A program made the translations under genes and the position numbers. From positions 962,317-1,005,091 of the forward strand of contig CP070651.1 in the NCBI GenBank assembly GCA_020354625.1: DNA of 42,775 nucleotides, written 5' to 3'. Positions 1 to 42,775 of this stretch are shown here, in pieces. This stretch comes from Trueperaceae bacterium. Lineage in GTDB: Bacteria > Deinococcota > Deinococci > Deinococcales > Trueperaceae. A model generated the notes under the pieces. The model had not been told where the DNA came from and made no database searches. It worked only from the letters and a program-made list of their open reading frames with translations. The stretch's first letter is position 1; each line of letters begins with the position of its first letter.

Positions 1-194
1 ATGACCCGCCCCCGCGGCACGCCCCCTATCCCCAGCGCAAGATCTACCGATAGACTCCCCGTGCTGATTACTCCTAAGTCCAGCACCCCTCCCTCGTCAC
101 CAAGTCGCATGATCGCACCCTTGCCGTACTGCTTCTCGATCTGCAACACTGTCGCATTCAGAGATCTCTTTCGTTCCTCATTCATCACGTTCAC
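1..194 (-). CDS. recA: RecA recombinase, N-terminal part (runs off the window)
   Basis: The reverse strand reads [20 protein letters not shown], then GKGAIMRLG, then [20 protein letters not shown], which is the conserved N-terminus of RecA, the ATP-dependent strand-exchange protein of homologous recombination and SOS induction. The window ends before the Walker A motif, so only about 60 residues are visible. The start is uncertain. ATG at 185–183 matches the usual N-terminus, but the only Shine-Dalgarno-like stretch (AGAGG, reverse strand 209–205) sits about 10 bases from an in-frame GTG at 194–192, which I used. The gene follows cinA in the same direction with a gap of about 50 bases. A cinA–recA linkage is common in Deinococcota and Firmicutes, where the two can be co-transcribed. 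Confidence 0.93.
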
Positions 195-247
195 TCACGT
201 TTCGCCTCTGCTTCTGTGATCTACGTTCTGTATCGTTCCACATCAAC

Positions 248-1489
248 TCATTGGAGCTGGCGCCAGAGCAAAAATAGGGCCGCATAGGTTAGACGCTCTC
301 GGCGCCACGGTTGATCTGCATGCGGCAGACTCAACTCCTTCACGACCGATTCTTCGCAGATCTCCAGGGCGATAAGTGCCTGATCATCACCTTGCTGGCT
401 AACGGCCCCATGCCCAGGAATGTTTGTGGCAATACCCAACTCCGATCCGAATAGGTGGCAGGCAGCTTTTGCCATGGCGATCGTCATCTCTCTCGTCGCG
501 TTGCCAGGGCGCATCTGCTCAGCACTTGGAACGCCGAGTGCTTGCATCGTTCCAGTGGACCATGCTACCACGCCACCACGATAGACGCTGTTGGCGTTGG
601 GGACGTCACTGAGTGTTTTGCTGAGACGGCCACCGGAGGCGGCTTCGAAACTGGCCAGGCTCTTGCCCTTAACCTTTAACATCTCAATGACAAGGGGGGC
701 GAGTTCGTCTTCGTCTGTGCCCCAAATATGTGGTTTTAGACGTTCTTCCACGGCCCTTTCAGCAGGCGCTGCGAGGTCGCGAGCTTCCGCTTCACTTTCT
801 GCCTTTGCTGCGACGCGAATGTGGACACCGTCTCGCCTGGCATACGTTGCTACGGTAGGGTTGCGTGCTTTGGTGAGGTCTTGTAGTGCTTCTGCCACGC
901 CCGACTCGCCGATTTCCTGGGTTTTGTATTGCCGTACATAAAATGTTGACTCAGGTAGGGTCAGTCTCGGCAATACTTCTTGTTGCCACATTCGTTTGAG
1001 TTCCCTGGGTGGGCCAGGGAGTGCGATAATGAAACGTTCCCGTCCGGCACGGTTGGTGCGAACCAACCAACCTGGAGCGGTTCCCAAAGGGTTCGCAAGT
1101 GCCTCGGCAGAAGGGATGAGCCAAGCCTGTTTGAGATTCTGCTCTGGCATGTGTCTTGCGAAGCGAGAGAACCTTTCACGTAACTCATGCTCGAGTGTCG
1201 GGTTGACGATAAGGCTTTCATCGAGCACGCTGGCAATCGCTTCCCGCGTCATGTCGTCATCGGTCGGCCCCAGACCCCCACAGACGACGAGCATGTCGCT
1301 GCGTTCAAGAGCCTGGGTAATGGCGTGTACGATGCGCTCGAGATTATCTCCAACACGTTGCGACCAGAATACGTCTACACTCCGTTCAGCAAGTTGGGTA
1401 GCCAACCAGGCACTGTTGGTGTCGACGATTTCGCCGAGCAACAGCTCTGTACCGATACTTAGCAGTTCTGCATTGCGGATCGTGGGCAT
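248..1489 (-). CDS. cinA: CinA family protein with intact N-terminal domain and degenerate PncC deamidase domain
   Basis: The 413-residue protein has the CinA domain order: an N-terminal MoaB/MogA-like domain (COG1058) with IGTELLLGEI near residue 12 and GGLGPTDDD near 71–79, then a C-terminal PncC-like domain. The N-terminal half belongs to a family linked to ADP-ribose pyrophosphatase activity; PncC normally deamidates nicotinamide mononucleotide. Here the ESCTGG active-site motif reads EAASGG (residues 282–287), and the segment that carries the catalytic Tyr and Lys reads GGVVAWSTGTM, with Trp and Met instead. The deamidase is therefore probably inactive. I chose the ATG at 1489 because the conserved start (MPTIRNAELLSIGTE) lies there. 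A TATTCT box ends 5 bases upstream and no Shine-Dalgarno is seen, which suggests a leaderless message. An upstream ATG at 1576 would add 29 unconserved residues. Confidence 0.93.
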   Translation of the reverse strand: MPTIRNAELLSIGTELLLGEIVDTNSAWLATQLAERSVDVFWSQRVGDNLERIVHAITQALERSDMLVVCGGLGPTDDDMTREAIASVLDESLIVNPTLEHELRERFSRFARHMPEQNLKQAWLIPSAEALANPLGTAPGWLVRTNRAGRERFIIALPGPPRELKRMWQQEVLPRLTLPESTFYVRQYKTQEIGESGVAEALQDLTKARNPTVATYARRDGVHIRVAAKAESEAEARDLAAPAERAVEERLKPHIWGTDEDELAPLVIEMLKVKGKSLASFEAASGGRLSKTLSDVPNANSVYRGGVVAWSTGTMQALGVPSAEQMRPGNATREMTIAMAKAACHLFGSELGIATNIPGHGAVSQQGDDQALIALEICEESVVKELSLPHADQPWRRERLTYAALFLLWRQLQ

Positions 1490-1633
1490 GGTTGAGAATA
1501 CCAGTCTTAGATCGAGAAGGTGCCTTGTGAAAACCGTTTTCAAACACATAGACCTCAGCAACCGAGGTGCTAGCATGAAAGGTATGAAGCACAGTAGGCT
1601 CTATCTCGACAGATCTTTGTGGAGTGTAACCTC

Positions 1634-3070
1634 GTGAAGCCGTCGACGCTCGGTGATCTGCGTGGCACTGTTTGGATGGAGCGTGCCGGACGCAGCGTAA
1701 AAGACGAACTACGAGGCAACCTCGTCGCTCTACTCAACGAGGGGCTGCCGGTCTTTCCTGGGGTTGTCGGCTACGAAGAGAGCGTCATTCCACAAATTGT
1801 AAATGCGATTCTGAGTCGTCACAACTGGATTCTGTTAGGACTACGGGGCCAAGCGAAAACCCGTATCCTCCGACAATTGATAGACCTCCTCGACGATGAG
1901 ATTCCTGTGATTGCGGATAGTGAGTTGAACGACGATCCTTTCCGTCCTGTCAGTGCCGAAGGTCGGCACATCGTCGCAGATCTCGGTGATGCTACGCCCA
2001 TTTCTTGGTTATCCAAGTCGGCCCGTTATGTTGAAAAGCTCGCCACGCCGGACGTGACCGTGGCCGATATCATCGGTGATATCGACCCTATCAAGGCCGC
2101 AAAGCTCGGCATTCGATTAGGGGATGAGCGGTCGATGCACTTCGGTCTCCTACCGAGGGCAAACAGGGGTGTCTTTGCTATGAACGAGCTCCCCGATCTA
2201 TCGGGCAAGGTACAGGTTGCCCTGTTCAATATCATGCAAGAAGGCGATATCCAGATCAAAGGCTACCCGATTCGCTTGCCTTTAGATGTCATGCTGGTTT
2301 TTAGCGCTAACCCCGAGGACTACACTGCGCGTGGGAAGATCATCACCCCGTTAAAGGATCGAATCGGTAGCGAGGTCCGGACTCACTATCCAAATACGGT
2401 CGAGGAAGGGATGATGATTACCCGTCAAGAGGCCTGGACGGAACGGGATCTCCCCGTCAAGATTCCGACCTTTGTTGCGGAAATCATCGAGGAAGTGGCC
2501 TTTCAGGCTCGAGAGGATTCCCGAGTCGACAAACATTCAGGCGTCTCGCAACGGCTACCGATCAGCCTTATGGAGAACGTGGTAAGCAATGCGGAGCGCC
2601 GAGCCCTTTTACTCGGTGAACAGTTCCCCATTACCCGTACGGTCGATTTATACGCTGGGCTGAGCGCTGTGACCGGTAAGCTGGAATTGGAATATGAAGG
2701 AGAGTTGAAAGGGGGTGAGGCTGTAGCGCGCGACATTGTCCGTCGTGCGATCGGTCAAGCCTTTACCCGTCGTAGCGTCGATCTTCATGTTGCTGAGATT
2801 ATCGATTATTTCGAGGCCGATCACTCTCTTAAAGTACCTGAAAGATTGAAGACCGACCAACTTCCTGAACTCTTCATTCAAGTACCTGGTCTTCTAGAGG
2901 CTGCTGGACACCTTGCTGAGGGTCAACATCCTACCGACATTGCGGTGGCGGCGGAGTTCATCCTAGAGGGTTTGTATGCCCGTAAACAGGTGGCGCGGAG
3001 CGAAGAGCGCGGCTATACTGCGGTGGAAGCAGATCTGACACAGACTTCGCAGCGCCGTCGTTGGAATTGA
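1634..3070 (+). CDS. AAA+ ATPase of the magnesium-chelatase/MoxR type
   Basis: This protein of about 478 residues resembles the BchI/ChlI-like ATPases annotated as magnesium chelatase in Deinococcus and actinobacteria (Mycobacterium Rv0958 type). Visible are [14 protein letters not shown], a Walker A loop GLRGQAKT (residues 69–76), a Walker B region FAMNELPDL (181–189) with Asn where Asp usually stands, the pre-sensor-1 insert [20 protein letters not shown], and a sensor-1 stretch [12 protein letters not shown]. The start GTG at 1634 has GGAG nine bases upstream; GTG at 1619 is an alternative. It ends 26 bases before the VWA gene and is surely co-transcribed with it. Such ATPase–VWA pairs act as remodelling or metal-insertion machines. 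The substrate is unknown, and no porphyrin pathway gene is nearby, so a chlorophyll role is unlikely. Confidence 0.85.
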
Positions 3071-3096
3071 CTCGGTTAGGAGAAAGGTAGATCCTC

Positions 3097-4356
3097 TTGA
3101 GTAGAGGTATTTTTCGGACCACGCGTTACTCGAAATACGAGCCAACGCTAGACGACTTGGATATGGCCGATCTGATGAACCTGATCAAAGATCGCTTGCT
3201 CGAGTCGGGCTTTCACAGAAACCCGTGGGATCCGGATCCAGACTATCAGCAGACGATGCAAGATCTCTACGATGCGATCGCTGAAGCCTTGATCAATAAC
3301 GATCTCGTGTCAGATGAGGTCGTGGAGCAAGCCATGAATGCTGAGGACTGGATGGAGTCCCAACTTGGCGAGATGGTTCGGGAATTGGCGCAACGATTAG
3401 AGCGTGAGGGATTCTTGAAGCCCCAAGCCGACCAGGAGTCGGAGCAGGCTATGGGGCAACAGGGTATGGGTTCCGATCGTGATCCGGGACAGGTGAAGTT
3501 TGAGTTGACCAACAAGGCGATCGATCTCCTGGGGTACCGCACGTTGCGTGAGGTTTTGGGTGCGGCTGGTCGGTCCAGCTTGGGGGCCCACGAAACCAAG
3601 TTTCAGACAACAGGTGTTGAGGCCATAGCAGAATCCAAACCTTATGAATTCGGCGATACCATGAATCTGAATCTGTCTGAGACGCTGAAGAGCGCTTCGA
3701 AGCGCGGTGTGGTCGATGGCAAGCTTACGCTGGAGTATGGCGACCTTAAGGTCAACCAGTCCGAGTACTACTCCTCGGCTGCCACTGTCGTCATGCTCGA
3801 TTGCAGTCATTCGATGATTCTTTATGGTGAGGATCGTTTCACACCAGCCAAACAGGTAGCGTTAGCGCTAGCTCATCTTATAAGAACCCAATACCGTGGA
3901 GATGCCATACGATTCGTACTCTTCCACAATTCTGCTGAAGAGATACCGTTAGCCCACTTGGCACAGGCCCAGGTGGGTCCCTACCACACCAATACCGCCG
4001 AAGGGTTGCGACTCGCCCAAAAGCTTTTGAAGCGGCAAAACAAAGATATGAAGCAGATCGTAATGATTACCGATGGCAAGCCGTCTGCAATCACTTTACC
4101 CAATGGTCGGATCTATAAAAATGCTTATGGTCTGGACCCGATTGTGCTCGGTGAGACACTGAGGGAAGTCGGCAACTGCAGGCGCCAAGGTGTCCAGATC
4201 AACACGTTCATGCTGGCACGCGATCCTGAACTCATCGCCTTCGTCCAACGCGTCACGGCTATGACGAGAGGAAAAGCCTATTTCACCACGCCGCACACGG
4301 TGGGAAGATACGTCTTGCAAGACTTTCAGGCGCGCCGGACCAAGATGGTCAACTGA
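3097..4356 (+). CDS. VWA-domain protein, partner of the upstream AAA+ ATPase
   Basis: The 419-residue protein has a charged N-terminal half and a C-terminal von Willebrand factor A domain with a complete metal-ion-dependent adhesion site: DCSHS (residues 235–239), Thr near 298–300, and ITDGKPS with Asp near 326. It corresponds to the BchD/Rv0959-like partner that pairs with the ATPase encoded just upstream. It starts at TTG 3097, preceded by AGGAGAAAGG at 3078–3087, a strong ribosome site at normal spacing. There is no signal peptide or membrane segment, so it should be cytoplasmic. In known ATPase–VWA systems the MIDAS binds a client or bridges the ATPase ring to it; the client here cannot be told from the sequence. 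Confidence 0.85.
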
Positions 4357-4470
4357 TCCGTTCTTTGATACGGCTACGGCGTTGTGGCGGTTACGGGCCT
4401 GAAGCGTTGCGGGGTCGTGGGCTTGACCTGGTGAGGTTCGCCCGGATTGGCATAGGAATCTTGCGGCGAA

Positions 4471-4479
4471 TGATAGCCT
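4471..4479 (+). promoter_or_regulatory. Extended -10-like box before the Nudix gene
   Basis: TGATAGCCT (a TG, one base, then TAGCCT) ends 7 bases before the ATG of the Nudix gene. This is the spacing expected if transcription begins at the start codon itself. No good -35 match lies 16–18 bases upstream and no Shine-Dalgarno is present. Confidence 0.45.
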
Positions 4480-4486
4480 AAATACT

Positions 4487-5065
4487 ATGGTGGAATCGGT
4501 CTATTGTTTGGCAGCCGCAGCTATGCCGGAAGTACGCGAAGAAGTCCAACCCCTCTCGGTCCAATTGTACGACCAGCTTGTTTCCACAGGAGAATTTCGC
4601 TTGCGTCAAGAGGTCGAGTACGATGAGACTTGGCGCCAAATCATACCCTATGCTGTGGTGAAATATCAGCAAAAGGTGTTGCTTGTCAGGCGAAAGAGGG
4701 CGGGTTCCGAATCGAGATTACATCACCAGATGTCGATCGGGATTGGGGGGCATATCAATCATATCGATTATGGGAATGCACGCGATCTTTTGGAAGGTGG
4801 CCTGACCCGGGAGCTGCGAGAGGAACTTGTAATCGGTGCATTTGTCGCTGAACCCATCGGTCTGATTCACAGCTCTGGAGATCTTGTAAGTCGAGTCCAT
4901 ACCGGAGTGCTCTATATGGTGACGGCTGCTAGCCCGGTGAGCGTTCGCGAGACGACCAGGTTGGATGGTGGCCTGTGCGAATGGCGTGAGATCGGTCACT
5001 GCTATCGTCAGCTCGAGGGTTGGTCTCAACTGGTGTTCGACTTTCTCGATGCCCGTGAAGGTTGA
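4487..5065 (+). CDS. Nudix hydrolase family protein
   Basis: This 192-residue protein has an N-terminal extension and a Nudix core. The Nudix helix is recognisable in GGHINHIDYGNARDLLEGG followed by TRELREELVIG. It departs slightly from the GX5EX7REUXEEXGU consensus: the RE-x-x-EE glutamates that bind Mg2+ are kept, but the Gly after EE-L is Val. Nudix enzymes hydrolyse nucleoside diphosphate derivatives such as ADP-ribose or NADH; the substrate cannot be predicted here. The ATG at 4487 follows a -10-like box directly, which suggests a leaderless transcript separate from the VWA gene 130 bases upstream. The last bases overlap a 34-codon ORF beginning at ATG 5050, which I do not regard as proven. 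Confidence 0.8.
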   Translation: MVESVYCLAAAAMPEVREEVQPLSVQLYDQLVSTGEFRLRQEVEYDETWRQIIPYAVVKYQQKVLLVRRKRAGSESRLHHQMSIGIGGHINHIDYGNARDLLEGGLTRELREELVIGAFVAEPIGLIHSSGDLVSRVHTGVLYMVTAASPVSVRETTRLDGGLCEWREIGHCYRQLEGWSQLVFDFLDAREG

Positions 5066-5436
5066 CATCTTCACTGAGTCATTGAGGAACTACTTACACG
5101 CCGGCACCGTTCTCAAGATCGTTGTGGACTCGACTCGGCTGTTGAGTTGGTAGATCGGAAACGCGTAGCATGTGTGGTCTCCATATTAGCGGGCAATTGA
5201 CTCAAAGGCTGCGTGTACCATCATTGTTTACGTGGGTGTCGTCCACAAATTTGTAGATAGCACGACCCTTTTTGCGAATCGACATTGGCTCGTGGGACGA
5301 TTCCCGCATTCATGGTCTGCAACCCCGTTTTGAAAGTCGGTATTCGATCTTACGCCCTACATGGCAGAGCTACCTCGTTATGTCGGGCTTATCTCACTGA
5401 TCGGATCAACCGACCATGGAGTCTGTGAATGCGATC
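5066..5436. other. Gene-free stretch, 371 bases, possible remnants only
   Basis: No convincing gene is seen. A 34-codon frame (ATG 5050 to TAG 5154, beginning MPVKVDIFTESLRNYLHAG) has natural-looking composition and starts inside the Nudix gene, but it has no recognisable family. Past its stop the frames are short and interrupted. The stretch lies between two convergent genes, so it may be the decayed residue of a lost gene. No strong terminator hairpin was found. Confidence 0.3.
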
Positions 5437-6213
5437 TTACGGGTTTGATGTGTCCTTGACCGTGAGTCGATTAAGGGCCTCGATGGCCGGAGCGTAGGTA
5501 GGGTCGGTGGAGCGTGCAGCTTGATAGTAATTCTTCGCTTGTTCCGAATCTTCAAGTCGCTCGTAGATTTCGCCGAGTCGGTAGTACGCTTCGACATATG
5601 CAGGCGATGGGCGTGTGTTGCCAGGATCGTTTGCGTCGAAGACTTCGATAGCCATAGTGAATGCGGCGATGGCCTCGTCGTAACTACCGAGGAATAGAAA
5701 AAGTCTCCCTCGGTTCAGATAGGGCCAAGGTTCACGCTGGCCCAGCTCGGTGTTTGCGGCTTCATGGTAGGCCTGCAATGCCTCTTGGTACATGCCGGCT
5801 TGCCATGCCAAACGTGCCCAATCCATGGCATAACGATAAGAGCTATCCTGTAAGAAAGCGTTTTCGAGTGATTGCAGAGCGTTTTCGGTGTCCCCTTCGT
5901 TCGCCTGGAGTAATCCGTTGAGATGGAGATAGCGAGATGGTGTGTCTTGTCCCGTTAACGCCAACGCCTTATCGATTTCAGTACGGGCTGCTGACATATT
6001 GCCCGTTAGATAGAGTGCAAATGCGTAGAGGTAGTGGGCCTCGGGCTCCTGTGGGTAAAGCTCGATAAGGGTAGGCCCATTCAACTGTGCCGCCGAATTA
6101 TAGAATCCTCGGTCGAGAAGATCGCGCATCTGGTCGATCGGTGTCTGTGCAACCGATCCACCGGACAGAATAATAAAAAGTGCGAGCCGCACAATAATCA
6201 GAGGCTTCACCAT
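5437..6213 (-). CDS. Secreted TPR-repeat protein
   Basis: The 258-residue protein begins with MVKPLIIVRLALFIILSGG, a positively charged and hydrophobic signal peptide with a likely cut after VAQ near residue 23. The rest is a chain of tetratricopeptide repeats (for example EAHYLYAFALYLTGNMSAAR, YRYAMDWARLAWQAGMYQEA, YVEAYYRLGEIYERLEDSEQ). TPR arrays mediate protein–protein contacts, so an extracytoplasmic scaffold role is likely, but no partner is evident. It stands alone on the minus strand, about 230 bases downstream of csaB. No clear Shine-Dalgarno precedes the ATG. Confidence 0.8.
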   Translation of the reverse strand: MVKPLIIVRLALFIILSGGSVAQTPIDQMRDLLDRGFYNSAAQLNGPTLIELYPQEPEAHYLYAFALYLTGNMSAARTEIDKALALTGQDTPSRYLHLNGLLQANEGDTENALQSLENAFLQDSSYRYAMDWARLAWQAGMYQEALQAYHEAANTELGQREPWPYLNRGRLFLFLGSYDEAIAAFTMAIEVFDANDPGNTRPSPAYVEAYYRLGEIYERLEDSEQAKNYYQAARSTDPTYAPAIEALNRLTVKDTSNP

Positions 6214-6385
6214 TCTATGGTAACTCGGCTTCGCTTAAGCGTTATACTGTTAGGCGTCAATACCGCAGCCGGATATAGGGAGGGGCGATGTTCGCGATCG
6301 CCCACCGGCAACCTCCAGTGCGCTTTGCCAGGGAGAGATATTGGGTGAGGCCGGTTGGGTTACAGATCTGAAACGGCCCCCACCT

Positions 6386-6448
6386 TTTGCTTAACCTCGC
6401 TCTGCTCGGGTGATCTTGGCACTGCCAAGATCACAGAAAGACAGTTTA
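6386..6448 (+). repeat. Palindromic repeat family A, copy 1 (3' end of csaB)
   Basis: About 63 bases nearly identical to 13468–13530. The core at 6410–6434 is a perfect palindrome, GTGATCTTGGCA, C, TGCCAAGATCAC (12-base arms, 1-base centre). The right edge, AGAAAGACAGTTTA, contains on the reverse strand the TAA stop codon of csaB (6448–6446), so the element begins exactly where csaB ends. It may act as a terminator-like hairpin, although no T-tract follows. Confidence 0.75.
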
Positions 6449-7438
6449 GTGGTGCAAATTGCTGTCTAGCCATGCAAGTCCCCGCAGGGCACGAGATCGC
6501 AACGCGGTCATAGCTTGCGGTTCAGGGACCGGTTGTTCGAGGGCGACGCGAATCAGGCTGCTAGGATCTGGTGGCAGGTCGAAAGCTGGCGCTCCGGCTT
6601 CGTCCAAGAAGGCTGCTACCTTGGGATCGTACACAAGGCCAGAGAATCCGCGTCTGCATGCGGCAGCCAAGATGAGGCCGTGTAGTCTTGCGGATATGAC
6701 ATACCGTGCACATGCCGTGTGCAAGAGGGCTTCCCGGTAGCTTGTCGCCCTGAGGTGCGTTGTTTCAGGTGCTGAGGTGAGAATCTGTTTTACAGCAGCT
6801 TCATCACGTTCTGGGTGGAAGGCGAGAGTTGCAACCGGAAGGCCCTTTTTATTCAAGGCGACAGCGACTTGTGTTAGAGCAGATGTGACATCAGGATAGG
6901 CATCTCGTGGGATGAGTAGCACGGGCGCTTCAGGGTGTGGATCTATAGCCTGGTTTGGTCCAAAAAGGAGCAAGGCAGGGTCTGCAACGAGCTCGGCCTC
7001 GATGTGGTATTGCGCAAGGAGTGATTGGGAAGGTCTGTCTCTGACGGCGATAGGCAGACCGGTTAGGGCTTTGACGACGCTTTGCAGGCCACGGTTGCTC
7101 AGAGGTCCGATCGATTGACCGAAGATGATCACGCGTTTGCCTATGCGTTTTGCCAGTTGGATAAGAGATAAGTAGTAAAGGAGACTCCGCCTACTGGTTC
7201 GATCCTGCAAAAGTCCCCCACCTCCGGAGATCAGTACGTCGGTCGTCAGTAGAGCAGGTAGAACCCCGCGAGTTCGATGAACCGCACCGACGCCGTGAAG
7301 ACATTTTGTTTCATGGGGATCCTGTGACAACACCGTCACTCGGTGTCCGTACTCCGTGAGGTGCGAGGTGAGCACTGCAAGAATCGCTTCGTCCCCGATG
7401 TTGCCGAAGCCGTAGTAACCGCTAACAAGTATATTCAC
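6446..7438 (-). CDS. csaB: CsaB-type polysaccharide pyruvyl transferase
   Basis: The 330-residue protein starts MNILVSGYYGFGNIGDEAIL, the hallmark of the polysaccharide pyruvyl transferase family (PF04230). Further on come ISGGGGLLQD near residue 70 and SARLHGLILAAACR near 250–265, both conserved in CsaB. CsaB transfers a pyruvyl ketal from phosphoenolpyruvate to a secondary cell-wall polymer, which then anchors S-layer proteins through SLH domains. The start is GTG at 7438, overlapping the stop of the DUF5693 gene by 4 bases (GTGA), so translation is probably coupled. The TAA stop lies in the edge of repeat family A. Confidence 0.9.
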   Translation of the reverse strand: MNILVSGYYGFGNIGDEAILAVLTSHLTEYGHRVTVLSQDPHETKCLHGVGAVHRTRGVLPALLTTDVLISGGGGLLQDRTSRRSLLYYLSLIQLAKRIGKRVIIFGQSIGPLSNRGLQSVVKALTGLPIAVRDRPSQSLLAQYHIEAELVADPALLLFGPNQAIDPHPEAPVLLIPRDAYPDVTSALTQVAVALNKKGLPVATLAFHPERDEAAVKQILTSAPETTHLRATSYREALLHTACARYVISARLHGLILAAACRRGFSGLVYDPKVAAFLDEAGAPAFDLPPDPSSLIRVALEQPVPEPQAMTALRSRALRGLAWLDSNLHH

Positions 7439-9288
7439 GGAGCAGTGGAAGGAGAGGAACTGGCCAACCAGCGCTTTGTCAGACGAAGGACAATCCTACT
7501 CAGCGGTACCAACAGCAACCCGATGACGAGTCCGATAGCCAAAGCGAAGAGGGTGCGCTGCAGCGATACCAATAGGGGTGTGTGGTAGTGGCTGAAGCTA
7601 TTCAGAATACTTGCTTGGGCGACGACCCCTCCAGTCAAGAGCAACCCCTTAAACCATGTAGGCCAGGTGGCATCGGTTAGTCCAAGGACGGCAAGAGGGT
7701 GTCCTAATAACTCCTTGAAACGAGGGCGAAAAAAGATTGCTGACAGCCAGTCGCGAATCGCAAGTTCGACTTGGCTCACACCGATTATTGGAAAGTTTCC
7801 GCGCCGTAAGAAGACCACGGCGAGTGCGATGAGCACAATTGCAACCAGTACAACGTCGCCTAGTCGAATGGGATAGCCCCATAGATCACGAATCCAAAGA
7901 GCCAGTGTTTTGTGTCTGAGGGCGAGGTAAAAAATAAAAAGAGCTGGGGGCACGACGAGCGTTGCCGCCACGCCGGCGAACGGTGAAATAGCTAAAAGTG
8001 CCTCACGGTCGCTCCCGACAGCAGTCAGCAAGATCGCACCGATCAGACTGATCAACGTGGCCAAGCCCAGGCTGGTGAGGCGATGGGGGAGGAGGCCATA
8101 ACCGATCACTGGGAAGGTTAGGGCGGCTGTAAGCGCTAAGGCGTTCCAATCGAATCCCCCAGCCACAAGGCCGAGAGCTAGAACCGAGGCGGCGACGAGT
8201 GCGCCCCACCCCGCTGGAAACATAGACGCCAATAGTGCCAGAGCCGCGAAGATTCCAACAGCGCTTAGAGACCGTAACCAGCTATTGGTTCGGTAGTCGA
8301 TTTCGAGGGTGCCCAAGGGGCCGACACGGTAACCTTCTCGCTTGAGAGCATTTGTTAAGCTGATGATCAGCTGCTCGGTGTTGGCGATCATGTCGCCTAG
8401 CTGCTCCTCTGTATATGGACGCAAATAGAGGATTCGGATGCCGCGTTCGTTTACTGCGAGGAGAAACTTATCGACGAGATCACTAGGTTGGAGTCGTCGA
8501 TTGATGTAATCCTGGTTGAAGCTCAGCAATCTTGTGGTAGGCACTCTCGTGCTGATGTGCTTGAGCCCGTCCTGGTCGGTCCCTTCGATGATACCCGTGA
8601 GATAACCTTGAGAGGCGCTGATGAGTTCGTTCAAGGCGTTTGGGTGTCCGGCAACTTGAAGACCGGTATGGATGAGGTAGTGGGCTTCGGTGGGAAAGTC
8701 TTGTCCGATGTCAAGAAGGTTGGGGTAATTTCTAGGCCGGTAGGCGATATCAAAACCCGCTTCCTTATAACGCTCTATAGCTCCTCTGTCTGGTCCAGCA
8801 GGTCTTAGGTTCGCAGAAATGCCAGGATACATATGCCAACTTCTGCCGGCAAGTGTAATCTCTTTGGCAATGGGTGTGTTTTTAGCTATGAGATTGTCTA
8901 GGCTACCGGCTTCCAACGGGGTGACCAAGGTGCTGTCAGCTGGAATCGGAGGGGCTGCCTCGCCACGAGCCAATGCGAGAGCGTGGGCTTCATGACCGAA
9001 CATCACAGCTACTTTCCCTTTGGCTGCCAAGCTTTCGATCGTCTCCTCGTAGAGTGCGATTCCGTTGAGGCCGAGGGCTTGGTAGCGTGTTGCCAATTCG
9101 AAGCTGCTAGTGCCGAGATATTCGGCCTGTTCAGATAGGGCAGGTTCATCCATGATAAGCGTTACAGTGATACTGTTTTCCTCGGCACGAACGCGGCGTG
9201 TCGTCAGAACCGAAGCTGGTAGGAGGCTCAAAAAGATGATGCTCCAGAGTAAGAACCGTAGCCTTTTTGCATCAATATCGGTTAACAC
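7435..9288 (-). CDS. DUF5693 family membrane protein
   Basis: The 617-residue protein has an N-terminal signal or anchor segment (residues about 10–30, FLLWSIIFLSLLPASVLTT), a soluble extracytoplasmic half of about 320 residues, and a C-terminal half with roughly eight hydrophobic segments. This matches the DUF5693 family, often found next to csaB in Deinococcus and related bacteria. The 4-base overlap with csaB supports a joint role in making or pyruvylating the S-layer anchoring polymer, but the biochemical function is not known to me. The GTG start at 9288 is preceded by AAGGGAGA at good spacing, so this gene has a real ribosome site and probably leads the operon. Confidence 0.82.
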   Translation of the reverse strand: MLTDIDAKRLRFLLWSIIFLSLLPASVLTTRRVRAEENSITVTLIMDEPALSEQAEYLGTSSFELATRYQALGLNGIALYEETIESLAAKGKVAVMFGHEAHALALARGEAAPPIPADSTLVTPLEAGSLDNLIAKNTPIAKEITLAGRSWHMYPGISANLRPAGPDRGAIERYKEAGFDIAYRPRNYPNLLDIGQDFPTEAHYLIHTGLQVAGHPNALNELISASQGYLTGIIEGTDQDGLKHISTRVPTTRLLSFNQDYINRRLQPSDLVDKFLLAVNERGIRILYLRPYTEEQLGDMIANTEQLIISLTNALKREGYRVGPLGTLEIDYRTNSWLRSLSAVGIFAALALLASMFPAGWGALVAASVLALGLVAGGFDWNALALTAALTFPVIGYGLLPHRLTSLGLATLISLIGAILLTAVGSDREALLAISPFAGVAATLVVPPALFIFYLALRHKTLALWIRDLWGYPIRLGDVVLVAIVLIALAVVFLRRGNFPIIGVSQVELAIRDWLSAIFFRPRFKELLGHPLAVLGLTDATWPTWFKGLLLTGGVVAQASILNSFSHYHTPLLVSLQRTLFALAIGLVIGLLLVPLSRIVLRLTKRWLASSSPSTAP

Positions 9289-9428
9289 CGGGTCTCCCTT
9301 TATCTTGGGTCATGGAGAAATGTTTTGCAGAACGGAATCCGTGTGCGGGTAGTGTTTTAGCCGTTTCGTTCTACTTCCAAAGCGTGCTTCATATGAAACC
9401 TTGCCGATCAATCTTGTCCCCAATGATC

Positions 9429-9506
9429 GTTTCTTTTGTATGCCACACTATATTGTTTGGTCCCGCTGTGCCAGGTCAAACAACGGGAAATCATATCAGG
9501 CGTGCA
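9429..9506 (+). repeat. Palindromic repeat family C, copy 1 (3' side of udk)
   Basis: About 78 bases that match the reverse complement of 24199–24274 with scattered differences. Shared blocks are GTTTCTTT, TGTTTGG, CCCGC, CAAACA, GGAA and TCATATCAG. The central hairpin is decayed here (TTGTTTGG … CAAACAA), while the other copy keeps a perfect 17-base stem. It lies between the 3' end of udk and the 5' end of the DUF5693 gene, both read leftwards, so it is transcribed after udk if at all. Confidence 0.6.
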
Positions 9507-9556
9507 TTCATAGATATCGTGGGTGCTGCGGTTCATGTTCTTACCCAGATCGCGGC

Positions 9557-11880
<2,324 letters not shown>

Positions 11881-12073
11881 TTATGGTATCACTTCTTTCT
11901 TAGAGATTGCGTCCTCGTCATTCGGTGTTTATATGCATGATGCCCTTCTCGTTCGACGGGCGTAACGTGTTACATTCTGGGCATGATAAGCCGAGTTGAC
12001 CCGATGTATGCGTTCGCTGTGATCTCAAGCGAATGCAAACTTTTGATACCTTGGACTCTGGGATGAATCTCCT

Positions 12074-12688
12074 TTGAAGCGCAAAGGCATTCTCTTCGTC
12101 ATGACAGGGGCTTCTGGTGTCGGTAAAGACACCATACGTCGCGCGGCGCTCCTCGACCTACCCAATCTGTTCTACTCCATATCTGCTACCACGCGTCCGC
12201 AACGGTCGGGTGAAGCTCATGGGAAACAGTACTATTTCTACGATCGAACGACGTTTGAAAAGATGATCGCCGACGACGATCTACTGGAGTATGCAGAATA
12301 CGTAGGCGATTACTACGGTACGCCCGCGTCACCAGTAAAAACAGCACTAGATAACGGACAGGATGTGCTTTTGGAGCTTGAACTTGTTGGAGCACGGCAA
12401 GTCAAGCATACCTACCCGTCTGCGGTCATGATTTTCATCGCCCCGCCTACTTTGAGTGAACTCGAGCGCCGACTGCGTGGTAGGGAGACTGATTCAGAGG
12501 AGAAGATTCAAAAACGACTGGCGCGGGCTAGAGAAGAGATTAAAGCCGTAACGGAATTCGATTACGTAGTGGTGAACGATACGTTAACGGACGCCGTGGC
12601 AGATTTTTCGTGTGTGATTCGCGCAGAACGTGCTCGTGCAAAACACCTTACGCTGCAGGACATCACTTCATTTCTTCAAGAATTCTAG
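12074..12688 (+). CDS. gmk: Guanylate kinase
   Basis: The 204-residue protein shows TGASGVGKDTI as P-loop (residues about 11–21), SISATTRPQRSGEAHGKQYY for GMP binding, YGTPASPV, and LLELELVGARQVK in place of the usual LLEIDVQGA, so the conserved Asp appears as Glu. It phosphorylates GMP and dGMP with ATP. The start is TTG 12074; the ATG at 12063 runs into a stop, and the next ATG (12101) would delete the first strand before the P-loop. Only a weak Shine-Dalgarno is seen. The order gmk–rpoZ–(coaBC) is a conserved bacterial arrangement. An inverted repeat GTAAC-GT-GTTAC lies upstream at 11962–11973 and could be an operator, though I cannot assign a regulator. Confidence 0.92.
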   Translation: MKRKGILFVMTGASGVGKDTIRRAALLDLPNLFYSISATTRPQRSGEAHGKQYYFYDRTTFEKMIADDDLLEYAEYVGDYYGTPASPVKTALDNGQDVLLELELVGARQVKHTYPSAVMIFIAPPTLSELERRLRGRETDSEEKIQKRLARAREEIKAVTEFDYVVVNDTLTDAVADFSCVIRAERARAKHLTLQDITSFLQEF

Positions 12689-12873
12689 TGTGATACGTAG
12701 CATGATAGGCACTCAGCCGCCTGGGGAAAGCCACTTTACCAGAGGGAGTGTTGGTTGAAGTTTCAATGTAGCCGTCGCATCTCGAATACGCTACAGTGCC
12801 GTTTTGTGTCATATATTGTGTTGTGCCGAAACGGCCCGTTAACGCTTACGGCTCGGATACATTGGAGGAATTT

Positions 12874-13167
12874 GTGCATCAACAAGGGTATGACTACCTG
12901 ATGTCGTTGACCGATTCGCGCTACCGACTTTCGATGATTGCCGCGCGCCGCGCTGCACAGCTTAAACTCGGCGTGCCGACGGTTTTAGAAGCGGAAGAAA
13001 TTCCAAAGACCACGAATACCGTCACCATCGCCCTCAAAGAGTTGGAGCTGAATCGGGGTGTAGAGTGGGGTGATAGCTTGCCGACATTAGAGCAAGTGAA
13101 ACAGGTTGTGGGTCAGGATGATGAGAGCGATGGATCAGGTTTCGTCGCAGGTGGTGAGCGCAGGTAA
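12874..13167 (+). CDS. rpoZ: RNA polymerase omega subunit
   Basis: The 97-residue product contains YDYLMSLTDSRYRLSMIAAR followed by RAAQLKLG, the conserved core of the omega subunit, which helps fold and attach the beta' subunit of RNA polymerase, and then a variable acidic tail. I chose GTG 12874 because GGAGG sits five bases upstream (12864–12868) and because omega proteins normally begin a few residues before this core. An ATG at 12796 would add 26 unlike residues. Position directly after gmk fits the common gmk–rpoZ order. The end of the gene overlaps the first codons of the coaBC remnant. Confidence 0.88.
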   Translation: MHQQGYDYLMSLTDSRYRLSMIAARRAAQLKLGVPTVLEAEEIPKTTNTVTIALKELELNRGVEWGDSLPTLEQVKQVVGQDDESDGSGFVAGGERR

Positions 13168-13372
13168 GATCAGGGTAATCGTAGCTGCTGCTACGGGTGG
13201 CGTTGCTGCGATCAAGACCCCGAAACTTTTGTGACGGTTGCGCGAGTTGAAGTTTGAAGTCAAGCCAGCTGTATTCAACTCTGTTACCAGATTACCCCGC
13301 TCAGTGGCAGCGGGTTGGGAAGAGTGTAATCAGGAGGCTCTGTTTGCACCGATCGCTCGTGTTGCCGGGTGA
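13130..13372 (+). pseudogene. Decayed N-terminal fragment of CoaBC (Dfp)
   Basis: In the frame starting at ATG 13130 the translation gives KIRVIVAAATGGVAAIKTPK LL, a TGA stop (13232–13234), then RLRELKFEVKPAVFNSVTR and PRSVAAGWEE, ending at TGA 13370–13372. This matches the N-terminus of CoaBC, the flavoprotein 4'-phosphopantothenoylcysteine decarboxylase/synthase of coenzyme A synthesis (typical form: a glycine-rich TGGIAAYK strand, then a LLRRLRERGHEV-like helix and a strand). Only about 75 of about 400 residues remain and one stop interrupts them. The position directly after gmk–rpoZ is where intact coaBC sits in many bacteria. I infer a truncated relic; the cell would need another coaBC copy elsewhere. 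A palindromic repeat begins 54 bases downstream. Confidence 0.68.
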
Positions 13373-13426
13373 AACAGAAACCCTGCGACTTATGGAGAAA
13401 CGTACTCACTCTCGCTGATATCATTC

Positions 13427-13530
13427 TAAACCGTCTTTCAGTGCACTTGTCATGCCAACTGAACGCATTTGCTTATACTCGCACTGCTCGGGTGATCTTG
13501 GCACTGCCAAGATCACCGAAAGGCGGTTTA
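13427..13530 (+). repeat. Palindromic repeat family A, copy 2, with terminal inverted repeats
   Basis: A 104-base unit bounded by TAAACCGTCTTTC (13427–13439) and GAAAGGCGGTTTA (13518–13530), a 13-base terminal inverted repeat with one mismatch. Inside lies the perfect palindrome GGTGATCTTGGCA, C, TGCCAAGATCACC (13491–13517). The right 63 bases match 6386–6448 closely. It resembles a miniature inverted-repeat element without coding capacity and sits just after the coaBC fragment, near where that gene was cut short. Confidence 0.7.
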
Positions 13531-13829
13531 AGTCGCGCCTTCGCGAGAGATGCGGAAGCCTCCGGGGTGTGAAGTACAACCGGTATTCAAGCGAAAGCTT
13601 GAACGATTTTGTGGGATTACTCGTAGGTTCTTCCCGATCGTCATCTGGGGTTGGCCGTATAAAACGACCAGCTCGGAGCTTGAAGGGAGTGAAGATCGAA
13701 TACCCCAAACAGAGAACCGGATCAGCGCTGTTTGCTTCAGATGATTCCTTGGGTTGATCTGTGGCTCGGTCGACGTTCATGCGTGCTTAATATGTGAATT
13801 GTACAGTGCTGGAGTGTAAGAAAGAACTG
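13531..13829. other. Gene-free stretch between repeat A2 and argR
   Basis: About 300 bases without a supportable gene. Open frames exist in several registers on both strands but none has a recognisable family, ribosome site or conserved start. One clean hairpin stands out: TTCAAGC, GAAA, GCTTGAA around 13588–13605, a seven-pair stem closed by a GNRA-type tetraloop, followed by CGATTTTG, which could be a weak terminator for the gmk–rpoZ message. Confidence 0.35.
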
Positions 13830-13835
13830 TATAGT
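13830..13835 (+). promoter_or_regulatory. -10 box (TATAGT) of argR, leaderless spacing
   Basis: TATAGT lies 8 bases before the argR ATG, with no Shine-Dalgarno between them, so transcription should begin at or next to the start codon. No convincing -35 hexamer is visible at 16–18 bases. Confidence 0.5.
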
Positions 13836-13843
13836 GAATAACT

Positions 13844-14302
13844 ATGCCGAGTAAGGAGTATCGCCAGCGTCTAATCGAAGAACTCGTTGAGCATGAGTTC
13901 ATCTCGACTCAGGCCGAGATTGCTGAGCATCTTGTTCGAAAGGGGATCAGGGTTACGCAAGCGACGATAAGCCGTGATGTCAACGAACTTCGCTTGGTAC
14001 GAATTCCGGCAGGTCGTGGTCAGCATCGATACCGTCCTACACCGCTTGCCGACCGAGAAGATGTTATGAGTGAGCTCGGGCAACGATTCAGACTGTTTGT
14101 TCGAGACCTGGATTATGGAGAGAATATCATCGTAATCAACACGGATGAAGGGCATGCGAGCGGGATTGCCTATGTCATCGACAAACTGGATCGTGAGGAG
14201 ATCGTCGGCACGCTAGCGGGACAGAACACTATCCTAGTGGTTGCGCGCAATTGCAAACAGGCTGCAGCTATTGTTGAAGAGCTTGAAGACTTGCTCGGGT
14301 GA
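13844..14302 (+). CDS. argR: ArgR-family transcriptional regulator lacking the Asp-Asp arginine pair
   Basis: The 152-residue protein has the ArgR N-terminal winged helix (KEYRQRLIEELVEHEFISTQ, then VTQATISRDVNEL, residues 38–49) and the C-terminal trimerisation and effector domain (GTLAGQNTILVVAR, residues 122–135). ArgR/AhrC binds arginine and controls arginine biosynthesis and catabolism as a hexamer. The family motif is GTIAGDDTI, where the Asp pair holds the arginine ligand; here it is Gln-Asn (residues 127–128), so effector binding may be altered or lost. No arginine gene is adjacent. It is probably expressed from a leaderless transcript. Confidence 0.88.
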   Translation: MPSKEYRQRLIEELVEHEFISTQAEIAEHLVRKGIRVTQATISRDVNELRLVRIPAGRGQHRYRPTPLADREDVMSELGQRFRLFVRDLDYGENIIVINTDEGHASGIAYVIDKLDREEIVGTLAGQNTILVVARNCKQAAAIVEELEDLLG

Positions 14303-14538
14303 CGAAAAGTATGGTGCCGAGGCGTTCTAGGTAGAGATCCATACGGGTTCGTTAGCGAGTACGGAAGGCCTGCAAGAAATAGTTTTAGCACTCCGTAGCA
14401 GAAGGGAAACAGTTCCCTTAAGTACTCCAAACGCACAATAGAACGTCGTATGAACGTGTTGGCAAACATGGTGTTGTCAGTTCATTACAATGATCTTGCA
14501 AGATCGTAAGCACGAGTCACCGTTCATTTCTTTGTGCG
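14303..14538. other. Intergenic region with two palindromes
   Basis: The stretch holds AAGGGAA-ACAG-TTCCCTT (14402–14419), a seven-pair hairpin just after argR that could aid termination, and the perfect 14-base palindrome GATCTTGCAAGATC (14492–14505). The second resembles the core of repeat family A (GATCTTG … CAAGATC) without its middle, and it lies about 35 bases before the likely promoter of the TPR gene, so it could be an operator or a collapsed repeat. No gene is supported here. Confidence 0.4.
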
Positions 14539-14547
14539 TGCTAGCCT
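14539..14547 (+). promoter_or_regulatory. Extended -10 box (TGCTAGCCT) of the large TPR gene
   Basis: TGC followed by TAGCCT has the extended -10 form also seen before the tRNA cluster and before 35657. It would give a leader of about 26 bases containing the GGAGG ribosome site. The -35 region is poor. Confidence 0.4.
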
Positions 14548-14579
14548 AGAAGCCAACCGACATTCGTCTGGAGGTCGCC

Positions 14580-16835
14580 ATGCGCGCAAAACTCATCACA
14601 CTGCTTATTACCCTGCTTTCGTGCAGTGCCGTAGCCGATACATTGGTCGTTTACCCACTGAACAGTCAAGATACCCTTCTCGGTGTTGCGGTCGCTGATC
14701 GCCTCGCCACGGCCTTCCAAGAAGAGTTCGAAGTGTTAGGCCCGGTTGTCGCTCCGAGTCTCGTTCCACCTTTGGTGGTCGATGGGGGATTTATCAACCC
14801 TACGGTATTTTTGGATAGTTCGAATATCGCATCTTCAATCGGAGCCACGCTGGCAAGAGATACCGTAGGCGCTGATTATGTTGTTACGGGCCGTATCGAT
14901 TTCGAAGCCGAGCAACTCATCCTCACCATGTTTCTCGCTTCTGAAAGCGGGGTTACCACCCATACGGTACGAGCGTTTGAGAATCAGCCGGATCTCTTGA
15001 CCGCAAAGGCGATTGCGATCACTGCACATCGTCTCGGGGTCGAGCGTCCTGAGGCCGAGACGACTGTGAATCTTGCAGGACCCTATGGCGACTTTGTAAG
15101 AGCTATAGGATTGATCGGAGGAGGGTTTCTTGAGGAAGCCGAGCAGGTACTTGTTCAGTTACAAGAGCCTGACGAGGCGGCAAAGCAGCTCCTTACCGAT
15201 GTACAAGCTCTGTTTGCAGGTGACCCGGGCACTCGTCCCGCACGGCTTGCGACGATGTCTTTAAGCCTTCAGGACTTCGACGAGTCTTTGTCGATCAGCT
15301 ATTTCGATGCGTTTGCTCAGAGCAGTAGTCTACCGAGCCCCCATGTTTGGATCGGTGTTCTCGGTTCAAGTGTCAACGATAAAGCCGCGGTGACCCAGGC
15401 GTTTGACTTTGCGGCAGAGGCCTATCTCTATGGTCTGATCAGCCGTGCCAGCTATAGGCTTGCAGAGGGCTTGGAAGGGGGGCAACAGGATCTCATCGCC
15501 GGGGTTGCCTCTGAGAGTGTAGGAGATCTTCTCGCAGCTGCCGTGGTGGCGAATGCCACGGCTGAAATCTCTTTGGAGAAAGAGGCCCTTCAGCAACTCT
15601 CTAGACGTGCACCTTCTTATACCTATCCATTTGAACGGCTTTCGTTTATCGCGTTTGATGAGGATGATGCCCAGGCCGCGGCGGAGGCGCTCGTCGTTGC
15701 AGTCGATCTCGAACCAGAGAGCGATCTTTACTGGACAAACCTGGGTTGGTCCTACTATCTTCTCGGTTTCTTGGGGCGCAGTGAGGAGGCTTCGATACGA
15801 GCCGTGGAGTTGGATCCCAACCAGTTTATTGCCCAGTACAACCTGGGTTTGGCTCGCGTGGTGACGGGCAGGCTCGAAGAGGCTATGCGTGCCTATAACG
15901 ACGCGTTGCGTCTCGATCCTGATGTTGATGATGAGGCCATCAAGGATCTCGAGAACGCGTTGGATCTATATCCAGACCAGGCGGGTGTACACTTCTCACT
16001 CGCAGTCTTGTATGAAGCAGAGGGGAGACGTGGTGAAGCCGCTGACCAATATGAACGGTACCTCACTAGCGGTGTAGGGTTACCGTTTGGTGAGCTGGCA
16101 AACAGCCGAATTGCGGTCTTGAGAGCACCCCCACCCCCTCTCGAGATTAGCCAAGCTCCGAATTTGTTTCTCGGCGTCGACGGCTTGGAAGCAGAGCCCT
16201 ACCACCCAGGCGACTTCCTATTCCCGTCTTTCGAGGTTTTCACTCCTGGGGAAGAGCTCCCCAAAGAGTTTGAGGTGACGCTGACGCTAAGAGATGTACA
16301 GGATACAGTGATTGAATCGGTGTTCGAGACTGTAGATGTCCCGCGCGGTGCGATCGGTCTCGTCTTGGATGAGATCGGTTTGGAACTCCCCCCAGAGCTT
16401 GCTCAAGGGGAGTATCAGCTCTTTATTACGGTGTCCGCTACCGAAGGGCGGAGTACGACCTCCATTATCCCTTTCGAAGTGGAAGGTGGGCCTCAGCTTG
16501 TTCGCCAGCTCTTGAGCCGAAGCATAGAGATGCAGGCCCTTGGGACAGGTATTCCGCTATACGGTGAAGACAACCTCGACCGACCTGCGCTTCTACTCGA
16601 TCTGTTGGTGAGTGAGCTGCGCGAGGCTGCGCCCCAAGCCGAGGAAGCCCTTCCTGATATCGAAACCGGGCGCTTCGAGGGTTTCAGTGGTGGTCGTCTG
16701 TTCAACGAAAGCACAGTTGAAGACGTGCGAGACTTTCTAGAGTACTTATTGGAACAAAATACCAGAGACGTTACTTTTACCTTTGTTGAAGCCTATGCTC
16801 AATGGGCTCTGGATGGTGCGCCGGAGTCTGAGTAA
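14580..16835 (+). CDS. Large secreted TPR-repeat protein
   Basis: The 751-residue protein has a signal peptide (MRAKLITLLITLLSCSAVAD, likely cut after AVA near residue 19; the Cys at 15 is not a good lipobox). Residues 20–150 resemble the periplasmic fold of TolB/FlgO-like proteins (LVVYPLNSQDTLLGVAVADR, GADYVVTGRI). The middle, about 340–500, carries TPR units (SDLYWTNLGWSYYLLGFLGR, FIAQYNLGLARVVTGRLEEA, AGVHFSLAVLYEAEGRRGEA). The C-terminus is beta-rich and acidic. GGAGG stands five bases before the ATG. The role is unknown; an envelope scaffold is likely. It converges on the TraB-family gene with a strong hairpin between them. Confidence 0.82.
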   Translation: MRAKLITLLITLLSCSAVADTLVVYPLNSQDTLLGVAVADRLATAFQEEFEVLGPVVAPSLVPPLVVDGGFINPTVFLDSSNIASSIGATLARDTVGADYVVTGRIDFEAEQLILTMFLASESGVTTHTVRAFENQPDLLTAKAIAITAHRLGVERPEAETTVNLAGPYGDFVRAIGLIGGGFLEEAEQVLVQLQEPDEAAKQLLTDVQALFAGDPGTRPARLATMSLSLQDFDESLSISYFDAFAQSSSLPSPHVWIGVLGSSVNDKAAVTQAFDFAAEAYLYGLISRASYRLAEGLEGGQQDLIAGVASESVGDLLAAAVVANATAEISLEKEALQQLSRRAPSYTYPFERLSFIAFDEDDAQAAAEALVVAVDLEPESDLYWTNLGWSYYLLGFLGRSEEASIRAVELDPNQFIAQYNLGLARVVTGRLEEAMRAYNDALRLDPDVDDEAIKDLENALDLYPDQAGVHFSLAVLYEAEGRRGEAADQYERYLTSGVGLPFGELANSRIAVLRAPPPPLEISQAPNLFLGVDGLEAEPYHPGDFLFPSFEVFTPGEELPKEFEVTLTLRDVQDTVIESVFETVDVPRGAIGLVLDEIGLELPPELAQGEYQLFITVSATEGRSTTSIIPFEVEGGPQLVRQLLSRSIEMQALGTGIPLYGEDNLDRPALLLDLLVSELREAAPQAEEALPDIETGRFEGFSGGRLFNESTVEDVRDFLEYLLEQNTRDVTFTFVEAYAQWALDGAPESE

Positions 16836-16840
16836 GGTCG

Positions 16841-16872
16841 TGCCCCCCCGCTAGCCTAGCTGGTGGGGGGCA
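16841..16872. terminator. Bidirectional terminator-like hairpin
   Basis: TGCCCCCC and GGGGGGCA pair across an inner CTAGC/GCTGG stem, forming a long G+C-rich hairpin only 5 bases after the stop of the TPR gene. It lies between two convergent genes and would serve both strands. T-runs are short, so efficiency is uncertain. Confidence 0.6.
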
Positions 16873-16919
16873 ATCAAATACGGTTTTCTCTACGACTGAT
16901 GGTGGGATGTGCGACGCGA

Positions 16920-18173
16920 TCATCCACCAAAAAGACGTCCAAAGATACGGAATCCGGCCAGGTAGGTACCTGCGGCTGAGCCTAGCGTGGCGAGAAAAAA
17001 GACCAACAAGGTCCGCGCTACCCGGTTTCTCCACCAGCCAGTTGCTTTGGTGACATCTTTTCGCAAGTTGCTGAAATCACCAACGCTCGGCTTCCGAAGC
17101 CACAATTCGATTGCTGCAGCTACAAATCCGGCTCCGATGAGAGGGTTGAGTGAGGTTAATGGAGCCGCAATTATCACACCCAAGATGGTGACGGGATGGG
17201 CGAGCGCGATGAGTGCACCGAGTCCTGCCAAGCCTCCGTTGATTACAATCCAGTCCCCGATGAGCTGTAGACCCAATTCCTGGCTCCGGGAAAAGCCGAT
17301 GACGAAACCTGCTAGAACGAGAGCGACGATTCCCCAGGGGAGGATCTTGGGCCACCGGCGGGCTCGAGGGACCTGCTCGAGCTCACCGATAAGTTCTTGA
17401 GTGGGCCGGTCTGACCCTTTCGACAGGTGCTCGATGAATCCCTTCAAGTGGCCTGCCCCTAAAATGATCAGAACGTGTTTCATGACTGCAGCGCTTTCAA
17501 GAGTCTCTTGTTCGACTCGCGCTGCCATGTAGATGTCTCGTTCCGTGATGAGAGGGGTATAAAGTGCTGCCGAACTCTCTGCGAACTCGGCAAAGGTGGC
17601 TTCGAGAATATCTCCCTCTTTTAACTTTTCGATCTCTTCCTCGCTGATTTCCTCTCGGCTCAAAACACTAGCCAATAGACCTCCGACCAATGTCAAGCGC
17701 TGCCACCAAGGGACGTTACGGTAGATTCGTCGCAAGGTTATTCCGATATCACGATCGATCAGCAATAGTGGCAACTCGGCTTGCTTTGCTGCTTTAATAG
17801 CCACGCGCATCTCTTGGCCCGGTTCGATGCCGAGCTGATCTGCAAGGCGCTGCTGGAAGGCTCCGAGCGCTAAGTTCGCAGTTACCATACCGGCTTTACC
17901 TTCGCGGAGTACCTTGAAAAGATCGAGTTGCAGCCAGCGGTCGGGCTCGGTGATTGCGCTATAGCGATTGGCGTCGAGTTCTATCGCGACGGCATCAAAT
18001 TGTCCTGTTGCGATGAGTCGTTCGACTTCCTCGGCACTGCTCCTCGACACGTGGGCCGTGCCGAGTACCGTAAAACGAACACCCTGCCGGTCTATGGTGA
18101 CTCTGGGTTGGGCCGCAGCCTGGTTGTCTGTCTTCTCTGACTGATTCGCATCGGTCGATGCTGCATCCTGCAT
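16920..18173 (-). CDS. TraB/PrgY family membrane protein
   Basis: The 417-residue protein has the TraB signature: VLGTAHVSRSS (residues 36–46), an IELD strand (about 64–67), TERD (210–213) and LGAGHLKGF (238–246). This fold is related to the Tiki/EreA/ChaN superfamily of putative metalloproteases. The C-terminal third carries three to four membrane spans (for example ILPWGIVALVLAGFVIGFS and LVFFLATLGSAAGTYLAG). Family members in enterococci down-regulate sex pheromones by degrading or binding them; in other bacteria the substrate is unknown. The first 22 residues are polar and unconserved, so a later start is possible. It stands alone on the minus strand. Confidence 0.85.
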   Translation of the reverse strand: MQDAASTDANQSEKTDNQAAAQPRVTIDRQGVRFTVLGTAHVSRSSAEEVERLIATGQFDAVAIELDANRYSAITEPDRWLQLDLFKVLREGKAGMVTANLALGAFQQRLADQLGIEPGQEMRVAIKAAKQAELPLLLIDRDIGITLRRIYRNVPWWQRLTLVGGLLASVLSREEISEEEIEKLKEGDILEATFAEFAESSAALYTPLITERDIYMAARVEQETLESAAVMKHVLIILGAGHLKGFIEHLSKGSDRPTQELIGELEQVPRARRWPKILPWGIVALVLAGFVIGFSRSQELGLQLIGDWIVINGGLAGLGALIALAHPVTILGVIIAAPLTSLNPLIGAGFVAAAIELWLRKPSVGDFSNLRKDVTKATGWWRNRVARTLLVFFLATLGSAAGTYLAGFRIFGRLFGG

Positions 18174-18313
18174 GATGTCAGTGTACCTAACCCCTCGGGT
18201 TTTTGCTGGCTATCTTCGTCACCAACACGGCTAGATGTTTTGAGGCCTCGAGCTGATTATGTGTCCCTATCGGATAGATCCCATCGTACCTGATGGTAGT
18301 GATTATGCTGAAG

Positions 18314-18419
18314 GTAAAGCAGGTATCATCTGGTCATAGACAAAGTCAGTGGGTGAAAACCTGTCCTGTAGCCCATTTCTTGGATGATACCTGCTTACAT
18401 AATTGTGGCAACCGCTTTA
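18314..18419 (+). repeat. Repeat family B, copy 1 (MITE-like, 106 bases)
   Basis: The 106 bases match the reverse complement of 37081–37186 at about 92 % by my hand alignment (8 differences, no gaps). The first 85 bases are bounded by inverted arms GTAAAGCAGGTATCATC (18314–18330) and GATGATACCTGCTTAC (18383–18398); a 21-base tail ending in CCGCTTTA follows. It has no coding capacity of its own. It abuts the gene remnant that follows. Confidence 0.8.
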
Positions 18420-18786
18420 AAGAAGACTGCGTCGATAAAGCTGGTTTCGTACATTCGTTCTTGCCACCAGGAAAAGCCGAGGCTCTCAAGCATCGTTGCA
18501 AGCGCGAGCAAGGTCAGCAGCATCCGCAATTACGAGATCAGTGAGCGAAGGTGTTCGGGCCGTCCCAGTACTCATTCATTATGACGAAGACCTCTTTAGG
18601 GTTGGGCGAGATTTCGAGCCAGCCGGTTGTCGAGCTTGCTTTCGGCTTCCCCCTATGGAGGGGCGGCTTGCACTCGTTTTGCTTCCGTGCAGGTTCACGA
18701 TGCCGTCGATTCGGTGCTCGGTAGGCTACCCACTACAACAGGATGCGATTCTGCGACCATCCTACCGATATGATGAGTTATGGATG
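18420..18786 (-). pseudogene. Multiply frameshifted remnant of an unknown gene
   Basis: Read leftwards, successive frames join into one protein-like sequence: HHIGRMVAESHPVVVGSLPS, then EHRIDGIVNLHGSK, then STTGWLEISPNPKEVFVIMN, EYWDGPNTFA, then TDLVIADAADLARACNDA, then LESLGFSWWQERMYETSFID and AVFF. Each passage is cut off by a stop that a one-base shift would bypass. About 120 residues can be followed and they end where repeat B1 begins. I do not recognise the family. The upstream part reaches into the region just before the histidine-kinase gene, so the 5' end may be missing. The alternative is chance open frames, but the composition argues for a decayed gene. Confidence 0.5.
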
Positions 18787-18814
18787 GTGCAGGTAAAGCT
18801 AGGAGGCTTTGCTG

Positions 18815-20641
18815 ATGTGGCGTGAGAGGCGGGTGGTAGGTTCGCCGATGCGCCAAGGGAGTCTCTATCAGCAGGTAAAGATCGCGCGTTTCTGGCTCCC
18901 TTTGACGATCGTCGGTGTAGTCGTTTTTCACCAACTCGTTCTCGTTCCCCTGGGTGGAGATACCTGGCGTTTTTGGGTACAACTCCTCTTTTACAGTATT
19001 TTAGGACCGGCGGCAACATTTGTCACGCTCAATTGGATTGTGGTCGAGGTGCGCCTTCGGGAGGAAGCACAGCAAGAACTAAGCCATCTATACACTGAAC
19101 TCCAAGACAGCCACGAACTGCTCGGTGCAATCCAGAGGGTGACCGAGAAGCTTGCTGCGGCAACAGATCTCGAAACGGCGCTCAAAGAAGCGAGTCGAGA
19201 CATAGCCGGTGTGACCGGAGCGGAAGGGGTCGCGATCTTGCTCGCCCCCACGAGCCTCGGGGTGACACGAAGTTACGGGTTGACGCCAGAGCTCACAAGC
19301 CATGCCACCTCCCTCTCCCGAGCCGTTTTAGCGGGAGAAGAGTTGCCTGAAGAGATGGAGCTCAAGAGTTCACAGTACTGGGTGCTGACACAACCGCTGA
19401 CCTTGGCAGGAAAGATCGATGGGAGCGTACACGCTTACTTTTCCAAGAAGCCGACCTCGAAGCAACACGAGAGTTTTAGCATCCTTGTGACGGAACTGGC
19501 TGCTTCTGCAGAGGCAGCGCGCAGCCGCATGCGCGATCTGCTCACACTGGTTGCTGTCGATCGCAGTATACGAGCCGAAGGGAATCTCGAGCGCCTATTG
19601 GAAACTCTTCTCTCACACATGATGGTTCGCACGGGCGCTAGCGTTGGAAGCGTGTATCTCGAAAACGAGGAACACCACTTACAGCTGCAAACTTGCTTAG
19701 GGTTGCAGCAACCTATCAACAATTCACCGATCCGTCTCGGGGAGGGTCTGATCGGTCAAGTGGCTGAGGATGGTGGGGCGCGAATCGTACAGTATCCGGA
19801 CGCCCTCGACCGATCGCTCGGTGGTCGTTTGCTCGAAAATGCCAACAGCGTTGTTGCCCTTCCGCTAATGGTTGAAAGCGATCTCTTGGGTGTTGTGGTT
19901 CTCGCGCACGAGGAGCCAGAGCACTTCGAAGCTGCAGCACTACCGTTTCTGGAGCTTTTAGCGGGACAGGTGAGTTTGGCGGTCAGAAATGCACGGGCTT
20001 ATCTGCAGTCCGAAGAGTTGGCGATCGCTGAGGAACGAGCAAGGATCGCCCGTGAGATCCACGATGGTGTGGCGCAGACGCTGGCGTTATCGGCCCTGAA
20101 ACTAGACCTGGTAGGAAAGTTGCTCGATAGGGATCCAGATAAGGCTATAAAAGAGCTTGCTAATACCAAAACGACCATTCGTGAGATGATCAAGGAGGTG
20201 AGGCGAAGCATCTTCGCTTTGCGTCCTATAGATTTAGAAAGGCACGGTTTCGTAGAGGCTCTGCGTCGTTACTGTAATGACTTTGGGCAACAGAACGATC
20301 TTCAGGTTCGGCTCAGTATCGATAAGCCACCTAACCTTACCGTCAAATCTGAAGCCACACTCTTTCGCATCTTTCAAGAGGCTATGAACAATGTTGCAAA
20401 GCATGCTAAGGCGAGAGCCGTCAGCGTGTTGGTGGGGCTCGATCAAAGCGGGCAAGTGTACATCAATGTGAAGGATGACGGTTGTGGATTCGATATCGCT
20501 AAGGTATCAGACCGGGTTACGAGCGCAGGAGGACTCGGCCTGAAACAGATGCGTGAACGCTTGGAAAGAAGTGGGGGACACTTCGAGATCGATTCCACCC
20601 CGGGTAAAGGTACACAACTATACGCCTCGATACCCGTATGA
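18815..20641 (+). CDS. Membrane sensor histidine kinase with GAF domains (NarL-type, HisKA_3)
   Basis: This protein of about 608 residues has two N-terminal membrane spans (about 25–75), a short coiled segment, two GAF-like domains (about 105–235 and 245–390), and a HisKA_3 dimerisation helix with the phospho-acceptor in ARIAREIHDGVAQTLALSAL (His near 416). An ATPase domain follows, with IFQEAMNNVAKHAKA (N box), VKDDGCGFD (G1) and GGLGLKQMRERLERSGGHFE. This architecture belongs to two-component kinases of the NarX/DegS group, which partner LuxR-type response regulators. None is encoded nearby, so it is an orphan. ATG 18815 has a perfect AGGAGG eight bases upstream. It runs up to the convergent rpmE. 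Confidence 0.92.
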   Translation: MWRERRVVGSPMRQGSLYQQVKIARFWLPLTIVGVVVFHQLVLVPLGGDTWRFWVQLLFYSILGPAATFVTLNWIVVEVRLREEAQQELSHLYTELQDSHELLGAIQRVTEKLAAATDLETALKEASRDIAGVTGAEGVAILLAPTSLGVTRSYGLTPELTSHATSLSRAVLAGEELPEEMELKSSQYWVLTQPLTLAGKIDGSVHAYFSKKPTSKQHESFSILVTELAASAEAARSRMRDLLTLVAVDRSIRAEGNLERLLETLLSHMMVRTGASVGSVYLENEEHHLQLQTCLGLQQPINNSPIRLGEGLIGQVAEDGGARIVQYPDALDRSLGGRLLENANSVVALPLMVESDLLGVVVLAHEEPEHFEAAALPFLELLAGQVSLAVRNARAYLQSEELAIAEERARIAREIHDGVAQTLALSALKLDLVGKLLDRDPDKAIKELANTKTTIREMIKEVRRSIFALRPIDLERHGFVEALRRYCNDFGQQNDLQVRLSIDKPPNLTVKSEATLFRIFQEAMNNVAKHAKARAVSVLVGLDQSGQVYINVKDDGCGFDIAKVSDRVTSAGGLGLKQMRERLERSGGHFEIDSTPGKGTQLYASIPV

Positions 20642-20714
20642 TAGATCTGTCTGTAGTTGTGTAGCGTCGCTATACCGAGCGTCCAAACGCCTTATTAGCA
20701 AAACCCTATCTTGT

Positions 20715-20939
20715 CTACTTCTTGTTCTGATTCCGACGGTAGCTGTCACCGAAGCGTTTCTGAAACTTTTCAACGCGACCTTCGGTATCGATAAAGCGCT
20801 GCTGGCCGGTATAGAAGGGGTGATTTCCAGACCAAACATCCACGTTGATTTCGGGTTTTGTGCTAAAAGTTTCGAGTACAACCTTGCCTTCGCAGTAAAT
20901 CTTGCAAGGCACAGCTTTAGGGTGAATACCCTTTTTCAT
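20715..20939 (-). CDS. rpmE: 50S ribosomal protein L31
   Basis: The 74-residue protein reads MKKGIHPKAVPCKIYCEG … VDVWSGNHPFYTGQQRF and TEGRVEKFQKRFGDSYRRN, a clear L31. The second Cys pair of zinc-binding L31 is absent (WSGNHPFYTG), and only Cys12 and Cys16 remain, so it should not bind zinc in the classical way. GAAGGAG precedes the ATG at good spacing. It is convergent with the histidine-kinase gene, and 73 bases separate them. Confidence 0.95.
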   Translation of the reverse strand: MKKGIHPKAVPCKIYCEGKVVLETFSTKPEINVDVWSGNHPFYTGQQRFIDTEGRVEKFQKRFGDSYRRNQNKK

Positions 20940-21046
20940 GTTTTCTCCTTCAACGTGCGCAACCAGTGCAGGTATCGCGGCAACCCCCCTATCTTAGCAG
21001 CTTGTCGAACCTATTGTGTAGTCCCTTTCAGCTTTTCTTCTACCTG

Positions 21047-21496
21047 TTATAGCTCGTTGCTTCGAGTGTGCTCGTGATGTTCTCGGATCTGACGTTTGAG
21101 CCGCGTCATCATGGCGGCCATACCGCGAAGGCGAAGAGGCGAGATGACCTCGGCGAGCCCCATCTCAAGATAGAAGTCATCAGGTGTTTCGAGTACTGCC
21201 TCCATGGGAAGACCGCTCAGGCCCTCGGTTAGAATTCCTGCAAACCCGCGTGTGGTCGGGGCTTCGCTTGGAGCATCGAAGTGTAGGATGACCCGGTCTT
21301 CATCTGGAAACTCGGTGGCAAGAAAAAGAGGTGTCTGGCACTCTGTGACTTGTTCCATCTCATAACCTAGAGCCGCTAACTCCTTGGGTAGTGGGCGAAC
21401 GCGTTTGCCGTATTCCAGAAGTAGTTCGATCCTGAGCGGCTTGGGAGCGGTTTTGAAGGCGTTGATAATCGTGTGGAGAGGAGTCGGCACGCTCAT
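21047..21496 (-). CDS. sufE: SufE-like sulfur acceptor protein
   Basis: The protein of about 149 residues belongs to the SufE/CsdE family: YGKRVRPLPKELAAL, then VTECQTPLFLATEF with the persulfide-accepting Cys, then APTTRGFAGILTEGLSGLP, and ends with a basic helix. SufE takes sulfane sulfur from the cysteine desulfurase SufS for iron–sulfur cluster assembly. No other suf gene is close, so it acts in trans. Three candidate ATGs exist (21508, 21502, 21496). I chose 21496 because a TATGAT box ends exactly 7 bases upstream and no Shine-Dalgarno is seen. Confidence 0.87.
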   Translation of the reverse strand: MSVPTPLHTIINAFKTAPKPLRIELLLEYGKRVRPLPKELAALGYEMEQVTECQTPLFLATEFPDEDRVILHFDAPSEAPTTRGFAGILTEGLSGLPMEAVLETPDDFYLEMGLAEVISPLRLRGMAAMMTRLKRQIREHHEHTRSNEL

Positions 21497-21503
21497 ACAC
21501 ATA

Positions 21504-21509
21504 ATCATA
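21504..21509 (-). promoter_or_regulatory. -10 box (TATGAT) of sufE, leaderless spacing
   Basis: On the reverse strand TATGAT is followed by seven bases and then ATG (21496). This supports a leaderless transcript and the third Met as the start. Confidence 0.4.
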
Positions 21510-21610
21510 ACGCTTCGTTCCCCTGTAGGGATCTAACGATGATGCTTCAGTATTGCGCCTGCGTCGATTGTGAGGAAATATGGTGAAGAAAAACGTAGGA
21601 AACGACCATA

Positions 21611-22750
21611 CTATCGATCCACTCGTCCTGCTACGAATCGATTCGGTTCGAACAGCGAAAGGTCGTGACGTGATCGGCCTTGGCGAGCGAGCTCCGCCAG
21701 GATCTCACCAAGGATCGGTCCGAATTTGAATCCGTGCCCTGAAAAGCCGCCACCTATTACGACATTCGGATGAAGAGGATGCCGTCCTAGAATGAAATGG
21801 TTGTCGGGCGTCTTTGTGTAGAGGCAGGTCTGAAAACGGACTCTTTTCGAAGTAACCTTCGGCAAGATCTCCTGCACGAGACGAGTAGTCTCTAATGCTT
21901 TGTTGGAGTCTAGGTCAAAATGGCGCTGTTCCAGATCGATCTCGGTTCCATTTGCATGGTCGGCGACCTTGATGGCCGTAGGGTGTTCGAAGCGCGGAAA
22001 GCCATATACTTCAGCTCGATTTTCATGGCGGTAGATGAAGATCGGAAATCGATTCGCACCAAAGATGGGCCCGTCCTCGACTTCGAGGTAGAGAACTTGC
22101 TGACGCTCGACGGAGAGTGGTAGCTCGAGATCTTTTAATAACCCTTTGAGCCAAGGTCCTGCCGTAACGATGAGACCTTCGGCTGTATAGCGGCCCGCCT
22201 GGGTTTTCACTTCGACCGGTGCATCGAGGTCGATGTCCGTGACCTCCTCTCTTTCTAGAAGAGTTGCCCCTCGTGACACGGCAAGGCGCTGCATCGCTCC
22301 AAGGCAACGAGTGGCCGCGAGGATGCCGGCGTCGGCTTGGTAAAGCGCTCGGTGGTGGCGTTTGAGCTCAAAGGCCGGGAATGGTTGGGCTAATCGGTTT
22401 GGGGTAAACGTTTCGAAAGGACAATCTTGGTCTTGCAAGGCTTTTTCAATGTTTGCTAGTGCAGGGTCGTCTTCGTGGCCGATGTCGATTCCCCCCGTCC
22501 GATAGAGGAGCTTGTCATCGACAAGACGTTCTAGTTCGCGCCAAGCCTCATCTGCTGCCACCGCCAGCTTGACATAGCGGATGTCTTCATAGGCGTGTCG
22601 AAAGATGCGTGAGTCTCCATGGGAAGAACCGCGTACGTGTTGGAACTCGAACTGTTCCAACAAGAGTACGCGATGTTCCTTGGCGAGATGATACGTTGCA
22701 GCGCTTCCTGCAACCCCCGCACCGATGATGATGAAGTCATAGTGGGACAC
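21611..22750 (-). CDS. FAD-dependent sarcosine/N-methyl-amino-acid oxidase
   Basis: The 379-residue protein opens with the dinucleotide fold DFIIIGAGVAGSAATYHLA, followed by GSSHGDSRIFRHAY, a signature of monomeric sarcosine oxidase and N-methyltryptophan oxidase (SoxA/SolA). The Cys that binds FAD covalently in MSOX is present in QTCLYTKTPDNHFILG near residue 310, and the C-terminal VIGGGFSGHGFKFGP completes the FAD site. Such enzymes oxidise N-methylated amino acids to formaldehyde, the amino acid and peroxide; the exact substrate cannot be told. The start is GTG 22750 with GAGGT upstream. It is divergent from aroA, with 105 bases between. Confidence 0.85.
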   Translation of the reverse strand: MSHYDFIIIGAGVAGSAATYHLAKEHRVLLLEQFEFQHVRGSSHGDSRIFRHAYEDIRYVKLAVAADEAWRELERLVDDKLLYRTGGIDIGHEDDPALANIEKALQDQDCPFETFTPNRLAQPFPAFELKRHHRALYQADAGILAATRCLGAMQRLAVSRGATLLEREEVTDIDLDAPVEVKTQAGRYTAEGLIVTAGPWLKGLLKDLELPLSVERQQVLYLEVEDGPIFGANRFPIFIYRHENRAEVYGFPRFEHPTAIKVADHANGTEIDLEQRHFDLDSNKALETTRLVQEILPKVTSKRVRFQTCLYTKTPDNHFILGRHPLHPNVVIGGGFSGHGFKFGPILGEILAELARQGRSRHDLSLFEPNRFVAGRVDR

Positions 22751-22855
22751 ACATACCTCGTTTCATTCGTGGACAATCGTACCCGTTTGGGTTCCTGCTG
22801 TTACGAGCGACGAACTACGTTGTATCGGTTATAGCACCGAATTTTGTGAAGGCCG

Positions 22856-24187
22856 ATGGTGGTATTCTGCCAGGAAATGCAAGCCTTTCCAGAAACGATA
22901 ACACTAAGACCCATCGAGATCATTTCGAAAAGGTTAAGGGTCCCCGGTTCAAAGAGCCTCACCAATCGAGCACTGATCATTTCTGCTTTGGCTCACGGCA
23001 CCTCGATACTAGAAGGGGGCCTTGTGGCAGAAGACTCGGAAGTCATGATACGAGCTTTGGATGAACTAGGTATACCGGTACAGGTCGACGGTACTTCCTT
23101 CACGGTACATGGCCAAGGGGGGCGGATTCCCGCCCTCCAAGCATCATTGGATCTCGCTTTATCGGGTACGTCGATACGCTTTCTGACTGCTTTGGTGGCG
23201 TTGGGGCGTGGATCTTATATCCTCGATGGAAACACTAGGATGCGACAACGACCGATCGAGGACCTGCTCGACGCTCTCGGTCAACTCGGTGTCGAGGCGA
23301 AGAGTCAGCTCGGTACGGGTTGTCCACCGGTACTGGTGGAGGCGAGTGGCTTGGCGGGCGGCAAGACAGTTATTGCAGGGGAGCGCTCCTCTCAGTATCT
23401 TTCTGCCCTGCTGATGATTGCCCCCTATGCTGAAGCACCGATCGAGATTCGTTGCAGTGGAGAATTACAATCCAAGCCATTTATCGATATGACCGTGAAG
23501 TTGATGAATGAGTTTGGTGTGCAGATCGTACGTGAAGGGTATGCGATATTTAAAACGCTTCCGGGCAAGTATCGGTCTCGCCACTACATGGTCGAAGGAG
23601 ATGCCATGTCAGCTGGTTATTTCTGGGCTGCTGCGGCCGTTACGGGAGGTCGAGTCGAGGTAGAGAATGTGGGGCGTGAGTCCTTGCAGGGCGATAAGAG
23701 GATTGTGAATGTGCTGGAGTCTATGGGGTGTCGTGTGCGATGGTCGGCGACGAGTTGTGAACTCGTCGGCCCCCCACGAGGTGCGTTACGCGGTGGTACG
23801 TTCGATCTCAACGATATGCCTGATCAAGCGCTTACACTAGCGGTTATGGCCCTTTTCGCTGATGCCCCGGTACGCATAGAGAATGTTTCCAACATGCGAA
23901 TCAAGGAGACAGACCGTCTCAGTGCGTTGGCTACAGAGCTCTCTAAGTTCGGTGTCAGGGTTGATGAGGAGGTTGATGGCCTCACTGTGTATCCGTTGCG
24001 TTCGATGTCTGATCCTTTGCCTAAAGCTGTACAGATCGATACATATGGTGATCATCGAATGGCCATGGCGTTTGCTGTTGCAGGCTTGCGGCTACCGAAC
24101 GTAACGATACGCGACCCGGTTTGTGTTGCGAAGACATATCCTACTTTCTTTGACGATTGGACTGCTCTGAGAGAGGTTGCAGGCTGA
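22856..24187 (+). CDS. aroA: 3-Phosphoshikimate 1-carboxyvinyltransferase (EPSP synthase)
   Basis: The 443-residue protein contains RVPGSKSLTNRALIISALA (residues about 28–46), LSGTSIRFLTAL, DGNTRMRQRPIEDLL, GERSSQYLSALLM, NMRIKETDRLSALATEL and YGDHRMAMAFAVAGL, all active-site motifs of EPSP synthase, the sixth enzyme of the shikimate pathway (phosphoenolpyruvate plus shikimate-3-phosphate). The SGTS in place of NAGT/NSGT near residue 104 is the kind seen in class II-like enzymes with lower glyphosate affinity, but I would not predict tolerance from this alone. The start is ATG 22856 (GAAGG close upstream) or ATG 22877. A DAHP synthase of the same pathway lies at 39749. Confidence 0.95.
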   Translation: MVVFCQEMQAFPETITLRPIEIISKRLRVPGSKSLTNRALIISALAHGTSILEGGLVAEDSEVMIRALDELGIPVQVDGTSFTVHGQGGRIPALQASLDLALSGTSIRFLTALVALGRGSYILDGNTRMRQRPIEDLLDALGQLGVEAKSQLGTGCPPVLVEASGLAGGKTVIAGERSSQYLSALLMIAPYAEAPIEIRCSGELQSKPFIDMTVKLMNEFGVQIVREGYAIFKTLPGKYRSRHYMVEGDAMSAGYFWAAAAVTGGRVEVENVGRESLQGDKRIVNVLESMGCRVRWSATSCELVGPPRGALRGGTFDLNDMPDQALTLAVMALFADAPVRIENVSNMRIKETDRLSALATELSKFGVRVDEEVDGLTVYPLRSMSDPLPKAVQIDTYGDHRMAMAFAVAGLRLPNVTIRDPVCVAKTYPTFFDDWTALREVAG

Positions 24188-24198
24188 TTCCATTGTTC

Positions 24199-24274
24199 TG
24201 AGCGACTGATATGACTTCCTGGTGTTTGGCCCCGCTGTGCGGGGCCAAACACCAGCGTGCTCTATGAAAGAAAC
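24199..24274 (-). repeat. Palindromic repeat family C, copy 2 (3' end of aroA)
   Basis: The core at 24219–24255 is a perfect palindrome: CTGGTGTTTGGCCCCGC, loop TGT, then the exact complement. The flanks (rightward edge GAAAGAAAC, leftward edge CTGATATGA) match copy 1 at 9429–9506. It starts 11 bases after the aroA stop. The 17-pair hairpin would be very stable in RNA and could terminate or protect the aroA message, though no T-run follows. Confidence 0.7.
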
Positions 24275-24359
24275 AGTGTTCGGAAACCGTATCGACCAAG
24301 AGGATTTATTTAGGATGAGTCGCTAGGGACCGGCGTGAAGCCGTACGTAAAAGCACTGT

Positions 24360-25019
24360 ATGATAGTTTCAGTGCTCCCAGACCAGATCATTATCACGTT
24401 GGATGGACCTGCGGCTTCAGGAAAATCTAGTGCTGGTAAGGGAGTGGCTAAAGCGTTAGGGATTCCATTTGTATCCAGTGGACTGCTATACCGTGCCGCT
24501 ACCTATCTGATGTCCCACTACGGTGTGGCGTTTCACGATGATCAGGCATTGTTGCAACTGTTGTACACCCACAGGGTCGAGCTCATACTTCAGGTGAATG
24601 ATAATCGAGTACTAATCGATGGAAAGGATATTACCGACTTACTGCACAGTGATGAAATCGATCATACGGTTTCTACCGTAGCTGCGCATAACTCGTTAAG
24701 AGAGTGGGTGGGAGAGCGTTTGCAAGAGTTGCACGGTCCTTTTGTGATTGAAGGTCGCGATATGGGGACGGCCGTCTTTCCACAGGCGGCGTACAAATTT
24801 TATCTTACAGCCCCAGTCGAAATCCGAGCCAGACGTCGCTTCGATGAGCGAGAGGCCGATCTCGAGGCAGTGGCTACATCGCTACGGCGGCGTGATAGAC
24901 TTGACGCCAAGCAACTCACCCCTGCTAAAGATGCTATCTGTATCGATACCACGAATCAGACTCTGGCACAGACTATAGAACAGATCCTGGCATACGTACA
25001 CGCAGCGAGGTCTCCTTGA
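24360..25019 (+). CDS. cmk: Cytidylate kinase
   Basis: The 219-residue protein has the P-loop TLDGPAASGKSSAGKGVA (residues 13–30), the SGLLYRAATYL segment, IEGRDMGTAVFP near 130–141, and RARRRFDERE of the lid region, all diagnostic of Cmk, which phosphorylates CMP and dCMP. No Shine-Dalgarno is seen before ATG 24360. The stop overlaps the TTG start of nadK by 4 bases. The sequence aroA–cmk is a familiar bacterial neighbourhood. Confidence 0.95.
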   Translation: MIVSVLPDQIIITLDGPAASGKSSAGKGVAKALGIPFVSSGLLYRAATYLMSHYGVAFHDDQALLQLLYTHRVELILQVNDNRVLIDGKDITDLLHSDEIDHTVSTVAAHNSLREWVGERLQELHGPFVIEGRDMGTAVFPQAAYKFYLTAPVEIRARRRFDEREADLEAVATSLRRRDRLDAKQLTPAKDAICIDTTNQTLAQTIEQILAYVHAARSP

Positions 25020-25918
25020 GTTACGCAAAACGCCCTTTCGGAACGCCGGTCGCGGAATTACAAAAGGTGATTGTGACCAGTACGCATTACAAGCCGAACG
25101 CACATGGGTTGGCACGTGAAATCACTGAGACCTTGCACAACTTGGGTGTGGATGTTCGTTTGGATATCGAGGGGCATCTGCCTTTGGCTTCGGAAGCTGC
25201 CAACGCCGATCTCGTAATTTCGGTTGGTGGTGATGGCACCCTGCTTGCTACAGCCCGGAGGTTGGTCGGCACCCATGTCCCAGTCCTCGGCGTTAACTTA
25301 GGCAAGCTCGGCTTTCTGGCCGAGCACAGTCCAGAGGATGTGCGCAGCTACCTACAGGGTGGTGGGACTGAGGGTTGGCAGTTGAGCCCGAAAATGATGC
25401 TGCAACTCACTTTCGAAAACGATCATGTGAACACACGGTATGCGTTCAACGATGTGATCGTGGCGCAAGGCGTTATGACGCGCCTCATCGACATCATTAT
25501 GTATGTCGACCGCCTTCATGCAACCCAGTACCGTGCCGATGGCCTCGTGATCTCGAGCCCAGTCGGTTCGACGGCCTATTCACTATCTCTTGGTGGACCT
25601 ATACTAAGTCAGGGTCTCCACGCTTTTGTTATCACACCGATTGCACCCCATTCGCTCACTAATCGGCCCATCGTGATCGAAGGACATTCAGAGGTCAGTT
25701 TTGAGGTTCGAGGCCAAAGTCAGGAACTCGCCCTGGTTGTCGATGGTCAGGAACGGATTGCCTTGCAACCAGGTGATCGCTTCGCCGTCTCAGCTGCACC
25801 CACGGATGTGCTGCTCATCTCTAGTGGCAAGCGCACGTACTTCGATATTTTGCGCCGTAAGCTTGGCTGGGGAACCCCACCGAATTTTCGAGAACCCGAT
25901 GTTCCGGGGTACGAATAG
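25016..25918 (+). CDS. nadK: NAD kinase
   Basis: The 300-residue protein has the family signature ISVGGDGTLLATARR (near residues 68–82), VLGVNLGKLGFLAEHSPE, VIVAQGVMTRLIDI where the NE/D motif normally sits, and DGLVISSPVGSTAYSLSLGG (about 178–197). It makes NADP from NAD with ATP or polyphosphate. In the stretch after FNDVIVAQG the usual NEhhihR pattern (for example NDVVIHR) is altered to FNDVIVAQGVM. The start is TTG 25016, overlapping the cmk stop (TTGA) with GAGG just upstream, so translation is coupled. Confidence 0.95.
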   Translation: MSYAKRPFGTPVAELQKVIVTSTHYKPNAHGLAREITETLHNLGVDVRLDIEGHLPLASEAANADLVISVGGDGTLLATARRLVGTHVPVLGVNLGKLGFLAEHSPEDVRSYLQGGGTEGWQLSPKMMLQLTFENDHVNTRYAFNDVIVAQGVMTRLIDIIMYVDRLHATQYRADGLVISSPVGSTAYSLSLGGPILSQGLHAFVITPIAPHSLTNRPIVIEGHSEVSFEVRGQSQELALVVDGQERIALQPGDRFAVSAAPTDVLLISSGKRTYFDILRRKLGWGTPPNFREPDVPGYE

Positions 25919-26009
25919 GCTCAATTGGTTGGTGTACCTGGCCGGGAGTAGATGAAATCGTGGCGTGGCTTGCTGCTCAGGTACTCCATTATCTTGAATG
26001 CTGTAAAAT

Positions 26010-26618
26010 ATGAGCGAGCTTCCTACCGAGTTTTTTCGACGTCAGGATGAGCGTCCGGACAAGGAATTTTATAGGCATCCTAGGCTGACTAGCCATCTAG
26101 ATGCTGTTGCCTCTGGAAAGGCTCGAGCCCTGTACGATACGGTCCTACCGGTAGGTGGCCATGTATTGGATCTTATGGCCAGCTTTCACTCTCATTTGCC
26201 AAATAAATTCAGCAGCGTTACAGCCCTTGGGCTCAATGTCGAAGAATTGAATTCCAACCTGTTCGTGACGGATCGCATCATCTTTGATCTCAACCTACAG
26301 ACCCAGCTCCCATTCGAAACGGCACTGTTTGACGGGGCCGTATGTACCGTCCGCATACAGTACATGATCAGGCCGTATGAAACCTTTTCGGAGGTGGCTC
26401 GCGTTCTCAAACCAGGCGCACCTTTTGTCGTGACCTTTTCGAATAAGATGTTTCCTACCAAGGCGGTTTTGGCTTGGCGTGCTTCAGACGATGCAGCTCA
26501 TATGCGGCTGGTGGAGGATTATTTCGTCAATGTTTCTGGGTTTGCCAGGGTACAGAAACGATACTTTCTTCCCGTCCGTGGTGATCCGCTCTACGCCATC
26601 TGGGCCTACAAGGGATAG
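26010..26618 (+). CDS. SAM-dependent methyltransferase-like protein
   Basis: The 202-residue protein has a class I methyltransferase-like fold: GGHVLDLMASFHSHLP (motif I region, residues about 48–63, without the usual GxGxG), an acidic turn LNVEELNSN, LPFETALFDGAVCTVRIQYM (motif II/III, about 100–119) and VLKPGAPFVVTFSNKMFPTK. Close relatives are annotated as type 11 methyltransferases in cyanobacteria and Deinococcota. The loss of glycines in motif I leaves activity uncertain. ATG 26010 directly follows a TGTAAAAT stretch with no ribosome site. Confidence 0.72.
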   Translation: MSELPTEFFRRQDERPDKEFYRHPRLTSHLDAVASGKARALYDTVLPVGGHVLDLMASFHSHLPNKFSSVTALGLNVEELNSNLFVTDRIIFDLNLQTQLPFETALFDGAVCTVRIQYMIRPYETFSEVARVLKPGAPFVVTFSNKMFPTKAVLAWRASDDAAHMRLVEDYFVNVSGFARVQKRYFLPVRGDPLYAIWAYKG

Positions 26619-26699
26619 TGTGCCAGGCGAATATTATCCTATCACGCCCCTCCATCGAACCGATGCGCCGATCAAATGGTGCTCTTTGGACTGGTTGTT

Positions 26700-27893
26700 A
26701 TGCCGACGGTGACAATTCTTTCAAACGGGCATGGCGAGGATGTGATTGGAGCCCAACTTGCTCAGGAATTGCTCTATCAGCGACCCGACTTGCTCCTTCA
26801 AGCCTATCCGACTGTAGATCGAGGAGAGGCCTACGAGAGTGTGGGTATCCCGATCCTGGGACCGCGAAAGCGTATGCCTAGTGGCGGTCTCCTACTACAC
26901 TCTATGGAATACTTCGTCGAAGACATACGTGCCGGTTTTGTGCCGATGACGCTTCGTCAGATCCGTGATCTTTGGCAGTTGCAAACAGACGTACTCCTGG
27001 TCGTGGGTGACATCTATGCACAGTTGCTATCGGCACTGGTAAGGGCCGAGGCCCGGTTTGTAGTGCAATCGCTCGTTTCTGCCTATCAGTCGCACGGTAT
27101 CCATCTTCGGCGCTTGAACCGTTCGGTCATGGAGAACATTACGTACTTCGAGAGAGTTCTTATGCGCCGGTTGGCTGTACGCGTCTACGTTCGGGACGAG
27201 CGTACCCGGGCGAGTCTCGAAAAGAGAGGGCTCGACCATGTACGAGCTCTCGGCAATCCGATTCTCGATGCGCTACAGGGAGAGCCGATCACGGAACTAA
27301 AGGATGAACCCTGTGTAGTCGCTCTACTTCCCGGTACCCGCCGACATGCTGAGAAGGCCTTGGATTTGATGCTCGAGGCTCTTGCCAGGTTGTCGGGAGT
27401 AACGGGTGTGGTCGCGTGGGCTGCTGGAGATCTACCCGATTTCTCCAACTGGCAGGTGAAGCGGGGTGCTGCGGAAAACTTGATTGCGATCCTGCAACGG
27501 GCATCCCAGCGTGTGTTCGTCTTCAGGGAGCGTTTTGCCGATGTGTTGAAGAGTTCCGATCTTGTTTTGGGAACGGCGGGTACCGCCAATGAGCAGGCGG
27601 TTGCCCTGGGTATCCCTGTGATTTCGTTTGCACTACCACCGTTTTACACGGCAGCTTTTTTAGAGAACCAGAAGCGCTTGCTTGGTGATTCGTTGGTGGT
27701 GACAAGTCCCGATATTCGAGAGATCGCGGCTGTGATCGATGATCTCAGAAACGATGCTGAATATATGGAACAAGTTGCGCGCTTGGGGCCCGAGCGGCTG
27801 GGAAGACCTGGGGGGAGTCGTGCGATTGTCAATGATCTTCTAGAGTGTGCTGGGAAACTCGGGGTGATCGATAAGAGCTACATAGGTAGGTGA
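26700..27893 (+). CDS. Lipid-A-disaccharide synthase-related protein (TIGR03492 type)
   Basis: This protein of about 397 residues starts near TILSNGHGEDVIGAQLAQEL, then shows IPILGPRKRMPSGG, VGDIYAQLLSAL, VRALGNPILDAL, VVALLPGTRRHAEKAL and SSDLVLGTAGTANEQAVALG. This is the arrangement of the LpxB-like proteins found in cyanobacteria and Deinococcota that otherwise lack lipid A. A GT-B fold glycosyltransferase acting on an envelope glycolipid is likely, but the substrate is unknown. I chose ATG 26700 because family members begin just before the SNGHGED motif; ATG 26676 adds eight residues and neither has a Shine-Dalgarno. A terminator-like structure follows. Confidence 0.8.
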   Translation: MPTVTILSNGHGEDVIGAQLAQELLYQRPDLLLQAYPTVDRGEAYESVGIPILGPRKRMPSGGLLLHSMEYFVEDIRAGFVPMTLRQIRDLWQLQTDVLLVVGDIYAQLLSALVRAEARFVVQSLVSAYQSHGIHLRRLNRSVMENITYFERVLMRRLAVRVYVRDERTRASLEKRGLDHVRALGNPILDALQGEPITELKDEPCVVALLPGTRRHAEKALDLMLEALARLSGVTGVVAWAAGDLPDFSNWQVKRGAAENLIAILQRASQRVFVFRERFADVLKSSDLVLGTAGTANEQAVALGIPVISFALPPFYTAAFLENQKRLLGDSLVVTSPDIREIAAVIDDLRNDAEYMEQVARLGPERLGRPGGSRAIVNDLLECAGKLGVIDKSYIGR

Positions 27894-27895
27894 AT

Positions 27896-27960
27896 CTAGC
27901 GGTGGTCCCTTCCAAAAAACGGGGATGCCCGGTTAAATCCTACCACCCTGCTAGGTTTTT
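27896..27960 (+). terminator. Possible Rho-independent terminator
   Basis: CTAGCGGTGG (27896–27905) can pair with CCACC-CT-GCTAG (27943–27954) around an inner G+C-rich loop. The stem is followed by GTTTTT (27955–27960). It lies 3 bases after the stop of the preceding gene. The two-base bulge and long loop make it moderate evidence only. Confidence 0.38.
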
Positions 27961-28004
27961 GTTAGACTACGGTTGCGAGAGGTAAGTTCTCTCCTTTGAA
28001 AGCT

Positions 28005-29117
28005 ATGAACGGATTCGTTGCGCTTCGCAAGCCTCGTTTGCCTGAAATTGTTCAACCCCATCGTGCAATCGTAAGAATGCTCGGTGTCAGTAAGAGTTAT
28101 CAAGACCCAAAACATCCAGCGGTCGCCGACTTCACACTCGATATCGAAGAAGGAGAGGTTGTCGCTCTGCTCGGTCCGAGCGGGTGTGGTAAGACCACAC
28201 TGCTAAGGCTGATTGCTGGGTTCGAGGTTCCTAATGAGGGACAGGTGTACGTTTCGGGGCGGGAAGTTGTGGGTCCGAATGTCTGGGTATCTCCAGAGCA
28301 TCGCAAGATCGGTTTTGTCTTCCAAGACTACGCTTTGTTTCCTCATCTTACTGTTCTGCAAAACGTCGCTTTTGGTCTCTCGGCAAGGCAGCGCGATCAG
28401 CGAATACGTCGTGCCAAAGAGGTTCTCGATCTTGTTGGATTAACCATTTTTAGCCGTCGGTATCCTCATCAACTCTCAGGGGGACAGCAACAACGGGTGG
28501 CTTTGGCACGGGCGCTTGCTCCTGAGCCCGATGTCATCTTGTTGGATGAGCCCTTTAGCAATCTCGATGCGGCTCTGCGAGGTTCGACCCGTGAAGAGGT
28601 CAGGCGCATCTTAAAGCGAACGGGAACGACCACGGTGCTCGTTACCCACGATCAAGAGGAGGCGATGACCTTTGCCGACCGGTTGGTTGTCATGAGGGCG
28701 GGGCGACTCGAGCAGCTCGGGGCGCCGGAAGAAGCGTACCTCCGACCGAGGACTGCCTTTGTCGCTAATTTTCTCGGTACTACCAATTTGGTCCGAGGAG
28801 AAGCCAACGGTACGTTCGCGCATACCATACTCGGCGCACTAAAGTTGAGCGAGCCGGCGCAAGGGAGCGTATTGCTTTCGGTGCGCCCTGAAAACCTACG
28901 GTTTGATGCTGCGTCGGGTGTGCCGGTGAGGATTGTCAGTCGTGCCTTTAAAGGCCACGATCTTACCTTTGTTTGCGAATCCCTTTCGGAATCGGTTGAT
29001 TCGAACATACGATTAACGGTGCAAACAGGCCCGAATTGCGGTCTACAAGTTGGTGCCGACACATACCTTCAAGTGAGAGGCTGTGTTGTGCCTTTGGGGG
29101 GGTCCGATAGAGTATAA
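28005..29117 (+). CDS. ABC transporter ATP-binding protein (FbpC/PotA-like), orphan
   Basis: This protein of about 370 residues has an ABC ATPase domain: Walker A GPSGCGKTTLLRLIAGFE (about 54–71), FQDYALFPHLTV (Q-loop), LSGGQQQRVALARAL (signature), VILLDEPFSNLD (Walker B), VTHDQEEAM (H-loop). A C-terminal TOBE-like domain (VLLSVRPENLRF) follows. This form serves iron(III), polyamine or sulfate import. No permease or binding-protein gene is nearby, so partners must be elsewhere. The ATG at 28005 or TTG at 27996 could be the start; no good ribosome site is seen. A TGTTAGACT extended -10-like box lies at 27960–27968. Confidence 0.88.
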   Translation: MNGFVALRKPRLPEIVQPHRAIVRMLGVSKSYQDPKHPAVADFTLDIEEGEVVALLGPSGCGKTTLLRLIAGFEVPNEGQVYVSGREVVGPNVWVSPEHRKIGFVFQDYALFPHLTVLQNVAFGLSARQRDQRIRRAKEVLDLVGLTIFSRRYPHQLSGGQQQRVALARALAPEPDVILLDEPFSNLDAALRGSTREEVRRILKRTGTTTVLVTHDQEEAMTFADRLVVMRAGRLEQLGAPEEAYLRPRTAFVANFLGTTNLVRGEANGTFAHTILGALKLSEPAQGSVLLSVRPENLRFDAASGVPVRIVSRAFKGHDLTFVCESLSESVDSNIRLTVQTGPNCGLQVGADTYLQVRGCVVPLGGSDRV

Positions 29118-29158
29118 GTATAATTTGCTTGCGCAGGCGCTTTTGCGCGAGAGGGTTC

Positions 29159-30304
29159 TCACAGCACACTGGGTGGGTCGTAGCGTTTCTTGATGGTGAT
29201 GGCGAGTTGATAGAACTCGACGAGTGTCTCCGTAGCTGCGCGCCAATTCCAACTTTGCATATCGATTCGTGCTTGTTGCCCCAATTTCACCCTGAGATCA
29301 CGATCGAATAGGAGTTCTCCAAGCCGCTCGGTAAACTCACCGAGATCGCCCGGAGTGAATACAAAACCGTTCTTCCCATGTTCGATGACGTCGGGAATTC
29401 CACCTGCTCGTGCACCGACTGCAGGCACGCCTGATGCCATGGCCTCCATTGCAACAAAGCCGAGGGTCTCGGTATCCGAAGGGAAAGCGAACACATCGGA
29501 ACTTGCATAGGCCTCGGCCAAGTCTTGGCCACTCAGATATCCTGTAAACACTGTCGCTGTGTTCCGGAAGCGTCGATGGAGATATCTTTCGGCGGGTCCG
29601 GAGCCGACGATAGCCAGCCTTACACCTTCGAGTTGTGTGATGGGTGCGTAGAGCCAATCCAATCGTTTTTCGTGAGATAGTCTTCCAACGTATAGCATCA
29701 GCGGCTCATCCGGGTGTCCTGCAGTAAGTCGATTGCGCATCGACGATGAGTAGTTCTGAGGATGGTACCGTTCAGTATCAACCGCTTTTGGCCATAAACG
29801 GACCCGCTTGATGCCGAGACCACGGGCGGTATTGACCATCGGTTGGCTTGTACATAGGTTGAGATGTGCCTGGTTGTGTACATCTCTCAGGAAAGTCTGC
29901 GACAGCGGACTCAAGAATCCCAACTTGAGGTGTTTTGTGTACTGAGGTATATCGGTGTGAAAGCTGGAAAGCAGTGGGAGATTGCGCTGTTTGGCAAGAG
30001 CTGTTCCCCAAAGCCCCATGATGACCGGATCTACTACGTGGACGATATCCGGCTTAAATCGATCTATTTCCCGTCCCAGCCTAGGACGGGGTAGTCCAAT
30101 AAATACTTCGGGATACCACGGTTTGAACGGGACGCCGGGCACACGGACGATGCGGTGTCCGGCATAGTGAGACGGTGGATTATGAGGCGCGAAGATAAGA
30201 GCGTTGTGTCCTAGGGCCGTCAACTGTTCGAGCGTTCGCACGACACGAGTTACGACCCCATCGATCTTCGGCAGGAAATTTTCGGTAAAAAAGGCGATCC
30301 TCAT
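29159..30304 (-). CDS. sqdX: Glycosyltransferase family 4, SqdX-like sulfoquinovosyltransferase
   Basis: The 381-residue protein begins RIAFFTENFLPKIDGVVTR and continues VVRTLEQL, typical of SqdX/SQD2 and related GT4 enzymes. It has the donor-site segments LYVGRLSHEKRLDWLYAPI (near 205–223) and FPSDTETLGFVAMEAMASG (E-x7-E motif, near 285–303). SqdX transfers sulfoquinovose from its UDP form to diacylglycerol to make the sulfolipid SQDG. The assignment rests on the neighbouring sqdB on the same strand, 195 bases upstream; other GT4 enzymes acting on diacylglycerol (MgdA-like or mannosyltransferases) look similar. No ribosome site is evident at ATG 30304. Confidence 0.78.
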   Translation of the reverse strand: MRIAFFTENFLPKIDGVVTRVVRTLEQLTALGHNALIFAPHNPPSHYAGHRIVRVPGVPFKPWYPEVFIGLPRPRLGREIDRFKPDIVHVVDPVIMGLWGTALAKQRNLPLLSSFHTDIPQYTKHLKLGFLSPLSQTFLRDVHNQAHLNLCTSQPMVNTARGLGIKRVRLWPKAVDTERYHPQNYSSSMRNRLTAGHPDEPLMLYVGRLSHEKRLDWLYAPITQLEGVRLAIVGSGPAERYLHRRFRNTATVFTGYLSGQDLAEAYASSDVFAFPSDTETLGFVAMEAMASGVPAVGARAGGIPDVIEHGKNGFVFTPGDLGEFTERLGELLFDRDLRVKLGQQARIDMQSWNWRAATETLVEFYQLAITIKKRYDPPSVL

Positions 30305-30499
30305 CGAGGTAGAGATGGGGGAATGCCCACCCTTTTGCTTGGAGCGGGAGAGGTCGGAGTAAGAGAATGCCAGAGCCGGCTACAAGCCCCGAACTCGTCT
30401 GGGTTCGAGAAGAAACCGATAAAACTCATTGCGTTCAAGCTACGGAGTTCCCTGCAATGTCGGTACCGATCTGCGGTGCTGCGCCCGATATGTTGCAGC

Positions 30500-31714
30500 C
30501 TAACTTGAAACGGTATCGAGCACTCCTTCTTTAGGTTTACCTGCTTGTTGCTTCGTGGTCCAGGTGCTGGTGCAGGGGATCTTGGAGGGGTCGGCTCTGT
30601 GGGCGTAGCGTTTGGCAACCTCGGTGACCTCAAATAGGAGGCCTTGGCTGAGGGTGGTGGGGTTGAGGCCGAGTTCCAAGAAGAGGTCGTTTTTGACGTG
30701 GAGGTCGTTTTCGGCACTCTCGTTTCTGGGGTTGGGAACAAAAGCGATTTCTGAACCGGTCATGTCGCTGACCAAGGTGGCGAGATCTCGAACCCGGTGG
30801 GTTTCTGTCATCTGATTGAGGATCTTGACGCGATCACCCTTTTCGGGTGGGTTTTCGAGGGCGAGTTGGATGCAGCGAACGGTGTCTTGGATGTGGATAA
30901 AAGCGCGGGTCTGGCCTCCGGTCCCGTGGACGGTGAGGGGGTAGCCGATGGCGGCCTGCATGAGGAAACGGTTCAAGACGGTGCCGTAGTCGCCGTCGTA
31001 GTCGAAGCGGTTGATAAGGCGCTCATCCGAGCTTGTCTCGTTGGTGTTGGTACCCCAGACGATTCCCTGGTGGAGATCGGTGATCCTGACCTGGTCGTTT
31101 TTGGCGTAGTAGGCGAAGAAGAGTTGGTCTTGCGTTTTGGTCATGTGATAGATGCTACCTGGGTTGGCAGGGTAGAGGATCTCCTGGCGAACTCGCTCGC
31201 CATCTTCGGTAACGACTTCTACAGGGAGGTAGCCTTCGGGGATCTTCATGCCGGCGGTGCCGTAGCCGTAGACGCCCATGGTACCTAGGTGAGCGAGGTG
31301 AATATCTAAGCCCGACTCGACGATGGCGCAGAGAACGTTGTGGGTGGCGTTCAGGTTGTTGTTGACGGTGTAGCGTTTGTGGCTGGGACTCTTCATGCTG
31401 TAAGGAGCGGCGCGCTGTTCGGCGAAGTGGACGATAGCCTGGGGCTTGTGCTCCTTGATGAGGGTGAGGAGCCGGTGGTAATTCTCGGCGACGTCGATGC
31501 GGTGGAAGTCGATTCTCTTGCCCGTAAGCTCTTGCCAGGTTGCTAAGCGCATGCCGATAGGAGTGATGGGGGTGAGCGAGGAGGCTTCGAGCTCGTTGTC
31601 GATGTTGCGGCGGCTCAAATTGTCGACAATGATGACTTCGTGGCCCAAGTTGCTGAGGTGCAAGCTCGTCGGCCAGCCGCAGAACCCGTCACCGCCAAGA
31701 ACCATGATCTTCAT
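30500..31714 (-). CDS. sqdB: UDP-sulfoquinovose synthase
   Basis: The 404-residue protein matches the SQD1/SqdB family: the NAD-binding motif VLGGDGFCGWPTSLHLSNLG (residues 5–24), DNLSRRNIDNELEASSLTPI, LGTMGVYGYG with the catalytic Thr at 145, and YHMTKTQDQLFFAYYAKN with Tyr189 and Lys193. These equal the Thr/Tyr/Lys triad of the plant enzyme. It converts UDP-glucose and sulfite to UDP-sulfoquinovose, the head-group donor of the anionic lipid SQDG. Length is as in the family. ATG 31714 is preceded by a perfect AGGAGG. Its G/C-rich third positions on this strand produce long meaningless frames on the opposite strand. Confidence 0.94.
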   Translation of the reverse strand: MKIMVLGGDGFCGWPTSLHLSNLGHEVIIVDNLSRRNIDNELEASSLTPITPIGMRLATWQELTGKRIDFHRIDVAENYHRLLTLIKEHKPQAIVHFAEQRAAPYSMKSPSHKRYTVNNNLNATHNVLCAIVESGLDIHLAHLGTMGVYGYGTAGMKIPEGYLPVEVVTEDGERVRQEILYPANPGSIYHMTKTQDQLFFAYYAKNDQVRITDLHQGIVWGTNTNETSSDERLINRFDYDGDYGTVLNRFLMQAAIGYPLTVHGTGGQTRAFIHIQDTVRCIQLALENPPEKGDRVKILNQMTETHRVRDLATLVSDMTGSEIAFVPNPRNESAENDLHVKNDLFLELGLNPTTLSQGLLFEVTEVAKRYAHRADPSKIPCTSTWTTKQQAGKPKEGVLDTVSS

Positions 31715-31812
31715 TAGATCCTCCTAAGATAGATGCCGTCTAGCTTGGCCAGGTTAGGCATCTTGATTGATGTAGTCTACCATCGGGGTTCAGACCATCT
31801 ATGAAGGTCTTC

Positions 31813-31848
31813 TGAGATGTGGTAGTGCAATGAGATGTGGTAGTGCAA
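31813..31848. repeat. Perfect tandem duplication of 18 bases
   Basis: TGAGATGTGGTAGTGCAA occurs twice without a gap (31813–31830 and 31831–31848) in the region between sqdB and the family 2 glycosyltransferase gene. It lies about 100 bases upstream of sqdB on its strand, so it could be a doubled regulator site or a replication slip. Confidence 0.7.
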
Positions 31849-31874
31849 ACAGTCAGGTGATCGTTTAAGATATC

Positions 31875-33092
31875 TCACGAATAAAGCTCCTGAAACAACC
31901 CCTTCACTTTTCGTCGTAGCTCCCGAAGTTGCCGTATAAAGTAGCGTCTGCGATAGTCGATCGTTTCAGCACGTCGCTCATTCGATTTGATAAGTGACCA
32001 GATCGAGACTATCGCGATGAAAAATGGGTGCAACAGCGCCCAAAAGATCGCAGGTAAACCCCATAGATCACGTCGTTGCAGCAGCTTGGTTCCGATCGCC
32101 ATTCCCAGGAGCTCTACCGCAAATTTCACGCCCCAGAGGGAAAAGACCCACCAACGCAAGGGTGGATGAAAGAGAGATAAGATGACGGATATCGAGAGAA
32201 TCATGCTTTGGAACCCCAAGACGCTAATGCCGAGAAAGAAGGCAGGATGGTAGTGCAATACGTACTGGTAGCGTGAAACCCAGCGGCGACGCTGCTGTAG
32301 CAGAGCTTTGAGTGTCGGCATCGGTTGTGTGAGGACGCGCGTTTCTGGTGTAGTAGCAAAAAGGATACGTTTACTCTTTAGGCGACCCAACCGTTGTGCA
32401 AAGAGATCCTCGTCACCACTAGGGGCGCGACCGTCGGCCCCAAAACCACCCACGGCGTTGAATGCATTGCGGCGATACGCTTGATTGTTGGCACTGCTTG
32501 CAAACTTCCATCCCAGCTGTGTAAGGGCTTTTGATGTCAGCATGAGCGAGAGCCAGTCACTCGATTCGAACCGCTCGAGCCAATTTTTGCAACGATATGC
32601 TCTTGTGCTTTCCACGTAGCCCAGAACCATCACCACGTCGCTTTCGAAATAGGAAACGAGACCGTGGATCCAACCGCGAGGATATCGACAATCGGCATCG
32701 CTGGTAATAATGATTTCACCAGAAGAGTTGGCGATTCCAACTTGAACCGCATGGACTTTGGGAGAAAAGCGCCTACTCGTTGACACGACTTTGATGAGCT
32801 TGAAGCGCTCGTCCAACTTCGCAAATGATCGGATGATCCTCTCGGTTGCGTCAGAGCTCCGGTCATCGACAATGACAAACTCCGCCACACCCGGATAGGT
32901 TTGCTGTGCGAGTGAGGCGAGAGTCGCTGAGAGGTTCACCTCTTCATTATGAGCAGGAATGATGACGCTAACAGAGGGTGTATCTCGGTTCTTCGTTTTC
33001 CGTTCTGGCCGCAGGAGACCGGCAATGATGAGGAGCAGAAGGCCGATGTAGGGAATTACAAGACCATAGAGCGCAATAAGCAGGAACTTCAT
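31875..33092 (-). CDS. Membrane-bound glycosyltransferase family 2
   Basis: The 405-residue protein has an N-terminal membrane span (about 3–27), a GT2 domain with SVSVIIPAHNEEVNLSATLA (about 40–59), FVIVDDRSSDAT, ITSDADCRYP (the DxD-type metal site, about 130–139) and SGDEDLFAQRL, then QQRRRWVSRYQ, the Q-x-x-RW motif of processive polymerases or glycolipid transferases. Three to four membrane spans and a basic tail follow. It probably makes or elongates an envelope glycan or glycolipid; the substrate is unknown. It is in line with sqdB and sqdX (both downstream) and could belong with them functionally. Confidence 0.88.
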   Translation of the reverse strand: MKFLLIALYGLVIPYIGLLLLIIAGLLRPERKTKNRDTPSVSVIIPAHNEEVNLSATLASLAQQTYPGVAEFVIVDDRSSDATERIIRSFAKLDERFKLIKVVSTSRRFSPKVHAVQVGIANSSGEIIITSDADCRYPRGWIHGLVSYFESDVVMVLGYVESTRAYRCKNWLERFESSDWLSLMLTSKALTQLGWKFASSANNQAYRRNAFNAVGGFGADGRAPSGDEDLFAQRLGRLKSKRILFATTPETRVLTQPMPTLKALLQQRRRWVSRYQYVLHYHPAFFLGISVLGFQSMILSISVILSLFHPPLRWWVFSLWGVKFAVELLGMAIGTKLLQRRDLWGLPAIFWALLHPFFIAIVSIWSLIKSNERRAETIDYRRRYFIRQLRELRRKVKGLFQELYS

Positions 33093-33142
33093 CGTGCTGT
33101 CAGCGTTTCAACCATGCCCTACCAACCTGAGGAGAGTGTAAC

Positions 33143-33274
33143 ATGACCGGTACTGAAAAAGTTACCCAACGGTTTAACCAGTGCTGTGATCGACGCCGTG
33201 TATCGTTAGTCGATGCAGTGAGAATGGGCAATTATCCTAAAGAGAGGTCGAACAGGTGGCACGCTACACGTTAG
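33143..33274 (+). CDS. Possible small protein of 43 residues
   Basis: ATG 33143 is preceded by GAGGAGAG at 33129–33136 with suitable spacing. The frame reads MTGTEKVTQRFNQCCDRRRV and ends in KERSNRWHATR. It is basic, with a Cys-Cys pair and no known family. The frame ends just before the helicase start (33287), so it might be a leader peptide for that gene. The strong ribosome site is the main support; length and composition give little. Confidence 0.35.
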   Translation: MTGTEKVTQRFNQCCDRRRVSLVDAVRMGNYPKERSNRWHATR

Positions 33275-33286
33275 TCTTACAACACG

Positions 33287-35605
33287 ATGTCGATGCCACA
33301 CATGATCGATAAGCATAGGAGTTATCACGCTTGGTTGACGAGTCTGGAGGGGTATGAGGGACAGATCTCAGCCTATCATTTCTTCCCGGCTTATCCGCCT
33401 AGTCAGCCGACATCGTACCTGGGAAGGTACCGATCTGTTCTGACGAACTTGGATATTCACCCTTATCGGCACCAAATCCAAGCCTTTGAATATATCGAGC
33501 AAGGTAGACATCTGGTGGTTGCAACACCTACCGCATCGGGAAAGTCTCTTATCTATCAGGTCCCCGTGCTCCAGGCTCTCTTGCAAGGTGAAGCGGCTCT
33601 CTTTCTCTTTCCTACCAAGGCCTTGGCCCGCGATCAAGTCGAGAAACTTGAACGTTTGGTGGCGATGGTGGGTTCAAAGGCAGGTGTAGCGAGCTACGAT
33701 GGGGATACGCCGTCTGACCAGCGTGAGGAGATAAGAGCAAACGCTTCCTGCCTGTTTACCAATCCCGACATGCTCCACTTCGGAATCTTGGCAAATCATT
33801 CCAAGTGGAGCAGCTTTTTGAGCAAGATCCGGTTTGTTGTTGTCGATGAACTGCATAGCTACCGCGGTGTCTTTGGTGTGCACGCAGCCAACATCCTAAG
33901 ACGCTTCTTTCGAGTGCTGGCTCACTACAAGCGCTATCCTCAAGTGATCGCGACTAGCGCCACTATCGGGAATCCGAAAGAGCACGCCTCCAATTTGACC
34001 GGTTTTTCGTTTGAGGCGGTAACGGAGGATAACTTCCCGAGGGCGGCTCGTGAGTTTATCTGTTGGCAACCTGTGTCGAAGTCGAGTTCGTCTGAAGCTG
34101 AAGCTGTGCGTCGCAGCGCACTCACCGAAGCGACCTGGTTATTGGTGCGCTGCCTCCGCGCTGGTTTGAAGTGTATTTTCTTCTGCAACTCCCGAAAGAA
34201 TGCAGAGCTTCTACGTCGCTACGCAAACGGATATCTTAAGGAGACGGAATCGGCTCGCTTGCGGAGCTACCGGGCAGGTTATACGGCTTCTGATCGGCGT
34301 CTCATCGAGACTGGGTTCAAGTGTGGGGACATTCGGGTGCTCACAGCCACTAGTGCGCTGGAACTCGGGGTCGACATAGGGGATGTCGACGTAGTCGTTC
34401 TTGTCGGATATCCGGGGTCTCTCATGGCCTTGTGGCAGCGTGCTGGGCGTGCTGGACGTAGCGGTTCACGTTCCCTCACCATTCTGATCCCGGGGAGCGA
34501 TCCCCTCGATGAGTACTACCTACGCCATCCGGAACTTTTGATTGACGGTTCGATCGAAGATGCAGTCGCTGATGCCTTCAACAGTGAGATTCACCCACTT
34601 CATCTCGCTTGTGCTGCTGCAGAGATTCCTCTGCGAGCGGAGGAGGAGTACCCAGCTCCTTGGGTCGAGATCTCCGAGTTACCGTTCCTGGTAAGGCGTG
34701 AAAATGGCTGGGTGAATCGGGGCCGCTACCCTCATCAGCGGATCCAGATTCGTGGCGTGGGGGGGAAGCGGATCCGGTTGCGTGATGGTCTCGGTAGAAA
34801 CCTTGGAGAGGCCGATTTTTCAACGGCTCTCCGTGAGCTTCATCGAGGGGCAGTGTATTTGCACCAGGGTGAACCGTTCGTGGTAATGGATCTGGATCTA
34901 AAGGGGGGAGTTGCTCTCCTGACTCCCCATATCGAAGATTACTACACGCAAACTCGACATGAGACAGAGATCGAGATTCTCGATGAGGTGAAGCCGTTTG
35001 AAGAAATCTCTTCGCACCTTCAGGGTGAACGTGTTCCTGCACCTCCGTTCGGTGTCTCGACCGGACGCGTGCTCGTGTCGACCGATATCCTCAGCTACGT
35101 TAAGAAACGTTATTTCAGCGGGAAGATACTCGATGAACGGTACCTGGATCTACCTCCGCTCTCATTCAAAACCCAAGGGCTTTGGATCGAGTTGACAGAG
35201 GTCTCTCGAACCGTTTCCCCAGAGCTTCTACCCTCAGCGATGCATGCGCTGGAGCATACCCTTATCGGACTCTTACCTGCTTTTGTACTGTGCGAGCGTG
35301 CGGATGTGGGTGGTGTATCCTATCCCAACTACCCTGCCACGGGGCGGCCGGTGATCTTCATTTACGATGGCTATCCCGGTGGAGTCGGTTATAGCCGCGC
35401 TGGTGCTGCTGCATTTCTCGAGTGGCTCTTGGCTGCCAAGGATCTATTGGCCCGGTGTCTTTGCAAGAGCGGATGCCCACGGTGCATCCTTTCTCCTAAA
35501 TGCGGTAACGGCAATCAGTACCTTGATAAACCGGCAGCCCAAAAGCTTGCCGCGGCTCTCCTCGAATACTTGACTTTTCGTCAGGACCAAAATTTATCGG
35601 CGTGA
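33287..35605 (+). CDS. DEAD/DEAH-box helicase with DUF1998 (MrfA/YprA type)
   Basis: The 772-residue protein has a superfamily 2 core: VATPTASGKSLIYQVPVL (motif I, residues 78–95), FLFPTKALARDQ (Ia), FVVVDELHSYRGVFG (motif II, DELH near 187), IATSATIGNP (III), TATSALELGVDIGDVDVV (V) and LWQRAGRAGRSG (VI). The C-terminus is a DUF1998-like domain with four Cys in CLCKSGCPRC and LSPKCGNG, the metal-binding end of Bacillus MrfA. MrfA removes mitomycin-type adducts and crosslinks independently of UvrA. ATG 33287 lacks a ribosome site; a TAGTCT box lies 9 bases upstream. A role in DNA repair fits a recA-bearing, stress-tolerant lineage. Confidence 0.92.
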   Translation: MSMPHMIDKHRSYHAWLTSLEGYEGQISAYHFFPAYPPSQPTSYLGRYRSVLTNLDIHPYRHQIQAFEYIEQGRHLVVATPTASGKSLIYQVPVLQALLQGEAALFLFPTKALARDQVEKLERLVAMVGSKAGVASYDGDTPSDQREEIRANASCLFTNPDMLHFGILANHSKWSSFLSKIRFVVVDELHSYRGVFGVHAANILRRFFRVLAHYKRYPQVIATSATIGNPKEHASNLTGFSFEAVTEDNFPRAAREFICWQPVSKSSSSEAEAVRRSALTEATWLLVRCLRAGLKCIFFCNSRKNAELLRRYANGYLKETESARLRSYRAGYTASDRRLIETGFKCGDIRVLTATSALELGVDIGDVDVVVLVGYPGSLMALWQRAGRAGRSGSRSLTILIPGSDPLDEYYLRHPELLIDGSIEDAVADAFNSEIHPLHLACAAAEIPLRAEEEYPAPWVEISELPFLVRRENGWVNRGRYPHQRIQIRGVGGKRIRLRDGLGRNLGEADFSTALRELHRGAVYLHQGEPFVVMDLDLKGGVALLTPHIEDYYTQTRHETEIEILDEVKPFEEISSHLQGERVPAPPFGVSTGRVLVSTDILSYVKKRYFSGKILDERYLDLPPLSFKTQGLWIELTEVSRTVSPELLPSAMHALEHTLIGLLPAFVLCERADVGGVSYPNYPATGRPVIFIYDGYPGGVGYSRAGAAAFLEWLLAAKDLLARCLCKSGCPRCILSPKCGNGNQYLDKPAAQKLAAALLEYLTFRQDQNLSA

Positions 35606-35639
35606 ACTTTTCTTGTTGGGGCATACCTGCTCGTCGCTG

Positions 35640-35648
35640 TGCTAGACT
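35640..35648 (+). promoter_or_regulatory. Extended -10 box (TGCTAGACT), leaderless spacing
   Basis: TGC-TAGACT ends 8 bases before the ATG at 35657, with no Shine-Dalgarno between. It is one of several TGnTAGnCT boxes in this window. Confidence 0.45.
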
Positions 35649-35656
35649 AGCGCGCT

Positions 35657-36514
35657 ATGCGAGTCGGGTTTGTTCACCAGTTGCTGTGGGATCGTTACGG
35701 CGAGTTTTGGCAACTTCTCGTGGCTGATGCCGAGGCTGAAGTTCGGAGGGCTACGCCCGAGCTTATCGGTAGCGCGGTTTCCGATCCACGAATTGCTCAG
35801 ATTCCATCTGTTGCGTTTCGTCTGGCGGCAGCTGAAGCACTTGCGCTTCAGCATACCGATCTGCTGATCGTACCCCATTTGAACCCTCGTTCTGAATCGA
35901 ACCGAGGTGGAGGGCAGGATCCTTGGATTGCGTCTTTCCCTGAGATGTTGGCTCAGACCGTGAGTGGTCTTCCTCAGATCCTCGGTGTTCCTGCCACACT
36001 CTCCGAAGATATCGAAAGTATCGCCGTAAAGACGTTATATCAACTCTGTCGAGACCATGCTAAAGTCCGACGTATTTGGGATCGTTACCGTAGTAGCAGC
36101 AAACCAGTGCGTGCTACCCAGCCATCTCGGCTATCTCAACCATCCAAGCAACCGATCATCGCTGTTCTAAGCCAACCATGGCTGTTGTGTAAAGCGCTAA
36201 GCAGGGCTCTCCCTTGGCGAGACGAACATCTGGTGTTTCAAAACCAATTCGATCCGGCTTCTCTCCGAAAGGAGGGGTGGCGCATCGATAGCCGGCTCAT
36301 TGCTACCGATAGTGAGGTTATCGGTGCCACTCGTTTGTTTGCGAGGAGGGGTGGTGTTGGTGAGCTTCGAATGATTATTGACGGTGCATCAGGTGCCGAT
36401 ATGTGGTTGGCTAAACAGGTCACCAAGGCTTCACACAAACCGGTATCTATATACACGCTACAGAGTCTATTCCGAGATGATGATCTGAATGATATCCTCT
36501 TGCGTTCAACTTGA
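35657..36514 (+). CDS. Conserved protein resembling the DUF2229 domain of acyl-CoA dehydratase activases
   Basis: The 285-residue protein begins MRVGFVHQLLWDRYGEFWQL, followed by an AEAEVRRATPELIG helix, then SVAFRLAAAEALALQHTDLL and IVPHLNP, and GGGQDPWIASFPEML. The pattern (strand, xxWxxYxxFW, then a D-x-L-x-VP strand) recalls the DUF2229 part of 2-hydroxyacyl-CoA dehydratase activases, but without the usual Cys before the helix, so it may have lost cluster-related functions. This is a family guess from memory and remains weak. It is soluble. It is probably expressed from a leaderless transcript. Confidence 0.6.
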   Translation: MRVGFVHQLLWDRYGEFWQLLVADAEAEVRRATPELIGSAVSDPRIAQIPSVAFRLAAAEALALQHTDLLIVPHLNPRSESNRGGGQDPWIASFPEMLAQTVSGLPQILGVPATLSEDIESIAVKTLYQLCRDHAKVRRIWDRYRSSSKPVRATQPSRLSQPSKQPIIAVLSQPWLLCKALSRALPWRDEHLVFQNQFDPASLRKEGWRIDSRLIATDSEVIGATRLFARRGGVGELRMIIDGASGADMWLAKQVTKASHKPVSIYTLQSLFRDDDLNDILLRST

Positions 36515-36515
36515 G

Positions 36516-36650
36516 GTGTCGTTTCGAAATGTACAGCCTATTTCTATGTTAGCTGTCTCAGAGTTGTCTGATCTGGCCACGTTTCAAGACGACTACGCAG
36601 CAGACAAAAGCGGATTGGATCATCTGATCGATCGACACGAAATTATATAA
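36516..36650 (+). CDS. Possible small protein (34–44 residues) before a membrane protein
   Basis: A frame opens at GTG 36516 or ATG 36546 and reads MLAVSELSDLATFQDDYAAD, then KSGLDHLIDRHEII, ending at TAA 36648–36650. The next gene starts one base later (ATG 36652). Its acidic, helix-like composition and tight spacing suggest a real small gene coupled to the membrane protein. It has no recognisable family and no good ribosome site. Confidence 0.38.
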   Translation: MSFRNVQPISMLAVSELSDLATFQDDYAADKSGLDHLIDRHEII

Positions 36651-36651
36651 G

Positions 36652-36978
36652 ATGACCTTGGTGATGTACCTCGCGGGTGTTCTCTCTCTTATCTATGCTG
36701 TGGTCAATGCCTTCGGCGCCTGGGCTGTCATACGCCGGAAGCCTTTGGTGGCGAGCCTATTCATGTTGGCGGCTTCTTGTTTGATCGTCGCTGCTGTCGC
36801 TCTTGTGTATAAGTTGCCGTTTGCCCTCTGGTTGCTCGGTTCCGGTCTGATGATGGCATCGATCGCATCTCTCATGAACGCCTGGATTGTCTTGGGTCGT
36901 GTAGTATGGCGTTTTCATCTGATCCGTGCTGTGTGGGCCGGCATCGTTTTTGCTATAGCGCTGTTTGTGTTTCGCTAG
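36652..36978 (+). CDS. Small integral membrane protein
   Basis: The 108-residue protein is almost wholly hydrophobic, with four predicted spans (about 3–24, 33–51, 56–76 and 87–107) separated by short basic or polar turns (VIRRKPLV, LGRVVWRFH). No family is recognised. The base composition is like that of the neighbours. A preceding ORF ends one base before it, so translation may be coupled. Confidence 0.62.
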   Translation: MTLVMYLAGVLSLIYAVVNAFGAWAVIRRKPLVASLFMLAASCLIVAAVALVYKLPFALWLLGSGLMMASIASLMNAWIVLGRVVWRFHLIRAVWAGIVFAIALFVFR

Positions 36979-37080
36979 CCTGCGAATTCGTTCTGCTGAG
37001 GGTAGCCGAGCAGCCGACCCCATACTAGGCTTCATTCCGGTGTTCAGTGCGCTTTTCGCGCCGACGTAATGCCTCTCTTG

Positions 37081-37186
37081 TAAAGCGGTTGCCAAAATTA
37101 TGTAAGCAGGTATCATCCAAGAAACGGGCTACAGGACGGTATTTCACCCACTGACTTTGTCCGTGACCAGATGATACCTGCCTTAC
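37081..37186 (-). repeat. Repeat family B, copy 2 (MITE-like, 106 bases)
   Basis: This is the inverted counterpart of 18314–18419, the same length with eight mismatches. The inverted arms are kept. It begins about 100 bases after the small membrane-protein gene and is followed within 10 bases by a degenerate repeat A copy, so two different element types stand side by side here. Confidence 0.8.
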
Positions 37187-37195
37187 TCACCCGCA

Positions 37196-37235
37196 AGTAA
37201 TCTTGGCAGCGACCGGATCACCGAGAGACTGTTTA
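37196..37235 (+). repeat. Palindromic repeat family A, copy 3 (degenerate; 3' end of gcdH)
   Basis: AGTAATCTTGGCA, then a decayed arm GCGACCGGATCACCGA, then GAGACTGTTTA. The right edge equals that of copies 1 and 2, and its TTTA supplies, on the reverse strand, the TAA stop of the acyl-CoA dehydrogenase gene (37235–37233), just as in csaB. Confidence 0.55.
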
Positions 37236-38423
37236 GAAAGCGTTTTGCCCAGTGACCTCACGTCCCAATACGAGAGTGTGAACTGTGTCCGTACCTTCAT
37301 ACGTGGAAACGGTTTCGAGGTTGAGCATATGACGGATGCTGGCATACTCAGTGGTAATCCCATTAGCTCCCAACAGATCGCGTGCAGCTCTCGCTGTTTT
37401 CAAGGCTGCGCGGACGTTGTCGCGCTTAGCGAGAGAAACCCTGGCAGGGGTGTCTCTGCCATCTTCTTTGAGACGTGCCAGATGATAAGCCAAGAGGCTC
37501 CCTTTGGTAAGATCACCCAGCATATCTGCCAAGCGAGCCTGAACGAGCTGTTTGCTGGCTAGCGGCTTCCCAAAAACTAGGCGGTCTTCAGTGTATCGAG
37601 CAGCCTCTTCAAAACAACCGAAACCAGCTCCGAGGACGCCGAAAGCGATTCCGAAGCGTGCTTGGTTGAGGCAAGAGAGGGCACCTTTCAGCCCCCTGAC
37701 TTCGAGTCGATGGCTTATCGGCACAGCGACCTCATCGAGATAAAGTTCCGAGGTTGCTGATGCCCTCATGGAGGCCTTGGTTTTGATATCGACGGCCTGA
37801 AAACCTTCAGTGTCCGTTTCGACCACAAATCCCAAGATTTCGTTGCTCTCTTCCTCTTTTGCCCAGATGATGGCGATGTCGGCTAGTGTACCGTTTGTGA
37901 TCCACCGTTTTACTCCGTTGAGGAGGTAGTGTTCACCGACTCGGCGAGCTCTCGTACGCATATTGGCTGGGTCGCTGCCCGCATCTGGTTCTGTAAGGCC
38001 GAAGCAGCCAATAGCTTCTCCGCTAGCCAATTTGGGCAGCCAAGCGTTTTTGAGACGTTCAGAGCCGTAGCGGTAGATCGGATACATCACCAGGCTCGAC
38101 TGAACACTTACAAAGGATCTCATGCCGGAATCCGCGTATTCGAGCTCCCGATTTACCAGACCGTACGCAGTATAAGAGGCCTCTGATCCACCATATCTTT
38201 CCGGCAAGGTTACCCCGAGCACACCTAGCTCTCCGAATTGGCGTGGCAGGTACTCAGGGAAGACGCCCTGTGTCCACCACGCGTCTATGTGAGGTCTGAT
38301 CTCACTCTGGACAAACTCGCGAACGCTATCTCGAATGAGACGTTCTTCGGGAGTATACAAGGGCTCCAATTCGAAGAAATCCTCGAGATGCGTACGCGTT
38401 GCGCGGGTGATTGTTCCGATCAT
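37233..38423 (-). CDS. Acyl-CoA dehydrogenase, glutaryl-CoA dehydrogenase-like
   Basis: This protein of about 396 residues has the acyl-CoA dehydrogenase layout: FFELEPLYTPEERLIRDSVR near the N-terminus, GCFGLTEPDAGSDPANMRT (about 130–148), GVKRWITNGTLADIAIIWAK, FGKPLASKQLVQARLADML, and STYEGTDTVHTLVLGREVTG at the C-terminus with the catalytic base Glu near 376. The sequence is closest to glutaryl-CoA dehydrogenase, which decarboxylates glutaryl-CoA to crotonyl-CoA in lysine and tryptophan breakdown. I used ATG 38423, which has GAGGGGG upstream and begins MIGTITRATR, and not the upstream ATG 38501 that lies inside the preceding gene. Its neighbour upstream ends 14 bases earlier. Confidence 0.9.
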   Translation of the reverse strand: MIGTITRATRTHLEDFFELEPLYTPEERLIRDSVREFVQSEIRPHIDAWWTQGVFPEYLPRQFGELGVLGVTLPERYGGSEASYTAYGLVNRELEYADSGMRSFVSVQSSLVMYPIYRYGSERLKNAWLPKLASGEAIGCFGLTEPDAGSDPANMRTRARRVGEHYLLNGVKRWITNGTLADIAIIWAKEEESNEILGFVVETDTEGFQAVDIKTKASMRASATSELYLDEVAVPISHRLEVRGLKGALSCLNQARFGIAFGVLGAGFGCFEEAARYTEDRLVFGKPLASKQLVQARLADMLGDLTKGSLLAYHLARLKEDGRDTPARVSLAKRDNVRAALKTARAARDLLGANGITTEYASIRHMLNLETVSTYEGTDTVHTLVLGREVTGQNAF

Positions 38424-38437
38424 GGAATCGCGCCCCC

Positions 38438-38680
38438 TCAACCCTCTCCAAAGAGCTTTTTCATCGCATCGGCTTTGCTGGTGCGTTTTGCGATATGCCA
38501 AAGCTCTCCTTGCTTGTCGAGCCTCCCCTGTTTCACAAGAACCTCCAAAGCAGCCTCGATTGTGTCGACGGCTAGCTCTTCGTAGTGATGCTCATCGATA
38601 AAACGTTGGATTTGTCTGAGAGTGGTGCCAGTAGAACCGTGAAACTCTACGGCTTCGAACACCCAATCATCAACAGTCAT
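38438..38680 (-). CDS. Small winged-helix-like protein
   Basis: The 80-residue protein reads MTVDDWVFEAVEFHGSTGTT, then LRQIQRFIDEHHYEELAVDT, then IEAALEVLVKQGRLDKQGE and a final RTSKADAMKKLFGEG. The helix–helix–wing pattern suggests a DNA-binding winged helix; similar proteins occur in Deinococcus genomes without known function. It precedes gcdH by 14 bases, so the two are probably co-transcribed, and it might regulate that operon. Confidence 0.72.
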   Translation of the reverse strand: MTVDDWVFEAVEFHGSTGTTLRQIQRFIDEHHYEELAVDTIEAALEVLVKQGRLDKQGELWHIAKRTSKADAMKKLFGEG

Positions 38681-38741
38681 GAATCAGTGTACGCCTTCCT
38701 CTGCGTTTGGGGTAGATTGTGACATCGCTCTGGTAACCGGT

Positions 38742-39719
38742 CTATCGAGCAAAACCGCCCTTGGGACCTTTTTTGGGCTCTCTATAGTAAGCTTCTAGTT
38801 CACCTCCGGAGAGCTCTTCCCAGGTGACGCCTTCGTCCATCGTTATCACTTTGACTGGGCAGGCTTTTACACATGCATCACATCCCATGCAGCGTTCGGG
38901 ATCCAACGTGAGGACGGTTCCTTCTCTGTCAGCAGCTTCGAAGTCACGACGAAATGCCTGGGTAGGGCAGACGTTGGTGCACACTGGGCACAAGATACAG
39001 CCCTCTGCCACCCTCGGTAGCCTCCAAGGAACAAGCGCATCAAGGTCGGGATTGGCGGCCTCGATAATTTGGTACTGGCGCTGCATCTCGGTTGGCAGGC
39101 TATCATCATCTTCTCCGATGGCGAGAGGTGCTAGCGCTTCTGCAGCCACATGTTGAACGTTGCGCCAACCCCGACGAAATAGGTCGCGACGGCTCAATTT
39201 ATCCTTATCGAGATCTTCTTCTAAAGTATCTGTCTCAACGATGATGACCTCGAACCGACGTCCCAGGAGCTCGTTGAGTACTTCTGCAGTTTTTCGCGTA
39301 TTTTCGATCGTCTCTTTGGTAGCTTCCGAACCGATGGGGCACCGATTACAATCGGCGTGCGCCAGGGTCGTTTTCTTGCCGGTGTTCAGCAATACGAGAT
39401 CGCTTGGGCGCAGCCTCCCAAGGCAGTGGACCGTTTCGGTTTTACCGCTGACTCGTGAACATTTGAGAGTTGCGCTCGGCTGGTACCTTACATTGGTCTC
39501 GAGTGCCTGGGAGGGGCATACTTGGACACATAGACCACAGCCTGTACAGTCTACGTCGTCGATCTCGACTTTGCGCTTGATCGTTATGGCCTGGTGGGGG
39601 CAGACGTCGTGACATTCACTACACACTGAGGCCGATTGTTTGACCGCCAGACAGAACTCCTCGTGGTACGTGGGCTCCACACTGGCAGCTTTGAAAAGTA
39701 GTCTAAAGAGATCGTCCAT
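38742..39719 (-). CDS. Multi-cluster 4Fe-4S ferredoxin-type protein
   Basis: The 325-residue protein contains four classical or near-classical ferredoxin motifs: CSECHDVCP (about 33–41), CTGCGLCVQVCP (about 59–70), CILCPVCTNVCP and CMGCDACVKACP (both in the C-terminal third). Between them lie further cysteines, LKCSRV, VHCLGRL and ADCNRCPIG, which may bind another cluster. It is soluble with no signal peptide. It probably carries electrons for a dehydrogenase or oxidoreductase encoded elsewhere. The arrangement resembles HdrA/MvhD-type or electron-bifurcation accessory proteins but I cannot name a family. It is in line with the DAHP synthase gene (29 bases between). Confidence 0.8.
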   Translation of the reverse strand: MDDLFRLLFKAASVEPTYHEEFCLAVKQSASVCSECHDVCPHQAITIKRKVEIDDVDCTGCGLCVQVCPSQALETNVRYQPSATLKCSRVSGKTETVHCLGRLRPSDLVLLNTGKKTTLAHADCNRCPIGSEATKETIENTRKTAEVLNELLGRRFEVIIVETDTLEEDLDKDKLSRRDLFRRGWRNVQHVAAEALAPLAIGEDDDSLPTEMQRQYQIIEAANPDLDALVPWRLPRVAEGCILCPVCTNVCPTQAFRRDFEAADREGTVLTLDPERCMGCDACVKACPVKVITMDEGVTWEELSGGELEAYYREPKKGPKGGFAR

Positions 39720-39748
39720 ACAGCCTGTTTATCGGTTAGTCACTGCGT

Positions 39749-40849
39749 TTAGAAACCGTAGACCTCGTGACGTTTGATCGAGAGCTTTTTGTGATACCCC
39801 GTCTCTTCCAAGTAACGGTCGAACGTGTCGAAATCGATCTGTTGCTTGTTATCCGATAGAGCGACCTCAGGATTGGGGTGTACCTCGATCATGATGCCAT
39901 CGGCTCCTACGGCAAGGCCGGCCTTGGTCAATGCCACGAGTAGATCTCTGCGGCCACCTGAATGCACGACATCGACGAGAACGGGGAGGTGGGTTTCAAG
40001 TTTCGCGAGGGCTACTGCTGAGACATCGAGTGTATTCCGGGTGTATTTTTCAAAAGTCCGGATGCCGCGTTCGCAGAGAATGATGTTCGGATTGCCGGCG
40101 CTGAGAAGGTACTCGGCCGCCATAACCCACTCCTCGATCGTCGCACTCAGCCCGCGCTTCAGAATGACGGGCTTATCTGTGTTGCCGACCGCTTTTAGCA
40201 GCATGAAGTTTTGCATATTTCGGGCACCGATCTGCAGAACATCTACATATTCTATGAACATGCCGATATCTCGAGGATCCATGATCTCGGTAACGAACTT
40301 CAACCCGTATTGATCGCAGGCCTCGCGCCCGAGTCGAAGTCCCCCTTCGCCGAGCCCTTGGAAGCTGTAGGGGTCGGTTCTGGGCTTGAAGGCGCCACCA
40401 CGAAAGAGGGTTACTCCTTTAGAAGCGACATACTCAGCCGTGAGCAAGACTTGCTCTCGGGATTCCAACGCACACGGTCCTGCGATCAGCACCGGAGAGT
40501 GATTACTCCCTATGTGAACATCGCCAACTCGTACGACGGTGTCTTCATGATCGAGGGTGCGGGAGGTCAAATACTTCTTTTTGTCGTGATCGTCCTCGAG
40601 CTGCATGCTCGCCTGAAAGATCTGTTTGAAGAGACTCTTGACAGTCGGTTCGTCGAACGGTCCTTTGTTAGCCGCCACGATTGCCTCGAGCATCTCTTGT
40701 TCACGTGCTGGATCGTAGTGTGACAATCCGAGAGTCGTCTGAGCTTCGCCGATCCTTTCGGCAACCTCGGCACGTTCTGACAAGAGTTCGAGGATGTTGA
40801 TGTTGAGGACGTCAATTTGCTTTCGTAAGCTCTGGATTTTCTCTCTCAT
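39749..40849 (-). CDS. Bifunctional chorismate mutase / 3-deoxy-7-phosphoheptulonate synthase
   Basis: The 366-residue protein has an N-terminal AroQ-type chorismate mutase domain (REKIQSLRKQIDVLNINILE, then LLSERAEVAERIG, residues 1–90) and a C-terminal KDO8P-like type I-beta DAHP synthase domain (LIAGPCALESREQVLLTAEY, FRGGAFKPRTDPYSFQGLG, QIGARNMQNFMLLKAVG, GIMIEVHPNPEVALSDNKQQ). It joins phosphoenolpyruvate and erythrose-4-phosphate at the entry of the shikimate pathway. As in Bacillus AroA(G), the mutase domain likely mediates feedback by chorismate or prephenate. I chose ATG 40849 with GAGAG upstream; it overlaps the end of tatC by 38 bases. Confidence 0.95.
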   Translation of the reverse strand: MREKIQSLRKQIDVLNINILELLSERAEVAERIGEAQTTLGLSHYDPAREQEMLEAIVAANKGPFDEPTVKSLFKQIFQASMQLEDDHDKKKYLTSRTLDHEDTVVRVGDVHIGSNHSPVLIAGPCALESREQVLLTAEYVASKGVTLFRGGAFKPRTDPYSFQGLGEGGLRLGREACDQYGLKFVTEIMDPRDIGMFIEYVDVLQIGARNMQNFMLLKAVGNTDKPVILKRGLSATIEEWVMAAEYLLSAGNPNIILCERGIRTFEKYTRNTLDVSAVALAKLETHLPVLVDVVHSGGRRDLLVALTKAGLAVGADGIMIEVHPNPEVALSDNKQQIDFDTFDRYLEETGYHKKLSIKRHEVYGF

Positions 40850-41546
40850 GATCAACTCTCTTTTGGGATAGACGAACGACAAGAATCGTGACCTCATAAA
40901 GCACAACGAGCGGAGCGGCCACGAGGGCGAAATTGAAGGGATCGGCGGTGGGGGTGATGAGCGCAGCCAAGACCAAGCCGATGACAATCGCCATGCGACG
41001 TTGTTTTGCCAAGAAAGGGGCTCGGACAAGTCCGATTCTAGCAAACAGGAAACCGAGGACAGGCATTTCGAAAATGAGCCCAAAGACCGCCATAATGAGT
41101 AGGAGCTTAGAGATGTAGTCGCCGATGGAGGGCAGTACGGAAACCTCGTTCCCTAGAAAGCCGAGGATAATCGGAATGCTAAAGGGCAGTACGATGTACC
41201 GTCCGAACAATACACCTGATGAGAAGGCGATCGCTGTCAGAAGAATAAAAGGGGCAGCCCAGCGGCGCTCTTGCGGATAGAGGCCCGGCGCGACAAATCC
41301 CCAAATTTGTCCCCCGATGATCGGGGAGGCGAGCACTAGCCCAAAGAAACTAGCGATCTGCATGCTCACGATGAACGGCTCTAGTAAGCCGAAGGCGTTG
41401 AGGGTGAGGTTGGAGGGGAGTGGCTCTTTGAGCCAGTCGAGGATCTTGAAGCGAAAGATGAAAGTCGCCCCAGCAGGTATTACCCAAGCACCTAAGGCGA
41501 TAAAGAGCCGGTTTCTCAACTCTTCGAAGTGATCGATAAGGGTCAT
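40812..41546 (-). CDS. tatC: Twin-arginine translocase subunit TatC
   Basis: The 244-residue protein begins MTLIDHFEELRNRLFIALGA, the conserved N-terminus with the HFEELRxR signal-peptide site, and shows six membrane spans with VAPGLYPQERR in the first cytoplasmic loops and FEMPVLGFLFARIGL (FExP motif). TatC recognises twin-arginine signal peptides and recruits TatA to move folded proteins across the membrane. It follows tatA with 86 bases between, and its end overlaps the DAHP synthase start. Confidence 0.96.
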   Translation of the reverse strand: MTLIDHFEELRNRLFIALGAWVIPAGATFIFRFKILDWLKEPLPSNLTLNAFGLLEPFIVSMQIASFFGLVLASPIIGGQIWGFVAPGLYPQERRWAAPFILLTAIAFSSGVLFGRYIVLPFSIPIILGFLGNEVSVLPSIGDYISKLLLIMAVFGLIFEMPVLGFLFARIGLVRAPFLAKQRRMAIVIGLVLAALITPTADPFNFALVAAPLVVLYEVTILVVRLSQKRVDHERENPELTKAN

Positions 41547-41632
41547 ACCGATTGTCGTCTAAGTTTTAGGCAACTGCCAGAAAAGGCGAGATCGATGCCG
41601 AAACAAAATCAGAGGGTGCCAGGTTCGGCACG

Positions 41633-41869
41633 TTACGTCGTTTTGCTTTCGGCGCTCGCTTCGCTTCTCTGTGTATGTTCGCCACTTTTGTCATCCTTGG
41701 AGATTTCGGTTTCGATGTCACCTTTGATTTCACGAAGACCCTTACGGAACTCTCGAACCGATTGACCGATTCCCTTCGCCATCTCCGGGAGACGGCGTGG
41801 TCCAAAGATAAGTAGTACGACAACCAATATGATGAGAAGTTCCCAGATGCCGAGTGGGCCGATGCGCAT
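41633..41869 (-). CDS. tatA: Twin-arginine translocase subunit TatA
   Basis: The 78-residue protein has one N-terminal membrane helix (IWELLIILVVVLLIFGPRRL), the FGPRRLPE hinge and an amphipathic helix (GIGQSVREFRKGLREIKGDI), then a charged tail, as in TatA/TatE. It forms the transport pore with tatC downstream. AGGAGGT lies six bases before the ATG, a strong ribosome site. No tatB gene is seen, which agrees with the minimal TatAC systems of many Gram-positive and Deinococcota bacteria. Confidence 0.96.
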   Translation of the reverse strand: MRIGPLGIWELLIILVVVLLIFGPRRLPEMAKGIGQSVREFRKGLREIKGDIETEISKDDKSGEHTQRSEASAESKTT

Positions 41870-42001
41870 GTTGACCTCCTGTGCAAACGATGCCTAAAAA
41901 CAGTAAAACCAGCTTACCACTTTTAACGGAAGGAGGGGGGTGCTGAACTTGCATGGCATGTGTGGCAAGCAGACCCGTGTCGACTCGGCGCCAACGTTGT
42001 A

Positions 42002-42030
42002 TTGACACCCGAAAAAGCCCGTGCTAGGCT
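42002..42030 (+). promoter_or_regulatory. Strong sigma-70-type promoter of the tRNA–tuf operon
   Basis: TTGACA (42002–42007), exactly 17 bases, then TAGGCT (42025–42030) with a TGC extension. This is the best promoter in the window. It lies about 53 bases before the first tRNA gene, fitting the high demand for tRNA and elongation factor. Confidence 0.85.
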
Positions 42031-42082
42031 AACTAGCTGGACATCGCGAGGTGTCTACTGGAGCGTGCTCGGCCGGAGCGAT

Positions 42083-42158
42083 GCCACCCTAGCTCAATTG
42101 GTAGAGCGCCCGACTTGTAATCGGAAGGTTGTCGGTTCGATTCCGATGGGTGGCTCCA
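42083..42158 (+). tRNA. tRNA-Thr (anticodon TGT)
   Basis: The 76 bases fold as a complete cloverleaf: acceptor GCCACCC/GGGTGGC, D arm, anticodon loop CTTGTAA (TGT), T arm with GGTTCGATTCC, and an encoded CCA end. Confidence 0.95.
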
Positions 42159-42207
42159 GGATTCTCCGAAGCCCTGCGTCATTCGCGGTGTTTTTGAGAG
42201 AGGTTGT

Positions 42208-42293
42208 GGGTAGGTGCCCGAGTGGTTAAAGGGGACGGACTGTAAATCCGTTGGCTTTTGCCTACGCTGGTTCGAATCCAGCCCTGCCCACCA
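42208..42293 (+). tRNA. tRNA-Tyr (anticodon GTA)
   Basis: The 86 bases include the long variable arm expected for bacterial tRNA-Tyr. Acceptor GGGTAGG pairs with CCTGCCC; the anticodon loop is CTGTAAA (GTA); A73 and CCA follow. Confidence 0.95.
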
Positions 42294-42333
42294 ACGAGAC
42301 CGGGATTTCCTGTCGGATCCCTGTAGTCGGTGT

Positions 42334-42409
<76 letters not shown>

Positions 42410-42460
42410 TACGTGCCTACGCCGTCGCGTCAGCACGGTGGGAATGTGGGGTCTTGGCAG

Positions 42461-42535
<75 letters not shown>

Positions 42536-42586
42536 TCCTAGATCCTATAGTCTTTTGTAAGGTCGGGCTCGCCGACCGTTGACTAG

Positions 42587-42775
<189 letters not shown>

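Follow-up and report, generated by a model that had tools for sequence, protein, structure and literature searches.

The window, the whole 42,775-nucleotide stretch analyzed here, corresponds to positions 962317-1005091 of a single-contig genome of 4.286 Mb (a ~4.29-Mb chromosome). It contains three copies of a small repeat without coding content, which we call element A, and two of these border the 3′ ends of the csaB and gcdH genes (Table 1). The complete unit is 104 bp long (TAAACCGGCTTTC...GAAAGACGGTTTA). The intact copy begins with TAAACCG, ends with CGGTTTA and has a strong predicted fold (z -5.8); 12 of the 13 terminal bases pair, also in the covariance table, giving A imperfect terminal inverted repeats. 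A preliminary description of this DNA had recognized one palindromic repeat at 6386-6448, at 13427-13530 and, degenerate, at 37196-37235. Sequence comparison agreed that the three places hold the same repeat, but not with the boundaries, two of the copies being larger than was thought. The segment 6386-6448 is the right portion, still well preserved, of a copy that has decayed (90% identity to the 13427 copy), while 37196-37235, taken for a whole degenerate copy, is just the right end of a longer A element that is interrupted by a second repeat, element B. The same description had noted that the TAA at the right edge serves as the stop codon of csaB and gcdH in two of the three window copies, and this was indeed the case. 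At 13427-13530, no convincing gene is closed by either edge.

Table 1. Copies of elements A and B, and the gene stop codons at their edges, in the window.
Feature	Positions	Strand	Detail or basis
Element A, left half degenerate	6351..6448	+	Covariance model match 6351-6448
TAA stop of csaB (6446-7438, minus strand; polysaccharide pyruvyl transferase, PF04230)	6446..6448	-	Right edge of A; CAC-TAA
Element A, complete 104-bp copy	13427..13530	+	Terminal inverted repeats 13427-13439 and 13518-13530; core ACTCGCACTGCTCGG; hairpin GGTGATCTTGGCACTGCCAAGATCACC
Element B, second window copy	18315..18419	-	Sequence comparison
Element A, degenerate, split by element B	37033..37235	+	Sequence comparison
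Element B, 105 bp, inserted in A at a TTTA site	37081..37185	+	TAAAGCGGTTGCC...ACCTGCCTTA here; usual right end GCTTTA; TA at both ends
TAA stop of gcdH (37233-38501, minus strand; acyl-CoA dehydrogenase/glutaryl-CoA dehydrogenase type)	37233..37235	-	Right edge of A; TTC-TAA

BLAST and a covariance model together brought out about 42 copies of A in the genome, ranging from near-identical to heavily decayed, mostly intergenic and dispersed over the chromosome. Miniature inverted-repeat elements (MITEs) are small (about 50-500 bp), noncoding, multicopy and dispersed, with terminal inverted repeats and a target-site duplication. Element A agrees with this definition in its size, copy number and terminal inverted repeats and, on the indirect evidence given below, in a duplication of TA. 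We therefore regard A as a non-autonomous, MITE-like mobile element with a subterminal hairpin, filed under no IS family; this assignment is part of an overall explanation that we consider very probable. As far as could be checked, A has so far gone undescribed. A search of the window against Rfam 15 at the gathering score matched only tRNAs, placing A in no known RNA family; exact patterns of its hairpin had no match in the genome contigs and viral contigs searched, and BLAST with A had none in 60 relatives and plasmids.

Other small repeats were seen alongside A. A second A-type subfamily in the same genome (3425482-3425586; about position 334 of L089) has the same core, with other terminal repeats (TACAGCGGATTGC) and another hairpin. 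The 29-bp sequence TGTTTGGCCCCGCTGTGCGGGGCCAAACA, perfectly or almost perfectly palindromic, is present in the window at 9454-9482 and 24223-24251 and is possibly another small repeat. Short degenerate arrays of CCCATCACTCATTA-like units, all intergenic, adjoin several elements (the equivalent of window 870-930 in L074, and the flanks of L009, L023 and L024).

Homologues of A, reached by covariance models only, are present in a phage region and in several further genera. They share a conserved core (ACTCGYTCYRCTCGG), after which comes a hairpin that varies in sequence, and their terminal repeats diverge. The model built on A detected related repeats in two other genera, and a second model detected 34 copies in one relative. 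A few more came from others, among them two genomes of other families, and the membership of weaker matches was decided by model score and sequence inspection. Among ten representatives, mean pairwise identity was 0.86 in the 16-nt core region but fell to 0.41-0.46 for the terminal repeats and 0.36 for the hairpin arm. The arms nonetheless remain complementary over 9-12 bp, and compensatory changes in the hairpin were seen across both copies and genera. TAAACCG and TATAGTCCG are tips found in the family. One relative (G012; L202-L217 and L221) carries a form of 126-128 nt, with about 23 extra bases inside the conserved core that include a short inverted repeat, CAGTCTCGACTG. Fifteen of the 16 viral matches to the core pattern were chance matches with no hairpin. 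One family member, at 10719-10822 of a viral contig (L229), lies in a phage structural module, where an ORF of 76 codons upstream of the gene for the major tail protein takes its stop from the edge TAA of the element. The core is thus kept over several genera, at least two families and a phage. It is possible, though we think it doubtful, that the family identity and mobility of A rest on this 16-nt core and the adjoining free-sequence hairpin, both with putative roles, and not on the terminal repeats. If this were true, A would be a small mobile element recognized via its core and structure, by some enzyme or as RNA. The wider family combines a conserved core with exchangeable ends and can be carried by phage DNA.

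Genome-wide, the stop codon of a gene coincides exactly with the edge TAA in 12 copies of A, at 13 edges in all, with genes near the elements called by a 3-periodic Markov model trained on long ORFs rather than by a standard gene finder. Besides csaB and gcdH, the genes concerned include those for a dGTPase-type HD hydrolase, an independent phosphoglycerate mutase, a thiolase, a PEP-hydrolase-like protein, an FtsX-type permease and a glyoxalase, among others. One copy occupies a site common to two convergent stop codons, and two such sites are present in the background described below. The relatives showed a similar picture: 10 of 43 stop-triplet edges close an ORF of at least 80 codons, compared to 3 of 168 in an out-of-frame control. 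In a form from another genus whose left end reads TATAG, and which consequently restores no stop at that end, long ORFs abut the TAAAG right end only (4 of 4).

What sequence does A insert into? A pyrimidine lies to the left of the left TA and a purine to the right of the right TA in 37 of the 42 copies, the exceptions being decayed copies. This arrangement at occupied sites, Y-TA-(A)-TA-R, points to a YTAR target whose TA has been duplicated. Element B (TAAAGCGGTTGCC...GATGATACCTGCTTTA), a TA-ended repeat of 105 bp that is unrelated to A in sequence and has at least 40 copies in the genome, provided a second view of the same event. In four cases where A and B abut, there is a single TA at the junction, as would be expected if the later insertion had duplicated the TA at the end of the earlier element. 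Where B lies inside A, in two copies, TA is found at both ends of B where A has one TA, clearly so in the window copy. Furthermore, a homologue of A in another genus interrupts GTTAAAAAGCCGAAT-TA-ATTTCGGCTTTTTAAC, which forms the loop of a bidirectional terminator palindrome that is intact apart from the insertion; the palindrome is restored when the element is left out, and this locus therefore serves as a natural empty site. A search for paralogous empty sites for A itself, using joined flanks, yielded none. From the flanks, the A-B junctions and the homologue, we infer that A probably duplicates TA on insertion. As a separate observation, B was several times nested in or abutting A, and the next base on its right was C in about half of the copies (window copies and L042-L071).

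The number of stop codons expected at such sites was estimated from 20 sampled stretches and the window, 282 kb in total or 6.6% of the genome. These contain 999 YTAR sites, 687 of them coding, 250 intergenic and 62 at stop codons; 62 of the 312 non-disruptive sites (20%) are therefore already stop codons. For A, the original sites were restored computationally by removing the element, and stop codons made up between 11 of 37 (P 0.10) and 13 of 39 (P 0.03) of them, the latter count including two edge stops where the other side is decayed. At 30-33% vs. the 20% expected, the excess beyond the YTAR background is at most mild. The preliminary description had proposed that a distribution of further copies without relation to stop codons would speak against the association; across the genome the copies do relate to stops, in 11-13 of 37-39 non-disruptive cases. 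The surroundings of A are also biased. Copies between convergent genes are enriched (13 of 36 vs. 28 of 230 YTAR sites, P 8e-4) and copies between divergent genes depleted (3 of 36 vs. 68 of 230, P 0.007). Element B also favors convergent genes (12 of 24 copies, P 3e-5), and 5 of 24 B copies have edge stop codons, no different from A (P 0.56).

The explanation that we favor requires no special targeting of gene ends. In this genome, A would insert at the TA within YTAR and duplicate it. YTAR holds TAA or TAG on each strand, and the target would consequently include many genuine stops, those in which a last codon ending in Y is followed by TAA or TAG. With element ends that start TAAA, a stop codon hit in this way would be regenerated, the gene would read ...Y-TAA and nothing would be lost. 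Insertions at stops would then be tolerated like others downstream of genes, while those inside genes or upstream of divergent genes would mostly be lost. We consider it highly likely that the stop association reflects this combination of target sequence, self-restored TAA and purifying selection. Most of the tendency of the repeat to end at a stop would follow from the TA target and the TAA-reading ends, making special targeting or a terminator role needless, and the fact that the unrelated element B behaves like A suggests that these two features, and not a property specific to A, are the common factor. Transposition of A would be carried out by a transposase acting in trans, and the convergent-gene bias would come from selection rather than targeting. 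Of the two suggestions originally made for the pattern, a target preference at 3′ ends survives as a link to stop codons, but not to the 3′ end as such, since the target is YTAR, a fifth of whose permitted sites are expected at stops anyway, with a weak excess over this. Co-option of the repeat as a stop codon applies only in a passive sense, the terminal TAA of the element taking the place of the original TAR.

A more active version, in which A, over and above its preference for a tetranucleotide, is targeted to gene 3′ ends (e.g. to terminator hairpins or regions of convergent transcription), would account for the convergent enrichment of A and B, for the homologue in the loop of a bidirectional terminator and for the slight excess of stop-codon sites. 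However, the convergent excess of A is no longer significant once the stop-codon copies are removed (P 0.12), and the same enrichment is found in two unrelated elements here and in the pneumococcal BOX, RUP, SPRITE and IS elements, where Croucher and colleagues read it as tolerance (PMC3049150). We therefore judge active targeting to be unlikely.

We think it unlikelier still that copies of A now serve by co-option as transcription terminators or mRNA 3′-end stabilizers, those next to stops being kept by selection. The element does have a stable hairpin of 11-13 bp just within its right edge, with the compensatory changes described above, and in this genome 9 of the 13 edge stops lie at that end. 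Such a 9:4 split in orientation is nevertheless not significant (two-sided binomial P about 0.27), and a hairpin required for mobility would be equally expected to show the covariation. Many copies are decayed, and every type of gene arrangement is represented. The terminator function put forward in the preliminary description finds no support in the structure: an intrinsic terminator is a GC-rich hairpin followed by a T-run, but no T-run follows the hairpin of A in either direction, and a terminator scan called no site at the elements. A role of A in mRNA 3′ ends thus has no positive support.

The origin of the mobilizing enzyme was approached through candidate families, and no autonomous partner with ends matching those of A was found among the IS630 models and IS1634 ends compared. 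IS630 was the first suspect for its preference for TA in CTAG, and the YTAR sites of A fit this preference. A model search for an IS630 transposase in this genome found none, the two weak, sub-threshold matches being IS3-like, and no IS630 gene with matching inverted repeats was found; IS630 was accordingly rejected as the resident partner. The partner may have been lost from this genome or be of a family beyond those searched. Integron attC sites also follow stop codons and were considered for this reason; they were rejected by inspection, as the ends of A depart from RYYYAAC/GTTRRRY and cassette arrays are absent.

An origin of A by deletion from the resident IS1634-family (DUF4277) insertion sequence is improbable. 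The IS1634-type ends read CCGTCTTTCCGACC, have AAACCGTCTTTC at one end in common with A, and a transposase remnant stops ~100 masked bases before an A copy. Against this parentage, a complete IS1634 element of the same type in a relative is flanked by a 6-bp duplication, TTGTAC, and not by TA, a difference in duplication length that weakens the connection. Element A has neither the 5-6 bp target duplication nor the ends of an IS1634 derivative: the IS1634-type ends lack its TAAA/TTTA, and its homologues in other genera carry different tips. It should be noted that an IS1634-family (DUF4277) transposase gene with 18-bp ends (CCGTCTTTCCGACCCCCC) lies at 300059-301678 of the genome (L074/L094), and that an A copy at 2315074-2315117 is located about where a decayed relative of this IS should have its right end, beside 100 masked bases.

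Finally, the edge genes appear to be intact. All eight with a Pfam match reach the end of their C-terminal domain profile, and the gcdH product aligns up to its final residue with an orthologue encoded in a Bacillota MAG; the gene for that orthologue ends in TTC TAG, itself a YTAR stop. Among genes running inward toward A, 13 end in frame at the edge and a single weak ORF passes it out of frame (P = 6e-6 for an expectation of 1/3). The complete C termini, the gcdH orthologue and the single overrunning ORF argue for original stop codons, and it is scarcely credible that A truncated its neighbors and supplied TAA as an accidental new stop, since a gene entered in the right frame would always stop at the edge TAA but about two thirds of the genes should overrun the edge in the other frames. 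Insertion at YTAR with a self-restored TAA offers an explanation, in quantitative terms, for the frequency with which small mobile repeats supply the stop of an adjacent gene. Stop codons would be a predictable safe harbor, and this null model should be subtracted before terminator or regulatory co-option is claimed.

Several known elements resemble A in some features. RUP of Streptococcus pneumoniae (107 bp), for which mobilization by IS630-Spn1 has been proposed, is likewise ~100 bp long, with inverted repeats, a TA target, a strong fold and convergent-gene enrichment (PMC2229807, PMC3049150). RUP differs in that an IS630 with matching ends is resident, and for A no such element was found. 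The ERIC/IRU/RU-1 elements of enterobacteria and the Correia/NEMIS elements of Neisseria differ from A in sequence. Like A, they are small, noncoding and foldable, with TA termini and a TA duplication (PMC2229807, PMC2759123). They are of other length, and the family of A is set apart by a core that is better conserved than its terminal repeats. The IS630/Tc1-mariner elements also insert at TA with duplication, and the preference of IS630 for TA in CTAG, in the passage of PMC2170065 that cites Tenzen and Ohtsubo 1991, fits the YTAR of A; the setting differs in that this genome yielded no IS630 transposase. A parallel to the edge stops is pneumococcal BOX, which differs from the single 104-bp, TA-ended unit of A in being modular (boxA/B/C), but likewise has gene stops inside the repeat, convergent enrichment and elements inserted in one another (PMC3049150). 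The preliminary description knew of no such element, which holds for A within what could be searched but not for the phenomenon: BOX encodes the stop codon of 36 genes without clear truncation (Croucher and colleagues, PMC3049150), and stop codons supplied by a mobile repeat therefore have a precedent.
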